Below are positions 1-64,000 of a stretch of DNA of 64,000 nt, one piece after another. This stretch comes from Emcibacter sp. (GTDB taxonomy: Bacteria > Pseudomonadota > Alphaproteobacteria > Sphingomonadales > Emcibacteraceae). The position numbers and the translations under genes are program-made. Each line of letters begins with the position of its first letter. The stretch's first letter is position 1. The DNA lies in the NCBI GenBank assembly GCA_021774785.1, contig JAJFIQ010000019.1, forward strand, positions 62,001 to 126,000. Reading direction: 5' to 3'. The notes below the pieces were generated by a model. It did not search any database. It was not told the DNA's origin and worked only from the letters and a program-made list of their open reading frames with translations.

Positions 1-738
1 GGGGTTGAAAAGCAAGGAGCCGCGAATAGCGAAATTCTTTTCTCCGCCCAAGCGCTCACCCGTAGACAGCCTTTCCATATAACCGTCTGTATAATCATAA
101 TTTACAGCCAGGCGTCCCGCGACTTTATCACTTAGAGGACCACTTATATAACCGTCAACGCCAACACTGTTAAAGGTATCAGCGCTCGCGGTGAAACCAG
201 CCTCAAATACATCAGTTGGTCTTTTCGTAATGACATGGATAAGACCGGCAGAAGCATTACGACCAAATGACGTCCCTTGTGGGCCGCGTAATACCTCCAC
301 GCGTTCAATATCGAACATAGCGGGGTTTTTCAGAAAATCTTTGGTAATTACCACGTTGTCGACAACGGATTGTACTGATGAATCACCGGAAGACCCTTCG
401 CTCTGGGAGTTAATTCCCCGCATGCTGTATTCGGCCTGCATTTTGTTGAATCGAACAAAGGCACCACCTGGGGAGAAATCAACAACATCATTCACCGTAT
501 TAATCCCCTGATTACGAAGGTAATCACTGGTCATGGCATTTACAGAAGTAGCGACATCCTGAAGGCTCTCTTCATAACGGCGAGATGTTACAATAATTTC
601 ATCAAATACATCTACTTTATCTACCTCATCTGCTTCTGCCTTGACGGGAGCAGAGGCGCCCGCCATGGCGATCATGCCAGTGGTCAGCGCAGTCGCACCT
701 CTCAATAACGTTTGTTTAATTCGTCTTGCATTCTTCAT
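1..738 (-). CDS. TonB-dependent outer-membrane receptor, N-terminal part (cut by window edge)
   Basis: Only the first 246 codons are in the window; the barrel continues past the left edge. The ATG at 736-738 has a good upstream AGGAAGG. The first ~35 residues are a long basic signal peptide ending near APVKA. A TonB-box-like stretch DEIIVTSRR follows and then a plug domain with the hallmark VEVLRGPQGT and an IHVITKRP segment. The family imports siderophores, cobalamin, glycans or aromatic compounds using TonB energy. It is transcribed away from the molybdenum hydroxylase operon and shares the operator-rich 739-1460 region with it, so it is probably the uptake receptor for the same substrate. 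The substrate cannot be told from this part. Confidence 0.93.
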   Translation of the reverse strand, partial: MKNARRIKQTLLRGATALTTGMIAMAGASAPVKAEADEVDKVDVFDEIIVTSRRYEESLQDVATSVNAMTSDYLRNQGINTVNDVVDFSPGGAFVRFNKMQAEYSMRGINSQSEGSSGDSSVQSVVDNVVITKDFLKNPAMFDIERVEVLRGPQGTSFGRNASAGLIHVITKRPTDVFEAGFTASADTFNSVGVDGYISGPLSDKVAGRLAVNYDYTDGYMERLSTGERLGGEKNFAIRGSLLFNP

Positions 739-923
739 GCCTATAGTTACCTTCCTGTTGTGTTTTTATCAGTTCTGTTCTTAAGTTGTTTAAATAATCA
801 AGAACAATTTCGATTTATAGGGTTTTATGATTAAGCAGACCCAATAGATTAATCTGTAGTAGCTTGTATTTGCTTCTCAATCCCTAGATATAATCGTATG
901 TTTCTTTCCTTTATGCGTTTCAT

Positions 924-939
924 ATGCAAACGTATGCAT
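924..939. promoter_or_regulatory. LacI-type operator, copy 1
   Basis: ATGCAAACGTATGCAT is a near-perfect 16-bp palindrome centred on CG. It has the same core as three other sites in this locus and the length and central CG of LacI/GalR-family operators. It lies about 190 bp upstream of the receptor start, downstream of the best receptor promoter, so it may be an auxiliary site. No regulator gene is in the window. Confidence 0.7.
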
Positions 940-1065
940 TTGTATTATTAATTAAGCGTCATCATGTCTTTGTTGGTCAAGTTATCTGGTTTAACTTAGG
1001 TTTAGCTATATTTTGATTTTATTTATGCGCTAATTTGACTGATTAATGTTTCACTCATTCGCGCT

Positions 1066-1094
1066 ATTATATTGTAGTATGTTTGTCGTGCAAA
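1066..1094 (-). promoter_or_regulatory. candidate promoter for the TonB receptor
   Basis: On the minus strand a perfect TATAAT (1066-1071) stands 17 bp from TTTGCA (1089-1094). The -35 lies inside operator copy 2, so a bound repressor would exclude polymerase. A second arrangement on the same strand, TTGGCA (1099-1104) with 17 bp to CATACT (1076-1081), is almost as good and is also covered by the operator. The 5' leader to the receptor ATG would be over 300 nt. Confidence 0.5.
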
Positions 1095-1102
1095 CGTTTG
1101 CC
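1089..1102. promoter_or_regulatory. LacI-type operator, copy 2
   Basis: TGCAAACGTTTGCC differs from a perfect palindrome only at its last base. It overlaps the -35 region of the candidate receptor promoter and shares its core with copies at 924, 1343 and 4245. Confidence 0.75.
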
Positions 1103-1334
1103 AAGATTGTAGCCTTATTTTTACCTTTGCTCAAGTCGAATTCATCTATAGGCAGTATATTTCTTATAACATATTGATATATAATGGTTAAATATTTAAT
1201 TTAGAGGGTGTTATCATCCGTATTAACGTATTTCTTAACAAGAAATGTTAAATATATTGACAGAAAAGGGGTGTTATTCACAAACAATACAGTTGCTCGT
1301 TGCTTGTAAATGAGAAACCATATCAATTACCATA

Positions 1335-1363
1335 TTGACAAACGCAAACGTTTGCAGAATACT
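1335..1363 (+). promoter_or_regulatory. candidate promoter of the molybdenum hydroxylase operon
   Basis: A perfect TTGACA (1335-1340) is followed after 17 bp by AATACT (1358-1363). Operator copy 3 (1343-1356) fills the spacer almost exactly, the classic position for repression. The element is about 100 bp upstream of the first gene's start codon. Confidence 0.65.
1343..1356. promoter_or_regulatory. LacI-type operator, copy 3
   Basis: CGCAAACGTTTGCA is a near-perfect palindrome lying between the -35 and -10 of the hydroxylase promoter. It is one of four matching sites in the locus. Confidence 0.75.
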
Positions 1364-1460
1364 TTTTAAACAAAGTGGTGATATGACCTGATATTGATCA
1401 AGGGGTAAGGCATAAAAATATATGCTACGGGGATGATGTTATGAAGTTTGGGAGAATTGA

Positions 1461-1943
1461 ATGATGGCTAAGTCCACAATAAATTTTATTGTTAACGGTA
1501 GTAAGTGTGAGTGTGACCTTCCGTCGGGCACGCCATTGCTTTACTACCTGCGAAATGATTTGGAACTGAATGGCCCTAAATTTGGTTGCGGACTCGGACA
1601 ATGTGGAGCCTGTACAATATTGGTGAACGGTGTGGCTACACGATCATGCATTACTTTGGTTGAGGATGTCAGTGATGCTGAAGTTATAACGCTGGATGGT
1701 CTTGGGAGTCGTGAAGACCCTCACCCTTTGCAAAGTGCTTTTATAGATCAGCAGGCTGCCCAGTGTGGTTATTGCATGAATGGTATGATTATGACAGCGG
1801 TTGGTTTTCTTGCTAAAAATAGCACCCCAACTGAGGGTGAGATCAAGGAAGCGGTATCGGCGAACCTGTGTCGATGCGGGACACACCAAAGAATCATTGC
1901 CGCCATCAAACAAGGTGCAAAGGGTATGGCAAATGAAAGCTGA
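1461..1943 (+). CDS. [2Fe-2S] subunit of a xanthine-dehydrogenase-family hydroxylase (IorA-like)
   Basis: This small electron-transfer subunit of a molybdenum hydroxylase carries two [2Fe-2S] clusters. C43, C48, C51 and C63 form the plant-ferredoxin cluster (CGLGQCGAC). C102, C105, C137 and C139 form the second, four-helix-bundle cluster (QCGYC and CRC). Its 160 residues match isoquinoline oxidoreductase alpha and aldehyde oxidoreductase small subunits. GGAG at 1451-1454 serves ATG 1461 or the in-frame ATG 1464. It is first in the operon behind the operator-containing promoter, and its last 11 bases overlap the large-subunit gene. The real substrate is unknown. Confidence 0.92.
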   Translation: MMAKSTINFIVNGSKCECDLPSGTPLLYYLRNDLELNGPKFGCGLGQCGACTILVNGVATRSCITLVEDVSDAEVITLDGLGSREDPHPLQSAFIDQQAAQCGYCMNGMIMTAVGFLAKNSTPTEGEIKEAVSANLCRCGTHQRIIAAIKQGAKGMANES

Positions 1944-4149
1944 CCTTAATCATGACGCGTTACGTCGGTTTATACTAAAGGCGGCTGGTGCGGCTGCTTT
2001 AACCATGCATTTTAGCTTTTTGCCACAGGAATTAATGGCATCTGGACTAAAGTCCTCACGTAGCCTTAAGGGCAACTCTAATCTTGAGAACTGGATCCAG
2101 ATTGACGAGAGGGGGCTGGTCACAATATTCACCGGAAAAGTTGAATTTGGGCAGGGTATTGGGACGGCACTTGTGCAGATTGCAGCTGATGAGCTGGATG
2201 TGGCTATAGAGAAGATTAACCTGATTGTGCCAGACACTGATATTTCTCCCGATGAAGGATATACCGTAGGCAGTCAGTCGGTTCAGCTCAGTGGCATGGC
2301 TATGCGGCAGGTGAGCGCAGAGGTGCGTCGTATTTTGCTGGAAAGGGCAGCGAGTATTTTTCAGGTTCCCATTGATAAACTTTCAGTTGCTGATGGCGTT
2401 ATCAGTGATGGTTCTCAGAAAATAACCTATGGTCAGCTTATCTCCATCAAGGGAGATGTCGTTGGCAATTACAAACAGGTTACGGTAGCTAAAAAGGCTG
2501 CCGACCGTAAAATATCCGGCAGATCCATGGGGCGTCTGGACATTCCCTGCAAGGTTTTTGCTGAAGGGGCCTATCTTCATGATATGAGATTGCCGGGCAT
2601 GTTGCATGCGCGTGTTGTGCGACCAGTTTCTCAGGGGGGCCGCCTAATAGCTGTTGATATAACTAGTGTCATAAAAATGCCTGGCGTAAAAAAAATAATA
2701 CAGGATGGAAGCTTTCTTGCCGTGGTTGCTGAGCGCGAAGAGCAAGCCATAGCAGCAGCAGAAAATTTGTCTGAAACAGCAGTATGGAGTGAGCTGCAGG
2801 ATTTGCCGGATCAGGATTCTCTGAAATTTTTTATAATGTCTCACCCTGAAACAGAGCGTGAAATATTGGTGGATATGGGGCAAGAAGAAATTTCTACTGA
2901 TACTAAAACTTATGAAGCCTGTTATTTTCGACCCTATCAGGCCCATGCACCGGTTGGGCCATCCATAGGGGTAGCTCATTGGGACAATGGGCGTTTAAAA
3001 GTTTGGAGCCACACTCAGGGGCCTTATCCGCTTAAAAGAGAAATCAGCAGTTTTCTGTCGTTACCCGAAGAAAAAATTAGAGTCATTCACAAAGGAGGTT
3101 CTGGTTGCTATGGGCATAATCCCGCAGATGATGCGGCATTGGAGGCAGCAATTATTGCCTGTAATATGCCGGGAATACCGATAAGGTTACAATGGATGAG
3201 ACAGGAGGAATTCAAATGGGAGCCTTATGGCTCGGCCATGGTTATGGATGTAAGAGCGAGTATGAATAAGGATGGTTCCATCGAAAACTGGAACTATAAT
3301 GTGCATGGTTTTCCACATTCTTCTCGCCCATCAGGCAAAGGAGGGAGCCTTCTGGCAACGCGGTATGTCAGCGGCAATCGAAAAGTAACGCCGCCGCGTA
3401 GAATACCGTCAAAGACAGGGGGGCTGGACCGAAATGCACGCCCTTATTATGATTTCAAGCGCCAGAAAATAACTAAAAACTTTATAGAAAAAAGTCCCCT
3501 GAGAACGTCCGCCCTGCGCAGCCTTGGTGCATATGCCAATGTTTTTGCCGTAGAATCCTTTATGGATGAGTTGGCCCATCAAACGGGACAGGACCCGGTT
3601 AGGTTCCGGCTCAGGCATTTAAAGGATGAAAGAGCGAAGGCTGTAATAAAAAAAGTAGCAGAAATGGCCGAATGGCAAGAAGAGAGAGAGGCTTCGGAGC
3701 ATATGGCTTTTGGTCGGGGCATAGCCTTTTCCCGTTATAAAAATATTGGGGGTTACCTAGCGGTATGTGTGGCGCTTAATGTGGACAGTCGAAATGGCCA
3801 AATTACAGTATCGGATATTTACGCGGCAGTGGATTGCGGCGAGATTATTAATCCCGATGGTGCTTTGAACCAGATAGAAGGTGGTCTGTTGCAGGCGCTA
3901 AGCTGGACGTTATATGAAGAAGTGAATTTCGAAATACACAAGATTATATCTGAGGATTGGGTGACCTATCCGATCCTAACCCATGACCGCGTGCCAAAAC
4001 TGCATGTGCATTTGGTGGATATGCCTGATGCGCCACCATTAGGAGCCGGGGAAGTGGCTCAGGGGCCGTTGCCAGCGGCAGTGGCAAATGCGCTGTATCA
4101 GGCCACGGGAAAAAGATTTAGGGAGCTTCCCATTATTGAGCAAAAATAA
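1933..4149 (+). CDS. molybdopterin-binding large subunit of a xanthine-dehydrogenase-family hydroxylase (IorB-like)
   Basis: This catalytic subunit would hydroxylate an aldehyde or N-heterocycle at a Mo-cytosine-dinucleotide centre. The frame is open from 1801, but the ATG at 1933 gives a natural N-terminus and overlaps the small-subunit stop by 11 bp. The N-terminus has a twin-arginine-like signal (LRRFILKAAG, RR at 11-12) followed by a hydrophobic stretch, as in IorB proteins, implying periplasmic export. Family motifs include GKVEFGQGIGTA near residue 70, DCGEIINPDGALNQIEGG, and PPLGAGEVAQGP, whose Glu (about 707) is the expected catalytic base. There is no FAD subunit or cytochrome c gene beside it, so the electron acceptor is unknown. 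Confidence 0.9.
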   Translation: MKADLNHDALRRFILKAAGAAALTMHFSFLPQELMASGLKSSRSLKGNSNLENWIQIDERGLVTIFTGKVEFGQGIGTALVQIAADELDVAIEKINLIVPDTDISPDEGYTVGSQSVQLSGMAMRQVSAEVRRILLERAASIFQVPIDKLSVADGVISDGSQKITYGQLISIKGDVVGNYKQVTVAKKAADRKISGRSMGRLDIPCKVFAEGAYLHDMRLPGMLHARVVRPVSQGGRLIAVDITSVIKMPGVKKIIQDGSFLAVVAEREEQAIAAAENLSETAVWSELQDLPDQDSLKFFIMSHPETEREILVDMGQEEISTDTKTYEACYFRPYQAHAPVGPSIGVAHWDNGRLKVWSHTQGPYPLKREISSFLSLPEEKIRVIHKGGSGCYGHNPADDAALEAAIIACNMPGIPIRLQWMRQEEFKWEPYGSAMVMDVRASMNKDGSIENWNYNVHGFPHSSRPSGKGGSLLATRYVSGNRKVTPPRRIPSKTGGLDRNARPYYDFKRQKITKNFIEKSPLRTSALRSLGAYANVFAVESFMDELAHQTGQDPVRFRLRHLKDERAKAVIKKVAEMAEWQEEREASEHMAFGRGIAFSRYKNIGGYLAVCVALNVDSRNGQITVSDIYAAVDCGEIINPDGALNQIEGGLLQALSWTLYEEVNFEIHKIISEDWVTYPILTHDRVPKLHVHLVDMPDAPPLGAGEVAQGPLPAAVANALYQATGKRFRELPIIEQK

Positions 4150-4233
4150 CCTTAACCCCCACCAAATTTACTGAAAAAAGGTAACGATAAAGGATTCTCA
4201 GACGAGCGAAAAAAACTGTTTTTACAATATGTC

Positions 4234-4262
4234 TTGCTATATCGTGCAAACGTATGCATAAT
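4234..4262 (+). promoter_or_regulatory. candidate promoter of the OsmC-like gene, with operator in the spacer
   Basis: TTGCTA (4234-4239) and CATAAT (4257-4262) are 17 bp apart. Operator copy 4 (4245-4258) occupies the spacer and runs into the -10, repeating the geometry of the 1335-1363 promoter. Confidence 0.6.
4245..4258. promoter_or_regulatory. LacI-type operator, copy 4
   Basis: TGCAAACGTATGCA is identical to the core of copy 1. It lies about 50 bp upstream of the OsmC-like start, and it ties this second transcription unit to the same repressor as the hydroxylase and receptor. Confidence 0.75.
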
Positions 4263-4309
4263 AATTACATAATGATTCTTAATCCGTAATTTTACATAAG
4301 GAGAATGCT

Positions 4310-4795
4310 GTGGTTACTCTTATTAGAGAGGAAGACCTTGATAAGCCTGTAATTCGAAAAAAGAGTGTGTCAGTACATAATGACGGTACAACGAAGGCAG
4401 TCATAGACTGTGGAGAATACGGTAATTTTGTCACGGATGAGCCAGTTTCTCATGGCGGCGGCGGTGAAGGCCCGTCCCCCTTACAGGCCGTTCTAGGAGC
4501 GTTGAGTGGCTGTAAGTCGGTAACTTTTAACCGTACTGCTGCAGAATTTGGTTTGAAATACGAGGGAATTGATTTTGATTCCAGCTTTACAATTGATATT
4601 CGTGGGCGTCAGGGTGTTCGCGGTGTTGTGCCGCATTTTAAGACAATTCGCGTTCAGGCTAATGTTAAGACGGATGAATCTGAGGAAAAACTTTTGGAGG
4701 TTGTCGAAGAGGTGGGCCACCGCTGCCCAGTCTATAACCTTTTGAAAGACGCAAATGTGAATGTGGAATTTACATGGGTCAGATGCCCCTTATAG
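4310..4795 (+). CDS. OsmC/Ohr-family thiol peroxidase-like protein
   Basis: 161 residues with both conserved OsmC-fold cysteines: C68 in GALSGCKSV and C139 in GHRCPVYN. The glycine-rich GGGGEGPSPLQAVLGAL segment before the first Cys is typical. Family members reduce organic hydroperoxides. The start is GTG at 4310, set by AAGGAG at 4298-4303; no ATG in frame is better placed. It is controlled by the same operator type as the hydroxylase, so it may detoxify peroxides made during substrate oxidation, which is inference. Confidence 0.9.
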   Translation: MVTLIREEDLDKPVIRKKSVSVHNDGTTKAVIDCGEYGNFVTDEPVSHGGGGEGPSPLQAVLGALSGCKSVTFNRTAAEFGLKYEGIDFDSSFTIDIRGRQGVRGVVPHFKTIRVQANVKTDESEEKLLEVVEEVGHRCPVYNLLKDANVNVEFTWVRCPL

Positions 4796-4858
4796 CACCT
4801 AATTCATATTAAGTGAAAAATTAAAATTAAAGTTAAAAATGAAATTTGGAGAATGATT

Positions 4859-5806
4859 ATGTCGTCAGAGCAAAACGGCTTGAAGATTGGATGGATTGGA
4901 ACTGGACGTATGGGATTTCCCATGGTTGCTCGTTTGGCCAAAGCAGGGAATGATGTCACCGTCTATAACCGTACGCGGGCAAAGGCAGAACCATTAACTG
5001 AATATGGAGCTAAAGTTGTTGATACGCCTGCGGATCTGGCTCAATGTGATGTGATCTTTACTATGGTATCTACTTCTGCGGATCTAGCCGCAGTATTGGC
5101 GGGCGATAATGGTGTATTCTCCGGAATATCCGGCACAGGGCCGAAATGTTATGTGGATTGCAGCAGTGTATCGGTAGAAGCCTCTGCTGAAATGAGTGAC
5201 GCAGTGGCAAAATTTGGGGCTGCTTTTGTTGCGGCACCGGTTAGCGGTAACGGGAAAGTGGTTAAAGCAGGAAAATTGACGATCGTTGCTTCAGGGCCAA
5301 AAGCTGCGTTTGATATGGTTGAAGGTTTTTTACAAACGGTTGGTATTGGTGTAACTTATGTGGGTGAAGGTGAATTAGCGCGCAGCGTTAAAATTTGCCA
5401 CAATATTCTGTTGGCTGTTGTAACACAAAACCTTGCTGAGATTACGGTTCTGGCAGAGAAGGCAGGGGTGCCGCGCCATGCGTTCCTTGATTTTATCAAC
5501 AACAGTGTGATGGGTTCTGTATTTACCCGTTATAAAGCACCGGGTTGGGTAAATCTTGATTTTACGACTACCTTTACACCGGAACTTATGCGTAAAGATG
5601 TTGATTTGGGCCTTAGTCTGGCAAAGGAATTAGAGGTGCCAATGCCGGTAACCTCTGTTACGCGAGATGTAATTCAGTCCTCAATGGGGCATGGTAATCG
5701 TGGTGATATTGATTTTGGAATTGTATTTAAATATATGGCGGAATGTTCCGGGTTGGAATTAGTTTCCGAAGAAAAAAATGTGTTATCAGGCTTGGAAACA
5801 GACTAA
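4859..5806 (+). CDS. 3-hydroxyisobutyrate-dehydrogenase-family NAD(P)-dependent oxidoreductase
   Basis: A 315-residue beta-hydroxyacid dehydrogenase. The Rossmann motif is at residues 14-19 (GTGRMG), the substrate-binding segment is AAPVSGNGKVVKAG, and the catalytic Lys is K178 in ARSVKICHN. GGAG at 4848-4851 is 7 nt from the second ATG (4859) and only 1 nt from the first (4853), so 4859 is the likely start. The family oxidises 3-hydroxyisobutyrate or reduces tartronate or succinic semialdehyde. The usual DAPVSGG reads AAPVSGN here, so substrate choice may differ. It sits 63 bp after the OsmC gene in the regulated locus. Confidence 0.88.
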   Translation: MSSEQNGLKIGWIGTGRMGFPMVARLAKAGNDVTVYNRTRAKAEPLTEYGAKVVDTPADLAQCDVIFTMVSTSADLAAVLAGDNGVFSGISGTGPKCYVDCSSVSVEASAEMSDAVAKFGAAFVAAPVSGNGKVVKAGKLTIVASGPKAAFDMVEGFLQTVGIGVTYVGEGELARSVKICHNILLAVVTQNLAEITVLAEKAGVPRHAFLDFINNSVMGSVFTRYKAPGWVNLDFTTTFTPELMRKDVDLGLSLAKELEVPMPVTSVTRDVIQSSMGHGNRGDIDFGIVFKYMAECSGLELVSEEKNVLSGLETD

Positions 5807-5954
5807 TTTTTAAGGGCGGTGTGCGCTTCGGTTTTCGCGCCGCTCCCTAATCAGTTGATACGTGTTTTAAAATTAAGCGGTAAGGGCAAATAAAATATAA
5901 GATGTCCATCTACGCTAAAATCATAAAAATTTATAATAAAATTTAGGGTCGAGC

Positions 5955-7238
5955 ATGGAAAACAGAGATGAGGCACAGGCAGAAAAACTTGCTATAACAA
6001 ATGCTGGCAAGATTGGTATCCTGATGGCTACTGCATTAGCGCTTCTGGCTTCTCCGCTGGTGGCGCCTATTATGAAAGACCTGTCCATTATCTATGCGGA
6101 TTTGGCACAAACCGAACCCTTGGCCCGGGGGATATTATGGCTAATCAGTTTCCTGCCGGGGGAAGCTAACGTTAATTTCCTCGTTAAATTTATACTTTTA
6201 TCGATTCCGGCTTTATTTATTATACTTGGGGCCCCCATAGCCGGCTGGATAGTCGATAACTTGGGACGTAAAAATCTTCTTGTGGGTTCGCTGTTCCTCT
6301 TTGCTATATCAGGAACCTCAGGCTTTTTTGCCAATAATTTTACAGAACTTTTTGTCGGTAGAATGCTATTGGGGTTATCTGTAGCTGGAATTAAGACGTC
6401 TTCAATCACCATGGCCGGTGATTTTTTTAAGGGGGAAGAACGGGCTAAATTTATTGGAGCACAAGGTTCTGCCATGAAAGTTGGTGGCGTCGTATTCATG
6501 CTGCTAGGTGGGTATTTGGCTGGTGTTCACTGGTCTGCTCCTTTTTGGGCCTATATGCTTGCTTTTGCCGCTGTTCCCAATGTTTTATTTTTCCTGCCGG
6601 AGAGCAAAGACCCGAATAAGAATGAAGAGAAAGGGGATGGGACACAGGACTTAAAAATTGATTACTTGAAAACATGTTATCCTTTCATGGGCGCATTACT
6701 GGGATCAGTATTTTTTTATCTGACTGTCATTCAGATGAGCTTCTTCCTCCGAGACGCTTTTGATTTGCCAAATTTTTACACTGGTCTGACCATTGCAATA
6801 GCCAATACTGTTAGTGCTGTGATAGCCCTTAAATTTTCGGTCTTTAAGGCTCGCATGAATTATTTGCATATCTTTACCTTTATTTTTATGATTATGGCGG
6901 TTGGATATTTTATATTGATTAATGCTTCGAGCTATCCTCTCGTTGTGGTGGCAATGTTAATTTGTGGTCTAGGTTTTGGCTTGATAGTACCTGCCCAGAG
7001 TGCATGGATCATTGATGTGGTTCCGCCAAAGAAACGCGGATTCGGTGTTGGGGTTGTAACTACTGGAATGTTCTTGGGGCAATTTCTGTCGCCAATCGTG
7101 TTTCAGCCTTTTATGGACCCGCAAGACCCGTTTGCAGTCTTTCGGGCGGCGGCCTTTGGCCTTCTTTTTATAGCGTTTCTCTATGGTTCACTGGGTTTCT
7201 TGGACAAGAAAAAGTCGACTTTGAGTAATAACGACTGA
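5955..7238 (+). CDS. MFS transporter
   Basis: 427 residues with twelve predicted membrane helices and an MFS motif A-like loop between helices 2 and 3 (GWIVDNLGRKN). The family exchanges or symports small organic solutes through the inner membrane. AGGG at 5945-5948 fits the ATG at 5955. It is the last gene of the left catabolic cluster and lies 148 bp after the dehydrogenase, with no operator of the TGCAAACG type in that gap. It probably carries the substrate or a product across the inner membrane; the compound is unknown. Confidence 0.85.
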   Translation: MENRDEAQAEKLAITNAGKIGILMATALALLASPLVAPIMKDLSIIYADLAQTEPLARGILWLISFLPGEANVNFLVKFILLSIPALFIILGAPIAGWIVDNLGRKNLLVGSLFLFAISGTSGFFANNFTELFVGRMLLGLSVAGIKTSSITMAGDFFKGEERAKFIGAQGSAMKVGGVVFMLLGGYLAGVHWSAPFWAYMLAFAAVPNVLFFLPESKDPNKNEEKGDGTQDLKIDYLKTCYPFMGALLGSVFFYLTVIQMSFFLRDAFDLPNFYTGLTIAIANTVSAVIALKFSVFKARMNYLHIFTFIFMIMAVGYFILINASSYPLVVVAMLICGLGFGLIVPAQSAWIIDVVPPKKRGFGVGVVTTGMFLGQFLSPIVFQPFMDPQDPFAVFRAAAFGLLFIAFLYGSLGFLDKKKSTLSNND

Positions 7239-7415
7239 TTTTATGGTTGTTACGGGGGGGAGTAACACCTTATTTTAAAGAGAAAATAATGCCATATTAG
7301 ATTATAGCTAGGCTCTACGATCTTTTTCAGAAATAATTAACGCTCATTCGGTTCTTTTCTATATTGTTGAACTCGTGTATTTACTTTAAAAACTAATTAA
7401 CTTTGTATCATAAAT

Positions 7416-9224
7416 ATGGATTATATAATGCCAAACACTCCTACTGATCTTACCAATAAAAATCTTATTGCCTGGGTGGAAGATATTGCCGCTTTATGTC
7501 AACCCGCAGATATTCATTGGTGTGACGGTTCTCAAGAAGAATATGACCGTTTATGTTTGTCTTTAGTTAATGATGGGGTCTTCATTCCGTTGAATGCTGA
7601 TAAGCGTCCCAATTCATTTTTATGTCGATCTGATCCAAAAGATGTAGCACGGGCAGAGGATCGAACATTCATTTGCAGTGCGGAAGAAAAAGATGCGGGG
7701 CCGACTAATAATTGGCGGAACCCAGAGATCATGAAGCAGCAAATGACGGGCCTATTCGAGGGCTCAATGCGCGGACGGACCTTATATGTCATTCCCTTCA
7801 GTATGGGTCCCCTGGGGTCTGATATCGCTCAAATCGGTGTGCAGATTTCTGATTCACCTTATGTGGTGGTAAATATGCGAATTATGGCGCGTATTGGCAG
7901 TGCGGTTCTGGATGTGTTAGGCGATGGGGAATATATCAAATGCTTGCATTCTGTGGGTTACCCCCTGTCTGAGGGACAGGCAGATGTCGCTTGGCCATGT
8001 GATGTCGATAACCGTTATATTGTGCATTTTCCGGATGATAAAAATATATGGTCTTATGGAAGTGGCTATGGTGGCAATGCCCTTTTGGGTAAGAAATGTG
8101 TAGCGTTGCGTATTGCCTCTTCAATGGCACGTGATGAAGGCTGGTTAGCGGAACATATGCTTATTGTTGGCATCGAATCACCCGAGGGCAAGACGACTTA
8201 TATTGCTGGGGCCTTTCCGAGCGCCTGCGGTAAAACAAATTTAGCAATGTTGATTTCTCCGGAAGGTTATGAGGGGTGGAAGATCAAAACGGTAGGTGAC
8301 GATATTGCCTGGATCAAACCGGGGGATGATGGCCGTTTATATGCGATTAACCCGGAAGCAGGGTTTTTTGGGGTCGCTCCAGGGACCTCAATGCAGTCCA
8401 ACCCGTCTGCCATGGCCAGCATGCAGGAAAATACTATTTTCACCAATGTGGCCTTAACAGATGACGGCGATGTCTGGTGGGAAGATATGACCGATGAGCT
8501 TCCGGAGCACCTGATTGACTGGCAGGGTAATGACTGGACACCAGGGTGTGGCAACCTCGCGGCGCACCCCAACGCGCGCTTTACAGCACCAGCGTCCCAA
8601 TGCCCCAGCATCGATCCCGAATGGGAAAACCCGAAAGGAGTTCCCATTGACGCCTTTATCTTTGGGGGACGATTGAGCAATATTTTCCCTCTCGTTTACC
8701 AGAGCTTCGATTGGCAGCATGGTGTATATATGGCGGCTACCGTTGGTTCCGAGGCGACTGCGGCGGCGGATAATCAGGTTGGAATCCGCCGTGACCCAAT
8801 GGCGATGCTGCCCTTCTGTGGTTATAACATGGGCGATTACTGGCAGCATTGGCTGGGTATGGAAGGAAAAGTAAAACATCTTCCTAAAATATTCAGAGTA
8901 AATTGGTTCCGTAAAGATGAAGATGGTAAATTTTTATGGCCCGGTTTTGGGCAAAATATGCGCGTTCTTCAATGGATATCTGAATCTATTCAGGGGGAGG
9001 CAGGTGCTGAAGAAACCGTTTTTGGCATGAGCCCTAGGTATGAAAATTTAAATTGGACTGGTTTAGACTATAGCTCGGAAAAATTCGCTGAACTTATGGC
9101 ATTGGAAAAAGAGGCAAGTGTAAAAGAAGTGGAAAGTCAGTCTGTGATGTTTGATGAATTGGGAGATGCTTTACCTAAAGCTATGATTGTTCAGAGAGAT
9201 AAAGCATTGGATCGTTTGGGCTAA
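7416..9224 (+). CDS. pckG: phosphoenolpyruvate carboxykinase (GTP)
   Basis: Converts oxaloacetate and GTP to PEP, CO2 and GDP, the first committed step of gluconeogenesis. The 602-residue length fits the GTP family. The P-loop with active-site Cys is at 267-277 ([11 protein letters not shown]). Other signatures are [25 protein letters not shown] and [22 protein letters not shown]. The family's usual GGRR reads GGRLS here. ATG 7416 and ATG 7428 are both possible starts, with no clear ribosome-binding site for either. It stands alone between intergenic gaps. A gluconeogenic enzyme beside a catabolic locus fits growth on non-sugar carbon. Confidence 0.96.
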
Positions 9225-9308
9225 ATAACCCCGCCCAAAATCTTGCATCGCGGTTAAGCTGGTGCGTTCCAGATTTGTTTTCGATAGCCAAAGATCATAA
9301 CTCAATGT

Positions 9309-9547
9309 TCATTCCCCATTTATCAATTTTCGAAATAAGTCATCCGCTGCCGTAGTCAAGTCCGGTTTATCTTTGCTGCATTCCTTCATGGCTTCTTCAG
9401 CCCAGGCAAATTCAGCATCGAGGAACTGGTCGATGAGTTTTATCGGTTCTGCTTGCCCCAGTTCTTTTGATCGGCTTTTTTCTCTAACAATCTCTCAAGC
9501 TCTGCCATGATTTTTACATGAAATTCCGGCGATATATTTTTATACAT
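9309..9547 (-). pseudogene. small acidic protein gene, frameshifted
   Basis: The ATG at 9547 (AAGG upstream, overlapping the previous stop by 8 bp) opens MYKNISPEFHVKIMAEL and LERLLEKK. Frame zero then stops after 11 more residues. A -1 shift at the run of six A (plus-strand T at 9476-9481) gives a coherent continuation of about 52 residues with LIDQFLDAEFAWAEEAM and DDLFRKLINGE, ending at 9309. The rejoined product would be about 76 residues. Either an A has been lost (mutation or sequencing error) or slippage is used. Function unknown. It is the third gene of the rtcA remnant operon. Confidence 0.55.
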
Positions 9548-10157
9548 GTTTTTGCCTTTGGCGGTCTTTTTTATCATTCTTTTTAGTTAGAGCTAATGCG
9601 AGACGTTTTCTAACGTCTGGGGCTTTTTTGAGAAATTCTTTACCCGCTTTTTTAAATTCTTCGATGACTTCTAATTTTAATTCTTCATTGGTATTATCTT
9701 CTTGCCATTGATGCTCAGCCCAAGACAATTCGCAGTAAGTGTCATTCAGGCCATAAAGGTGATGAAATTCAATATTATCACACGCATATTCCTTTTCTTT
9801 AATTGGCCAGTTAATTTGCTCATCCAAAGACACCGCATTTTTCATACCCTTGACAGCCTCAATCTCGCCGGTAACGATTTGGGCAACGGTTAAAGTAAGA
9901 AGTTCAAAAGCTGCCAATATTTCACTATCCGCCCATTGGTAGTTTATTTCTTTTAGAAATTTTGGCCAAAGTTCTTTGGCATAATGGTCTTCAATTTTCT
10001 CCTTTTGGGCATAGCTCGCCAGTATAATGACAGTCGGTGTTTCAAATCCGGCATCCAGAAATTCATCCGCAATAAAGGGTAGATCGGAAACAAACCTATT
10101 TCCGATTACATACTCATGGATTTTTATTCTTAAATGAGCAGGTATCACTTTTCTCAC
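9540..10157 (-). CDS. uncharacterised 205-residue protein coupled to the rtcA remnant
   Basis: GTG start at 10157 overlaps the rtcA-fragment stop by 4 bp (GTGA), so the two were translationally coupled. The protein looks soluble: a mixed N-terminal half and a highly charged, Lys-rich C-terminus (KKNDKKDRQRQKHV), with no signal peptide or membrane segment. I do not recognise a family. Trp- and Glu-rich stretches such as CELSWAEHQWQEDN suggest a folded helical domain. Linkage to rtcA points to RNA-end metabolism, but that is inference only. The gene appears intact although its neighbours on both sides are broken. Confidence 0.6.
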   Translation of the reverse strand: MRKVIPAHLRIKIHEYVIGNRFVSDLPFIADEFLDAGFETPTVIILASYAQKEKIEDHYAKELWPKFLKEINYQWADSEILAAFELLTLTVAQIVTGEIEAVKGMKNAVSLDEQINWPIKEKEYACDNIEFHHLYGLNDTYCELSWAEHQWQEDNTNEELKLEVIEEFKKAGKEFLKKAPDVRKRLALALTKKNDKKDRQRQKHV

Positions 10158-10498
10158 CCCACATTAACCAGCCATAGGCCGGGCTTGATTTCTTCGAGGG
10201 TGATCTTCACATCCAGGAACCTCTGAATGACTTCAATGTTGGTTTTCAGATGCCGGCTTGGGCGCAGGGCGGTGAACTGACCGCCGCCAGCAATCGCCAT
10301 CGGCAACAGCAATTGATCCGCCAGATAAGGGCCGACAACGGCTTCACTGTTAAGATAGCGGTTGGCGGCCTTGCAGGCGTTCTTTGCCACATTTTCTGCG
10401 GAAATACCAAAAGCCCCAAAGCCGGAAACGATTTCTATCCCTTCCTCAAAATCGAGCTTCAATAGCAGGATGTTTCCGGGGCTGATAGCGTGAGATAT
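10154..10498 (-). pseudogene. rtcA: RNA 3'-terminal phosphate cyclase, C-terminal fragment
   Basis: About 115 residues match the C-terminal third of RtcA: SPGNILLLKL, GFGAFGIS, YLADQLLLPMAIAGGGQFT and TNIEVIQRFL. The N-terminal two thirds, including the adenylylation and RNA-binding parts, are missing. Upstream the same open frame runs without a stop into an integrase N-terminus, so the fragment begins at a deletion or recombination junction near 10498-10502. A TTG at 10513 could start a short product, but the enzyme cannot be functional. RtcA normally makes 2',3'-cyclic phosphate RNA ends and often travels with rtcB, which is absent here. Confidence 0.85.
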
Positions 10499-10501
10499 GA
10501 T

Positions 10502-10743
10502 GACTTCAGCCAACCAGCGCTTGGCAATGCTGCGTGCTTCTTCTGCTGTGATTGTAACATGTGTACCAATCTTGGGTCGCCGTTCACGCCCATCCTTCGC
10601 TCGGTAATAAAAAAAATAAGTTTTTGTCCCCGATGAGGTTATGCGGCATTGAAAGCCGCTCAGTTCGGAATCGTGAAGGTAATGTATTTTGAACCAGCTT
10701 TGACAGCTTCAATAGTTTGTTTGGTAAGTTTTATTTCCCCCAT
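10502..10743 (-). pseudogene. int: tyrosine recombinase (phage/island integrase), N-terminal fragment
   Basis: The ATG at 10743 with AGGA upstream gives MGEIKLTKQTIEAVKAG, then after a -1 shift at four A (plus-strand T 10687-10690) the arm-binding domain: LHDSELSGFQCRI, KTYFFYYRAKDGRERRPK, and ITAEEARSIAKRWLAEV. This is the standard N-terminus of tRNA-targeting integrases. The catalytic R..H-R-Y domain is gone: the frame passes directly into rtcA sequence. It lies 149 bp from tRNA-His, the expected place for such an integrase. The gene is therefore dead twice over, by frameshift and by truncation. Confidence 0.85.
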
Positions 10744-10753
10744 ATCATCCTCT

Positions 10754-10795
10754 GGGTCGCAAACAGTTTTTTGTGGGTCGCAAATAGGTCGCAAA
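10754..10795. repeat. three GGTCGCAAA direct repeats between integrase remnant and tRNA-His
   Basis: GGGTCGCAAA (10754-10763), GGGTCGCAAA (10775-10784) and AGGTCGCAAA (10786-10795) are direct repeats 21 and 11 bp apart. Their position just upstream of an integrase and beside its tRNA target fits arm-type integrase binding sites of an old att region. Confidence 0.55.
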
Positions 10796-10891
10796 AAATA
10801 ACCGTTATGCGGGGATTTTCATATTGTTGATGATTCACCATTAACAATATTAATTGTATAAAAACAATATGTTATTGGGATGAAATGCACG

Positions 10892-10966
10892 GGCGGGTGT
10901 AGCTCAGTTGGTTAGAGCGCCAGATTGTGATTCTGGAAGTCGCCGGTTCAATCCCGGTCACTCACC
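10892..10966 (+). tRNA. tRNA-His (anticodon GTG)
   Basis: A full cloverleaf: acceptor from G-1 (10892), TAGCTCAG D-arm start at 10900, anticodon stem CCAGA/TCTGG with loop TTGTGAT, and T-arm with TTCAATC. The anticodon is GTG. The extra G-1 pairs with C73 as expected for tRNA-His. CCA is not encoded; the genome reads TCA after C73. Position 2 (C) faces A at 71, a mismatch in the acceptor stem. The gene is next to an integrase remnant and is probably its historic attachment site. Confidence 0.93.
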
Positions 10967-10998
10967 TCACTTTCCATTGGAAAATTTATCTCCGAAAA

Positions 10999-11400
10999 TT
11001 AACGAATGTCTTGTTTTTTTAATTCAGCCTCCATATGGAGCAAAAGATTAACGGCAGTATTTGATTCAGATTTTAGTTTATCTTTCAAAATAATATTGAG
11101 ACTATCCAGAAACAGCGTATTAACTTTTGCATTCACACCTTTTTCTATTTGAGGCATTAATAGCCGTTTAAACCAGCCTGAAATTTCGGTAGCGAGCGGC
11201 CAACCAAATGTTCCAGCCTGACTTTGAATGCGGTAGCATATTTTGACGGCTTCTATCAGATTCTCTGAATCTAGCGATTTTTTTAGTGCCTGGACATGCT
11301 GTTCTAAGATATCACTATAATTTATGCTCGCGTCGCTAATAATCTTATTAGCCTGAAGCAGCAATTCTCTTTGTTCTAAAGTAAATTGATCCTTTGTCAT
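10999..11400 (-). CDS. Hpt-like helical protein lacking the phospho-acceptor histidine
   Basis: 133 residues, all helical. The segment AVKICYRIQSQAGTFGWPLATEI aligns with the histidine-phosphotransfer signature (A-H-x-L-K-G-x-A-x-x-x-G), but Tyr56 stands where His is required. The ATG at 11400 directly abuts the response regulator's TAA, so the two are co-translated. A phosphotransfer role is therefore unlikely. It may bind the regulator without phosphorylating it, as pseudo-Hpt proteins could. Assignment to the Hpt fold rests on one motif and the context. Confidence 0.65.
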   Translation of the reverse strand: MTKDQFTLEQRELLLQANKIISDASINYSDILEQHVQALKKSLDSENLIEAVKICYRIQSQAGTFGWPLATEISGWFKRLLMPQIEKGVNAKVNTLFLDSLNIILKDKLKSESNTAVNLLLHMEAELKKQDIR

Positions 11401-11952
11401 TTATTCATCCTCCTTTTTATCATCAATGACCATTTCATTTTTTTCGGGGAGGGGAATGCTGTTATTGCGTCTGTCAGCGCTGCCATCATAATCACGAATT
11501 CTGCGTCTTCTGTCAGGTCCATAATAGGAGTCGGATACGATGAATGGCCTTTGTTTGAAAAGGGCATTAGATATTTTTTCCATTATTTGCTCCGGCGAGA
11601 TTGGTTTTGCCAATATTTCGGTAATGCCCGCGTCCCTTGCATCAAGTATGGACTGAAGTCCGGTAAAAGAAGTGCAAAGTATCATGGGTATTTTCTGAAG
11701 ATTAATATCTTTTGATTGACGAATATGTTTGGCAAGCATCAACCCGTTTTTATCGCTCATCATATTATCGACAAAAATGCAATCAAAGGGGTGGTTGTTT
11801 ATAATAGTAATAGCCTCATCATAGCTTTTAGCCATTCTAACTTGAGCAACCTCAAACGTTTCCAAGATGGATCTTAGAATTTTTGCTAAATATAGATCAT
11901 CATCTACAATGAGAATTTTTTTAAATTTAAAATCAGTATTAAGTGGACTCAT
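11401..11952 (-). CDS. CheY-like response regulator with short basic C-terminal tail
   Basis: The receiver domain spans about residues 11-130: acidic pair D17/D18 in ILIVDDDL, phospho-acceptor D62 in IFVDNMM, T94/S95 in ILCTSF, and K116 in LAKPIS. The tail carries YYGPDRRRR and ADRRN, a motif common in alphaproteobacterial single-domain regulators, and no DNA-binding domain. ATG 11952 is preferred over TTG 11967. It is followed immediately by the Hpt-like gene. No kinase is nearby, so the signal input is unknown. Confidence 0.88.
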   Translation of the reverse strand: MSPLNTDFKFKKILIVDDDLYLAKILRSILETFEVAQVRMAKSYDEAITIINNHPFDCIFVDNMMSDKNGLMLAKHIRQSKDINLQKIPMILCTSFTGLQSILDARDAGITEILAKPISPEQIMEKISNALFKQRPFIVSDSYYGPDRRRRIRDYDGSADRRNNSIPLPEKNEMVIDDKKEDE

Positions 11953-12151
11953 TTCTTTTTCTACCAAATATAGCCCGATATATTGGGTTTACTATCTGCT
12001 AACATATAGTGCATAAAAAACTAATATTATCTTAAAAATGCCAAATAAAGTGAAATAAACAATAGCGAAATTCAATCATCAGCCTTTATGTAATATAGCT
12101 TTTATTTTTTGCGGCTTTCGTTATACTTCTCACAAAAAAGGGCTGTGGAAA

Positions 12152-13516
12152 ATGGGTATTGAAGAAAAGTCTGAAAGGGATATCGCACCATTAACGGGGA
12201 TAAAATGGGGGCCTTTTACAGCGCGTATCCCCGTACTTCATATGCGGATTGAATGGCCTGAACTGGCACAGGGACTTGTGGTGGCAGCGGCAACGGGTCT
12301 GGCATTGGCGCCGTTACTGATAACGGCATTTGGTCTGACTTTTGAAGAAGCGATCACTATTTCCTTTATTCACAGTATTCTTATCTCATCACATGTGGTG
12401 TTATTTGGCGAGCCATTTGCGCCGGGGTGGATAACGCCAGCCTTACCCATATCCTTGGCCTTTGTTCTGGGAAATTATGAAACGTCCATAGAGCGTTTTC
12501 AGATGATGACAGCTCTATCCCTTGATCTGGCTATTTTGCTGTTCTTTATGGGCATAACAGGACTTGGCAAGAGATTAATACTTCATATCCCTACTGCCAT
12601 CAAAGCGGGCATAATATTGGGGGCCGCATTTGCAGCCTTCAAAAGGGTATTTATTGACGATTTTAAATCTATTGAGGCTATGCCTGTCTCCATGACATTG
12701 GCTCTTGTCATCTGTCTAATAGTATCTTTCTCCGTGCCTTTTCAGAAAATAAAGTCAAAAAACAAAGGGTTAGCTGTTATTGCGAGCCTTGGGCTGTTGC
12801 CGGGATTTATCGTTGCGGGTATTGCGGGTGTCATGATGGGTGAAATCACCTTTCAGATAGAATGGGGAATAATGATACCCCCGTTTGGTGATTTAATAGA
12901 CAAGGTATCGCCCTTTTCCATTGGCTGGCCACCATTCGTCTATTTTATAGAAGCGATCCCGCTCGTTCTGATCACCTATATCATTCTTTTTGGCGACCTC
13001 TTAACAGGCATTGCCATTTTAAAAGAAGCCGAATCATCACGCCCTGATGATAAAATCCATTTGGATAGCAGCCGTTCTCACATTGTCATCGCCATTAGAA
13101 ATGCTGTTATGGGCCTGTTTGCTCCTTTCTTCCCGACACAGGGTTGTCTGTGGGCCGGTGTTCATGTTGTGGTGGTTCAGCGATGGAAAGAGGGCCGTGA
13201 CAAGATGGAAAGCCTGATTGGCGGGATCAGTGCTTATTATATGTATGGATTTCCGGTACTTCTGTTATTTCTACCAGTGGTAACTTTTTTGAAGCCTTTC
13301 ATGCCTATTGCGCTGGTCCTTACGCTTATATTAACCGGCTTTGCCTGTTCATATGTTGCGTTATCAATGCCGAAGGGTAAAGAAGAAAGAGGGGTCATGT
13401 TGATGACCGCATTTTTTCTAGTATTTTTCGAACCCTGGATCGGGCTAGCTGTGGGAATTCTGGCGGCTATTTTATTATTGGGCAGTGACGCCTTTAAGCT
13501 GAAAACCGTGACGTGA
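12152..13516 (+). CDS. NCS2-like (UraA/xanthine permease type) transporter
   Basis: 454 residues with about 12-14 membrane helices, two-fold repeat architecture and short soluble ends, as in nucleobase-cation symporters. The helices carry LALAPLLITAFGLTFEEAI near the N-terminus and AGVHVVVVQRW before the last group. It would carry a nucleobase, urate or a similar anion by proton symport. Sequence motifs of the classical uracil and xanthine carriers are weak, so the substrate is open. It is convergent with the FlgC-like gene (3 bp apart) and stands as a single transcription unit. Confidence 0.65.
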   Translation: MGIEEKSERDIAPLTGIKWGPFTARIPVLHMRIEWPELAQGLVVAAATGLALAPLLITAFGLTFEEAITISFIHSILISSHVVLFGEPFAPGWITPALPISLAFVLGNYETSIERFQMMTALSLDLAILLFFMGITGLGKRLILHIPTAIKAGIILGAAFAAFKRVFIDDFKSIEAMPVSMTLALVICLIVSFSVPFQKIKSKNKGLAVIASLGLLPGFIVAGIAGVMMGEITFQIEWGIMIPPFGDLIDKVSPFSIGWPPFVYFIEAIPLVLITYIILFGDLLTGIAILKEAESSRPDDKIHLDSSRSHIVIAIRNAVMGLFAPFFPTQGCLWAGVHVVVVQRWKEGRDKMESLIGGISAYYMYGFPVLLLFLPVVTFLKPFMPIALVLTLILTGFACSYVALSMPKGKEERGVMLMTAFFLVFFEPWIGLAVGILAAILLLGSDAFKLKTVT

Positions 13517-13519
13517 AGT

Positions 13520-13921
13520 TTATATTTTCAGAAGGGTTTTGAAGGTGTCGTCCAGTGTCTTAAGAACATTGGCGTTGGCCTTATAGGCATGTTTGGCTCT
13601 TGTCAATTCACCAAATTCAGCGGGTAGAGAGACATTGGGAATATTGACGGCCCCCTGATTATTGGCAAGGGGAGACGTGGGATCAAATATGGTCAGGCTT
13701 GCGGGCGATACCGGTACGGTTGTCGCCCGAACTCCTCCACCGCTGGTCGTGGTTTGTTCTACGCGTAGTGGTGTATAGCCCGGACTGAATGTAAGTCCGT
13801 TCGGCACATCACCTCTTGGTGTTGATTTTACCTGTGAGTTCGCAATATTGCTTGCTACGGCGTTTAGACGGACGCTGGAAGCAATTAATCCCGATACACT
13901 TGTCTGTATTGCCTTGAACAT
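13520..13921 (-). CDS. FlgC-like flagellar rod/hook-family protein (orphan)
   Basis: 133 residues with the N-terminal rod/hook signature (SVSGLIASSVRLNAVASNIAN) and a C-terminal helix ending in ANANVLKTLDDTFKTLLKI, both characteristic of axial proteins that pair as coiled coils. Length and layout fit FlgC. No other flagellar gene is in the window, and it lies downstream of mfd in the same direction with a 90-bp gap. It could be a genuine rod protein encoded away from the main cluster or a paralogue with another job. Confidence 0.8.
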   Translation of the reverse strand: MFKAIQTSVSGLIASSVRLNAVASNIANSQVKSTPRGDVPNGLTFSPGYTPLRVEQTTTSGGGVRATTVPVSPASLTIFDPTSPLANNQGAVNIPNVSLPAEFGELTRAKHAYKANANVLKTLDDTFKTLLKI

Positions 13922-14010
13922 TCTGTTCTTTCATTGGAATACGGTTAGATTCCACTGGATTATATTTTGGGAATTCTAATTTTATCTTAATAATTAGATA
14001 AAGATTTACG

Positions 14011-17000
14011 CTATTTACGGGCCGCTTTGGACAGGGCATGGGCCAAATTTAGCGACCCCTGAAGGCGGTTCTCTATTTTTGACCATTTTCGCACATAAAC
14101 CAGCCGATGATCAGACCGTAATTTGGTGACGGTAGACTGGCTGGTAATGAAATCTATCAATCCGGCAGGATTGGCGAATTTTGATCCTCGGAAGGTGACA
14201 ATGGCACCCTTTGGCCCGGTCTCAATCTTCTCAATCCCGGCCAGACGACAGAAATGCTTGATCAGGATAATTTTCAGCAGATGTTCAACTTCTTCCGGCA
14301 ATTCTCCAAATCGATCGATCAGTTCAGCCCCAAAAGCATCAATCTCCTGCCGCCCTTTCAGGTCAGCCAGACGCCGGTAAAGCGACATGCGCAGGTTTAG
14401 GTCGGGAATATATCTTTCCGGTATCAGGACGGTGGCCCCCACATTGATTTGTGGTGACCAGACCCCGTCAATCTCTTCATCAATGATTCCTGATTTAGCC
14501 TGAGCCACGGCCTCTTCCAGCATATGCTGGTATAGCTCCATTCCCACTTCCTTGATATGGCCCGATTGTTCTTCACCCAGCAAATTACCCGCGCCCCGAA
14601 TGTCAAGGTCATGACTGGCAAGGGTGAAACCTGCCCCCAAAGTATCCAGTGTCTGTAAGACCTGAAGCCTTTTTTCGGCCTGTGGTGTGGGTAGTCTGCG
14701 CGGGGCCATGGTAAGATATGCATAGGCACGGATTTTTGACCGCCCAACCCGACCCCGAAGCTGATATAGCTGTGCTAGACCAAACATATCCGCCCGGTGG
14801 ATAATCATGGTGTTGGCAGTGGGAATATCAAGGCCTGATTCCACGATGGTGGTGGAAATTAGCACATCATATTTCCCGTCATAAAAGGCATTCATGATGT
14901 CTTCAATTTGACTTGGGGCCATCTGACCGTGGGCGGTGGCGGTCTTTACTTCCGGCACATGTTCTTGCAGAAAATCTTCTATTTCTTTCAAATCAGATAC
15001 CCGTGGGCAGACATAAAAACTTTGACCGCCCCGATAATGCTCCCGCATCAGGGCTTCACGAATGACTAGGCTATCCATAGGCAGGACAAAAGTGCGGATT
15101 GCCAGACGATCAACGGGCGGCGTTGCAATCAGGCTTAAGCCCCGCATGCCGCTCATGGCAAGCTGCAATGTACGCGGGATCGGGGTTGCTGTCAGGGTCA
15201 GCACATGGACATCATGCTTCATTTTTTTCAGGCGTTCTTTATGAACCACGCCAAAATGCTGTTCCTCATCAATGATAATCAACCCAAGGTTTTTGAATTT
15301 GATGGTTTTGCCGAGCAGGGCATGGGTACCAATGACAATTTCGCATGTGCCTTGGCTCATTTCTTCACGGGTCAATTTCTGATCTCTGGACGTCACCAGA
15401 CGAGACAAATGACCGATTTTCACCGGAAGCCCCCGAAAACGATCGACAAAGGTTTTGTGATGCTGGCGGGCAAGAAGGGTTGTCGGGGCGATGATTGCCA
15501 CTTGAAAGCCCTCCATAACCGCAAGAAAAGCCGTTCGCAGGGCAACTTCGGTCTTGCCAAAGCCCACATCACCGCAAATAAGGCGATCCATTGGCTTGCC
15601 ACTGCCAAGGTCGGTAATCACATCGCCGATGGAGCGTAGCTGATCATCGGTTTCCGTATAAGGGAAACGGGCGCAGAACTCGTCATACAGCCCTTCTGGC
15701 GGCTGGATCACAGTGCCTTTGCGAAGTGCACGCTGGGCCGCGACCTTAATCAGCTCATCGGCCATGTCCCGAATACGCTGCTTCAGCTTGGCCTTGCGTC
15801 CCTGCCATGCCACCCCGCCGAGCTTGTCCAATTGCCCATCGCTGCCCTCCGCGCCGTAACGGCTTAATATTTCGATATTCTCCACTGGCACATAGAGTTT
15901 GTCACCACCATGATAGGTCAGATGAACACAATCATGGGCCGCCCCATTTACTTCAATGGTCAGTAGCCCCTCGTAACGGCCAATGCCGTGGTCCATATGC
16001 ACCACAAGATCGTCAGGGGTCAGTGCCGAAGCCTCGCTAATGAAATTCTCGGCCTTACGGGATTTCCGCACCTTTCGTACCAGTCGGTCGCCCAGAATAT
16101 CCTGCTCTGCGATTATAGCAATGTCACCTGTATCGAAACCATGCTCCAGCGGAAGAATAATCAGACCTATGGTATTTTTGGGGAGTTGTTTCCGGCTGGC
16201 CCAGCTATCTATCACCTGATGATTAGCCATGCCGTGTTCTTTCAGGACAATCGCAAGCCTGTTTTGTGATCCGGCACTATAGGAGGCTAATAGCACCTGT
16301 TTGTTCTGGCCCAGAAGGGCGACGCAATGTTTTCGCAGGGCGTCATAGACATTAAGCTTTTGATCATTGCGTTCGGGGGCAAAATTCCGACCAACCTTGC
16401 CATCAAGTGCCATGTGATTGACGTCTGGCGGAGCATTAAAATTGGTGAACTGGTGAATATTACGTTCTTCACAGTATGTCTGCCATTGCTCGGCCGTAAG
16501 ATATAATTTCTCGGGCGGCAACGGTTTATAAGTCGATAATACGGTATCCGCCCCCTTGCTTGTTTGGCTGTAGGCTTCTTTGCGTGCTAGATAATAGTCC
16601 TGAATGGCGGTCAGACGGCCAGAAAAGGCTTCTGTGGTCAGATGGTCCATGCTCACCGGACAATCGGGCAGATAGTCAAACAGGGTTTCAAGACGGAAAT
16701 GAAAATAAGGTAGCCAATGTTCCATGCCCTGATGTTTGCGGCCTTCCTTAACTGCTTCATAGAGCGGGTCCTGATTAAGGACTGTACCAAATTCCCGGAC
16801 ATAAGCCCCGCGAAACCGCCGGATACTTTCTTCGTCCAGAATAACCTCGCTCATGGGAACTAGGGAGATTTCTTCGATTTTATCTGCCGTACGCTGGCTG
16901 ATAGGGTCAAACAGACGCATCACTTCAATGGTATCGCCCCAAAGATCAATACGGATGGGGCTTTCCTGTCCAGATGGGAAAATATCAATCAGGCCACCGC

Positions 17001-17496
17001 GAATGGCAAAGTCGCCATGTTCCATAACCGTACTGGAGCGGGCATAGCCATTACGGGTCATGAAAGCGGTCATTTTTTCCACATCAATCTGATCGCCGGT
17101 CTTGGCCATGTAGGACAGGCTATTGAGACTATCTCGCTCAGGAATCATCTGGGTAGCAGCATTTATGGTGGTGATAATTATTTTCTTGGCACTATTGTCG
17201 CTTGAAACCAGCTTGCTAAGGGTTGTCATGCGCTGGGCGCTGATGTCCGGGTTAGGTGACACCCGGTCATAAGGCAGGCAGTCCCACGCCGGAAATGTCA
17301 GAATTTCCGAATCAGGCGAAAAGAAAGCAACCAGATCTGCAAGATTGCTCATGCGGTGATCATCGCGGGCAATATGCAGCATGACCCCGGATTTGTCATT
17401 TAATACACGGGCAAGAAACAGGGCATCCATGCCCTCCGGTGTGTTTGCTACCTGTAAGGGGAATTCTGCTTTTATGAATTGGTCTAGCTTATTCAC
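14011..17496 (-). CDS. mfd: transcription-repair coupling factor Mfd
   Basis: An ATP-dependent translocase that removes RNA polymerase stalled at DNA damage and recruits UvrA. The 1161 residues show the UvrB-like N-terminal region, the polymerase-interaction domain beginning near [16 protein letters not shown], a RecG-like SF2 motor with Walker [12 protein letters not shown] and DEEQ box [11 protein letters not shown], the TRCF motif region and the C-terminal D7 domain. The start is GTG at 17496 and overlaps the sdhE stop by 4 bp (GTGA), so the genes are coupled. The pairing sdhE-mfd next to recG is common in alphaproteobacteria. Confidence 0.98.
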
Positions 17497-17810
17497 TTTA
17501 CGATCTTGAGGTAATCGAGGGCTTGTAACATTTCCATAATATCATTTTGCAGATGTTCTGGTGCCGGAGCGTCTTTGGTGATCCAGGCGACAATTTTTAG
17601 GTCTGGTTCGCGTAGCAGGTTTTCATACCGATCCAGCTGTTCCACGCTCAGTCTGTCTAAATGGTCATCGGCAAAATGCCCAAGTAAGATATCGGCTTCC
17701 TTGATGCCCCGGTGCCAGCTTCTGAATTTTAGCCGTTTGCGGCGGATTTCGATGGGTTCGTTTTCGTCAATGGCATGTTCAATAAAGCCGGGAGTATCAA
17801 ATGATGACAT
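17493..17810 (-). CDS. sdhE: FAD assembly factor SdhE
   Basis: About 105 residues; promotes covalent flavinylation of succinate dehydrogenase and fumarate reductase. The diagnostic RGxxE motif is present as HRGIKEADILLGHFA, in the small helical fold of the YgfY/Sdh5 family. ATG 17810 (MSSFDTP) is more likely than the in-frame GTG at 17816. It overlaps mfd by 4 bp and is divergent from recG with about 70 bp between them, which must hold both promoters. Confidence 0.93.
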   Translation of the reverse strand: MSSFDTPGFIEHAIDENEPIEIRRKRLKFRSWHRGIKEADILLGHFADDHLDRLSVEQLDRYENLLREPDLKIVAWITKDAPAPEHLQNDIMEMLQALDYLKIVK

Positions 17811-17881
17811 GGTCACTTCAATCTGTTAAAATTTTACGCCCTAGTGATAGGAAAAATACCAACATGAATCAAATATAAAGT

Positions 17882-19975
17882 ATGCGACCGGAAATATTAT
17901 ATCCATTTTTTGCCGATACGATCAGCCTTCCCGGTGTGGGGGGACGGATTGCGGCTCTGCTTGAGAAAATTATTGGGCGCAGGGTGCTGGATTTATTTTG
18001 GCATTTACCAGTGGATATTATTGATCGCAGTGCAAGTCCTGCACTGGCAGACATCAAATATGATCAGACCATTACGGTACTTGTAACTGTTGATAAACAT
18101 GATGCTCCGCCCCGAAATGTACGCAGGCCATACCGGGTATGGTGTCATGACGCTACCGGTAAGATGCAGCTTATTTTCTTCCATGTGAAAGGGGATTATA
18201 TCCTGCGTCAATTGCCCGTCGGGGAAGAGCGGCTGATCAGTGGCAAGGTGGAAGTTTATAACAACCAACTTCAGATGACCCATCCCGACTATATGTTATT
18301 GCCCGATAAACGGGATGAAATTCCGGGTGTGGAGCCTGTCTATCCCTTGACCGCAGGTATTAGCGGTAAGGTCATGGCAAAAATTGTCCGGGGTGCCTTA
18401 GAAAGGCTGGTGGAGCTTCCCGAATGGCAGGATAAGCCTTTACTCAAGCGGGAAGGTTGGCCCACTTGGTTTGATGCCATGAAAATGGCGCATGAGCCAC
18501 AGGGACAAAATGATTTACAAATGAATAGCGTGGCGCGGCAACGGCTGGCCTATGATGAGTTTCTAGCCAACCAGCTGGCGCTAGAGATTATGCGACGGCA
18601 GAATCAGAAGAAAAAAGGCCGTTCTCTAAAGGCCAAAGGGCAGTTGAAGCAGAAGTTACTGGATAGTCTGCCCTATAGATTAACGGGGGCGCAGGTGCAG
18701 AGTGGGGCTGAAATAGAACAGGATTTGGCCCAGCCTTTTGCTATGATGCGACTGCTTCAGGGGGATGTGGGCAGCGGGAAGACGGTGGTCGCCCTGCTTG
18801 CAATGCTGGTGGCAGTGGAAAATGGGGCACAGGCCGCTATGATTGCCCCAACCGAAATTCTCAGCCGACAGCATTATGCCAGCTTGACCGAAATGACAGC
18901 GGGGATGGACATCAGGATTGCGATTCTCACCGGAAGGGACAAGGGTAAGGCACGGACAAAGTTGCTTGAAGATTTGCGGACGGGGGAAATTGATATTCTG
19001 GTGGGAACCCATGCCCTGTTTCAGAAAGATGTTATATATAATGATCTTAGCTTTGCAGTCATTGATGAGCAACATCGCTTTGGCGTTGAGCAGCGCATGG
19101 CATTGTCAGCCAAAGGGCGGGACGGAACATCCATGGACGTGCTCGCCATGACGGCTACACCAATTCCCCGAACCTTAACCCTTACCGCCTACGGCGATAT
19201 GGAGGTGTCACAGCTTCATGAAAAGCCACCGGGACGCAAACCTGTTGATACCAGAACCATTCCCCTGAACAGGCTTGATGAAGTGGTGCAGGGCATCCGC
19301 CGTGCCATTACGGGCGGTACCAGAGTATTCTGGATTTGCCCATTGGTAGAAGAATCCGAAGTGCTGGATTTGGCAGCTGCCGAAGAAAGATTTTGTCATC
19401 TTGAACAGATTTTCGGGCAAAAAGTAGGCTTGGTTCATGGCAAGATGAAGTCTAAGGAAAAAGATGCTGTGATGGACCGTTTCATAAATGGGGATATAGA
19501 TATTCTGGTGGCGACAACGGTGGTAGAAGTGGGGGTTGATGTGCCGGAGGCAACCATTATGGTAATCGAGCATGCAGAAAGATTTGGTCTGTCTCAGTTG
19601 CATCAGTTGCGTGGTCGGGTTGGCCGTGGAATGGATCAGTCAACCTGTCTGTTATTATTTGGTAATTTACGGGGGGAGACCGCGAAGGCCCGCCTGAAAA
19701 TCATGCGGGAAACCGATGATGGTTTTCTGATTGCTGAAGAAGATCTGCGGCTGCGCGGGGCCGGTGAATTACTGGGCACACGCCAAAGTGGCATGCCGAT
19801 TTTCAAGGTGGCCAGCCTTGAGGAACACGGTGCTTTGATTGCCATGGCGCGGGATGATGCGCGTCTGATCCTCGGCCAAGACCCTGATCTGAAAAGCGAA
19901 AGGGGCGAGGCGCTCAGAATTTTGCTTTATCTGTTCGAGCGGGACGAAGGCGTACGATACTTAACGTCAGGCTGA
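17882..19975 (+). CDS. recG: ATP-dependent DNA helicase RecG
   Basis: A branch-migration helicase that regresses stalled forks. The 697 residues start with the wedge/OB region (LPGVGGRIAALLEK), followed by an SF2 helicase: Walker A GDVGSGKTVVAL, DEQH box (FAVIDEQHRFG), motif [12 protein letters not shown], and the C-terminal QLRGRVGRG and RLRGAGELLGTRQSG motifs shared with Mfd. Its last 9 bases overlap the convergent DUF502 gene. Confidence 0.98.
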   Translation: MRPEILYPFFADTISLPGVGGRIAALLEKIIGRRVLDLFWHLPVDIIDRSASPALADIKYDQTITVLVTVDKHDAPPRNVRRPYRVWCHDATGKMQLIFFHVKGDYILRQLPVGEERLISGKVEVYNNQLQMTHPDYMLLPDKRDEIPGVEPVYPLTAGISGKVMAKIVRGALERLVELPEWQDKPLLKREGWPTWFDAMKMAHEPQGQNDLQMNSVARQRLAYDEFLANQLALEIMRRQNQKKKGRSLKAKGQLKQKLLDSLPYRLTGAQVQSGAEIEQDLAQPFAMMRLLQGDVGSGKTVVALLAMLVAVENGAQAAMIAPTEILSRQHYASLTEMTAGMDIRIAILTGRDKGKARTKLLEDLRTGEIDILVGTHALFQKDVIYNDLSFAVIDEQHRFGVEQRMALSAKGRDGTSMDVLAMTATPIPRTLTLTAYGDMEVSQLHEKPPGRKPVDTRTIPLNRLDEVVQGIRRAITGGTRVFWICPLVEESEVLDLAAAEERFCHLEQIFGQKVGLVHGKMKSKEKDAVMDRFINGDIDILVATTVVEVGVDVPEATIMVIEHAERFGLSQLHQLRGRVGRGMDQSTCLLLFGNLRGETAKARLKIMRETDDGFLIAEEDLRLRGAGELLGTRQSGMPIFKVASLEEHGALIAMARDDARLILGQDPDLKSERGEALRILLYLFERDEGVRYLTSG

Positions 19976-20635
19976 ATTTTCTTTTTTAACCGGAAGATTG
20001 CTCGGGTCCACCAGTCCGGCGGAAATCACATATTTCGCGCCTTCATCGGGGGTCATATCTAGTCGGATAATATCTTTCTTGGGTACGAATAACAAAAATC
20101 CTGATGTGGGATTTGGTGTCGTTGGCAGGAAGATATTAACAACTTCGTCTTTCATTTTTGCCTGTATTTCACCGGTGTTTTCCCCTGATATAAAAGCGAT
20201 GGCCCATAGCCCTTTGCGGGGGTATTCGATTAATACCACTTCCTGAAAACTTCTTTTCTCATCGGATATAACGGTCTCGAAAATTTGTTTCAGCGTATTA
20301 TAAACACTTCTGATTATGGGCATACGGTTCAGAATTCTCTCACCAATCCGGATCAGTGTTTTACCCAGATAATTGGCCGCAAAAAACCCAAGAACGGTCA
20401 GCATCAAGAACAGGAAGACCAGCCCAATACCTGGCAAAGGAAACGGCAGGTAGGTTTCCGGGTTATAGATTTCCGGAATTAAAGGTTTGATATTCCGGTC
20501 TATGAGGTTAATGAATGCCAGCGCCAGATAGATGGTGATGCCCACAGGAGATGCAACGACAAGTCCGGTTAAAAAATAGGTTTTCATCCTTTGAAAAAAG
20601 GACTTTTCCGGCTTTGTTTTTTGTTTATCAGGCAT
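19967..20635 (-). CDS. DUF502 inner-membrane protein
   Basis: 222 residues with two membrane segments near the N-terminus (FLTGLVVASPVGITIYLALAF at about 15-35, then LVFLFLMLTVLGFFAANY) and a conserved soluble domain with PIIRSVYNTLKQIFETV and TPNPTSGFLLFVP. The family is widespread but has no firm biochemical role. It is convergent with recG and lies 73 bp downstream of the ceramide synthase candidate in the same direction, so it may be the last gene of the lptF-lptG-synthase unit. A role in lipid trafficking is inference. Confidence 0.9.
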   Translation of the reverse strand: MPDKQKTKPEKSFFQRMKTYFLTGLVVASPVGITIYLALAFINLIDRNIKPLIPEIYNPETYLPFPLPGIGLVFLFLMLTVLGFFAANYLGKTLIRIGERILNRMPIIRSVYNTLKQIFETVISDEKRSFQEVVLIEYPRKGLWAIAFISGENTGEIQAKMKDEVVNIFLPTTPNPTSGFLLFVPKKDIIRLDMTPDEGAKYVISAGLVDPSNLPVKKENSA

Positions 20636-20666
20636 ATTTATTAATCCAGAATTTGATGTTTCTCAT

Positions 20667-20693
20667 TGCCATACTTAGGGGGGCAGTATGGCA
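20667..20693 (-). other. 9-bp perfect hairpin between the ceramide synthase candidate and DUF502
   Basis: TGCCATACT (20667-20675) pairs perfectly with AGTATGGCA (20685-20693) around a 9-nt loop. There is no T-run on either side, so it is not a standard terminator. It could be a processing or stability element that separates expression of the two genes. Confidence 0.5.
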
Positions 20694-20708
20694 GGAATAT
20701 GTCTTGTA

Positions 20709-21854
20709 TTATAATGTTTTGCTATACATACGATAATTTTTATACCGCCAGCAACCAATGGTTTCCAGCATTTTTGACAAACGTGTATTTTCTTCCAGAA
20801 CCCAGGACAATTCCGCATGGGTGCATCCTGCCTTTTCAGCTTGAATTCGGCATTCTTCGATCAGTGCAAAGGCCATAGCCCCGCCAACGGCTGTATTCTG
20901 AAATTCTTTCCGAACCCCCATCAAGGGTACGCGGGTTGTTTTATATCTGGGCCTGATTTTCAGTCGCCATAACAGTTTGAAAATACCAAAGGGAAATAAA
21001 CGCCCGTCCAGATCAGCTATCACTTCATTCAGGTTGGGTAGCGTCACCATCATGGCCATGGGAATCCCATCATATTCGGCAATATAGGTGAAATCTTCCC
21101 GGATGAGTAGTTTCATGTCCTTCACGGCTTTATTAAGTTCCTTTTCAGTAAAGGGCAGGGCCATCCAGTTGCCAGACCAGGCATCGTTAAAAATATCGAG
21201 GATGGTTCTCAGATCTTCTTCGAAATTCTTCATGTTGATTTTGCGTAGTCTGATTTTTCCGTCCCGCATACTGCGCGTGATCAGTTTATTAATGGTGGGG
21301 GGCAGGACTTCTTCATCAATTTTAAGGTAATATGCCCATAAGTCCTTGATCTTCTCCATGCCATATCCGCACATCAAATCCTGATAATAGGGTAGGGCGT
21401 GGTTCATCATTAGGCTGGGTGGTGTATCGAACCCCTCTACTAGCATTCCGGCTTCTTCATTAATGGACAGGCTGAAGGGGCCGATCATACTGGTGCGGCC
21501 TTGCTCTTTTAACCAGCTACAGGCAGTATCCATAAGGACTGTTGCCACTTCTTGATCATTGATGCATTCGAAAAATCCGAAATGGCCTACCTTCTCATGA
21601 TGATTTTGTTCCACAAGGTCATCAACCTGCGCAGTAATCCGGCCAACAATCTCCTCGTCTTTGATGGCGAGCCATAGTTTTGCCCGAGCATGTTCAAAAT
21701 AAGGGTTGTTCTTTTGGTCAAGAACTTCCAGCCGTTCCATAATCAGGGGCGCAACCCAGTTGGGGTCATCTTTATACAGACGCCAAGGCATTTTTACGAA
21801 CTGCTTCAGGTCTTGACTGCTTGTCACTTCTTTGATGGTGATTGTTGATGCCAC
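20709..21854 (-). CDS. GNAT-fold N-acyltransferase, candidate bacterial ceramide synthase (bCerS/YghO family)
   Basis: 381 residues from the GTG at 21854, which has AAGGG upstream; the frame stays open further but that adds an unnatural N-terminus. The sequence shows MPWRLYKDDPNWVAPL near the N-terminus, GPFSLSINEEAGMLVEGFDTPP in the middle and a C-terminal GNAT-like fold. Proteins of this family are often mis-annotated as dATP pyrophosphohydrolase. In Caulobacter the homologous GNAT-family enzyme acylates 3-ketosphinganine. It follows lptG by 20 bp, and spt, acp, cerR and aasR lie a few kb away, which supports a ceramide synthase role. Specificity for the acyl donor is unknown. Confidence 0.8.
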   Translation of the reverse strand: MASTITIKEVTSSQDLKQFVKMPWRLYKDDPNWVAPLIMERLEVLDQKNNPYFEHARAKLWLAIKDEEIVGRITAQVDDLVEQNHHEKVGHFGFFECINDQEVATVLMDTACSWLKEQGRTSMIGPFSLSINEEAGMLVEGFDTPPSLMMNHALPYYQDLMCGYGMEKIKDLWAYYLKIDEEVLPPTINKLITRSMRDGKIRLRKINMKNFEEDLRTILDIFNDAWSGNWMALPFTEKELNKAVKDMKLLIREDFTYIAEYDGIPMAMMVTLPNLNEVIADLDGRLFPFGIFKLLWRLKIRPRYKTTRVPLMGVRKEFQNTAVGGAMAFALIEECRIQAEKAGCTHAELSWVLEENTRLSKMLETIGCWRYKNYRMYSKTL

Positions 21855-21874
21855 AATATTTCCCTTATTATTTT

Positions 21875-23002
21875 TTATTCTTCGGTGAGCAGGATGAAAC
21901 TTATTCCGGTGAGGAAAAACAGTAAAAATGGTAACCATGCCGCAATGACCGGTGGCACCGCTCCATATTGACCCAGTGCGATAAAAAGATTGTTGATGAC
22001 AAAATAGCCAAATCCCATGGCACCAGTAAGGGCAATTCGTCCAAACAGGCCGCCACCCCGGTGCAGACCGAAAGCCGCAAGCCCCGCAAGCAGCGGCATA
22101 AGCAAAGTGCTTAAGGGTGAGACAAACTTTTGATACAACATAGTTTCAAAACTTGCTGTATTATGACCTTCCTTTTCCAGCTGTGCGATTGCAGTTCGTA
22201 ACCGCTGAAGATTAACCTGATCCGGCTTCAGGGCCAGTGCTATGAAACGTTCCGGTGGAATGTCTGTATCCCATACCAGATTTTCCATGGGGGTAACTTT
22301 CAGCGTGCGAATGTCAAATTCCCGGACCTCAAACATGGTCCATTTACCATCACGGTATACGGCGAAATCAGCCTTGATCAGGGAGGTAATGCGTTGGTCT
22401 TTGTCGCGGATATATTGAGTGACCTTATCTAGAAGCAGGATGCTGCCATTGCGGTTGGCGCTTTCCGCCTTGATAAGATTATTGCCGTCATTAACCCACG
22501 TGTCATAAACTGTATCCGGTGCGGGTGGCAGGTCAGCGGCATATTTATTTTCTTTCCAGTTCCTCAGCTCCGCTTTGGCATCTACAGTGACGGTTTCTGT
22601 AAAAACAAAATGAAGACATGCAATCAGAAAAGACATCATGATCATGGGCATAATAATTCTGAAAGCAGACCATCCTGCCGCTTTCATGATGACAATCTCG
22701 CTATGGACATTCAGACCCGCCAGACACATGATTGCCGCCAACAGGGTTACAAAGGGGGAAAAGAGCGATAACAAAGTCGGTGTCCGCAGGGTCACATAAT
22801 GCCATAGATCGGAATAAACTGCCCCTTCGCCAGCCAGAATATTGTCGGATTCTGATAAAAGATCAAGCATTTGCAAGGTTGCTACAAGTCCGACCAATAT
22901 CATTACATACCGGGTGGCAAAAAGTTTGGCTAAATAAATATCCAAACTTCCCGGATCAAGTAAACCGCCTAAGTGGCTGGAAAATTTGATGAATCTTTCC
23001 AT
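21875..23002 (-). CDS. lptG: LptG-family lipid export permease
   Basis: 375 residues of the YjgP/YjgQ family: three N-terminal membrane helices, a periplasmic beta-jellyroll and three C-terminal helices. In the Lpt machine LptF and LptG form the membrane part of the ABC transporter LptB2FG, which extracts LPS from the inner membrane. The ATG at 23002 follows the lptF stop by 1 bp. Downstream, 20 bp away, is the ceramide synthase candidate. No lptD, the usual alphaproteobacterial neighbour, is present. The pair may therefore serve sphingolipid rather than LPS, although being the only LptFG of the cell cannot be excluded from this window. Confidence 0.9.
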   Translation of the reverse strand: MERFIKFSSHLGGLLDPGSLDIYLAKLFATRYVMILVGLVATLQMLDLLSESDNILAGEGAVYSDLWHYVTLRTPTLLSLFSPFVTLLAAIMCLAGLNVHSEIVIMKAAGWSAFRIIMPMIMMSFLIACLHFVFTETVTVDAKAELRNWKENKYAADLPPAPDTVYDTWVNDGNNLIKAESANRNGSILLLDKVTQYIRDKDQRITSLIKADFAVYRDGKWTMFEVREFDIRTLKVTPMENLVWDTDIPPERFIALALKPDQVNLQRLRTAIAQLEKEGHNTASFETMLYQKFVSPLSTLLMPLLAGLAAFGLHRGGGLFGRIALTGAMGFGYFVINNLFIALGQYGAVPPVIAAWLPFLLFFLTGISFILLTEE

Positions 23003-23003
23003 A

Positions 23004-24179
23004 TTAATTGGCCGCCCTTAATCGTTTTATCATACGGAGTACGGCATCCACAATCACTTCATAGATAATTTCAACCCGTCTGAGAGGCATGCCACCCACT
23101 TTGAAGGCCCCAATATAATAAAGTCTGGCTGTGAGCAGGATAAGCAGCAATGTGGGAAACCATATTACTAACCAGGGTGATATATCACCTGTGGCGGAAA
23201 ACCCGAGACCAAACTCCAGAATTTTGTGATAGATCAGCAAAATGACAACCCCCACCGTGATCCCGAGAGCCTTGCCAGATCTTTTGGCAACCAGCCCCAA
23301 CGGAATCGCCAGAAACGGGACAATTAATATGGACAGGGCGCGTGCAGTTCGGGAATGAATCATGGCTATTATAGCGGGATCATCGCTGTCCTGCGCTTGC
23401 CATAGTTCTATGATAGTCATTTCCTTGGCTTCTTCACCCCGATCCCGGAAAGTGGCAAAATTTGGTACAGCCAGCGGCAGGTCATGCAGGTCAAAATTTA
23501 CGATACTAGGACGACTCTGGGTAATATCCAGATCAATGAGTGTGCCATCATAGAGCCTGAGAATCATAAAACGTTTGTCGGGCGATATGAAAAAATTGCC
23601 TTTCTTCGCACTGATGGATTGAATTCGGCCATCTTCAGATTCTTTTTGAGCGAAAATATCGATGAGTTCTCGCCCACCATCTCTTGATTCTTCGATTCTG
23701 AGGGTCAGGCCGTCGCCAAGGTCGGTATATTCACCGGCCTTGATGCTTGCGCCCAGTGCACCGCTGCGAATGTCAAAAACCAATCCCTGATAAGTATAGC
23801 GGCTATAGGGCTGGACAAAACCTACCACGATGACATTGACGATAAGTAATATAATCGCCACGTAGAAACAAGGTACTACAAGGCGGTTCAGACTCATCCC
23901 CGCGGCGGTCAAAGCATCCAGTTCACTGTTAATGGCGAGCTTGCGCACAGCAAACAACACGCCCAGAAACATGGATAGTGGCAACACCAATGTCAGATAT
24001 TGCGGCATGAGATTGCCCAGCATGCGCCAGACAATGTCAATGGGACCGCCCTGATTGATAACAAAATCAAAAAGGCTGAGCATTTTTTCAAGCAACAACA
24101 ATAAAGCCGATATGCCTAAAGTAAGAAGAAGGGGTAAAATTGTTTCCCGTAATATATATTTATCAATTTTTTTCAGCAT
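23004..24179 (-). CDS. lptF: LptF-family lipid export permease
   Basis: 391 residues of the LptF/LptG family, beginning MLKKIDKYILRETILPLLL. Helices: three before residue 125, then a periplasmic domain with IDIFAQKES, then three in the C-terminal 130 residues (SILIVPFLAIPLGLVAKR). It is the partner of the adjacent lptG (1-bp gap). It is first gene of a likely four-gene unit with lptG, the acyltransferase and DUF502. Divergent from the kinase-like gene at 24393, so the promoter should lie in 24180-24392. Confidence 0.9.
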   Translation of the reverse strand: MLKKIDKYILRETILPLLLTLGISALLLLLEKMLSLFDFVINQGGPIDIVWRMLGNLMPQYLTLVLPLSMFLGVLFAVRKLAINSELDALTAAGMSLNRLVVPCFYVAIILLIVNVIVVGFVQPYSRYTYQGLVFDIRSGALGASIKAGEYTDLGDGLTLRIEESRDGGRELIDIFAQKESEDGRIQSISAKKGNFFISPDKRFMILRLYDGTLIDLDITQSRPSIVNFDLHDLPLAVPNFATFRDRGEEAKEMTIIELWQAQDSDDPAIIAMIHSRTARALSILIVPFLAIPLGLVAKRSGKALGITVGVVILLIYHKILEFGLGFSATGDISPWLVIWFPTLLLILLTARLYYIGAFKVGGMPLRRVEIIYEVIVDAVLRMIKRLRAAN

Positions 24180-24392
24180 TAAGTCGCTTTTAATCGCTTT
24201 TGATCTGGATTTAGCCTGATTTCACGCTTATAGCATTTAGGGTGCAGACTTATAAATATTTTTTTGCCTAATGACCCGATTTTGTGGTTTTTATAAGACC
24301 AAGAATAAAAGAGTTAATATAATACAGTGGAAGTGTAATTGGGAATTATTGCCATATTAAGTAGTCCGTCCTCCTTTAAAGGAAATAAAGAG

Positions 24393-25301
24393 ATGGAAAA
24401 GATCCGTGCCGTTATTGCGGGAGGCACGGCTATATTTCATTATGAAGTGGAAAAACACAAAGACATAGCCGAAGCCCTCATGCGATTTCAGCAGGCCGAA
24501 GTTGATGCCATCGTAATTATTGGGGATAGAGCGCTGACCTCCGCCATCTTTGAACATATTATAGAGAAAAATATATTTAAAGGTGTGGATATTCCATTGG
24601 CTATTTTGCCAGCGGGGGACAATAATATTGTTGCTGAAAACCTTGGTGCCACCCGATCAGAACCTCATATGGCATTAAAGGTGCTTTTAAGGGATCACCA
24701 GAAGGGCAACCTTCTGAACAGGGTAACTGATTACCCACTAATAAAGCTGGAAGGGGTTAGAGGAGTTAATTATCTTTATGGGCTTTTCTTTTGTGCCGGG
24801 GATATTATTAAACGAAAGAGAATATTCAAAGGAAATATTTCCAGAAAAGGCTTTTTTTACGCTTTACGGAACTGGTTTAATATTATGCGTTTGATACAAA
24901 ACGCTTATTTCGTTGCCATGGGAAAATCCAGCCTTGAAGATCCTATCCGAATAAACCGCAATCAGCGTGGTGCTGTGATGGGTAATTTTTTTATGGTGTT
25001 GATCACCACATTGGATAAGGCATTCTGGGATGTGTCAATTGGACAAGAAAGAAGAAAGGATAGGGCACATTTCGTCAGCGTTGAGAATACAGCAAAAGCC
25101 GTTGTAAAAACCGGGAAACTTATGCTGCGGGGTAATTATGACGGGATCGACCATGTGGGTAATATTATTGCCGAAATTCAACATGCCAGAGTTGTTTTGC
25201 AAACCCCATTCGTACTGGATGGCAGCTATTATGAGGCCGATGAAACAGGCGAATTATTCATTAGTATTACTGATTGTCTGAAATTTATCCGTTTAAGCTA
25301 A
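24393..25301 (+). CDS. DAG/sphingoid-kinase-fold protein, ceramide-kinase-like, with degenerate nucleotide motif
   Basis: 302 residues from ATG 24393, set by AAAGGA about 10 nt upstream. The lipid-kinase fold of the LCB5/DgkB family is recognisable: PLAILPAGDNNIVAENLG matches the PLGILPLGTGNDFA segment, and VLDGSYYEADETGEL matches the C-terminal DGE region. But the ATP-binding GGDGT signature reads IGDRALT (residues 43-49). Caulobacter encodes a ceramide kinase of this family (CpgB) in its sphingolipid locus. Here the gene converges on spt (9-bp overlap). It could be a divergent ceramide kinase or a catalytically dead relative. Confidence 0.7.
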   Translation: MEKIRAVIAGGTAIFHYEVEKHKDIAEALMRFQQAEVDAIVIIGDRALTSAIFEHIIEKNIFKGVDIPLAILPAGDNNIVAENLGATRSEPHMALKVLLRDHQKGNLLNRVTDYPLIKLEGVRGVNYLYGLFFCAGDIIKRKRIFKGNISRKGFFYALRNWFNIMRLIQNAYFVAMGKSSLEDPIRINRNQRGAVMGNFFMVLITTLDKAFWDVSIGQERRKDRAHFVSVENTAKAVVKTGKLMLRGNYDGIDHVGNIIAEIQHARVVLQTPFVLDGSYYEADETGELFISITDCLKFIRLS

Positions 25302-26522
25302 TGCACTTTCGGATATTTCTTCCAAGAGTCCTAATCTTTTGCCTACCAGTTCAAATTTTTCTAGCATAAAGTCTATTTGCTCGAAAGTATGGGCCGCAGA
25401 TAAGCTACAGCGCATCAAATTCAATCGGTTTGGTGTGGCGGGTGGCAGGGCCAGATTAACATATACGCCTTCTTTGATCATTTCACCCCAAAAAGCTATT
25501 GCAGTATTCTGGTCATCAACGATGATGGCGGCAATGGGGCTTTCACCCGTCGTTCCCATTTCAAAACCCACACGACTTAGGCCCCTGTTCAGCCGCATGG
25601 AATTGCCCAAAAGCTTGCTACGAAGATTTGTATTGGCAATTAATTCTAATGCTTTGGTGGCGGAAGCTACGACGGATGGCGGCAAGGAAGCCGTAAACAT
25701 ATAAGGCCGACAAACAAGGCGTAATGCTTCGAATTTTGGTTCGTTGGAGACGCAGTATCCTCCGATAGTACCAACACTTTTACTGAAAGTGCCGATGATA
25801 AAGTCCACCTGATCTTCTACACCCTGTTCCTGAGCGACGCCACGACCGGTTTCACCAAAAACCCCTATGGAATGGGCTTCATCCACGAGGACGTAGGCAT
25901 TGTGGTCTTTTGAAATTTTTGTCAGTTCTTTTAGCGGAGCCTGATCACCAAGCATGCTATATACCCCTTCCAGAACAACAAGTATTCCGGCTTTCGGATC
26001 ATCTCTGCGGATACGGGCCAGTCTTTTATCAAGATTTTCTGGATTGTTATGCTTAAAGCGGACAACGGTGGCATTACCCATGGCACAACCATCATAAATG
26101 CTGGCATGGCTGTCGGCATCAATTACCACATAGTCTTTCGGGCCGGCAAGCGTTGCAATGATGCCGAGATTAGCCTGATAACCGGTGGAAAATACGATAG
26201 CATGTTTTGTGCCATAGAATTCTTTCAGGGTTTCTTCTAAACGTTTATGGCTGTTATAGGTTCCGTTCAGCATCCGTGACCCTGTGGTGCCGGTGCCAAG
26301 CGCGGTCAAAGCTTCCTGTGCGGCTTCCATACATTCTGCATTGAAGGTCATGCCCATGTAATTATTGGTGCCGGCAAGTACGGTTTCCCGTCCATTAATG
26401 ATGGCTGTGGTGGGGGACAGTACCTTTTCCATGCTGACGGTGAAGGGATTGGCTTCTCCGTTTGGCAGGCTATTATACTCATTAAGAATCGGGTTAAATT
26501 TTTCAAATAGATCAAGGGTCAT
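25293..26522 (-). CDS. spt: serine palmitoyltransferase
   Basis: A PLP enzyme of the alpha-oxoamine synthase family that condenses serine with an acyl thioester to give 3-ketosphinganine. The 409 residues have the PLP Lys K248 in GTFSKSVGTIGG, the cofactor Asp D214 in VDEAHSIG, the ring-stacking H139 in DADSHAS, and the FSTGYQANLG segment. Linkage to a dedicated ACP (11 bp) and to an NAD-dependent reductase and acyl-ACP synthetase separates it from AONS/KBL-type relatives and matches the Caulobacter spt cluster. Soluble, probably membrane-associated during catalysis. Confidence 0.93.
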   Translation of the reverse strand: MTLDLFEKFNPILNEYNSLPNGEANPFTVSMEKVLSPTTAIINGRETVLAGTNNYMGMTFNAECMEAAQEALTALGTGTTGSRMLNGTYNSHKRLEETLKEFYGTKHAIVFSTGYQANLGIIATLAGPKDYVVIDADSHASIYDGCAMGNATVVRFKHNNPENLDKRLARIRRDDPKAGILVVLEGVYSMLGDQAPLKELTKISKDHNAYVLVDEAHSIGVFGETGRGVAQEQGVEDQVDFIIGTFSKSVGTIGGYCVSNEPKFEALRLVCRPYMFTASLPPSVVASATKALELIANTNLRSKLLGNSMRLNRGLSRVGFEMGTTGESPIAAIIVDDQNTAIAFWGEMIKEGVYVNLALPPATPNRLNLMRCSLSAAHTFEQIDFMLEKFELVGKRLGLLEEISESALA

Positions 26523-26533
26523 TATTCGTCCCG

Positions 26534-26785
26534 TTATTTATTGGCAAGTAATTTTTGTACAGCATCGGTGAATTGGCCAACTGTTTCCAGATCCGGAAGT
26601 ATGTTGAGAGGAACTGTAATATCAAATTCGTCTTCAATTTCAGATAAAAGATCCATAACGGTCAGGGAATCAAGTTCCAGATCAACACTGAATATAGTGT
26701 CTTTACTTATGGTGACATTCTTTTTGTTAAAGGGTTTAATGAGCTCACATATTTGGTCAAAAATTTCATCAACAGTTAGGGTCAT
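26534..26785 (-). CDS. dedicated acyl carrier protein of the sphingolipid locus
   Basis: 83 residues from the ATG at 26785, which has GGAAGA upstream; earlier in-frame starts lack one. The phosphopantetheine Ser is S40 in LELDSLTVMDLL. The protein is acidic and helical like all ACPs. It lies between cerR and spt, 11 bp before spt, so it very likely presents the acyl chain made by the adjacent acyl-ACP synthetase. The primary fatty-acid acpP is not in the window. Confidence 0.93.
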   Translation of the reverse strand: MTLTVDEIFDQICELIKPFNKKNVTISKDTIFSVDLELDSLTVMDLLSEIEDEFDITVPLNILPDLETVGQFTDAVQKLLANK

Positions 26786-26842
26786 ATATTCTTCCATCTG
26801 CACTAAGGCCAGAAACCAATTAAGTAACAATTATTGGTTCAA

Positions 26843-27778
26843 TTATAATAAGTTATTTTTTTTATACCATTTCAGAGTTTTTTTAAACCCTTGTTTCAGG
26901 TCTGTTTTTGGACGCCATTCTGTCAATCTCATAACATGTGGTCCGCGACATATCCAGTCCGGGTAACATAATTCATTAACTTTTTCCGGCGTGACCATGG
27001 GGGTATAGCCGAATAATGTCGAAAATAAGACATTAAAATGGGCCGCAATATTTAAAAAAAACTTTGGTATAACGATTTGAAAAGGCTTGATATTTAGTAT
27101 TTCCGCAGCCGTATCATACATTTCCTGGTTGGAATAACCGTCTGTTGTGCCATCATCAACATCAAGTATCTGTCCAAAACAGTCCTTATTTTCACATACG
27201 GCAATCATGGCTTGTACTAAATCCGGTGCATATATCCAGGATGCTCTATTGTTTGAATTGCCGGGCAGGGGAGCAAATCGGGCAGAAATAGCCTTGAATA
27301 TTTTCAGGGTTTCCCTGTCTTCCGGTCCATATATTCCGGGTGGGCGCAGTATAGTCCATGGCAAGTCAACAGCATTTTCAATAAGGTTTTCTTCACCCCG
27401 CCGTTTGCTTTGTGCATAGTTAGATAAATTTCTCTCCCGTGCGGCTAGGGAGGATAACAGAATGAAATGTGGCTGGCTGGGGGATTTCGCAAGAATCTCA
27501 ATGAGCGTATTAACGCTCTGGCTGTTGACGCGGTTGAAACCTTCTGCTGTTTTGGCTTTGATTAGGCCCGCCAGGTGAAAAATCACATCCGTATTTTCCA
27601 CAAGCTGGCTTAGGGCATGGAGGTTATCGAGGTCACCTTCTACCCATTCTATATTGGGTATCTCTGGTTGGGGGCGGCGGGTCAGGGCTTTAACCTTAAA
27701 ACCCTGCGTGACCAGTTCACGGATCAGGTGTTTGCCGACAAATCCGGTAGCTCCGGTGACTGCTGCTGTTTTTGACAC
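26843..27778 (-). CDS. cerR: NAD-dependent epimerase-fold reductase, ceramide reductase CerR
   Basis: 311 residues of the extended short-chain dehydrogenase family: GATGFVG at 9-15, and Y121/K125 of the catalytic YxxxK (SNYAQSKRRGE). The start is GTG at 27778. In Caulobacter the equivalent enzyme reduces the 3-keto group after N-acylation, giving dihydroceramide. Its place between the acyl-ACP synthetase (6 bp upstream) and the ACP supports this. Generic sugar epimerase is the alternative from sequence alone, but the neighbours make that unlikely. Confidence 0.87.
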   Translation of the reverse strand: MSKTAAVTGATGFVGKHLIRELVTQGFKVKALTRRPQPEIPNIEWVEGDLDNLHALSQLVENTDVIFHLAGLIKAKTAEGFNRVNSQSVNTLIEILAKSPSQPHFILLSSLAARERNLSNYAQSKRRGEENLIENAVDLPWTILRPPGIYGPEDRETLKIFKAISARFAPLPGNSNNRASWIYAPDLVQAMIAVCENKDCFGQILDVDDGTTDGYSNQEMYDTAAEILNIKPFQIVIPKFFLNIAAHFNVLFSTLFGYTPMVTPEKVNELCYPDWICRGPHVMRLTEWRPKTDLKQGFKKTLKWYKKNNLL

Positions 27779-27784
27779 GAGGGC

Positions 27785-29530
27785 TTAAACCGCAAGGTCA
27801 CCGGCAAGATATTGTTTTCTTGCCTTGACCCGGCTTAATTTACCAGAGGATGTTCGTGGTAAAGAGCGTGGCGGGATTAAAGCAACAACCGGGGAAATTC
27901 CCAGCATGGAATGAACAGTATCCTTGATTCTGTTTTCCATATTGGCCCGTTCTTCTGCATCACGGGTACGGCATTGTACCAGAATGGCGGGAACTTCTTC
28001 TTCTTGATTGCCGGGGATTGAAACTGCTGCCGTATCGCCACTTCGCAGGTCATCCAATTGCTCAACGGCCCATTCAATATCTTGCGGCCAGTGGTTTTTG
28101 CCGTTGATAATGATCAGGTCTTTAAAACGGCCAATAATATAGAGGGAGCCTTCTTTCATATATCCCATATCACCAGTATCGAGCCATTTGTCTTCGGACA
28201 AACAATTATTGGTGGCTTCCTGATCCTGATAATATCCGACCATGACACTGGTTCCCCGCAGGCAAACCCGGCCAATATGATATTCGCCAAGATCAACATT
28301 GTTGTCATCACGGATTTCTATCTCATATTCAGACAGGGGGATACCACAATTTACGACGCTGCGATAATTGGTGCCGTTGCCGTTGCCGTTAATTTTAATT
28401 TTTTCCAGACGTTTTTCTTCGCCGGATAATACTTTTTCATTCACAAGGTCAATTTCAAAACCTGTATCCCTTTTGGCGAAGCTAACCCCAAGGGTGCATT
28501 CCGCAAGGCCATAGTTGGGCAGGAATGTGGTGCTTTTAAAACCAACTTCCTTGAAAATTTCCTGAAAATGAGTCAGCACATCAGCTCTGATCATATCTCC
28601 GCCGATGCTGGCAACCCGCCAACTGGACAGGTCAAGATCAGCAATCTTGTTTGGGCTTGCCCGGCGGGCGCAGATATCATAGCCGAAAGTAGGGCCGCCG
28701 GATAATGTTGCTTTGTTTTTGGAAATAAGCTTCAACCATTGCAGGGGTCGACGGGCAAAAGATTCTGTCGCCAGATAGTCTGTAGTAATTTGATTTGCGA
28801 TCGGCATAAGCAAAGCACCAACCAGACCCATATCATGATAAAATGGCAACCAGGATACAACCCGGTCATCTTCGTTAAGGTCCATACCTTCTTTGCCAAT
28901 ACCGCGACAGTTTGCCAGAAGTGATTTATGGGTTACGGCAACGCCGTGAGGGAAGCGGGTGCTTCCAGAAGAATATTGAAGATAGGCCAGATTTTCCGAC
29001 TGTGCTTCGGGGAGTACAATTTTTTTAATATCCTTCAGGTAAGCCTGCGCTTCAAATGTAGTGGATGTGCCAACAAATTTCATTTTCAGCCCTGATGTAG
29101 CTTCATCAAGTAGAGGCAGCATATAAGATGCCGAAATAGCCACAGATGCGCCACAGCTTTTCATGAGTTGATTAAGCTGACTGGTATATCCTTCGCGTCC
29201 ACCGAATGAGGTGGGCAGGGGCAAGGGAACAGGCAAGAGGCCAGCATACAGGCACCCAATAAAATAACAGACAAAGTCTTCATTTGTTTCTGCTATTAAG
29301 GCAACACGGGAGCCTTTTTTGATGCCAAAATGGACGAAACGTCGCCCAATTTGCTGTGCTTTTTTGCAAATTTCAGAATAGGTGATGCTGGTATCAAGGT
29401 CGCCGCGAGGGGAATAGAAATTCAGACCCCGGGTACCTTTAGCCGCATATTCGATTGCTTCCAAAATGGTGCTAAAGTCAGCAATCCTACGCGGAAGGGT
29501 CGGGTCTTGTGTTGGAATTGGTTCACGCAT
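27785..29530 (-). CDS. aasR: fatty acyl-AMP ligase / acyl-ACP synthetase of the sphingolipid locus
   Basis: 581 residues of the adenylate-forming superfamily, closest in layout to fatty acyl-AMP ligases. The P-loop is LQYSSGSTRFPHG, then SWLPFYHDMGLVG, NYGLAECTLG, the hinge region DTGDMGYM, and the C-terminal Lys in PRTSSGKLSR. It would activate a fatty acid and load it on the nearby ACP for Spt or the ceramide synthase. It is the first gene of the aasR-cerR-acp-spt operon. No strong promoter is visible in the 192 bp upstream. Confidence 0.88.
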   Translation of the reverse strand: MREPIPTQDPTLPRRIADFSTILEAIEYAAKGTRGLNFYSPRGDLDTSITYSEICKKAQQIGRRFVHFGIKKGSRVALIAETNEDFVCYFIGCLYAGLLPVPLPLPTSFGGREGYTSQLNQLMKSCGASVAISASYMLPLLDEATSGLKMKFVGTSTTFEAQAYLKDIKKIVLPEAQSENLAYLQYSSGSTRFPHGVAVTHKSLLANCRGIGKEGMDLNEDDRVVSWLPFYHDMGLVGALLMPIANQITTDYLATESFARRPLQWLKLISKNKATLSGGPTFGYDICARRASPNKIADLDLSSWRVASIGGDMIRADVLTHFQEIFKEVGFKSTTFLPNYGLAECTLGVSFAKRDTGFEIDLVNEKVLSGEEKRLEKIKINGNGNGTNYRSVVNCGIPLSEYEIEIRDDNNVDLGEYHIGRVCLRGTSVMVGYYQDQEATNNCLSEDKWLDTGDMGYMKEGSLYIIGRFKDLIIINGKNHWPQDIEWAVEQLDDLRSGDTAAVSIPGNQEEEVPAILVQCRTRDAEERANMENRIKDTVHSMLGISPVVALIPPRSLPRTSSGKLSRVKARKQYLAGDLAV

Positions 29531-29722
29531 GTATGTTCAAAGTCACTCGTATTTTCCCGTGGATACATCCACCACTATAACAGAGAGCAAACACAATATT
29601 TGTGCCTCCCTATCCTATTTCTTGCACCTTCGATACATTTTGTCGTCCTGTATCGCAAGTTTTTTATTTTAAAGTTATGTTATATTTCAGGCATTTTATA
29701 GCTTGTTGCTCGACTTTCCAAC

Positions 29723-30640
29723 CTATTTCTTGTTTGTTGGTGTTGACTTAGGCATTTTTTTTCTTTTTTCTGCCAGATATATCCCGGCTAATATGAAAGA
29801 AACGGAGACCATATAAGTCGCTTTTAAGGGCTCATCCAGCCAGATATACCCGGCTGTCATGCCCACAAGCGGAATCAAATAAGTATTATATGAAACGAAA
29901 GTTGCACCGGCCAGATGGGTCAGATGAAATAATATCAGGGATGCAATCCCCGTTGCAAAAATACCGAGAACCAATATGGAATAGATTGCCGGTGTCGTTG
30001 GGGTGAGTGTCCATGGCTCCTCAAATATCAGAGCGAGGGGAATAGTGACCAGCGTTGCGATGATCAGCATGGCAGATGCCGTGCTAAGGGGATCTTTATT
30101 TTTAAGTTTTTTGACCAGCACTCCGGCAAAAGCATAGAAAAATGATGTTATCACCAACCCAAATAACGCCAGAAACATTGTTGGCGAGCTGTCCACTTCG
30201 GTCATTGTTCCGTAAAACAGACTGGCCACGCCGAGAACACCGAATATTATACCAACCAGTTTATTGGAACTGAATTTTTCATCATGGGTCATAAAATGAG
30301 CTAATGTCATGGTAAATAGGGGGGCTAGAGACATGCAGATAGCGGCCAGAGAGCTATGTACATATTGTATGCTCCAATTTACCAGAAAGAAAGGAACCAC
30401 ACTGCTGGTGATGCCTATGACGGCACAGAGGAGCCACTGGGAAGGCTCGCGGGGTAAACGGACACCCATTTTTAGGGCAATAACAGTGATAACAATAGCC
30501 CCAATACCAATGCGACTGGCCGCTATGGTTAGCGGTGTTATGCTATCCAGAGATATTTTGACAAACATGAAAGCGCTGCCCCAGAAGAAAGCAAGAAGGA
30601 TCAGGAAAATAAAATGGCTGGGGGCTCTGTTATCGGTCAT
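29723..30640 (-). CDS. EamA-family (DMT) transporter
   Basis: 305 residues with ten predicted membrane helices in two EamA repeats, the first starting FIFLILLAFFWGSAFMFVK and the second near TMFLALFGLVITSFFYAFAG. The basic tail is KRKKMPKSTPTNKK. The superfamily exports amino acids, metabolites or nucleotide sugars. It is divergent from recX and 192 bp downstream of the sphingolipid operon's start, with no sequence reason to link it to that pathway. Substrate unknown. Confidence 0.88.
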   Translation of the reverse strand: MTDNRAPSHFIFLILLAFFWGSAFMFVKISLDSITPLTIAASRIGIGAIVITVIALKMGVRLPREPSQWLLCAVIGITSSVVPFFLVNWSIQYVHSSLAAICMSLAPLFTMTLAHFMTHDEKFSSNKLVGIIFGVLGVASLFYGTMTEVDSSPTMFLALFGLVITSFFYAFAGVLVKKLKNKDPLSTASAMLIIATLVTIPLALIFEEPWTLTPTTPAIYSILVLGIFATGIASLILFHLTHLAGATFVSYNTYLIPLVGMTAGYIWLDEPLKATYMVSVSFILAGIYLAEKRKKMPKSTPTNKK

Positions 30641-30663
30641 TAGTGTCTGATACTATTATTGTT

Positions 30664-31245
30664 ATGAATAAAGGAAAATCAAAAAAACATGCTCGAAAAT
30701 CCACTCTGACACGGGATTATCTGATCAGAGCAACCTATAACTACCTGCAAAGATTTGCAACCACGGAAAAAAACCTTGGCCGTGTTCTGGATCGAAAAGT
30801 CAGACGGCGTTTGCCGGATACTGATTGTGATGCGTTATATGATCAAGCAAAGGACTGGATTGAAGATATCGTTCACAAAGCGGTGCAGCAAAATCTTGTT
30901 AATGACCGACAGTTTGCCCATGCGCGGGCGGCATCCCTGATTCGTAGCGGCAATTCAAAAATGAAAATTATCCAGAAACTACAGGCCAAAGGTGTCACCC
31001 CTGATGTTATTGCGGATGTTATGCAGAATTTATCGGACCAACATGAGGATATGGATTTTTTAGCCGCTGTGAAATATGCTCGAAAAAGGAGATTCGGTGC
31101 TTTCAGTATTCGCCATAACGGAAAGGACATCGTGGAAAAAGAGCGGGCCAGTATGTGCCGGGCCGGTTTTTCCTATAGCTTGGCGGGTAGAGTTTTAAAT
31201 ATGCCCCATGACGCTATGGAAGACATACTCTATAGCAAGGATTAA
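30664..31245 (+). CDS. recX: RecX-family regulatory protein
   Basis: About 193 residues from ATG 30664 (an in-frame GTG at 30643 is possible; neither has a clear ribosome-binding site). All-helical with tandem three-helix repeats: LTRDYLIRATYNYLQRF, then LVNDRQFAHARAASLIRSGNS and the RRFGAF segment near the C-terminus. RecX modulates RecA filaments. No recA is adjacent. Its stop is 1 bp before the start of the next gene, so they may be co-transcribed. Confidence 0.82.
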   Translation: MNKGKSKKHARKSTLTRDYLIRATYNYLQRFATTEKNLGRVLDRKVRRRLPDTDCDALYDQAKDWIEDIVHKAVQQNLVNDRQFAHARAASLIRSGNSKMKIIQKLQAKGVTPDVIADVMQNLSDQHEDMDFLAAVKYARKRRFGAFSIRHNGKDIVEKERASMCRAGFSYSLAGRVLNMPHDAMEDILYSKD

Positions 31246-31246
31246 A

Positions 31247-32443
31247 ATGACTGAAAAAACGCCTAAACGGGAAAATTATTTCGATTATACTCGAGAGATT
31301 GATGACCTGACCGGTATTGAGGTTCTTGATACATTTGAGAAATTCAGTCAGCGAGACGATGTTTTTTGCCGAGCCCTGTGGGACGAAGAGGTTTCCGGTG
31401 AGAAAGTCATGGCTTTTTACAAGGGTTATTATATGCCCAGAGCCAAAGCCCGAAAATCCGATGGTTTCAGCCAGCGTGACTATGCGCTTCGGAACGCCGC
31501 ATGGCATGTCTGCAACGTACTGCGGGAGCAGAAGGATGGTCGCAGGGAAGGTTTTCACGATCATTTTACATCCCATGATGATGGCTGGCATGAGCCATAC
31601 CCTTTCGAATCTGCGGAACAGGCAACGGTTGATATTCGCAAAGTAGCCGCCTTTTCCGGCGCTGATCTGGTGGGTATATGTGCCTATGATGAGCGGTGGA
31701 TGTATGATGGTATTTATGACACCAAAGGCAAATCCAAACCGCTTGATATTCCCGACGATCTGCCTAATGTGATTGTTACAGGTGAGTCGATGGATAAGGA
31801 TTTGACAGCCACAGTACCCTCTGCTTTGGCAGGCTCTGCCACGGGTATGGGATATACCAACGACTGTGTAACCTTGTTGACCATGGCACAATATATTCGC
31901 AATTTGGGTTACCGAGCCTATGCCACCATGAATGATAGTGCGCTTGCTGTACCGCTCGCCGTGCAGGCAGGACTTGGTGAAGGCGGGCGCCATAGCTTGT
32001 TAATCACACCGGAATTTGGTGCGCGCCTGAGGCTCGGTAAAATTTTCACAGATATGCCACTGGTTCATGATAAACCCATGAGCTTTGGGGTTAAGGAATT
32101 CTGCGATATCTGTAACCGTTGCGCCAAGGGCTGCCCGCCAAAAGCTATCAGCTTTGATGCGCCGTCCGACCATATGTACAACCGTTCTAACCTGAAGGGT
32201 GTTGTAAAATGGTCCACAGATGCGGAGAAATGCTTTAAATTCTGGATTAATCAGAATACGGATTGTTCCATTTGTATCCGTGTATGCCCCTATAACAGGG
32301 ATTATAGCAAATGGTATAACCGGGCATGGCAAAAGCTTGCTGGCGGGTCTTTTCGGAAAATAGCCCTGTGGCTGGATGATAAACTTGCCCATCGGGCACG
32401 CATGAAATCCGCTGACTGGTGGCAAAAGAAAAACATTGACTAG
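31247..32443 (+). CDS. reductive-dehalogenase/QueG-like iron-sulfur protein
   Basis: 398 residues from ATG 31247 with AAGGA upstream. The C-terminal half has two ferredoxin-type clusters: CDICNRCAKGCPPKA and, about 40 residues on, a second set ending CSICIRVCPYNRD. The middle matches the cobalamin-binding region shared by reductive dehalogenases and epoxyqueuosine reductase. There is no Tat signal, membrane anchor gene (rdhB) or cobalamin gene nearby. The protein is thus cytoplasmic and probably not respiratory. It could be a catabolic dehalogenase or an uncharacterised corrinoid enzyme. The follow-on MFS carrier (54 bp) may bring its substrate. Confidence 0.72.
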   Translation: MTEKTPKRENYFDYTREIDDLTGIEVLDTFEKFSQRDDVFCRALWDEEVSGEKVMAFYKGYYMPRAKARKSDGFSQRDYALRNAAWHVCNVLREQKDGRREGFHDHFTSHDDGWHEPYPFESAEQATVDIRKVAAFSGADLVGICAYDERWMYDGIYDTKGKSKPLDIPDDLPNVIVTGESMDKDLTATVPSALAGSATGMGYTNDCVTLLTMAQYIRNLGYRAYATMNDSALAVPLAVQAGLGEGGRHSLLITPEFGARLRLGKIFTDMPLVHDKPMSFGVKEFCDICNRCAKGCPPKAISFDAPSDHMYNRSNLKGVVKWSTDAEKCFKFWINQNTDCSICIRVCPYNRDYSKWYNRAWQKLAGGSFRKIALWLDDKLAHRARMKSADWWQKKNID

Positions 32444-32497
32444 GTCGTAAAATAAGGGCCTATTTCTGCTATCAGTTTTCAATAGGTTACCCAAATA

Positions 32498-33691
32498 ATG
32501 TCGACACAAGAAAAGATCAACGGGTTTAAAAACCCCGTCGCCTATAAGGTCGGCGGTGTTTATAGTGGTCTGTTTTTATATGTTGGCATAGCATTACCAT
32601 TTTGGGCCTTGTGGCTGGCAAAAGTAGGGTTATCGCCTGCTGAAATTGGATTTTTGATGGGATTTCCATCTTTTCTGAAGGTGTTATCATCGCCTTTCAT
32701 TGCCCAGTTATGCGATAAATGGGGAACCGTGCGCAGACCCATGTTGGCGCTTATGTTTCTTTCTACCCTGTTTTTTATAGGTTATTTCTTCATAACCAGC
32801 TTTTCTCAGTTTGTATTGGTTACGCTATTCTTTACCGTTGCTTATTCGTCTGTTGCACCCCTGTTGGAAAGTTATGCGGTCAGGGCTTGTGATAAATATA
32901 ACCTGCAATACGGTCGGGTGCGTTCGGTGGGTTCCTTTGTTTTTGTTATTACATCAATTCTTTTCGGGAAATATCTTGATCATTTTGGCTATGACAACTT
33001 CCTGTATTTTTGTGTTGCCAGTATGGTGATTACCTTCTTTGCCATATTTCTTCTGCCACGGGAGAGACGGAAGCCTGAATCCCACAATACGGAAGTAAGT
33101 GATGACGATATTTCACCATTGAAGTTTCTGTTGACCAGTCGACGGTTCATCGTATTTTTGACGGCACTTAGCCTGATTCAAATGAGCCACGGGTTTATTT
33201 ATGTGCTGGGGAGTTATCATTGGGCGGCTCAGGGCATAGACAATGAAACCATTGGCGTTTTGTGGAGCATTGGCGTTGCGGCTGAAATACTGGTTTTTAT
33301 CTTCGCCGGCCCGATTATTACCCGGGTTCGACCCATGTATATGCTGGCTATTATTGCGTTCTTCGGTGCCGTGCGATGGATTGTTCTGGCTTTGACAGCA
33401 TCCCTGCCTTTGCTGGTGCTGGCTCAGACGTTTCATGGCTTGACCTATGGGGCATCCCATTTGGTAGCCATGTATTATTTATCAAGTCGTGTGCCGGATA
33501 AATATTTCATGACGGCGCAGTCGCTCTATAGTTCGGTACCTATGGGACTTTCTCTGGGGCTGGTGATGTTGATATCGGGGCCGTTGTATGACCTGTTTTC
33601 TGGTCAAACCTATTATTTCATGGCGGCCCTTTGTTTGATGGTATTATTTATGGCGAGATTCGTTCGACGGGTGGCAAATGAGGACTCTTAG
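32498..33691 (+). CDS. MFS transporter, HcaT/3-phenylpropionate type
   Basis: 397 residues with twelve membrane helices. The N-terminus KVGGVYSGLFLYVGIALPFWALWL and the loop GFPSFLKVLSSPFIAQLCDKW are typical of the MFS_1-like group that includes HcaT and nucleoside symporters. It is 54 bp after the dehalogenase-like gene in the same direction, suggesting a two-gene unit for uptake and reductive conversion of an aromatic or halogenated acid, which is inference. It ends before the EF-hand gene, which has its own ribosome-binding site. Confidence 0.82.
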   Translation: MSTQEKINGFKNPVAYKVGGVYSGLFLYVGIALPFWALWLAKVGLSPAEIGFLMGFPSFLKVLSSPFIAQLCDKWGTVRRPMLALMFLSTLFFIGYFFITSFSQFVLVTLFFTVAYSSVAPLLESYAVRACDKYNLQYGRVRSVGSFVFVITSILFGKYLDHFGYDNFLYFCVASMVITFFAIFLLPRERRKPESHNTEVSDDDISPLKFLLTSRRFIVFLTALSLIQMSHGFIYVLGSYHWAAQGIDNETIGVLWSIGVAAEILVFIFAGPIITRVRPMYMLAIIAFFGAVRWIVLALTASLPLLVLAQTFHGLTYGASHLVAMYYLSSRVPDKYFMTAQSLYSSVPMGLSLGLVMLISGPLYDLFSGQTYYFMAALCLMVLFMARFVRRVANEDS

Positions 33692-33784
33692 GAAAAATAA
33701 CCGCAGGTTTTTATAACTCCCGTCGTAATATTATACTGGAGAGGGGTTTTTGACCATGAAACCTTATATATTTGGAGAATAGAA

Positions 33785-34330
33785 ATGAAAAAATTATCCC
33801 TTATGACTTTGGCCTCTGTCGTTGCCATATCCTTTTCTACAGGGGCTTTTGCTCAAGAAAAAGAAATTGAAATCATAAAAATGAAGGGCGATCATAAAAT
33901 AATGAAAATGATGGGTGATCATCGTATGATGCACAAGAAGCGTGATCATCATGTGATGCATCTATTGATGGATACGGATGGTGATGGTTCCGTAAGTGCC
34001 AAGGAATTCAAGGATTTCCGAACAGAGAACTTTGTGAAAGCCGATAAAAATGGTGATGGAAATCTGAATGGACCGGAATTTGACGAGTTGGCGAAAATAA
34101 AAAAAGAACTATACAAAAAAGCCAAGAAAATGGCAAAATAGAAAAAGGCAAAAAAACGGTTTGATAAAGTAGATGCCGATGGTGACGGTAATATTTCCAA
34201 GGCTGAATTTGATGCCAAAGGGGATCGTAGTTTTATCCGTATGGATCATAATGATGACGGGGTTTTAAATAAACAGGACAGGCGCAAGAAAATGCATAAA
34301 GTGATTAAAATGAAAAAAATGGAAGACTGA
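33785..34330 (+). pseudogene. secreted EF-hand protein gene interrupted by an in-frame amber codon
   Basis: The first section (33785-34141, 118 residues) has a signal peptide (cleavage near AFA-QEK), a His/Met-rich repeat region and two EF-hands: DTDGDGSVSAKEF (63-75) and DKNGDGNLNGPEF (87-99). It ends at TAG 34139-34141. The same frame then stays open for 62 codons to TGA 34328-34330 and encodes two more EF-hands, DADGDGNISKAEF and DHNDDGVLNKQDR. The complete gene would be a periplasmic four-EF-hand calcium protein of about 181 residues. The short form may still be made and bind calcium; an amber mutation, readthrough or sequence error are the options. Confidence 0.85.
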
Positions 34331-34356
34331 TCCAAGTTATATATATTCAATTATCA

Positions 34357-34382
34357 GGCGGGAAATTCTTCCCGCCTTTTTT
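34357..34382 (+). terminator. rho-independent terminator after the EF-hand gene
   Basis: GGCGGGAA pairs perfectly with TTCCCGCC around a 4-nt ATTC loop, followed by six T. It ends the full-length EF-hand frame, which supports the downstream part being part of the original gene, and insulates dapA. Confidence 0.92.
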
Positions 34383-34486
34383 ATACTGAGGCAAATAAAC
34401 CGACGCCATTCCAATTCATGACTTGCAGTCCGCTTAAAGGCATACTATTTTGCCAGCATAATAATGGATATTTTAGGAGAAACACC

Positions 34487-35365
34487 ATGTTAAGAGGATC
34501 GATTACAGCCCTTGTCACCCCGTTCAGCGATGGACAGGTTGATGAGAAGGCATTCCGAAAACTGGTGAACTGGCAGATTGAACAAGGTACACATGGTCTG
34601 GTTCCGTGTGGCACGACCGCAGAATCGCCGACACTTGATCATGATGAACATCATCGGGTCACGGCAATCTGTGTTGAGGAAGCCGCCGGACGGGTGCCTG
34701 TCATTGCCGGATGCGGATCAAATTCCACCAGTGAGGCCGCAAGCCTGCTGGTCCATGCCAAAGCCGCCGGAGCAGACGCAGCTCTGATTGTCATACCCTA
34801 TTACAACAAGCCCAGTCAGGAAGGTATGTATCAGCATTTCAAAGCGCTGAATGATACGGCTGATCTGCCGCTGGTGATATATAACATTCCCGGTCGTTCG
34901 GTCGTTGATATGACCGTTGATACCATGGCGCGTTGTTTTTTCGAACTTGAAAATGTGATCGGGGTCAAGGATGCCACAGGAAATATCGCACGGGTCGCAT
35001 TGCAGAGGGTGGCCATGGGTGAAAGGTTCATTCAGCTTTCCGGTGAAGACCAGACCGCTTTGGGCTTTAATGTTCATGGGGGTGTGGGATGTATTTCTGT
35101 AGCCTCAAATCTGGCACCAAAGCTTATGTCCGACTTTCAAAATCTCTGTCAGGAAGGTGATTTTGTTGGTGCACTGGCCATTCAGGATAAAGTGACGGCC
35201 CTGCATCATGCGCTTTTTGTTGAGCCAAATCCGGGTCCGGTGAAATATGGACTTGAGTTGCTCGGCATCTGTTCTGCTGAAATGCGACTGCCCATGGTGG
35301 AGATCAGTGACGATACCAAAATGCTGGTTAAAGGTGCCATGGATAAGGCCGGATTGCTGACGTAA
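34487..35365 (+). CDS. dapA: 4-hydroxy-tetrahydrodipicolinate synthase
   Basis: First committed step of lysine and diaminopimelate synthesis: pyruvate plus aspartate semialdehyde. The 292 residues form a TIM barrel with GTTAES near residue 45, YYNKPSQEG with the catalytic Tyr, and the Schiff-base Lys K161 in GVKDATGN. The frame is open earlier, but ATG 34487 has a strong TTTAGGAG and a canonical N-terminus. smpB follows after 3 bp, so the two are co-transcribed. Confidence 0.97.
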
Positions 35366-35368
35366 AGA

Positions 35369-35857
35369 ATGGCAAAGTCAAAATCTTCTGATAAATCAAA
35401 ATCGGGAAACCGTAATATCGCACTGAACAGAAAGGCGCGGTATAATTTTCATATTGAGGAAGATTTTGAAGCCGGAATCGTGCTGACAGGCACCGAAGTA
35501 AAATCCTTGCGTGCAGGCGAGGCCAATATCACCGATGCCTTTGCTGAAGCTAAAATGGGTGAATTATTCCTGATTAATGCCTATATCAAAGAATATGAGA
35601 TGGGCAACCGTCACAACCATGAAGCCCGCCGCCCGCGCAAGCTGCTGATGCACCGTAAAGAGGTCAATAAAATCGCCGCCGCCATCCAGCGCAAGGGCAA
35701 AACACTGGTACCGCTGGCTCTATATTTCAATGACAAGAATAAGGTCAAGGTTAAAATCGGTCTGGCTAGCGGTAAAAAAGCCCACGACAAACGCGCTACA
35801 GAAAAAGAACGCGACTGGAACCGCGAAAAAGGCCGCCTGATGAAAGAGAATAGGTAA
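35369..35857 (+). CDS. smpB: SsrA-binding protein SmpB
   Basis: 162 residues; binds tmRNA and brings it to stalled ribosomes. OB-fold motifs: [34 protein letters not shown] and HRKEVNKI, with the Lys-rich disordered tail ([17 protein letters not shown]) that enters the mRNA channel. The start is only 3 bp after the dapA stop, a pairing seen in many alphaproteobacteria. The tmRNA gene itself is not in the window. Confidence 0.97.
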
Positions 35858-35961
35858 GGCAACAGACTAGTTTACCTTGTTTATATATTGCATCAAAATC
35901 TAAGTAGGGGTCAAAATTTTTAAAATTATAAAACCCATTCTGAATATTAATTCTAATTTCA

Positions 35962-36606
35962 TTAACCTCTTTTGAGGTTATCCTTATCCAATTGAAAACA
36001 AAGGCTGTCGATGCGGTCCTGACCGAAATATGGTTCGTGGTTATAGACGAATGTGGGCACACCGTAATGACCGCATTTGTCCTGTGCTTTCATATTGTCT
36101 TCTAATTCAGCCTTATGGGAAGCGGGGTCCGCAATAGCTTCTTCCATTTGGGCTAGGTTAAGTCCAACGCGTTCTGCTGCCTTTGCCATATGATCGCCCT
36201 GGTCCCAGTCTTTGGTGCCGCCGAAAATCATTTTTGAAACCTCTGCGGCAAAGGGCAGACCGTGACCGCTTCTCTCGGCCTCAATGCCCAGATATATCAA
36301 GCGGTAAATATAGGGCTGTTCATCAGCAATTTTAAGCTCGGTCAACTCCTGCACGATAGGGTCAGGGGATGGCCAGGCATGGGGCAAGCCCAGCATCTCA
36401 GCCCGTCTAGTCCAATCAAGGAGGATATATTGAATTTTTTTCATATTAGCCGCATTAAAGAAATCAGGCACTCTGAGTGCCAGAGGTAAAACGGGCTTCA
36501 AGCGAATATCAACATCATATTTTTTTACCACATCTAATGCCCCCGGTGTCGAGAGATAGCTATAAGGGCTTCTGAATGAAAAATATAAATCTATTATTAC
36601 GGTCAT
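35962..36606 (-). CDS. 2-hydroxychromene-2-carboxylate isomerase / DsbA-family protein
   Basis: 214 residues with the kappa-GST/HCCA isomerase thioredoxin-like fold. The glutathione-activating Ser lies in YFSFRSPYSYLS at the N-terminus and the cis-Pro loop is GHYGVPTFV near residue 185. Members isomerise naphthalene-degradation intermediates or act on related glutathione adducts. AAGGAC precedes the ATG at 36606. It lies 15 bp downstream of the amino-acid permease, so it is probably in one unit with it. The exact substrate is unknown. Confidence 0.87.
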   Translation of the reverse strand: MTVIIDLYFSFRSPYSYLSTPGALDVVKKYDVDIRLKPVLPLALRVPDFFNAANMKKIQYILLDWTRRAEMLGLPHAWPSPDPIVQELTELKIADEQPYIYRLIYLGIEAERSGHGLPFAAEVSKMIFGGTKDWDQGDHMAKAAERVGLNLAQMEEAIADPASHKAELEDNMKAQDKCGHYGVPTFVYNHEPYFGQDRIDSLCFQLDKDNLKRG

Positions 36607-36621
36607 GCGTTTTGTCCTTAT

Positions 36622-37887
36622 TTACCGTCCATACACCGGCAATAGTTCCATCATGGCGAGGGTGTGGCAGGTGGCGTAGAGAATACCCATTGAAAACATA
36701 AAATAAAGAAGGCCGTTGCCCCCCCATACCTGAAAATTGTTTGTGGGGAATATTTTTCTGCTTTTATGGGCCATCATTGCCGGAAATATCAGTCCGTTAA
36801 ATGCCAGTACCAATCCCGCGAAACCAATGGCATAAATGAACCCGTCGGGATAAAATACGCCGCCAAGTGATGGGGGGACAAAGGTTATCAAAGCCGTTTT
36901 AAAACGGCCCAGCCGTGTGTCAAAAAAATTGAATTTGTCTGCAATAAAATCGAAAAGACTTATGCTGACACCAAAGAAGGAAGTGATTACGGCAAAACTT
37001 GCAAATATATTTAATATTTCCAATAGCATTTCACTGGCCATCGTGTGGTTTATCGCATTAATCAATGCCGCTATGTTGCCCCCATCCGCGACCACGGTCA
37101 GGAAATCTTCGCGTTGTAAATTGCCCAGAGTACTGACCAGCCACAAAAAATACATTGCAAAGGTAATGAAGGAGCCATAAAGCATGCTCTTGCTTATGAT
37201 TGCGGGCTTCTTGCCATAATATTTGACCATACTTGGTACGATGCTGTGAAAACCAAATGCGGCCAGGTAAAAGGGCAGGGCGGCAAAAATATAATAGAAA
37301 TAGGGGATTTGATCATTGGCTACCGGATCAGGAAAAAGATTTTTCAGTTCAATATTCAGATTTAAATCGCCTACGGTCATAAAAAAAGTAACAACCATCC
37401 CCATGAAAAGTACAGAGACAACCCGATCAACCGCTTTAATGCTTAGCCAGACAATGAAAGAAAGGGCAAAGGCAAATACCAATCCGGAAATTATCTGCGA
37501 AGGGGCATAATCAAAGGTGGCCATTATTATGTGATTAACGAGAGACCCCCCGCCACTGATAAAAGCATATTCAAGGATATACAGCAGGAAGGCCAGCATT
37601 AGGCCATTGATAATATTGAGTTTTTTTCCAAGTGTTTCCTTGACGAGGGTATCAAAACTCGCCCCTTCACGAAAATGGAGATTGACTTCCAATATTAAGA
37701 CTGAGGCGTGATACATGCAAAACCATGACAGTAACATGCAGAATACAGACCACCCAAACCACATGCCCGAAGAAGCCGTTGGCAATGAGAAAAGACCCGC
37801 CCCGACAGCGGCGCCAGCCGTGATCATGATGCCGCCTATAATTGTCGGTTGGCCTTTCAGTCTTATTTCGCTCGTTATGTCAGACAT
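36622..37887 (-). CDS. aromatic amino acid permease (HAAAP family, Mtr/TyrP-like)
   Basis: 421 residues with eleven membrane helices. The N-terminal IIGGIMITAGAAVGAGLFSLP signature and the following SFDTLVKETLG loop are those of tryptophan/tyrosine-specific transporters. It would import tryptophan or tyrosine by proton symport. Upstream is the cation efflux gene (40 bp), and downstream by 15 bp the HCCA-isomerase-like gene. Specificity between Trp and Tyr cannot be told. Confidence 0.87.
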   Translation of the reverse strand: MSDITSEIRLKGQPTIIGGIMITAGAAVGAGLFSLPTASSGMWFGWSVFCMLLSWFCMYHASVLILEVNLHFREGASFDTLVKETLGKKLNIINGLMLAFLLYILEYAFISGGGSLVNHIIMATFDYAPSQIISGLVFAFALSFIVWLSIKAVDRVVSVLFMGMVVTFFMTVGDLNLNIELKNLFPDPVANDQIPYFYYIFAALPFYLAAFGFHSIVPSMVKYYGKKPAIISKSMLYGSFITFAMYFLWLVSTLGNLQREDFLTVVADGGNIAALINAINHTMASEMLLEILNIFASFAVITSFFGVSISLFDFIADKFNFFDTRLGRFKTALITFVPPSLGGVFYPDGFIYAIGFAGLVLAFNGLIFPAMMAHKSRKIFPTNNFQVWGGNGLLYFMFSMGILYATCHTLAMMELLPVYGR

Positions 37888-37927
37888 GGATATTTCCCTT
37901 AATTTTTATTTTTTAATTTACTATTAT

Positions 37928-38839
37928 TTATGCATCCCCGCTTTGTGCTTCGATAAATATCCGCTTGATTTGTGGCAGGCGCTCTTTGATTTCTTTTTCC
38001 ATGGAACTAACCGCCTGTTCTACATTTTCTGCTGAAATGTCGTTTTTAAAATCCAGCGAAAGGTTAAGCAAGATATCCTGCGGCCCCATGTGCATGGTCA
38101 AGGTTTCGTTGATAGCGGTTATCTCTTGCCGGGTGCCGACGATTTCTTCGACGGTGTTGACCACATCTTCACTGGCGGCCTCACCGAGAAGAAGCCCTTT
38201 TGATTCATAGGCCAACAGGATGGCCGTGCTGGCTAAAATCACGCCAATAAGAATGGATGCGACGCCATCCATTTCCGGAATCCCCAGTATATCCCCGATC
38301 AGTAGGCCGCCCAACGCCACCACAAGGCCTAGCAGGGCGGCAGTGTCTTCGAACAGGACCGTGAATATAGTCGGGTCTTTACTTCTTAATACCGATTTAA
38401 TCAGGCTGGGGTCGCTTTGGCTGGCTTTGAATTCCTTATAAGCAATGATCCATGCCCCCAATTCAAAGACAACCGCAATGCCAAGCACAATATAGTTGAT
38501 GTATATATCCGTCACCGGATGGGGGGTGATAACTTTTATGATGCCTTCATAGAGCGAGACACCGGCTCCAACGGCAAAAATCAGAATCGCCACCACAAAA
38601 GTCCAGAAATACAGCTCCATGCCATAGCCAAAGGGATGGGCCTTGTCAGCGGGTCTCTTGGATTTTTTGATACCATAGAGTAGTAAGCCCTGATTTCCGC
38701 AGTCCACAATGCTGTGGACGGCTTCGGACATCATGGCGGACGAGTTGGTATAGGCGGCGGCAGCGGATTTGGTTATGGCAATCAAAAAATTACCAATCAA
38801 TGCAGCGTAGATGACTTTTTTTGAAGAATGTGATGACAT
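37928..38839 (-). CDS. cation diffusion facilitator (CDF) family transporter
   Basis: 303 residues with six membrane helices and a C-terminal cytoplasmic domain (EIVGTRQEITAINETLTMHMGP). The metal-site residues are in SEAVHSIVDCGNQGLLLYG and KAHPFGYGMELY. This sub-group (SLC30A9-like) exports Zn, Mn or other divalent cations by proton antiport. It starts at 38839, downstream of the terminator of the neighbouring gene, so it has its own promoter and may lead the permease/isomerase unit. Confidence 0.88.
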   Translation of the reverse strand: MSSHSSKKVIYAALIGNFLIAITKSAAAAYTNSSAMMSEAVHSIVDCGNQGLLLYGIKKSKRPADKAHPFGYGMELYFWTFVVAILIFAVGAGVSLYEGIIKVITPHPVTDIYINYIVLGIAVVFELGAWIIAYKEFKASQSDPSLIKSVLRSKDPTIFTVLFEDTAALLGLVVALGGLLIGDILGIPEMDGVASILIGVILASTAILLAYESKGLLLGEAASEDVVNTVEEIVGTRQEITAINETLTMHMGPQDILLNLSLDFKNDISAENVEQAVSSMEKEIKERLPQIKRIFIEAQSGDA

Positions 38840-38887
38840 ATACGGCCCCTGATTTTTATATTATGGACTTAATATAACGGGTTTAGG

Positions 38888-38919
38888 GCAAAAGAAAAGC
38901 CCCCGAAGTTGGGGGCTTT
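38888..38919 (-). terminator. rho-independent terminator of the 39552-38944 gene
   Basis: Read on the minus strand, AAAGCCCCC and GGGGGCTTT pair over 9 bp with a 6-nt loop and are followed by TTCTTTT. It lies 25 bp beyond the stop of the His/Asn-rich gene. Confidence 0.9.
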
Positions 38920-38943
38920 GAATTAAGGATATTAGTATTTGTC

Positions 38944-39552
38944 TTAATACCCGGGTTCGGGGATAGCGGGACCTAATTTCCATGACCCATCAGGTTGCAG
39001 ACAGGATTGGCCGTAAGCCGGAACAGACTGGTTACCAACGGTGATAGTGGTTTGATATTCCCGTACCTGAAGGCATGAGGTATCGACCTTTTCCGGTTGC
39101 GTCACCCGCTGTTGCTGTGTCCACTGCTGTTGTGTGGGCTGCACATATGTGGGTTGCTGCTGAACATATACCGTCCGGTCGTTATAGCTGTTTCTTTCAT
39201 TTGCGGTCAGGGCATAAAAGAGTAACCCGCCCGTAAGCAATCCCAGTGCAACCTCACCACCGTGACTTCCGTGATGGCCGCCCCGGTGACTGTTATAATA
39301 GCTACCGCCATAATAATTCCGGTTGCTGCTATAATGTCGATTGCTGCTATATTTTCTGCTGCTATGTCTGTTATAATTACGTTGGTGACTGCGCTTATTG
39401 TAGTTATGTTTATTGCTGTGATTATTATAACTGTGACGGCCTTGCTTATGGTGGCCGCGTTCTGACATGGCTTGTGCCGCAGGGGCCAGTCCAAAGATGG
39501 CGACCCCAAGGGCAAATACAGTAACTTTTGCAATATGACTAAATTTACGCAT
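38944..39552 (-). CDS. secreted His/Asn/Ser-rich protein with C-terminal surface-antigen-like domain
   Basis: 202 residues. Signal peptide of about 28 residues (cleavage near AQA-MSE). Residues 30-95 are a low-complexity tract of His, Asn, Ser, Tyr and Arg, likely metal-binding or disordered. A hydrophobic stretch with GLLTGGLLFYAL follows, then a Gln/Thr/Val linker, and a conserved C-terminal domain with two Cys (TSCLQVREYQTTI and YGQSCLQPDGSWK) seen in many alphaproteobacterial envelope proteins, where the Cys probably form a disulphide. Function unknown. It has its own terminator and stands alone. Confidence 0.75.
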   Translation of the reverse strand: MRKFSHIAKVTVFALGVAIFGLAPAAQAMSERGHHKQGRHSYNNHSNKHNYNKRSHQRNYNRHSSRKYSSNRHYSSNRNYYGGSYYNSHRGGHHGSHGGEVALGLLTGGLLFYALTANERNSYNDRTVYVQQQPTYVQPTQQQWTQQQRVTQPEKVDTSCLQVREYQTTITVGNQSVPAYGQSCLQPDGSWKLGPAIPEPGY

Positions 39553-39654
39553 TATTCCGTTCCTTATAGCTAATTTTTTTGCAGTCTCATCTACATCCTG
39601 AAATCACTATACAATTCACTATCTGAATGATGCATGAACGGATAATTAATTCAT

Positions 39655-40557
39655 TTATTTATGATCCGCTATGGTCTGGTAAATGGTGCTCAAAAATGCG
39701 TTTGGGTTTAGAAATCCGTCACCCCATTCTTCATTCAGATATTTTAAAGGATCGCGCTTTGTTGCTTCTTCCAGCGATAGCCCTTTTTTAGTCAGCGGGG
39801 TAATTGTCTCTACAACCCGAACCAACATATCATGAAAATTCTGCAGGTCCTGTTTGTTCGCTAATGGCCCGTGTCCCGGTATAATTTTAGTATTATCATC
39901 CACTTGTGTCAGCAGTGAGGCAGCAACCTCTATCATGCCGTATATTGACCCACCTGAGCTGGTATCGATGAAGGGATAAAAGCCATTGAAGAAAATATCG
40001 CCGGTGTGGATAATATTTTTATCCTTGAAAATAATGATGCTGTCGCCATCCGTATGGGCGTTCTTCACGTGATATGCTTTAATATGAAGGCCATTCATGT
40101 GAAATGTCACCTGATCGTTGAAAGATACTACGGGCAGACCGTCTTTTGGTGTGGCGGGGACTGCTTTTTTAAAGGCTACAATGAACTGGTCGGTGCTGAG
40201 CCTTTTATAGACATTGTCATGAGCCACAATGACCACGCCCTTTTTGCCAAGATTTTCATTGCCGCCGGTATGGTCATAATGCCAATGGGTATTGATCATA
40301 AATTTAATCGGCTTATCGGAAATTTTTGAGATGGCGCTAAGAATTTTGGGTGTCAGCGGGCTGAACTGATCATCAATCATGAACACACCATCGTCTCCTG
40401 TGGAAATGCCAATATTACCCCCCGCCCCCTGAAGCATATAAATGCCTTCACCAACGGGAATAGTCTTGATTTCCACTTTGTCATATTGGTTTTGTCCATA
40501 TGATAAAGTCGTCAGGGCCATGAAAAGTGATAAAAATATAGAAATAATACGAACCAT
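39655..40557 (-). CDS. periplasmic metallo-beta-lactamase-fold hydrolase, copy 1
   Basis: 300 residues from the ATG at 40557, which has AGAGG upstream and gives a clean signal peptide (cleavage near SYG-QNQ). The Zn-binding motif HWHYDHTGG (HxHxDH), AHTDGDS, HTGDIFFNG and IPGHGP show an active binuclear metallo-hydrolase of the glyoxalase II/quinoprotein-relay type. It is closely similar over its full length to the next gene upstream. Substrate unknown; beta-lactam resistance should not be assumed. Confidence 0.85.
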   Translation of the reverse strand: MVRIISIFLSLFMALTTLSYGQNQYDKVEIKTIPVGEGIYMLQGAGGNIGISTGDDGVFMIDDQFSPLTPKILSAISKISDKPIKFMINTHWHYDHTGGNENLGKKGVVIVAHDNVYKRLSTDQFIVAFKKAVPATPKDGLPVVSFNDQVTFHMNGLHIKAYHVKNAHTDGDSIIIFKDKNIIHTGDIFFNGFYPFIDTSSGGSIYGMIEVAASLLTQVDDNTKIIPGHGPLANKQDLQNFHDMLVRVVETITPLTKKGLSLEEATKRDPLKYLNEEWGDGFLNPNAFLSTIYQTIADHK

Positions 40558-40659
40558 GTTTTTTCCTCTGGATGTTATATTTCGGGATAGTAGCATAAGA
40601 ATCCGGTGATTGCTTCATTTTCCAAATTGAATGATGCAGAAGCGAATATTAAATGGGTT

Positions 40660-41565
40660 TTACTTATTATGTTCAACGATCATTTGGTAAATAACCCCCA
40701 GATAAAATTCAGCATCAAAATGTCCATTGTCCCATTTTTTATTCAGGTCTTTTAACGGGTTCTTTTTAGTAACATCTTCTAAAGAAAGATCATTTTTAAC
40801 CAGTGGGGTGATGATTTTAACTGACCGTACCAGCATATCGTGAAAGTCCTGCAAATCCTGTTTGCTTGCCAGAGGGCCGTGCCCTGGAATGATTTTTGTT
40901 TTATCATCAACCAGCTTCAGGAGTACGGCAGTGGTCTCAATCATACCGTAAATGGATCCGCCAGCCGTGTGATCGATGAAGGGATAAAACCCATTAAAGA
41001 AAAGGTCACCCGTGTGGATAATATTCCTATCTTTGAAAATAATGATGCTGTCGCCATCCGTATGGGCATGGGCGTAGTGACGGGCCTGAATATGAAGGCC
41101 GTTCAGATGAAATGTTGCCGCGTCATTGAAAGATATAACGGGCAGGGCGACCTTGGGGTAAGCGGGTGATTCCCGATTTAACGCTTTGGTGAACTGGTCG
41201 GTGCTGAGTCTTTCATATACATTGTCATGGGCGACGATGATTACGCCTTTTTTGCCAAGGTTTTCGTTGCCCTGAGTATGGTCTTTATGCCAATGGGTGT
41301 TGATCAGAAACTTGACGGGTTTATCGGAGATTTTGGCAATGGCATCAAGAATTTTCGGCGTGAGCGGACTATATTGGTCGTCAATCATGAAAACACCGTC
41401 CTCACCGGCTGAAATGCCAATATTTCCACCGGAACCCTGAAGCATATATATGCCGTCGCCAAGGGGGGTGGTTTTGATTTCAACTTTTGCAAACTGGTCC
41501 TGACCATATGATAAAACTGTTAGGCTCATAAAAAGTGGCAGGCATAAAGTAATAAGACGGTGCAT
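40660..41565 (-). CDS. periplasmic metallo-beta-lactamase-fold hydrolase, copy 2
   Basis: 301 residues from the ATG at 41565 (AAGGAG upstream), with a signal peptide ending near SYG-QDQ. The metal ligands are all present: HWHKDHTQG, AHTDGDS, HTGDLFFNG and IPGHGP. It is a tandem duplicate of the copy at 39655-40557. Even the upstream DNA is shared: about 30 bp containing ATCCGGTGATTG precede both genes, so the promoter was duplicated as well. The two differ mainly in the C-terminal 40 residues and the GxENLGKKG surroundings. Confidence 0.85.
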   Translation of the reverse strand: MHRLITLCLPLFMSLTVLSYGQDQFAKVEIKTTPLGDGIYMLQGSGGNIGISAGEDGVFMIDDQYSPLTPKILDAIAKISDKPVKFLINTHWHKDHTQGNENLGKKGVIIVAHDNVYERLSTDQFTKALNRESPAYPKVALPVISFNDAATFHLNGLHIQARHYAHAHTDGDSIIIFKDRNIIHTGDLFFNGFYPFIDHTAGGSIYGMIETTAVLLKLVDDKTKIIPGHGPLASKQDLQDFHDMLVRSVKIITPLVKNDLSLEDVTKKNPLKDLNKKWDNGHFDAEFYLGVIYQMIVEHNK

Positions 41566-41642
41566 AAATTCTCCTTCATTAAAATATTGCAGGATTGTAG
41601 TATAATGATCCGGTGATTGTCTCATCACATTTTTGGCATTTA

Positions 41643-42317
41643 TTATTCAAGAAACGCTTCTATCTTTTGAAAGACATCCTCAAACATTGGTGTGGTCAAC
41701 CGCCCGGTGTTGGTGTTATAGCGGGAGCAATGATAGCTGTCGATCAAAGTAATCTGCCGGCCCATGTCATCGCCCAGATCATGCATGGCCCCATGGGCGA
41801 ATTTGAATGCCGACTTTTTCTTGCCAAAAGTGGTTAATACCGCCTTGTGGGCCACGCCACCCAGTGCCAGAATCAATTTCAGGCGCGAATAATTTTTAAT
41901 TTGCTTAATCAGAAAGGGTCGACAGTTATTATCCTCCTCGGCAATGGTTTTATTCTGTGGCGGCACACAGCGCACAGCATTGGTGATGAGAATATTCTGT
42001 AATGTCAGGCCATCGTCGGCCACGGACTTATAAGTTCCTTTGGTATAGCCGAATTTAGTCAGTGTGGCGAAGAGCAGATCTCCGGCATAATCCCCGGTAA
42101 AGGGACGGGCGGTCTGATTGGCCCCTTTCAGGCCGGGCGCGAGACCGACGGTCAATATTTCAGGGTTGCTATCCCCGAACGACGGCACCGGGCCGTTATA
42201 AAAGTCCGGGTATTTTATTTTATTTTCTCTGCGGAAGGCAACCAGTCGTGGACAAAGCATACAGTTCACCGGTGCATCGCCCGTCATGAGGGCGGCCTTA
42301 GGAGGGTTTGTTGTCAT
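41643..42317 (-). CDS. uracil-DNA glycosylase, family 5 (UdgB-like)
   Basis: 224 residues from the ATG at 42317; the frame runs 33 codons further into the next gene but that extension is a shadow. Four Cys for a [4Fe-4S] cluster: C19 and C22 (CMLCPRL), then VRCVPP and NNCRPF. The active-site motif GLAPGLKGANQTARPFTGD and the DSYHCSRYNTNTG loop are typical of family 5 (UDGb) enzymes, which excise uracil and deaminated bases. It ends a two-gene unit with the NYN gene upstream (4 bp gap). Confidence 0.88.
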   Translation of the reverse strand: MTTNPPKAALMTGDAPVNCMLCPRLVAFRRENKIKYPDFYNGPVPSFGDSNPEILTVGLAPGLKGANQTARPFTGDYAGDLLFATLTKFGYTKGTYKSVADDGLTLQNILITNAVRCVPPQNKTIAEEDNNCRPFLIKQIKNYSRLKLILALGGVAHKAVLTTFGKKKSAFKFAHGAMHDLGDDMGRQITLIDSYHCSRYNTNTGRLTTPMFEDVFQKIEAFLE

Positions 42318-42321
42318 AGTT

Positions 42322-42903
42322 CTAGCCCTGTGACGGTTCGTGGGAATGGTGGCCATCGTGATGATGGTTACCGTTGGACGGGCGGCCAAAGGCATCATGC
42401 ATATCGGATAATTCAATGAAATTATCGGCTTGTCGTCTCAGCTCGTCGGCGATCATGGGCGGGGATGTTCTTGTGCTGCTGACCACTGTGACCCGAACCC
42501 CCTTGCGCTGTACGGCCTCCACAAGGCGTCTGAAATCACCATCGCCGGAAAATAGGACCATATGGTTTACATAATCGGTCATACCCATCATATCAATGGC
42601 CAGTTCCATATCCATATTGCCCTTGATCTTCTTTTCCCCCTTGCTGTCGGTGAATTCCTTGGTGGGCTTGGTGATCAGAGTATAGCCATTATAATCCAGC
42701 CAGTCGACCAGAGGACGGAGCGGGGAATATTCCTGATCTTCCAATAGGGCGGTATAATAATTCGCCCTGAGCAGGATTCCCTTTTCAGCGAAAAAACTTC
42801 GCAGGCGCTTATAATCAATATCGAAATTCAGGGATTTGGCGGTGGCAAAAAGATTTGAGCCGTCTATAAAGACAGCTAGTTTTTCATTTGGATGAAAATA
42901 CAT
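42322..42903 (-). CDS. NYN-domain (LabA/DUF88-like) ribonuclease
   Basis: 193 residues. The PIN-like NYN fold has its acidic catalytic set in VFIDGSNLF, GNMDMELAIDMM and FSGDGDFRRLV. LabA-type proteins are predicted metal-dependent RNA nucleases. The C-terminal 25 residues are His-rich (GNHHHDGHHSHE), perhaps binding metal. It lies 4 bp before the uracil-DNA glycosylase and diverges from folK with about 100 bp between. Confidence 0.9.
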   Translation of the reverse strand: MYFHPNEKLAVFIDGSNLFATAKSLNFDIDYKRLRSFFAEKGILLRANYYTALLEDQEYSPLRPLVDWLDYNGYTLITKPTKEFTDSKGEKKIKGNMDMELAIDMMGMTDYVNHMVLFSGDGDFRRLVEAVQRKGVRVTVVSSTRTSPPMIADELRRQADNFIELSDMHDAFGRPSNGNHHHDGHHSHEPSQG

Positions 42904-43004
42904 AATGTAATATCCTGAAAAAATAAATTAAATATCATGGCATTATAGCATAGTTTTATATTTTATGCACTTTTTGGAAGTTTGACGACGTTTTGGAAAA
43001 TAAT

Positions 43005-43529
43005 ATGATACTGATTGGGCTGGGCAGCAATTTGTGCGGCGAAGAATTTGATAGCCCAAGTGAGGTGCTGGAGGCGGCCCTTAAAGCAATGGCTGCAAGC
43101 GGCATTGTCATAAAGAAACTGTCACGGTTTTACGAATCTGAGCCGGTGCCAAAATCAGACCAGCCATGGTTTGTCAATGCGGTAGCGGCTGTGGAAACAG
43201 AGCTAGTACCAGATGATCTGCTCCACCAGCTTCATGAAATAGAGGCGGACCTTGGACGAGAACGGCGGATCAAGTGGGAAGCCCGGATAATAGATCTTGA
43301 TATTCTTGGTTTCGAGGATCATATATTACCATCAACAGGATTATGGCAGGTAGAAACTGATAAAATTACTATTCCCCATCCCCGCTTACACGAAAGGCTG
43401 TTCGTTTTGAAACCTCTGATGGATATCAACCCGGACTGGAAACATCCTGTGTTGGGTAAAACAGTGGCAGAGCTAGTGCGGATCGTGGAAAAAGAAACGG
43501 AACTGTCTATTATCCGGCCTTTGTCCTAA
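43005..43529 (+). CDS. folK: 2-amino-4-hydroxy-6-hydroxymethyldihydropteridine pyrophosphokinase
   Basis: 174 residues; transfers pyrophosphate from ATP to the pterin in folate synthesis. Motifs: LIGLGSNLCGE at the start, SRFYESEPVPKSDQPWFVNAV, and LGRERRIKWEARIIDLDIL, which carry substrate and Mg ligands. The start is ATG 43005, set by GGAA at 42995-42998; the earlier TTG is unlikely. It stands between the divergent NYN gene and rpoZ, without folP or folB nearby. Confidence 0.95.
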   Translation: MILIGLGSNLCGEEFDSPSEVLEAALKAMAASGIVIKKLSRFYESEPVPKSDQPWFVNAVAAVETELVPDDLLHQLHEIEADLGRERRIKWEARIIDLDILGFEDHILPSTGLWQVETDKITIPHPRLHERLFVLKPLMDINPDWKHPVLGKTVAELVRIVEKETELSIIRPLS

Positions 43530-43645
43530 AAATTGTAATGAGTATGTGGTATATCGGCCTTTACAGACCTGAATTTGAGTTGTATAAGCCGATTTTGGAA
43601 TGATGTCTGCATTTGCGGACCCTATTGTATTGGAGAATGAACGGC

Positions 43646-44047
43646 ATGGCACGTGTTACCGTTGAAGATTGCGTAGATGTAGTCCCGAACCGATTTGAAC
43701 TGGTTCTACTGGCAGCCCAAAGGGCGCGACAGATTTCATCTGGCGCCCCGATTTTGGTGGAGCGGGATAACGATAAGAACCCTGTGATTGCCCTTCGGGA
43801 ATTGGCAGATGAGGAACTGACGGCAGATGACGTGCAGGAATCTCTTATTCATGGCTTGCAGAAAAACGTTGAAGTTGACGAACCGGAAGAGGATGATATT
43901 TCATTGTTGCTGGCCGGTAAGAAACTGGAAGAAAGCCAACAGGAAGTAACAACGGAAAGTCTGGCGAAAGTATCTGCCGAAATGAAAGCAGAGGCCATGT
44001 TCAGCAAGATCGCCGAACAGGGACCGGAAGACGGTGAAAAGGAATAA
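43646..44047 (+). CDS. rpoZ: RNA polymerase omega subunit
   Basis: 133 residues from ATG 43646 (MARVTVEDC), with GGAG 10 nt upstream; earlier in-frame ATGs are too close to it or lack one. The conserved core is [19 protein letters not shown]. The C-terminal half is an acidic extension common in alphaproteobacteria. Omega stabilises beta-prime and binds ppGpp. It is followed by its own terminator and then rsh, the ppGpp synthetase gene, as in most members of the class. Confidence 0.96.
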
Positions 44048-44073
44048 ACATCCTTTTATCTTATAGAATACGG

Positions 44074-44108
44074 GACCTGCATTGAAATTCACTGTGGGTC
44101 TTTTTTTT
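44074..44108 (+). terminator. rho-independent terminator after rpoZ
   Basis: GACCTGCA (44074-44081) pairs with TGTGGGTC (44093-44100), including two G-U pairs, with an 11-nt loop, followed by eight T. It separates rpoZ from rsh, so rsh needs its own promoter within 44109-44176. Confidence 0.82.
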
Positions 44109-44176
44109 AATCAAAATCTGTATATATATATTGTGATGTAATAATCGATTACTTCTTTTGAAGTGGATGCCATGCG

Positions 44177-46324
44177 TTGATCAGGCAATATGAATTAGTG
44201 GAACGGGTCAGGGAATATGATCCGGATACCAATGAAAATCTTTTGAACAGGGCCTATGTGTTTTCAATGAAAGTACATGGGAAGCAGACGCGAGCCAGTG
44301 GTGATCCGTATTTTTCCCATCCGCTGGAGGTGGCGGGCATTCTGACCAATATGAAAATGGATTGTGATACCATTGTCACGGCATTGCTCCATGATACCAT
44401 AGAGGACACCATTGCCACCCATGAACAGATAGAAGAATTATTTGGCGATAATATAGCCAAAATGGTCGATGGCGTGACCAAAATGTCAGAAATTACCTAT
44501 TCATCGGAAAGTGCCAAACAGGCGGAAAATTTCCGTAAATTCCTTTTGGCCATGTCACATGACATTAGGGTATTGCTGGTGAAACTGGCGGACAGACTTC
44601 ATAATATGCGAACGCTGTCCCATATTAAAAAGCCGGAAAAGCGCCTGCGTATTGCCCGGGAAACGCTGGATATCTATGCCCCTCTTGCCGAACGGATCGG
44701 TATGCAGGAAATCAAGGAAGAACTGGAAGCACTGGCTTTTCCCCATGTTTATCCAGAGGCATATGAATCGATCCTGAAACGCATGAACCAGATTCATGCC
44801 AACACAGAAGACATCAAAGACCGGGTTATTACGGAACTTGAACGTCTTCTTAATAAGGCTGGCATTGAGGCCGAGGTACTCGGTCGTGAAAAAAAGCTCT
44901 ATTCCATCTGGCGAAAAATGACTTACCGTCACGTAAGCCTGGATGATCAGGCAGATATCATTGCATTTCGGGTCATTGTTGATGATGCGGAAACCTGCTA
45001 TCGGGCGCTGGGAGTGGTTCATGAGAAATGGCAGGCCATTCCGGGGTTGATCAAGGATTATGTGTCCATGCCAAAGCCCAATGGTTACCGTTCAATCCAC
45101 ACAGCAGTACTTGGTCCACAGAAAAAACGCATAGAAATTCAGATCAGATCATCGGAAATGGATGCCATTGCGGAGCAGGGCGTTGCTGCTCACTGGCTCT
45201 ATAAACAGCATTCTTCTGATAAAGAAGGGGCACAGTATAAATGGCTTAAAGACCTGCTTGAAATTATGGAACATGCGGAAAGTCCGGATGAGTTTCTGGA
45301 GCATACCCGCCTTGCCATGTATCAGAATCAGGTATTTTGTTTCACCCCGAAAGGAAAGCTGGTCAACCTTCCCCAAGGATCAACGGTGGTTGATTTTGCT
45401 TATGCGGTTCATACGGATGTGGGTGACAGCTGTGTCGGGGGTAAGGTCAATGGTAATCCGGTTCAGTTGCGTACGCAGCTTGTCAATGGTGATCAGGTTG
45501 AAATCCTTCGGTCAAGGGCGCAACAGCCGTCCCCGAACTGGTTAAGCTTTGTTATTACGGGCAAGGCCAAGGCCGCTATCCGCCGTTTCATCAGTCACAA
45601 GAAAAAAGATGAATATCAGGCTTTGGGACAAACATTGCTGGAGCGCGCTTTTGCTCTGGAAAAGAGGGATTTGAACAATAAGGCTTTGAAACTTTGTGCT
45701 AAAAAAATGCGAATTCAATCCATAGCCGAAATCTATGAGATGGTTGGTAAAGGGGAATTGCCAGACCGGAAGGTATTGGAAACAATATACCCCGGCATTA
45801 AGTTGAATAATCACCATCCGCAAACAATTGCTAAAATGATCGATGTCAACAAAAACAGAAAGGGCGGAGACCATTCAATTCCCATTAAGGGCCTGACCCC
45901 CGGTCTTGCGGTTCATATGTCAGAATGTTGCCATCCGATCATGGGGGACCGGATTGTAGGTATTGTCACCACCGGCAAGGGCATTATGGTCCATACCATC
46001 GATTGTGAGGCATTGGATGTATATAGCGACACCCCAGAGTCCTGGTTGGACCTTTCATGGCTTGATATGGCAGATGAAAATTCTGTTTTTGTCAGCCGGG
46101 TGGAAGTCTTGTTGGAACATCAGCCGGGTGCTTTGGCTGCTGTGCTGAATGTCGTTGCCCAGGAAAAGGGAAATATAAGTAATATAAAATTTATTGAAAG
46201 GGCACCTGAATTGTTCAGGATTACCCTTGATATTGAAGTCAGAGATGTTAAACATCTCACTAGTATTATAACGGCCTTGCGCGTGAATGAGCAGGTCAGT
46301 TCTGTGGAACGGGATTTTAGTTAA
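44177..46324 (+). CDS. rsh: bifunctional (p)ppGpp synthetase/hydrolase (RelA/SpoT homologue)
   Basis: 715 residues; makes and degrades (p)ppGpp. HD hydrolase residues are H48, H72-D73 and E76-D77 (LLHDTIEDT), so hydrolase activity is expected. The synthetase domain has ADIIAFRVIVDD and GYRSIHTAVLG. Then follow the TGS domain (VFCFTPKGKLVNLPQGSTVVDFAYAVHTDVG), a Cys-rich region (HMSECCHPIMGDRIVGIV) and a C-terminal ACT domain. The start is TTG at 44177, as the frame has no upstream ATG. pyrE follows after 2 bp. Confidence 0.97.
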   Translation: MIRQYELVERVREYDPDTNENLLNRAYVFSMKVHGKQTRASGDPYFSHPLEVAGILTNMKMDCDTIVTALLHDTIEDTIATHEQIEELFGDNIAKMVDGVTKMSEITYSSESAKQAENFRKFLLAMSHDIRVLLVKLADRLHNMRTLSHIKKPEKRLRIARETLDIYAPLAERIGMQEIKEELEALAFPHVYPEAYESILKRMNQIHANTEDIKDRVITELERLLNKAGIEAEVLGREKKLYSIWRKMTYRHVSLDDQADIIAFRVIVDDAETCYRALGVVHEKWQAIPGLIKDYVSMPKPNGYRSIHTAVLGPQKKRIEIQIRSSEMDAIAEQGVAAHWLYKQHSSDKEGAQYKWLKDLLEIMEHAESPDEFLEHTRLAMYQNQVFCFTPKGKLVNLPQGSTVVDFAYAVHTDVGDSCVGGKVNGNPVQLRTQLVNGDQVEILRSRAQQPSPNWLSFVITGKAKAAIRRFISHKKKDEYQALGQTLLERAFALEKRDLNNKALKLCAKKMRIQSIAEIYEMVGKGELPDRKVLETIYPGIKLNNHHPQTIAKMIDVNKNRKGGDHSIPIKGLTPGLAVHMSECCHPIMGDRIVGIVTTGKGIMVHTIDCEALDVYSDTPESWLDLSWLDMADENSVFVSRVEVLLEHQPGALAAVLNVVAQEKGNISNIKFIERAPELFRITLDIEVRDVKHLTSIITALRVNEQVSSVERDFS

Positions 46325-46326
46325 TT

Positions 46327-46914
46327 ATGATGGATAGGCAAGAAGTTCTCCAATATTTCAGAGATGCAGATGCTTTGCTGGAAGGGCATTTTATCCTTTC
46401 GTCGGGTCTTCATGCGGCACGTTACCTTCAATGTGCACGGGTATTGATGGACCCACATGTTGCGGCAAAATTATGTAATAGTCTGGTTGACAAAATTATG
46501 ACAACTTTGGATGTAAAAATAGACCTCGTTGTATCGCCGGCTATGGGCGGAGTGGTTGTTGGTTATGAAATGGGTCGGCAACTGGGCGTTAAAGCCATAT
46601 TTACTGAAAGAGTTGATGGTGAACTGACATTGCGTCGGGGGTTTGAAATACCACAAGATGCGCGTATATTAATGGCTGAAGATATCGTTACGACCGGCTT
46701 GTCGTCACGGGAATGTATCAAGGTCATCAATGATTATGGTGGTAATGTTGTTGCCGCCAGTTGTTTGATTGACCGCAGTAATGGTGCCGCAGATGTCGGG
46801 GTGCCTCTGGTATCACTGGCTGGACTGGAAATACCGTCCTATAGCCCGGATGAACTGCCGCCAGAACTGGCACGGTTGCCAGCCATAAAACCAGGCAGTA
46901 GGGGATTAAAATAA
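46327..46914 (+). CDS. pyrE: orotate phosphoribosyltransferase
   Basis: 195 residues; makes orotidine monophosphate from orotate and PRPP. The PRPP-binding motif is ILMAEDIVTTGLSSREC; FILSSGLHAARYLQC near the N-terminus binds orotate. This is the bacterial sub-group with the ~190-residue length. ATGATG at 46327 offers two adjacent starts. It follows rsh by 2 bp and is followed by the DUF2062 gene after 37 bp. Confidence 0.95.
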   Translation: MMDRQEVLQYFRDADALLEGHFILSSGLHAARYLQCARVLMDPHVAAKLCNSLVDKIMTTLDVKIDLVVSPAMGGVVVGYEMGRQLGVKAIFTERVDGELTLRRGFEIPQDARILMAEDIVTTGLSSRECIKVINDYGGNVVAASCLIDRSNGAADVGVPLVSLAGLEIPSYSPDELPPELARLPAIKPGSRGLK

Positions 46915-46951
46915 GGTTCATCTTTGGTGGGCTGTAAAGAGGAATGAAGAA

Positions 46952-47557
46952 CTGTTTAGGCGTCGCAAAAAAAAGCATGTACTAGCCGCAGCCCGAGAAT
47001 ATTTCTGGCCTTCTGCCGGTTGGGGGCGGGCGCTGAGCTATTTGAGGCATCGGCTGGCACGTATTCCGGGCACACCCTATGCCATTGCGGCAGGTTTTGC
47101 ATGTGGTGCGGCAGTTTCTTTCACCCCATTTATCGGGCTTCATTTCCTGTTGGCGGCGTTGCTTGCATGGATTATAGGGGCTAATATTTTCACTTCTGCC
47201 ATGGGAACTATCATTGGCAATCCCTGGACCTTTCCTGTTATTTTGCCCGCCACATATTATGTGGGCTGCTGGCTGCTTGGTATGCCGGGTACGGACGATT
47301 TTCTGGCGCAGATTAATGATACGCTAGGCCGATATAGTTTGGCGGAAATCTTGACATCCCCTATGGCGACATTGGGGCCATTTTTAAAGTCTACATTATT
47401 GCCCATGTTTATTGGCGGATTGCTTGTAGGGTCGATAATCTGGATTATATTATTCTGGGCACTGGAGAAGCTGGTTCGGGAATATAAACACAAACGGTTT
47501 GTCAAACGCAGCAAAACCGCCAAAATAAAACGGGAGATAAGCGAGGATGGCAATTAA
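46952..47557 (+). CDS. DUF2062 membrane protein, probable CTG start
   Basis: The frame is open well upstream of its first TTG (47042), and the upstream residues LFRRRKKHVLAAAREYFWP and GWGRALSYLRHRLARIPG match the usual DUF2062 N-terminus. The only start with a ribosome-binding site is CTG at 46952 (AGAGGA 46938-46943), giving 201 residues. TTG 47042 would cut off the conserved part. The core GFACGAAVSFTPFIGLHF and three or four membrane helices follow, then a basic tail. It overlaps pdxJ by 11 bp. Function unknown; the family often sits in this alphaproteobacterial block. Confidence 0.78.
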   Translation: MFRRRKKKHVLAAAREYFWPSAGWGRALSYLRHRLARIPGTPYAIAAGFACGAAVSFTPFIGLHFLLAALLAWIIGANIFTSAMGTIIGNPWTFPVILPATYYVGCWLLGMPGTDDFLAQINDTLGRYSLAEILTSPMATLGPFLKSTLLPMFIGGLLVGSIIWIILFWALEKLVREYKHKRFVKRSKTAKIKREISEDGN

Positions 47558-48281
47558 TATAATTCGATTAGGCGTCAATATTGATCATGTGGCCACTATT
47601 CGTAATGCCCGTGGTGGCCTTCATCCCGACCCTGTAAAGGCAGCCCTTCTTGCGGAGGAGGCTGGCGCAGATGGTATTACGGCCCACCTGCGGGAGGATA
47701 GACGTCATATTTCCGACCGTGACATTGACCGGCTAATGGCAAGCCTTACGGTACCGCTTAACCTAGAGATGGCGGCGACAGAGGAAATGCTCGGTATTGC
47801 CTTAAGTCATAAACCTGCCTCGGCCTGTATCGTGCCAGAAAAACGTCAGGAACTGACTACGGAAGGCGGGTTGGATGTTGTGGGGGGGTATGATCATCTG
47901 GTATCTTTCGTTCAGAGGTTGAGGGATGCAAATATCAGTGTCAGCCTGTTCATAGACCCGAATGAGCAACAGGTCAGGGCTGCAAAGAAAATTGGGGCTG
48001 ATAAAGTGGAACTTCATACCGGAACCTATGTGGAAAAGACGGGTGCAGCCCGCGCGGCTGAACTGGACAGGCTTAGAAAGGGGGCAGAGCTGTGCGAAAG
48101 TCTGGACATGGAAGTTCATGCGGGGCATGGGCTCACTTATGATACGGTTGTGGATATCGCCGCGATTCCCCAGTTTACAGAATTTAACATTGGTCATTTC
48201 CTGATCGGGGAAGCAATTTTTATTGGACTTGTGGACAGCATTCAGAAAATGAAAGACCTCATGGATAAGGGGCGGGCCTGA
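47547..48281 (+). CDS. pdxJ: pyridoxine 5'-phosphate synthase
   Basis: 244 residues; condenses 1-deoxyxylulose 5-phosphate and 3-amino-2-oxopropyl phosphate, the last step of de novo vitamin B6 synthesis. TIM-barrel motifs: GVNIDHVATIRNARGG, DGITAHLREDRRHI, and EVHAGHGLTYDTV, with the GHFLIGEAIF phosphate loop. It overlaps the DUF2062 gene by 11 bp and shares one base with acpS (TGATG), so all three are translationally coupled. Confidence 0.97.
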   Translation: MAINIIRLGVNIDHVATIRNARGGLHPDPVKAALLAEEAGADGITAHLREDRRHISDRDIDRLMASLTVPLNLEMAATEEMLGIALSHKPASACIVPEKRQELTTEGGLDVVGGYDHLVSFVQRLRDANISVSLFIDPNEQQVRAAKKIGADKVELHTGTYVEKTGAARAAELDRLRKGAELCESLDMEVHAGHGLTYDTVVDIAAIPQFTEFNIGHFLIGEAIFIGLVDSIQKMKDLMDKGRA

Positions 48282-48700
48282 TGCGGGTGATTGGCCTTGG
48301 TAATGATTTGGTAAATATTGATCGCATTGATCGGTCGGTCACTAAATTCGGCCAGCGGTTCATAGACCGGATATTCACCATAGTGGAGCAGGAATATTGC
48401 AATGGTAAAGCCGCGCGCGTATCAAATTATGCCAAACGTTTTGCCGCCAAGGAGGCCTGCGCGAAAGCCTTAGGGACAGGGTTTGCCAAGGGTGTGTTTT
48501 GGCGCGACGTAGGCGTGGTGCGGAATGTGCATGGCAAACCGACGATACAGTTGACGGGCGGTGCTTTGTTGCGACTGCAGGAAATAACACCGGAGGGCAT
48601 GTTTGCTCAGGTTGATCTTACCCTGACCGATGACCATCCGTGGGCACAGGCGATTGTCCTAATTACCGCAATTCAACCACATTTGGTTGATAACTCTTGA
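48281..48700 (+). CDS. acpS: holo-acyl-carrier-protein synthase
   Basis: 139 residues; transfers phosphopantetheine from CoA to ACP Ser. The Mg ligand Asp is in GLGNDLVNIDRI and the Glu in KRFAAKEACAKALGTG. The ATG overlaps the pdxJ stop by one base. Its substrates would include the dedicated ACP of the sphingolipid locus as well as the main ACP. Confidence 0.96.
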   Translation: MRVIGLGNDLVNIDRIDRSVTKFGQRFIDRIFTIVEQEYCNGKAARVSNYAKRFAAKEACAKALGTGFAKGVFWRDVGVVRNVHGKPTIQLTGGALLRLQEITPEGMFAQVDLTLTDDHPWAQAIVLITAIQPHLVDNS

Positions 48701-48757
48701 AAATTACCTTATTTATTACTTTGATTGTTGAACTTACAGGGATAGTGAACGGAATAA

Positions 48758-49543
48758 ATGTCTGAAATAAAAGCCGAAGAAATGGCCCAAAATACGCGTG
48801 TTGAGGAAAAGAAGGAAGAAAGTTGGTTTAGTGTTTTGATCTGGGCTTTGCTGATTGCCCTTGTATTCAGGACATTTTTGTATCAACCCTTTAAAATTCC
48901 TTCCAAATCTATGATGGATAACCTGTTGGTGGGGGACTATCTGCTGGTATCAAAAATGGCTTATGGCTATAGCCATCATTCATTTCCTTTCAGTCCAAAT
49001 CTATTCACAGGCCGCATATTTGAAAGTCCCGTTGAGCGGGGCGAAGTCGTGGTTTTCAGATTGCCGCGAGAGCCTGATATCTATTATATCAAACGTATTG
49101 TTGGCCTTCCCGGTGACACTATTCAGATGAAAAAAAGCCGCCTTTACCTGAATGGCTCTATTGTTCCACGGGAACAGGTTGGTGATTTTAAGATAATGAA
49201 TGAATATGGGCGCGAAGAAACTTATCCTAAATACAGGGAAACTTTGCCGGGCGGTAAGTCTTATATGACACTTGATGATGGATGGTTTCCCGGTGGCCCT
49301 TCCGATGACACGGATGTATTTCTGGTTCCGAAAGGACATTATTTCGCCATGGGTGATAACCGGGATCATTCAAAGGATAGCCGTTGGAAAAAAAGTGATG
49401 GTGTGGGTTACGTGCCGTTTGAAAATATTGTTGGTCGGGCGGAAGTAATATGGGTTTCCTTTAATGATAATGCCCGCTTGTGGGAGTTTTGGAAATGGTT
49501 CCCGAAACAACGTCGCGAACGTATGTTCACAGGCATTAATTAA
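48758..49543 (+). CDS. lepB: signal peptidase I
   Basis: 261 residues; cleaves signal peptides at the inner membrane. One N-terminal membrane segment (WFSVLIWALLIALVFRTF, 23-40) then the catalytic domain with Ser51 in IPSKSMMDNL and the general-base Lys112 in IYYIKRIVGLPGD, plus the GDNRDHSKDSR box. The stop shares a base with the rnc start. Most alphaproteobacterial lepB genes lie in this acpS-lepB-rnc-era order. Confidence 0.97.
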   Translation: MSEIKAEEMAQNTRVEEKKEESWFSVLIWALLIALVFRTFLYQPFKIPSKSMMDNLLVGDYLLVSKMAYGYSHHSFPFSPNLFTGRIFESPVERGEVVVFRLPREPDIYYIKRIVGLPGDTIQMKKSRLYLNGSIVPREQVGDFKIMNEYGREETYPKYRETLPGGKSYMTLDDGWFPGGPSDDTDVFLVPKGHYFAMGDNRDHSKDSRWKKSDGVGYVPFENIVGRAEVIWVSFNDNARLWEFWKWFPKQRRERMFTGIN

Positions 49544-50238
49544 TGCCAGAACTACTACCAAAATCAGGGGGGCAGTATAGTGACCTATATAGGGTTCTTG
49601 GTTATGCCTTCAAAGATGCTTCTCTGTTGCGGGAAGCACTGACACACCCCAGCCTGGAAGGCGGAAAGCAATATCAACGACTTGAATTTGTTGGCGACCG
49701 TGTGGTGGGGCTGGTCATTGCAGAATGGCTGTTTGAAAAATATCCGGACGCGGATGAGGGTGGCATGGCCAGCCGCCATACCAATATGGTTCGTAAAGAA
49801 ACATTGGCAGAAGTTGCTCTTGTGATGAAATTGTCAAATTTCATACATATGGCGAAAAGTACGGAAGACAATGGTGGGCGTGAAAAGCCCACAATACTTG
49901 CCGATGTCTGTGAAGCGGTCATAGGCGCGGTGAGTCAGGATGGTGGATATGAAGCGGCCCGCACGCTGGTTCGCAGATTCTGGAAGCATTATATATCACA
50001 GGAAGCCATTGGCAAACGCGACGCGAAAACAAGACTTCAGGAATGGGTGCAGGCGCGCCATATGCCAACACCGAAATATGTGGTTATCGACCGCACAGGC
50101 CCGGCCCATGAACCTTTTTTCACCATAGAGGCGCGGGTAAAGGATATGGAGCCGAGAATTGGCAAGGGACATTCTAAACGGGAAGCGGAACAGGATGCCG
50201 CATCAAGAGTTCTGAACCGCTTAGAGAAAAATATATAA
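49543..50238 (+). CDS. rnc: ribonuclease III
   Basis: 231 residues; cuts double-stranded RNA in rRNA and mRNA processing. The catalytic signature RLEFVGDRVVGLVIAEWLF (usual form RLEFLGDAVL) contains the Glu and Asp metal ligands, and the second acidic set is in DVCEAVIGAVSQDGG. A C-terminal double-stranded RNA-binding domain ends GKGHSKREAEQDAASRVL. Coupled to lepB by a one-base overlap (TAATG); era follows after 11 bp. Confidence 0.96.
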   Translation: MPELLPKSGGQYSDLYRVLGYAFKDASLLREALTHPSLEGGKQYQRLEFVGDRVVGLVIAEWLFEKYPDADEGGMASRHTNMVRKETLAEVALVMKLSNFIHMAKSTEDNGGREKPTILADVCEAVIGAVSQDGGYEAARTLVRRFWKHYISQEAIGKRDAKTRLQEWVQARHMPTPKYVVIDRTGPAHEPFFTIEARVKDMEPRIGKGHSKREAEQDAASRVLNRLEKNI

Positions 50239-50249
50239 AGTAGAATGAC

Positions 50250-51152
50250 ATGACAAAAAACAAAAGCCGTTGTGGTTTCGTAGCCCTGTTGGGAGCGCCA
50301 AATGCGGGCAAATCAACTCTGATGAATGCGTTGGTTGGCAGCAAAATTTCTATTGTTACCCATAAAGTGCAGACGACCCGAACACGATTTGTAGGTATAG
50401 CTCTCCATGAAAAAAGTCAGATGATTTTTGTAGATACGCCGGGTATTTTCGAGCCAAAAAAACGGCTTGAAAGGGCAATGGTCTCTGCGGCATGGGCCGG
50501 GGCGGGTGACGCGGATGTGATAGTGTTGCTGGTGGATGCGGAGCGGCGTATTGATGATAATACGCGCCGCATTATTGAGGGTTTAAAAGAGGCGGGCAAA
50601 AAAGCAATTCTGGCGATCAATAAAATCGATACTATCCGGCGGGACAGTCTCCTCAGTCTGACGCAGGAATTGAATGAGGCTGCTGACTTCAGCGAAACCC
50701 TGTTGATTTCCGCACTCAAAGGTGACGGATTGGAAGACCTGAAGGATGTTATCACGGGCTGTCTGCCGGAAGGGCCGTGGTTGTATCCGGAAGACCAGAT
50801 GACCGATATAACCGAGCGTATGCTGGCCGCAGAAGTAACGCGGGAAAAATTCTTCCTCCGTTTGCATCAGGAACTCCCCTATGCGGCAACAGTTGAGACA
50901 GAAAGCTGGCAGGAGAAAAAAGACGGCAGTGTTCGTATAGAACAGGTTATCTATGTGGAGCGGGACACCCAAAAGGCCATCGTCATTGGCAAGGGTGGGC
51001 GTAGCCTGAAAGAAATTGGGAAAATGGCGCGCGAAGAGCTGGAAGAGATGCTTGATCGCCGCGTTCATCTGTTTATTTTTGTCAAGGTCAGAAAAAACTG
51101 GTCTGATGATAAAGAACGCTACGAGAACATGGGGCTTGACTGGGTCGAGTAA
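50250..51152 (+). CDS. era: GTPase Era
   Basis: 300 residues; assists 16S rRNA 3'-end maturation and 30S assembly. G1 GAPNAGKST, G3 DTPG and G4 NKID are in place, and the C-terminal KH domain has VIGKGGRSLKEIGKMAREEL. It ends the lepB-rnc-era operon. The usual next gene recO is absent; a 342-bp stretch with no recognisable gene follows. Confidence 0.98.
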   Translation: MTKNKSRCGFVALLGAPNAGKSTLMNALVGSKISIVTHKVQTTRTRFVGIALHEKSQMIFVDTPGIFEPKKRLERAMVSAAWAGAGDADVIVLLVDAERRIDDNTRRIIEGLKEAGKKAILAINKIDTIRRDSLLSLTQELNEAADFSETLLISALKGDGLEDLKDVITGCLPEGPWLYPEDQMTDITERMLAAEVTREKFFLRLHQELPYAATVETESWQEKKDGSVRIEQVIYVERDTQKAIVIGKGGRSLKEIGKMAREELEEMLDRRVHLFIFVKVRKNWSDDKERYENMGLDWVE

Positions 51153-51494
51153 AGTTAAAGTGATTTGAAGGTGTGTTCTGAAAAGCTATTATCAGGCGGG
51201 CAATGTATTGCTGAGGTAGAGTTTTGGCTATTGGTAAAATCATGAAACTCTCAACTTACTTTGCTCCCCATATTGCTTGCGATGCTTTTGTACTTGGTGT
51301 TTTTTTGACGGTTTACCGATAGTGTAACTTTCGTCTCGCAAAAATGTGAAACTGGAACATGTGACAAGACCATTCAAGGCCGGAGTGCTTATATTTTGAT
51401 GTCCATTTCTCTGTTGCTGGTCTGATTAGCTCTGGTTTTTCCGGTCATGCAAGAGTAACGGGCGGCGTGGTTATCCATCAAAGGTGAATGATAA
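51153..51494. other. intergenic region with no recognisable gene
   Basis: No frame on either strand gives a convincing protein, and I see no clear terminator for era. An ATG at 51241 opens a 26-codon frame only. The region may hold the promoter for the GDCC gene at 51495. Confidence 0.5.
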
Positions 51495-51719
51495 TTGAAT
51501 AGTGACGTAAAAGTAGTTCTGGAATCAACGCTGACATGTCCTGACTGTGGGCATAAGGCGATGGAAATAATGCCGACAAATGCCTGTCAGTATTTTTACA
51601 GCTGTATTCGTTGTAAGAAGCTCCTTAAACCATTGGCTGGAGATTGTTGCGTTTTTTGCTCTTATGGCGATGTTCCCTGTCCACCCATTCAGTTGGATGA
51701 CAGAGAATGTTGTCGTTAA
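51495..51719 (+). CDS. small GDCCVxxC-type cysteine-rich protein
   Basis: 74 residues from TTG 51495 (AAGGTG at 51481-51486, 8 nt upstream). Cys motifs: LTCPDCGHK at 15-23 and FYSCIRCKK, a zinc-ribbon-like pair, then GDCCVFCSYGDVPCPP, the diagnostic block of a family that includes selenoproteins. Here all positions are Cys, not UGA. The family is often near metal- or thiol-related regulators, but nothing of that kind is adjacent here. Likely binds metal; role unknown. Confidence 0.75.
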   Translation: MNSDVKVVLESTLTCPDCGHKAMEIMPTNACQYFYSCIRCKKLLKPLAGDCCVFCSYGDVPCPPIQLDDRECCR

Positions 51720-51726
51720 GTTCTGT

Positions 51727-51894
51727 TTATTTGCTATCAGCCAGTTTTTTAATTTGCCTGGCTGCTTCGATAAATTCTTTGTCAGCCTCACTTGCACGGG
51801 CCGCTGCAATGGCTGTGTTGAGTGCCAGAAGGCTTTTTAATTCCTTAGGAGTTTCTTGAACTTGTAAGTCTTGAGCTGTGCCACGATTACGCAT
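51727..51894 (-). CDS. small 55-residue hypothetical protein
   Basis: An ATG at 51894 with GAGG 8 nt upstream starts a 55-residue frame: MRNRGTAQDLQVQETPKELK, an Ala-rich helix (LALNTAIAAARASEADKEF) and a basic end QIKKLADSK. Composition and ribosome-binding site make it credible. It is convergent with the GDCC gene and downstream of the Lrp gene in the same direction (61-bp gap). No family recognised. Confidence 0.55.
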   Translation of the reverse strand: MRNRGTAQDLQVQETPKELKSLLALNTAIAAARASEADKEFIEAARQIKKLADSK

Positions 51895-51955
51895 GTCTAA
51901 ATCCTCTATTTGCTTTTTCCCTCAAGAATGATGACGGCTCAATATAAATAAATCG

Positions 51956-52444
51956 TTAACCTTTGCGGAATGGTATGGAAGTTTTTTTTGTGACCGTCCG
52001 TAAAGAAAAATTTGATTTGATTTGAGACACGCCGGGCAGGGCGGTTAGCACGTCCATATGCAGTCGTTCATAGTCCGAGGCATCGGAAACAACCACCCGA
52101 AGCAGATAATCTGCATCCCCGCTCATCAGATAACATTCCATGATTTGCGGACATTTACGAACTTTCTTTTCAAATTCCGCCAGCTTTTCCTTGGTTTGTT
52201 TTTCTACCGTGATCTGGACGAAGACATCATCCGGCAGCCCAGCGGCTGTTTGTTGAACCAGAGCAACATAGCCATCAATGACGCCGATTTGCTCAAGTGA
52301 TTTTACCCGGCGAAGACAGGCCGAGGGTGATAATCCTACCCGATCTGCAAGGTCATTATTGCTGATTCGACCATTAGTCTGTAGCGAATCAAGTATAGCA
52401 TGATCGATCTTGTCAAAGCTAATATTTAGAAATTTATGTCTCAT
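51956..52444 (-). CDS. Lrp/AsnC-family transcriptional regulator
   Basis: 162 residues from the ATG at 52444 (MRHKFLNISFDK). The N-terminal helix-turn-helix is NDLADRVGLSPSACLRRVKSLEQIGVI; the C-terminal RAM/AsnC ligand-binding domain includes CYLMSGDADYLLRVVV. It is divergent from the alanine dehydrogenase gene with about 130 bp between, the usual arrangement for an activator of ald responding to alanine or leucine. Confidence 0.93.
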   Translation of the reverse strand: MRHKFLNISFDKIDHAILDSLQTNGRISNNDLADRVGLSPSACLRRVKSLEQIGVIDGYVALVQQTAAGLPDDVFVQITVEKQTKEKLAEFEKKVRKCPQIMECYLMSGDADYLLRVVVSDASDYERLHMDVLTALPGVSQIKSNFSLRTVTKKTSIPFRKG

Positions 52445-52572
52445 AAGTGTATATTTACACAATATAATGCGAACTATCAAGTATTTTGCGCCTACCTTTG
52501 CAAGAATATTTTTTGAAAGTTTTGCTATAATCAGAATAGAAACTGATCCCTATTTTAACGAAAGATTTAAAG

Positions 52573-53679
52573 ATGATTGTCGGTGTCCCAAAAGAAATCA
52601 AAATTCATGAATACCGTGTTGGCCTTACCCCCGCCAGTGCATCTGAATTTGTCCGCAACGGACATAATGTCATCGTGGAAACCGGTGCCGGAGCAGGTAT
52701 CGGCTTTTCTGACGATGATTACCGCGCAATAGGTGCGGAAATCATCGCCACGGCAAGTCAGGTTTTTGCACAGGCTGAAATGATTGTGAAGGTAAAAGAA
52801 CCGCAGTTGCCCGAATGTGAAATGCTGACTGAAAATCATCTGCTATATACATATCTTCATCTGGCGGCGGATCCGGCACAGACCGATGCGCTATTGAAAT
52901 CGGGCTGTACGGCTATTGCCTATGAAACCGTGACCAATGATGTAGGTGGCCTGCCCCTGCTTGCGCCCATGAGTGAGGTTGCTGGACGTATGTCCATTCA
53001 GGCTGGTGCTCATGCCTTGGAAAAAGCGAAAGGGGGGCGCGGTATTCTTTTGGGCGGTGTTCCCGGTGTGGCTCCGGGCAAGGTGGTCGTTATAGGCGGC
53101 GGTGTTGCGGGCATGAATGCAGCGGAAATGGCTGTGGGCCTTGGTGCAGATGTGAGCATTTTTGACCGTAATATTGATGTGTTGAGAAAACTTGATAACC
53201 GTTTCCGGGGCACTGTCAAAACACGTTATTCCACGGGCCATGAACTGGAAGAGGCCGTATTGGAGGCTGATCTGGTGATCGGTGCGGTATTGGTGGCAGG
53301 GGCGGCGGCCCCTAAGTTGGTGTCGGCTAATATGGTCCGGGGCATGAAGGAAGGGGCAGTGCTGGTGGATATTGCTATTGATCAAGGCGGTTGTTTTGAA
53401 AATTCCCGCCCCACAACCCATGCCGATCCCACCTTTATCATTGATGGCGTGGTCTATTATTGCGTGGCTAATATGCCCGGTGCCGTTGCACGTACGTCAA
53501 CTTTCGCTTTGAATAACGCTACTCTACCCTTCGGTTTGGCGCTGGCCAATAAAGGCTGGAAGCAGGCTTGCCGGGATGATGCCCACTTGGCGTACGGTGT
53601 TAATGTTTCCGGCGGATTTGTAACTTATGAAGCGGTCGCTAAAGACCTTGGCCATGAGTATCACCCTCTGGATATCTAA
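52573..53679 (+). CDS. ald: alanine dehydrogenase
   Basis: 368 residues; interconverts alanine and pyruvate with NAD. Motifs: [18 protein letters not shown] at the N-terminus, [21 protein letters not shown] for the NAD-binding Rossmann fold, the catalytic Lys in VKVKEPQ and His in YLHLAAD. It is divergent from the Lrp gene, and together they form the standard alanine utilisation pair. Confidence 0.97.
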
Positions 53680-53761
53680 AGCATAATCGAACTTAAATAA
53701 AAACCTTCCTTCTGTAAAAAGATGGGAGTTTTTTTAGTTTCTGCTTGACTCTTTGTATGAA

Positions 53762-53795
53762 CCAGTTGTACCCATATGCTGTATGGTACAACTGG
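53762..53795. promoter_or_regulatory. 11-bp perfect inverted repeat upstream of the GntR gene (probable operator)
   Basis: CCAGTTGTACC (53762-53772) and GGTACAACTGG (53785-53795) are exact reverse complements with a 12-bp spacer. It ends 12 bp before the GntR start. A TTGACT (53745-53750) lies just upstream, so a bound regulator would block the promoter. No T-run follows, which argues against a terminator. Confidence 0.75.
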
Positions 53796-53807
53796 AACAA
53801 GATTCTT

Positions 53808-54182
53808 ATGGAAATAATTATTGATATAGATGATCCGGCCCCGTTGTTTTCTCAACTGATGGTACAGATCAAGAAGGCTGTTCTCTGTGACAGGATATGT
53901 GCAGGTGATGCCCTGCCTTCGATCAGGCAACTGGCGAATGACCTGGATCTAAATAATAAAACCGTGGCTAAAGCCTACCGTCTGTTGGAACGCGACAGCG
54001 TTATTCAGACCAGAGGATACCGGGGAACCTTCGTGCACCCTAATGCCAAGGCCAATAGTACTATCGATTTAAATGCGACGGTATTGGCAAAATTAAGCGA
54101 AACTATTGAAGCCTTCAGAGACAAAGGCGTAACAGATTCTGAAATCCGGATAGCTTTCGGAACAGTAATGAATAATAGATAG
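53808..54182 (+). CDS. YtrA-type GntR-family transcriptional regulator
   Basis: 124 residues from ATG 53808. N-terminal winged helix: LFSQLMVQIKKAVLCDRIC, SIRQLANDLDLNNKTVAKAYRLLE and TRGYRGTFV. The short C-terminal helices without a ligand domain place it in the YtrA sub-group, which usually represses a downstream transporter operon. The perfect inverted repeat upstream is its likely binding site. The membrane protein gene starts 15 bp after it. Confidence 0.93.
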   Translation: MEIIIDIDDPAPLFSQLMVQIKKAVLCDRICAGDALPSIRQLANDLDLNNKTVAKAYRLLERDSVIQTRGYRGTFVHPNAKANSTIDLNATVLAKLSETIEAFRDKGVTDSEIRIAFGTVMNNR

Positions 54183-54197
54183 AATTAAGGAATAGAC

Positions 54198-55073
54198 ATG
54201 CCAGACTTAATATTAATTATATTTTACGGGGTTTTAATAAGTCAGATTTTTCTTATATCTTACTATTACCCTAATAAAATTTATCAGCGGATGCGGTATG
54301 TGACCGAAACATATCCACCGTCAATATACCCGAAACTATATCCGGGGTTGAGCGGTGCCGGTGCGGATGATGTTGCCAGGAAAAAACCAAATGCCTATCG
54401 CTATGTAAATATGGCTATTCTTATTGCGGGATTATTTCTGTTGTTTAATCTCATGCGCTCTGGCTTCTACCCAAGCGGGGAAGGTGAGGAAACATTTGTA
54501 TTTCTGTTCGCACTCGTTCAGGTAGCCCCTTTGATATATATGGAATACTCTGAATTCAAGCAATTCAAACTTATGCGAAAAGCAAATCTGGAAAGTAAAA
54601 GGGTAGCAGACCTTCAGCCACGCCATTTTTTTGATTTTATCTCACCGAGAGTTTTCAGTATGGCGGCGGTATTGTTGGTTGCTGTATTTGCATTCATTCT
54701 CCATATTAATGACTATGATCTCACATGGGGTAGTGATGCTCTTATCAGTATTATGACCATAATCGGCGTTCATATATATTTTGCGATATTGGTTATGTGG
54801 CTGGTATTTGGCAAAAAGATTAATCCTCATATCGCCAATAAAGACCGCCGAATCCATATGACTGTTGTGGTGAAAATCATGGTTTATACCAGCATTGGCA
54901 TGAGTATATTCATAATAACCAATGACGTTCTGCAGCAATATAATATGGATTATCTGCAACCGTTTCTTATGAGTATATATTTTCAGATACTCATTATAAT
55001 TGGTATTGGAACTATGCTCCGCTCAACCCCGATAGAGAATATGGACTTCGATGTATATAAAGAAAGTGTATAA
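54198..55073 (+). CDS. seven-helix membrane protein of unknown function
   Basis: 291 residues, about seven membrane helices: near 3-22, 72-90, 97-114, 152-170, 180-205, 225-245 and 255-272. No ATP-binding motif or recognisable transporter family is evident. Charged loops carry RKKPNAYRYVN and ARK. It is 15 bp after the GntR gene and is followed by the NTF2-like gene, so it is probably regulated by it. YtrA-type operons usually encode ABC exporters; here no ATPase is present, so the protein may be something new. Confidence 0.75.
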   Translation: MPDLILIIFYGVLISQIFLISYYYPNKIYQRMRYVTETYPPSIYPKLYPGLSGAGADDVARKKPNAYRYVNMAILIAGLFLLFNLMRSGFYPSGEGEETFVFLFALVQVAPLIYMEYSEFKQFKLMRKANLESKRVADLQPRHFFDFISPRVFSMAAVLLVAVFAFILHINDYDLTWGSDALISIMTIIGVHIYFAILVMWLVFGKKINPHIANKDRRIHMTVVVKIMVYTSIGMSIFIITNDVLQQYNMDYLQPFLMSIYFQILIIIGIGTMLRSTPIENMDFDVYKESV

Positions 55074-55074
55074 A

Positions 55075-55446
55075 ATGGAAGAATTACGAGAATTAGAAAT
55101 TGAACTTCATCAATTTGATGTCCGCAGTAACCGGTTACGTCTTGATGAACTGCTCCATGATTCTTTTGTTGAATTTGGTCGTTCGGGCGGATGCTATGAT
55201 AAAGCTGATATTATTGCGTTGCTTCTGGCGGAAACAGAATCTATTCCACCCCCTTGGTCCCAAGATTACAAAATGTCAGAATTGGCGGATGGGTTGGTAC
55301 AAATAACCTATAAATCGGCGCATGTGGATAGTGACGGAGGGCTTTCCCGATATACCTTAAGGTCATCCCTGTGGCAAAAAGTTGATGGTAAATGGAAAGT
55401 GCGTTTTCATCAAGGAACCCCAACAGAAGCCTTTGTCAGATCATAA
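55075..55446 (+). CDS. NTF2-like (DUF4440/SnoaL-type) protein
   Basis: 123 residues from ATG 55075, 1 bp after the membrane-protein stop. The cone-shaped NTF2 fold is suggested by LDELLHDSFVEFGRSGGCYDKADII near the N-terminus and SSLWQKVDGKWKVRFHQGTPT at the C-terminus. Such domains act as isomerases, hydrolases or ligand-binding modules. It is in the GntR-regulated unit but has no evident enzymatic signature. Confidence 0.85.
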   Translation: MEELRELEIELHQFDVRSNRLRLDELLHDSFVEFGRSGGCYDKADIIALLLAETESIPPPWSQDYKMSELADGLVQITYKSAHVDSDGGLSRYTLRSSLWQKVDGKWKVRFHQGTPTEAFVRS

Positions 55447-55544
55447 CGATATTATTGTTTGTTGAAACTCATCAAATCCCCTCTTGTCACTTACCTGCCC
55501 TTAGGGTTAAGCTATGTCCATAAAAATAAATGGACTTGAGTATT

Positions 55545-57830
55545 ATGCCTGATGAAAATTTTAAAGAAACGTCCCTTCGTTATCATAGAGAACCAACCGC
55601 TGGAAAGCTTGAAATAAACCCTACCACGCCGTTATCCAACCAACGCGATTTGGCGCGGGCCTATTCCCCCGGTGTGGCGTTTGCCTGTGAAGCCATCGTG
55701 GAAGATGCAGCAGCGGTGAATGAAATGACCATTCGCGGCAACTTGGTGGGCGTTGTCACCAACGGTACAGCTGTGTTGGGCCTTGGCAATATCGGGCCAC
55801 TAGCCTCCAAGCCGGTGATGGAGGGCAAGGCGGTTCTATTCAAGAAATTTGCCGGCATCAATGTCTTTGATATTGAAATTGATCAGAATGATCCGGAAAA
55901 GCTCATTGATACCATCGCCGCGCTGGAGCCAACCTTTGGCGCGATAAATCTGGAAGATATCAAGGCGCCGGAAAGTTTTATCGTGGAAAAAGCCCTGAAA
56001 GAGCGTATGAATATTCCGGTCTTTCATGATGATCAGCATGGCACAGCTATCGTGGTCGGGGCGGCGCTCTATAATGGCCTTCGCATTGTAGATAAGAAGC
56101 TTTGTGATGTGAAGGTGGTGGCTACGGGTGGTGGGGCGGCGTCTCTGGCCTGTCTTGATCTGCTGGTCAGCATGGGGCTGAAACGGGAAAATATAAGCCT
56201 TGTGGATATCGAAGGCGTGGTTTATGTGGGCCGCGTCAATGACATGAACCCCTATAAGGATAAATACGCCATAGAGACAGACAAGCGCACATTGTATGAT
56301 GTGATAGGCGGGGCGGATGTGTTCCTCGGGTTGTCTGCACCGGGCATATTAAAGCCGGATATGGTGAAACGTATGGCGGCGAAGCCCTTCATTTTGGCCC
56401 TTGCTAATCCGACACCGGAAATTCTGCCCGAAGATGTGAAAAAGGTCCGCGATGATGCCGTTATGGCGACAGGCCGTTCTGATTATCCCAATCAGGTCAA
56501 TAATGTGTTGTGTTTCCCGTTCTTGTTTCGCGGGGCTTTGGATGTGGGCGCGACCACTATTAATGAAGAGATGAAACATGCCTGCGTCAGGGCTATTGCA
56601 GATCTGGCTTTCAAGGAATCCTCGGAACAGGTGGCCAATGCCTATCAGGGGGAAGTGTTGAAGTTCGGGCCGGAATATATAATTCCCAAACCCCTTGACC
56701 CGCGCCTGATCCTTGAGGTCGCCCCTGCGGTGGCCAAGGCAGCCATGGACAGTGGGGTTGCAACCCGCCCATTGAAGGATGTCGACGCCTACCGCGAGAA
56801 GCTGGAAAGCTTCGTTTTTAAATCCAGTATTCTATTGCAGCCAGTGATAGAACAGGCCAAGAAAAACCCTAAACGCATTATCTTTGCCGAGGGGGAGAAT
56901 GAGAGCGTGCTGCTGGCGGTGCAGGCATTGGTGGACGAAAAAATGGGCAAGCCCACTCTTGTTGGCCGCCCGGCGGTGGTTGATCATAAAATTGAAAAAT
57001 TAGGCCTGCGTCTGGTTGCTGGCCGGGATTTTGAGCTGATTAACCCGCAGAAAGATGACAGATACCGCAGCTATTGGCAGAAATATCATTCTTTAGTCAG
57101 CCGCAAGGGGGTTTCACAGGATGCGGCGCGGACCATCGTTCGCACCAATACCACAGTGATCGCGGCGCTTGCTGTTCATATGGGCGATGCGGATGCTATG
57201 ATTTGTGGTACTTATGGTCGTTTTGATTTTCACGTGCGCTATATTATTGATGTCATTGGCAAGAAAAGTGAAAGCCATAACCTGTCCACGGTCAGTACTT
57301 TGATCCTGCCACGCCGGACGATATTCTTTGCCGATAGTTTCATGACGGTTGATCCTGATGTGAATCAGATTGTGGAAAATACTATAGCCGCCGCAGATAA
57401 AGTCAGCCATTTTGGTGTCATCCCAAAGGTTGCCCTACTGTCCCATTCAAACTTTGGATCGTCCGGTGCGCCATCCGCAAAAAAAATGCGTAAAGCTGCC
57501 ACGATTTTACGGGACATGATGCCGGAAATGCAGATTGATGGGGAAATGCATGCGGATGCGGCCATGAAGGAGGCTGTAAGGGATAAAATGGTATCGGACA
57601 GTCGTCTGAAAGGAGCCGCTAACCTGTTTATTTTCCCTAATCTGGATGCGGCCAATATCTGTATTGAAATGTTACGGAGTGTGGATAATGGTTTGCTGGT
57701 TGGGCCAATTTTGTTGGGGGCAGCGCAACCGGTTCATATTGTTACCCCGTCTGCGACCGCCAAGGGTATATTCAATATGTCAGCCATCGCCCTTGCGGAT
57801 GCTGAAAACCTAACGGGAACGGTCCGGTAA
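55545..57830 (+). CDS. maeB: NADP-dependent malic enzyme with phosphotransacetylase-like C-terminal domain
   Basis: 761 residues from ATG 55545 (ATG 55530 also possible). The malic enzyme half has [14 protein letters not shown], the active-site [11 protein letters not shown] region, and [17 protein letters not shown]. After about residue 430 follows the catalytically silent Pta-like half ([20 protein letters not shown]), which binds acetyl-CoA and regulates the enzyme. It decarboxylates malate to pyruvate with NADPH, complementing PckG in the C3-C4 node. It converges on the small membrane gene by 21 bp. Confidence 0.97.
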
Positions 57831-58019
57831 TTCGATACCGGACAGGGCGAGCTGATGCCGGATGAGCAAAAGCAGTGACAGAAAACACAGGAATAATATC
57901 CCATTCCATGGAATATGCCACGATTTGCCAAGCTCTTTGGGTTGGCGTGCTTTATAAACGGATAATCCGGTAAGCACTGCCGTAAGCACCATTAATATAT
58001 ATGTAAGGGTTTGATCCAT
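57810..58019 (-). CDS. small membrane protein, 69 residues
   Basis: Two predicted membrane helices: LTYILMVLTAVLTGLSVY (5-22) and WNGILFLCFLSLLLLI (38-53), with a basic loop KARQPKELGKSW between. A weak AAGTG precedes the ATG at 58019. It overlaps the convergent maeB end by 21 bp. Composition supports a real small protein; no family recognised. Confidence 0.55.
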   Translation of the reverse strand: MDQTLTYILMVLTAVLTGLSVYKARQPKELGKSWHIPWNGILFLCFLSLLLLIRHQLALSGIELPDRSR

Positions 58020-58175
58020 GGCACTTGAGATAGGTCTTTTCCGGTAAAAAGCAACATATTATTTTCTCAGACTAGTGTGGGGATCACAAATTATTGATTT
58101 ATGGTGTTGTGGACTTTCATCCCACCGATGATATTATGCTTGTGAAATATAATGGGTTTAATGAAAGGGTTAAAA

Positions 58176-58619
58176 ATGGCTGCTAATGAAAATATCTCCT
58201 CCTCAGACCAGAGTAAAATTGAATGTTCGCTGTTTTTGCTGCGATTGGGTGTGTTCATTGTTATGTTTGCCTGGACGCTGGATAAATTCCTCAACCCTGC
58301 TCATGCGACAAAGGTATTTGAGCATTTCTATTTCCTGGAAGGCTTTGGCAGCCAGATAATAATGGCTATCGGGGCTGTTGAAATGCTAATCATTCTGGCT
58401 TTTCTGGTGGGGATGTGGAAGCGATATACCTATGGTATTATCATGATCATTCATGGGGTATCGACATTTTCAGCATGGAAACAATATACCACAGAGATTA
58501 GCCTGCTGTTCTTTGCCGCATGGCCAATGCTGGCGGCATGTATCACCTTGTATATGCTTCGTGACCTGGATGTAAAATTTACATTGAACAGTAAAAATAA
58601 TTCAGAATTGCAGTCGTAG
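58176..58619 (+). CDS. DoxX-like small membrane protein
   Basis: 147 residues from ATG 58176, with AAGGG at 58165-58169. Four membrane helices, in the DoxX layout: LFLLRLGVFIVMFAWTLDKF first, then QIIMAIGAVEMLIILAFL, YGIIMIIHGVSTF and FFAAWPMLAACITLYML. The family is linked to quinone or thiosulphate chemistry and oxidative stress, but this sub-group has no set role. It converges on the OMP gene with an 18-bp overlap. Confidence 0.75.
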   Translation: MAANENISSSDQSKIECSLFLLRLGVFIVMFAWTLDKFLNPAHATKVFEHFYFLEGFGSQIIMAIGAVEMLIILAFLVGMWKRYTYGIIMIIHGVSTFSAWKQYTTEISLLFFAAWPMLAACITLYMLRDLDVKFTLNSKNNSELQS

Positions 58620-59258
58620 GCTGGCAAAACCACCACCACTGTTGATGTATGATCCAGCGGAATCTTCGTTCTGAGTGTCATTGACGATACGGTAATGATA
58701 GATACCTAACGTGGCCTGCAGGTCGTCACCAATGTGATAATTAGCATCCCAGCCGATTTGATGCTCAAAGTTCCACCGGTTTTTTTGGTGGGTAGTTCCT
58801 AAATATTGTTGGGAACCGCTAACCTTGCCGTTAATATCTATGCTCCAGTTTTTTCGCTGGATTAACGGTAGTTTTACCATCCCGACCATGCCGAAATCGG
58901 TTATGCTTTCTCTTTTGTTAATTTCCAGAGAGGATGCGAACAAGGGCAGGAAATTATATTTTCTAACGGTATATATATTACTGGCAAATAACAGGTTTTG
59001 ACCGTAAGGCAGGGATATTCTCCCGTTGGCATTATACAGGGATGTGATGGCAAGTGCATTTAAAAAATAATTTTGCAAGTGCAGAGTAGGCTGGTTTTCT
59101 TCAAGGCTGATTGCTGTGGATTTTAGTCGCTGAACATCAAGCGCCAGGCTATTTACAGACGAAGTGATCATTAGGAAAACAGCGATCAGACAGACGAAAA
59201 AACCGGAGTGGATATACCCCGGGTTATATTTTTTTGAATGGTATAAACATAATGTCAT
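58602..59258 (-). CDS. predicted outer-membrane beta-barrel protein
   Basis: 218 residues. A hydrophobic N-terminal segment (SGFFVCLIAVFLMITSSVNSLA) acts as signal peptide. The rest alternates like a beta-barrel and ends in Phe (GGGFASLRLQF), a mark of outer-membrane proteins. The C-terminal YHYRIVNDTQNEDS is reminiscent of PagL-type lipid A deacylases, but the HxS catalytic pair of PagL reads HYR here. Not assigned to a family. Confidence 0.6.
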   Translation of the reverse strand: MTLCLYHSKKYNPGYIHSGFFVCLIAVFLMITSSVNSLALDVQRLKSTAISLEENQPTLHLQNYFLNALAITSLYNANGRISLPYGQNLLFASNIYTVRKYNFLPLFASSLEINKRESITDFGMVGMVKLPLIQRKNWSIDINGKVSGSQQYLGTTHQKNRWNFEHQIGWDANYHIGDDLQATLGIYHYRIVNDTQNEDSAGSYINSGGGFASLRLQF

Positions 59259-59414
59259 TCTAATATCGTACAGGGCAAATCTTAATACTTATTAGTTATT
59301 GCAAAAAAATTATTTCAAATTTTAACTAAATTGTATGGATAATTTTGAAAAAGATATTTAACAAAGTGGATTTTCGGCTAATATCAAACTCAAAATAAAA
59401 CATAGGTTGAGTTA

Positions 59415-60434
59415 ATGTTGCAGGAAAATAGAAATGATCGTCAGATTGCATGTTGGTTATTATTCGTGTGTGCCATGATCTTTTGTATGGTGATCGTGGG
59501 CGGCGTGACGCGTCTTACAGAATCCGGTCTCAGCATGGTCAACTGGAAACCCCTTAGTGGTATCATTCCCCCCATGAATGATGCACAATGGGCAGAGGAA
59601 TTTACCGCCTACCAGCAATATCCAGAATATCAGAAAGTCAATCACGGGATGAGTTTGGTTGAATTCAAGGCGATTTTTTTCTGGGAATATAGCCACCGTT
59701 TGCTGGGACGGTTAATCGGTCTTGCCTTTTTTGTTCCTTTTATGATTTTCCTTTTGAAGCGCAAAGTATCCGGTACACTTAAGCCAAAATTATGGCTCAT
59801 GTTTTTTCTCGGCGGATTACAGGGTGGGTTGGGCTGGTGGATGGTTAAAAGCGGTCTGACTGATCATCCTGATGTGAGCCATTACCGCCTGACGGCACAT
59901 CTGGGACTAGCTGTGTTGATTTATCTTTACATGTTCTGGGTGGCAAGTGGCCTTTTGATGTCACGATGCGAAGGGACCCGGAAAAGGCCCGTCGTTTCCT
60001 TGATATTCCTGATCGGACTGATCTTTGTACAGATATTATTGGGCGGTCTGGTGGCGGGTCTAAATGCGGGCATGATATTTAACACATGGCCCCTTATGGA
60101 AGAACAAATCATTCCCATGGGGCTTTATAGCATGACCCCTTGGTATATGAATATTTTTGAAAATATCATGACCGTGCAGTTTAATCATCGTATGTTGGCC
60201 TATTTTATCGGACTGTTGGGGTTATATGTATGGCTCAGAACAAGCAAGGATACTCATATTAATGTGCGTCTGGCAGGTCACATGATGGTGCTTATAATTT
60301 TGGGGCAGGGTGTGCTCGGTGTGCTGACCTTAATCCATGTGGTGCCAATTCCCCTGGCGGCGGCCCATCAGGGTGGCGCCTTAATAACATTATCCGCAGC
60401 ATTGTTTGCCTTGAGAAGGGTGAAAGGCCGATGA
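59415..60434 (+). CDS. ctaA: heme A synthase CtaA/COX15
   Basis: 339 residues, eight membrane helices; oxidises heme O to heme A for aa3-type cytochrome oxidase. Heme-ligand His motifs: WEYSHRLLGR, DVSHYRLTAHLGLA, FNHRMLAYFIG and AAAHQGGAL. The N-terminal VGGVTRLTESGLSMVNWKP signature is exact for the COX15 family. It overlaps cutA by 4 bp (ATGA). ctaB, ctaC-E are not in the window. Confidence 0.97.
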   Translation: MLQENRNDRQIACWLLFVCAMIFCMVIVGGVTRLTESGLSMVNWKPLSGIIPPMNDAQWAEEFTAYQQYPEYQKVNHGMSLVEFKAIFFWEYSHRLLGRLIGLAFFVPFMIFLLKRKVSGTLKPKLWLMFFLGGLQGGLGWWMVKSGLTDHPDVSHYRLTAHLGLAVLIYLYMFWVASGLLMSRCEGTRKRPVVSLIFLIGLIFVQILLGGLVAGLNAGMIFNTWPLMEEQIIPMGLYSMTPWYMNIFENIMTVQFNHRMLAYFIGLLGLYVWLRTSKDTHINVRLAGHMMVLIILGQGVLGVLTLIHVVPIPLAAAHQGGALITLSAALFALRRVKGR

Positions 60435-60757
60435 CGGGATATTGCACATTTTATGTAACGTTTCCCCATAAGGAAGAAGCCGTGGCCTTATCCCGCATAT
60501 TGTTAGAGGAAAAGCTGGTGGCCTGTGCCAATATATCTGACGCCATGACGTCTCTTTATCAATGGCAGGGTGAGATATGTGAAGAATCAGAAGTGGCTAT
60601 GTTGATGAAAACAAAGAAAGATATTGCAGAAAAAGTCACCGCTCGCATAAAAGAACTTCATTCCTACGACACGCCGTGCATTGTCCAATGGGATATCATG
60701 GGGGGTAATGAGGAATATCTGAAATGGGTTGGGGAATCCGTCCAATATAAACTATAA
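60431..60757 (+). CDS. cutA: divalent-cation tolerance protein CutA
   Basis: 108 residues of the trimeric ferredoxin-fold CutA family. Conserved pieces: YVTFPHKEEAVALSRILLEEKLVACANI, SLYQWQGEICEESEVAMLMKT and ELHSYDTPCI. The family is tied to metal tolerance and signalling, with unclear mechanism. Its ATG overlaps the ctaA stop by 4 bp. Confidence 0.95.
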   Translation: MTGYCTFYVTFPHKEEAVALSRILLEEKLVACANISDAMTSLYQWQGEICEESEVAMLMKTKKDIAEKVTARIKELHSYDTPCIVQWDIMGGNEEYLKWVGESVQYKL

Positions 60758-60790
60758 TAAAAAACTGTTTATTTAAAATAGTTTATTTAA

Positions 60791-60806
60791 TGGTATTATA
60801 ATACCA
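60791..60806. promoter_or_regulatory. 16-bp perfect palindrome downstream of cutA
   Basis: TGGTATTATAATACCA equals its own reverse complement over 16 bp. It lies between cutA and the rplM promoter (about 38 bp upstream of the -35), so it could be an operator or the core of an AT-rich terminator. Confidence 0.45.
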
Positions 60807-60843
60807 CATAGATAACTATTTGAATTTAATCTGAAAATACCCG

Positions 60844-60871
60844 TTGACTTTCAAGAGAATGCTGTCATATT
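60844..60871 (+). promoter_or_regulatory. candidate rplM-rpsI promoter
   Basis: TTGACT (60844-60849) and CATATT (60866-60871) are 16 bp apart, about 70 bp upstream of the rplM start, leaving a leader that contains the hairpin at 60897-60932. Confidence 0.55.
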
Positions 60872-60896
60872 GCCCACGTTTTGTGGCGTGGAAGAA

Positions 60897-60932
60897 ATTC
60901 CTTGTCCATGGTTATTTTTGAATTCAAGGAAT
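60897..60932 (+). promoter_or_regulatory. leader hairpin that buries the rplM ribosome-binding site
   Basis: ATTCCTTG (60897-60904) pairs perfectly with CAAGGAAT (60925-60932) across a 20-nt loop. The AAGGA ribosome-binding site of rplM (60926-60930) is inside the 3' arm, 5 bp before the start region, so folding would repress translation. This is the geometry expected for ribosomal-protein autoregulation. Confidence 0.6.
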
Positions 60933-60937
60933 ATTAG

Positions 60938-61405
60938 ATGAAAACCTTCTCTGCAACACCTGCAGACATTGAAAAAAAATGGTTCGTCATAGATGCCGAG
61001 GGAATTGTCCTTGGTCGTATGGCTGCTCTCATTGCAATGCGTCTTCGGGGTAAACATAAGCCCTCATATACACCTCATATGGATTGCGGTGATAATATCA
61101 TCGTGATCAATGCTGAGAAAGTGAAGCTATCCGGTAAAAAACTGGATGACAAAATCTATTACTGGCATACTGGTCATCCCGGTGGCATTAAAGAACGCAC
61201 AGCCCGTCAAATACTTGAAGGGGATCATGCGGAGCGCGTTGTGGCAAAGGCCGTACAGCGGATGATACCCAGCGGCCCTCTTGGCAATGCCCAGTTGAAA
61301 AGCTTGCGGGTTTTTGTCGGACCGGAACATACACATGCAGCCCAGAACCCTGAGGTTATTGATGTTGCGGCAATGAATATCAAGAATACAAGGAGTCGCG
61401 CATAA
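60938..61405 (+). CDS. rplM: 50S ribosomal protein L13
   Basis: 155 residues. Conserved features: [37 protein letters not shown], and the C-terminal [19 protein letters not shown]. First gene of the L13-S9 operon; its stop overlaps the rpsI start by one base. The leader hairpin may give autoregulation. Confidence 0.98.
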
Positions 61406-61938
61406 TGGCTGATGAAAAGAAAACACTGGAAGATCTGAAAGATATTACTTCAGAAGCCCAGACCAAGGCTGCCGCCGCCGCGGCTGCACCTGTTGTAGAT
61501 GCTGATGAAGCTGCCGTAGTATCTGAAACAGTGGAGCCAAAAATTGATGCACAGGGTCGTTCTTATGCAACAGGCAAGCGTAAAGATGCGGTTGCTCGCG
61601 TATGGATCAAACCTGGTAAAGGTATCATTACCATCAATGGTCGTGATCAGCAGGTTTATTTTGCTCGCCCAACACTTCGCATGATTTTAAATCAGCCGTT
61701 TGATGTGACGGCACGTGTAGGTCAGTTTGATGTTGTTTGTACTGTAAAAGGTGGTGGTCTTTCCGGTCAGGCTGGTGCGGTTCGCCATGGTATTTCCAGA
61801 GCCTTGACATATTATGAACCCGGTCTGCGCCCGGCATTGAAGGCACAAGGCTTCATGACCCGTGACGCCCGTGTTGTAGAACGTAAAAAATACGGTAAAG
61901 CGAAAGCGCGTCGTAGCTTCCAGTTCTCTAAACGTTAA
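61405..61938 (+). CDS. rpsI: 30S ribosomal protein S9
   Basis: 177 residues. The first ~48 residues are an acidic, Ala-rich extension typical of alphaproteobacterial S9 ([15 protein letters not shown]). The S9 core has [36 protein letters not shown], and the basic C-terminus RRSFQFSKR that reaches the P-site tRNA. Strong AAGGAG at 61390-61395; one-base overlap with rplM. Confidence 0.98.
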
Positions 61939-61968
61939 GATAGAAATACAAATTTACTCAATTAAATC

Positions 61969-61999
61969 AAAGGCTTGCATTTTTTTGCAGGCCTTTTTT
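61969..61999 (+). terminator. rho-independent terminator after rpsI
   Basis: AAAGGCTTGCA pairs with TGCAGGCCTTT over 11 bp (one G-U pair) around a T-rich loop, followed by a T-run. It ends the ribosomal protein operon 30 bp beyond the rpsI stop. Confidence 0.9.
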
Positions 62000-62403
62000 A
62001 TTCAAAAAACATTCAAAAAAACGTTGTATTCCTTGGACGCCTACTGTCGCACTTGGGATGGAACCCATCATTTCGTCGCATAATTAAAACGATTCACCGT
62101 AATTTCATTGCGCATTGCACCGGTTATTACTAGCCATAATGGTTGAGGGCCAAGGGTGTGTTTCCTATAGCTGTTGACAAAATAAAGAAACGAGACCACT
62201 GCTACACGTTAAGATATCTATTGTATTGAAGGCGTTAAGTAGTTTGTTTGTCTCAAATGAGAGGCTAACGCATGAAAACAATGGTACCATATCCATTCCC
62301 ACCGCCCTGAAACTATATTTTTCAACCACTTCCTAAAGGTTTCCTCACACTATAAATCATGACGTTGCCTTGAGTAGGGGTATTTACAATCTGGAGTATT
62401 AAT
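62000..62403. other. intergenic region upstream of the serine hydrolase
   Basis: No gene on either strand. A TTGACA near 62173 is a possible -35 but lacks a clear -10 at the right spacing. A GGAGT just before ATG 62404 is the ribosome-binding site of the next gene. Nothing else recognisable. Confidence 0.5.
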
Positions 62404-63600
62404 ATGACGATCAACTCGAAATTCAAAAACCTGTTCGCCGTCGCTTTATTAAGCGGTTTTAGCGGTATTGCCGCAGCAGGCGCCGAAGAAGGTGATAACC
62501 TCGCGCCGGAGGCCACAGCCGCCGAGGCCACGATCTCATTCTGGGATATGCCTTTTCTCAATAAAGCCTATATTGATTCAAGCCCAGCCGATAGAAAAGA
62601 CGGTATTGCAGTTGGCGAATTGGACATTGATGGCGGTAATAAAGCCATGGTTTTGCAGCTGGCGCAGGAAATCGCTGATAGTAAGTACGGAAACTACGAC
62701 AGCCTGCTCATTACCCACAAGGGCAAACTCCTCTTTGAATCATACTATAAGCGTGGTCGTATCAATTTGGCCCACGGGCAAGCGTCAGCGACTAAAAGCT
62801 ACACCAGCTTGGCGCTTGGCCGCGCTATCCAGTTGGGTTATCTGACCATGGATGATTTAGACAAACCGCTGGTAAGCTTTCTCAAAGACCTCGATCCTGC
62901 AAAATTAGTCGATGGTTACGAGATGATCACCCTGCACAAAACATTGACCATGCGCTCGGGGCTTCGCATTAGTGAAGAACAAAGGGAAAAACTCGAGAAA
63001 AATCCCGCTGCGTTAAAGGGCCAAGGCCAAGTTCAGGCTTATCTTGAGTATAGCGCGCCTATCACAGCAGAGTCTCAGAGCTATTCATATGGTGGCGGCC
63101 AGACAAATTTGGTGATGCAAGTCCTTGATGCTGTCGTGCCGGGAACGGCCAAAGATTTTATTAAAAATGAGCTTCTCGACAAAATGGGAATCACGAATTA
63201 TCGCTGGCAAACTGCCGTTAGCGGCCTGCCAGAAGCTGGTTGGCGCGCGCGCATGACATCGCGCGCTATGGTCAAGTGGGGTACCTTGGTCATCAACAAC
63301 GGTAAATGGCAGGGCGAGCAACTTATTTCAGCAGATTATTTAGCTAAGGCCACCAGTGGAATTTCTAAACCTAATGAAGATTGGCTACCTGACAATATTT
63401 CCTATGGCTATTTTTTATATCAAATCGAGGTGCCTGTCGGAGATAAAAGCTATGATGTCAACCTTGCTTGGGGTGGTGGTGGACAATATATTATAACGGT
63501 TGAAGAACTTGACTTAATTGTTGTGATCACGGGTCATGACAGGGAAGATACAATAATAAATCAGGTTTTAAAAACCATCCTACCTGCATTTGTTAAATAA
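62404..63600 (+). CDS. secreted beta-lactamase-fold (class C-like) serine hydrolase
   Basis: 398 residues with a signal peptide (cleavage near GIAAAGA) and the penicillin-binding-protein-like fold. The catalytic SxxK is S128-A-T-K131 (GQASATKSYTS), and the YxN-like Tyr is in SYSYGGGQTN. The third motif is near LAWGGGGQYII. Substrates in this family range from D-amino-acid peptides to esters (EstB-like); true beta-lactamase activity is not implied. It stands alone after the ribosomal operon. Confidence 0.85.
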   Translation: MTINSKFKNLFAVALLSGFSGIAAAGAEEGDNLAPEATAAEATISFWDMPFLNKAYIDSSPADRKDGIAVGELDIDGGNKAMVLQLAQEIADSKYGNYDSLLITHKGKLLFESYYKRGRINLAHGQASATKSYTSLALGRAIQLGYLTMDDLDKPLVSFLKDLDPAKLVDGYEMITLHKTLTMRSGLRISEEQREKLEKNPAALKGQGQVQAYLEYSAPITAESQSYSYGGGQTNLVMQVLDAVVPGTAKDFIKNELLDKMGITNYRWQTAVSGLPEAGWRARMTSRAMVKWGTLVINNGKWQGEQLISADYLAKATSGISKPNEDWLPDNISYGYFLYQIEVPVGDKSYDVNLAWGGGGQYIITVEELDLIVVITGHDREDTIINQVLKTILPAFVK

Positions 63601-63891
63601 GGTGAAAATCATGAAACGGATTTGCGGCTCAATGGTTTTGCGACTTTTTTCGCTGGTGACGTAGAATATGTTCAGAATCTGAATATATCAGGCATTTTAT
63701 TGTGGAAATATACGTAGATATCCTGAAGGCAGGCCTAACATATTGAAATATAAGGTGTTTTATAGTTTTTAAATTTTAAAAATATTCTATATTTATTCAA
63801 ATGTATTATTTAATAAATATAAGCCATTGTTTTTATTGAATATTTAAAAGTTACAGTTCTCAAAGTGTTAAGACAGGCGTTTCAAAATTTC

Positions 63892-63923
63892 AAAGGTCCG
63901 TGCAATTTGTGCGGGCCTTTTTT
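63892..63923 (+). terminator. strong rho-independent terminator with no gene directly upstream
   Basis: AAAGGTCCGTGCA (63892-63904) pairs with TGTGCGGGCCTTT (63908-63920) over 13 bp including G-U pairs, followed by three more T. The nearest stop upstream is 290 bp away at 63600. It may end the serine hydrolase transcript or a small RNA encoded in the AT-rich gap. Confidence 0.7.
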
Positions 63924-64000
63924 GTGTTTAAATACAAAACTGTAGGTATAAAATATACATGACAATACGTAATAAGTATGCTTATGCTGTTGATGAATAA

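Follow-up and report, generated by a model that had tools for sequence, protein, structure and literature searches.

A sole LptF/LptG pair beside ceramide genes in an apparently LPS-less Emcibacter sp., a candidate sphingolipid exporter

In the Emcibacter sp. contig studied here, genes for the permease subunits LptF and LptG, which are named as LPS exporters, lie among genes for ceramide synthesis, and the question is what this pair carries. The accessible parts of two papers state that the route of bacterial sphingolipids to the outer membrane is unknown (PMC11324152, PMC11087976), and one of them that no sphingolipid flippase or transporter has been identified yet (PMC11087976). In Caulobacter crescentus, LptC2/LptF2/LptG2 (CC_1168, CC_1156 and CC_1155) lie in a sphingolipid region; transport of sphingolipids by LptF2/LptG2 is already proposed in print for that organism, and in the part of the paper available the transport itself was uninvestigated (PMC11324152).

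Positions given here are those of the window, i.e., the whole 64,000-nucleotide stretch analysed, and genes are on the minus strand unless stated otherwise. lptF (23004..24179, 391 aa), assigned to a sphingolipid-type, LptF2-like permease subunit by its open frame, profile match and tree position, is followed after 1 bp by lptG (21875..23002, 375 aa), encoding an LptG2-like subunit of the same type. The next gene encodes a GNAT-type acyltransferase, a candidate bacterial ceramide synthase (bCerS/CerS). Its frame as first listed, 21938..20709, overlaps lptG; when the GTG codon at 21854, which is preceded by AAGGG, is taken as the start, the gene begins 20 bp past the lptG stop, and so placed (20709..21854) it encodes 381 aa. 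The spacings of 1 and 20 bp claimed in the sequence-only reading were thus borne out, with lptF stop and lptG ATG 1 bp apart and all three genes on one strand; co-transcription is inferred. Behind the acyltransferase gene is one for a DUF502 membrane protein (19967..20635; PF04367) with no assigned pathway role. Divergent from lptF, on the plus strand, is a diacylglycerol-kinase-like gene (24339..25301; PF00781, 26.2 bits, cut-off 23.6), inferred to be a ceramide kinase candidate. Beyond it follow genes for serine palmitoyltransferase (SPT; 25293..26522; NF047599, 619 bits, cut-off 500), an AcpR-like acyl carrier protein (26534..26785), an NAD-dependent epimerase family protein taken by position as a CerR-like ceramide reductase candidate (26843..27778; PF01370), a fatty acyl-AMP ligase, AasR-like by position (27785..29530; NF006624, 772 bits, cut-off 600), and an EamA-family membrane protein (29723..30640; PF00892), inferred to be a possible inner-membrane flippase for the lipid. 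The AcpR-like frame, between CerR and SPT, was named through the frame at the same position in a related locus (L105), which matched PF00550; it was not itself profile-scanned, and its start was picked by eye within a 98-aa frame. The names CerR, AcpR, AasR and bCerS/CerS were assigned by family and position, after the accessible parts of PMC11324152 and PMC11087976. No solved structure was matched by sequence for either the acyltransferase or the kinase-like protein.

The arrangement is conserved. Related loci numbered 206, and the best 80 were compared; their top titles were Emcibacter, Emcibacteraceae and Alphaproteobacteria, followed by Kordiimonas, Sphingopyxis, Sphingomonas and others. 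Among these best 80 of 206, 71 of 79 named loci had a relative of the diacylglycerol-kinase-like gene upstream of lptF, and in 64 of the 79 named loci with lptF, some of them cut by contig ends, the acyltransferase lay within 4 kb behind lptG. Relatives of the EamA and DUF502 proteins were less frequent (15/80 and 19/80 named loci, respectively, of the same best 80 of 206). A relative of a PF01943 flippase-type protein was present in 28 of those 80; in 27 it immediately followed lptG, and in 25 it preceded the acyltransferase. Chance adjacency of lptFG and the ceramide genes was ruled out by this conservation and by that of the class sample described below.

Both proteins are clear family members. 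They carry the LptF/LptG permease domain (PF03739, 241 and 217 bits), are full length, and are named LPS exporters by NCBIfam above cut-off (LptG TIGR04408, 282 bits, cut-off 240; LptF TIGR04407, 251 bits, cut-off 230). Their best matches to chains of solved LPS exporters scored 87.5 bits for LptF and 110.5 bits for LptG. Further, the partners LptB, LptC, LptA and LptD are all present in the genome, which has one LptD match and one LptC match; lptC-lptA-lptB-rpoN are clustered, as are lptD-surA-pdxA-ksgA. The LptA score of 70.3 bits was just below the NCBIfam cut-off of 71.7 and above the Pfam cut-off. The coupling-helix Glu (E84/E88 positions) was present in all aligned rows of both types, and from this conservation coupling to LptB is probably kept in the locus pair.

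The full-length proteins above NCBIfam cut-offs and the presence of Lpt partners speak for an ordinary LPS exporter, with LpxC and LpxB missed or replaced. LpxB broadly agreed with LpxC, but the two disagreed in 4/77 genomes outside the order, LpxC being present without an LpxB match in 2/33 LpxC-positive genomes (G138, G306) and the reverse holding in G163 and G345. Within the order, however, LpxC was above cut-off in none of 71 genomes and LpxB matched in none of 22, our genome being included in both sets, while the E. coli and Caulobacter controls were positive in both searches. One genome (G072) had a single LpxC match below cut-off. The 71 genomes were hand-picked from 118, the least complete being omitted along with some complete ones; LptD was found in 71/71 and an acyltransferase relative in 70/71. 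Since neither LpxC nor LpxB was found, the Emcibacter genome appears, by gene content, to make no LPS. Natural absence of lipid A is on record for Sphingomonas in the available part of PMC10964400. Together with the tree positions and the pepA-lptD slot described below, these results leave the ordinary LPS exporter scarcely tenable.

The PF03739 search of the Emcibacter genome gave just two matches, the lptF and lptG of the locus. Among 118 genomes (our own and 117 relatives), 109 had matches, 94 of them exactly two, and 9 had none. The sequence-only reading had proposed a dedicated extractor that hands ceramide-based lipids to the outer membrane, and would have given it up had this been the only pair in a genome that makes LPS. 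The pair is indeed the only one found, but with LpxC and LpxB not found that refutation does not apply. The sphingolipid link of the proposed extractor was supported; its implied place as an extra system beside LPS export was not, there being no LPS-type pair left and, of necessity, another task for the Lpt bridge.

Where an LPS-type pair might have been, the genome has none. In Emcibacter sp., pepA and lptD are divergent neighbors separated by only about 104 bp, and lptFG is absent from this gap. The same was seen in 16/20 other LpxC-less genomes, where pepA adjoined lptD without lptFG between (9/9 in the order, 7/11 outside it); in the remaining 4/20, pepA was not recognised beside lptD. In the 31 LPS-type loci, which were classed from neighbourhood and not from sequence, pepA adjoined lptFG in 23, lptD in 23, both in 15 and either in 31/31, and no ceramide gene was present in the stretches of these 31 loci. 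In E. coli, pepA precedes lptF as well.

The phylogeny of the pair was compared with that of LPS-type LptFG. Careful trees of LptF (77 rows) and LptG (79 rows) separated 54 sphingolipid-linked (S-type) rows from 23 or 25 LPS-linked rows with 100/100 support. The 54 rows were the locus pair, 20 from the order, 19 from LpxC-less genomes of other families and 14 sphingolipid-linked rows from LpxC-positive genomes. The locus LptG scored 110 bits against solved gammaproteobacterial LptG and 30-80 bits against the alphaproteobacterial LPS type, so kinship with gammaproteobacterial LPS exporters was suspected. Wider trees, to which E. coli and 21 of 30 retrieved loci from other classes were added, kept the S type apart: 25 S-type rows stood together on one side of a branch, with 100/99 support, for LptF and for LptG. 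These trees used hand-picked rows (25 of the 54 S-type rows and 15 LPS-type rows). In both sets of trees the locus pair thus joined sphingolipid-linked pairs, apart from the LPS-type pairs sampled, so that the second refuting condition of the sequence-only reading was not fulfilled either, and an LPS-type pair transplanted into the ceramide locus was ruled out. In a joint F+G tree, E. coli, the LPS type and the S type met in an unresolved fork, leaving root and age order unsettled. The LpxC state changed 4 times on the S-type trees, a rough guide only, as S-type loci may move between lineages. The careful trees omitted L058, L059, L063, L068, L069, L070, L080, L081, L082, L083, L086, L096, L098, L099 and L101, which were long-branched, fragmentary, unlinked or represented by one gene only, and any row shorter than 280 aa. 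In a quick LptF tree (89 rows) the LPS-linked rows grouped with L058, L081, L096 and L099 at 88 SH-aLRT, below the star threshold, and a quick LptG tree (89 rows) required 2 changes of the LPS-linked label. L059 and L080 were nearest S-type rows; L058, a very long branch, was of uncertain placement.

Copy number was then considered across the class. An acyltransferase relative was present in 46/289 genomes of the class sample, and 55 genomes were tested, comprising the 41 positives that lie outside the order plus 14 negatives, with G169 (a partial 32% match) counted as negative. Genomes with both acyltransferase and LpxC carried four or five LptF/LptG matches in 17/19 cases and two in the others (G144, G180). 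Where the acyltransferase was present and LpxC absent, 19/21 carried two matches and two carried none; with LpxC and no acyltransferase, 13/14 carried two and one carried four. The single genome with neither had no LptF/LptG match. LptFG number follows LPS and sphingolipid gene content, and for these counts the Fisher p was 1.9e-9, kinship being ignored. The two exceptions, G144 and G180, had LPS-type LptF/LptG only, as judged by nearest tree rows for G144 and by neighbors for G180. A second LptC was not seen in most of the double genomes by an LptC search of 77 genomes, which was insensitive: 67/77 matched, 7 of the 10 misses have LptFG, and no gains or losses were read from it.

Another possible cargo of the Lpt bridge is some different surface glycolipid that took the place of LPS, the ceramide linkage then being a functionless inherited neighbourhood. 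There is no cargo measurement, and linkage is loose in some genomes. In the LpxC-less, acyltransferase-positive genomes outside the order that have a pair, the acyltransferase was within 5.1 kb in 18/19 and at a distance of 24 kb in G276. In the 19 acyltransferase-positive genomes with LpxC the distance from pair to acyltransferase was within 7 kb in 10, 14 kb in one and more than 450 kb in three (G137, G247, G327), and in five the two were not on the same contig. Pairs L061 of G137 and L062 of G247 are nonetheless near SPT, and clade, copy number and position track the acyltransferase across many families. We regard another glycolipid as an unlikely cargo.

A different proposal is that the pair and LptB act at the inner membrane only, extracting or flipping ceramide intermediates, and that the LptA-LptD bridge plays no part. 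The two parts are separable, since five genomes of the order, all of one family, retain LptD with no LptFG match (G039, G050, G059, G063, G067), the last three being less than 80% complete. On the other hand, LptD was found in 19/21 LpxC-less acyltransferase-positive genomes, and the two without it, G171 and G349, are the two without LptFG. Also against it, lptD-surA-pdxA-ksgA lay 13 to 556 bp upstream of S-type lptFG in 3/80 named loci (L199, L206, L207; best 80 of 206). An extractor without the bridge is, we think, very improbable. The LptFG route is not universal in the order, because G039 and G050 keep the acyltransferase and SPT without an LptFG match; their ceramide loci lack lptFG.

We therefore return to sphingolipid export over the bridge. 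In our judgement it is likely that LptF and LptG of this genome, with LptB, LptC, LptA and LptD, form an Lpt-type transenvelope exporter for a ceramide-based sphingolipid. Gene content, linkage, phylogeny and the empty pepA-lptD slot are observed; cargo, flippase and direction are inferred. The idea of an LptFG pair dedicated to sphingolipids is supported by the sole pair, the lack of LpxC and LpxB matches and the separate clade, with the cargo remaining an inference. In the proposed pathway, SPT, the acyltransferase and the CerR-like enzyme would make ceramide at the inner membrane, and the kinase or another enzyme may decorate it. A flippase, perhaps the EamA protein here and the PF01943 protein in relatives, may turn the lipid to the outer leaflet. 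LptB2FG would then extract it and push it through LptC-LptA-LptD until it reaches the outer membrane. The LPS-type lptFG would have been lost, as would LPS synthesis, so that the bridge was taken over, not duplicated. Beyond this one pair, the entire Lpt bridge of such LPS-less bacteria is probably given over to sphingolipids, with the exceptions given above and without the cargo having been shown.

A broader interpretation, to which we give somewhat better than even credence, is that in the Lpt bridge the cargo module, LptFG, is exchangeable, the S-type pair, distinct from the LPS-type pairs sampled, being able to run on LptB, LptC, LptA and LptD just as the LPS type does. A lineage in possession of both types could lose lipid A together with the LPS-type lptFG, a loss after which pepA often adjoined lptD, and would now run the whole bridge, LptD included, on sphingolipids; this would have happened more than once in Alphaproteobacteria.

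The locus resembles the Caulobacter one in that the locus numbers of LptF2/LptG2 adjoin that of the ceramide gene CC_1154 and the region also has spt, acpR, cerR and aasR (PMC11324152, available part), and lptF-lptG likewise adjoins ceramide genes in Emcibacter sp. The likeness rests on gene neighbourhood: no sequence comparison with CC_1155/CC_1156 was made and none of the retrieved loci was identified as Caulobacter. Caulobacter, however, makes LPS and has LptF2/LptG2 as second copies, whereas Emcibacter sp. has a sole pair and LPS genes were not found. The same source, as far as it was available, reports that most of the Caulobacter region, potential transport genes included, has orthologs in Sphingomonas wittichii and Zymomonas mobilis, where they are scattered over the genome (PMC11324152). 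No report of LPS-less genomes that keep only a sphingolipid-type pair was found among the titles and abstracts listed from the open-licence literature. In an apparently LPS-less organism whose sole LptFG belongs to a sphingolipid-linked clade, sphingolipid transport can be put to a direct test free of interference from LPS; if true, our reading would help explain natural LPS loss and show what decides LptFG cargo.

Compared with E. coli LptB2FGC-LptA-LptDE, the family and parts are the same and the coupling Glu is kept, but the locus pair stands in a separate clade and outside the pepA-lptD slot, LpxC and LpxB were not found, and the basic LptG residue 40 is lost. In LptG, position 40 (Lys in E. 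coli) was Arg in 26/29 alphaproteobacterial LPS-type rows; it was basic (Lys) in 1/54 S-type rows, the others having Asp (23), Gly (10), Ser (5), Glu (4), Ala (4) and other residues. In S. flexneri, K40 touches a phosphate group of lipid A (PMC6744409, in the part available), yet K40E/K41E left growth of E. coli unaffected (PMC5548808, likewise seen in part). Because the K34 position is Asp in both types and does not discriminate, and because K40/K41 are dispensable in E. coli, LptG charge is no more than a hint of a cargo signature. In one further genome, G322, an atypical second pair (L058, of unsure placement) lies beside CerR- and ligase-like genes. LptF position 30 was Lys or Arg in 54/54 S-type rows and Gln in 22/27 LPS-type rows.

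Two genomes from the order of the source organism carry a ceramide locus and LptD, the outer-membrane end of the Lpt bridge, and lack LptFG (locus L104 in genome G050 and locus L105 in G039). Serine palmitoyltransferase was also present in two members of the class Alphaproteobacteria, at L102 in G171 and L103 in G349, and the class-sample search found the acyltransferase in them as well. Neither G171 nor G349 gave a match for LptFG, LptD or LpxC, the last a marker for LPS synthesis. In another relative, G144, whose genome is without a sphingolipid-type LptFG, the serine palmitoyltransferase and acyltransferase genes (L106:6305-9752) adjoin what appears, as judged by eye, to be a different ABC exporter set.

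Where the sphingolipid-type lptFG pair is present, its surroundings were as follows. At loci L199, L206 and L207, lptD-surA-pdxA-ksgA lies upstream of the pair. At L010, L012, L015, L028, L107, L167 and L175, lptG is separated from the ceramide synthase candidate by a gene for a relative of a flippase-type PF01943 protein; no such relative was found at that position in the window. The lptFG locus was also present in records titled Candidatus Kuenenia and Rhizobium (L181, L205), perhaps through mislabelling or mixed metagenome bins; the contig of L181 is exactly as long as contig C33 of G335.

Elsewhere in the window, the protein encoded at 31208-32443 reached 179 bits against the NCBIfam model TIGR02486 for reductive dehalogenases, above the cut-off of 160, and two neighbouring minus-strand frames at 39655-41628, whose starts are alike, are apparently a tandem duplicate.
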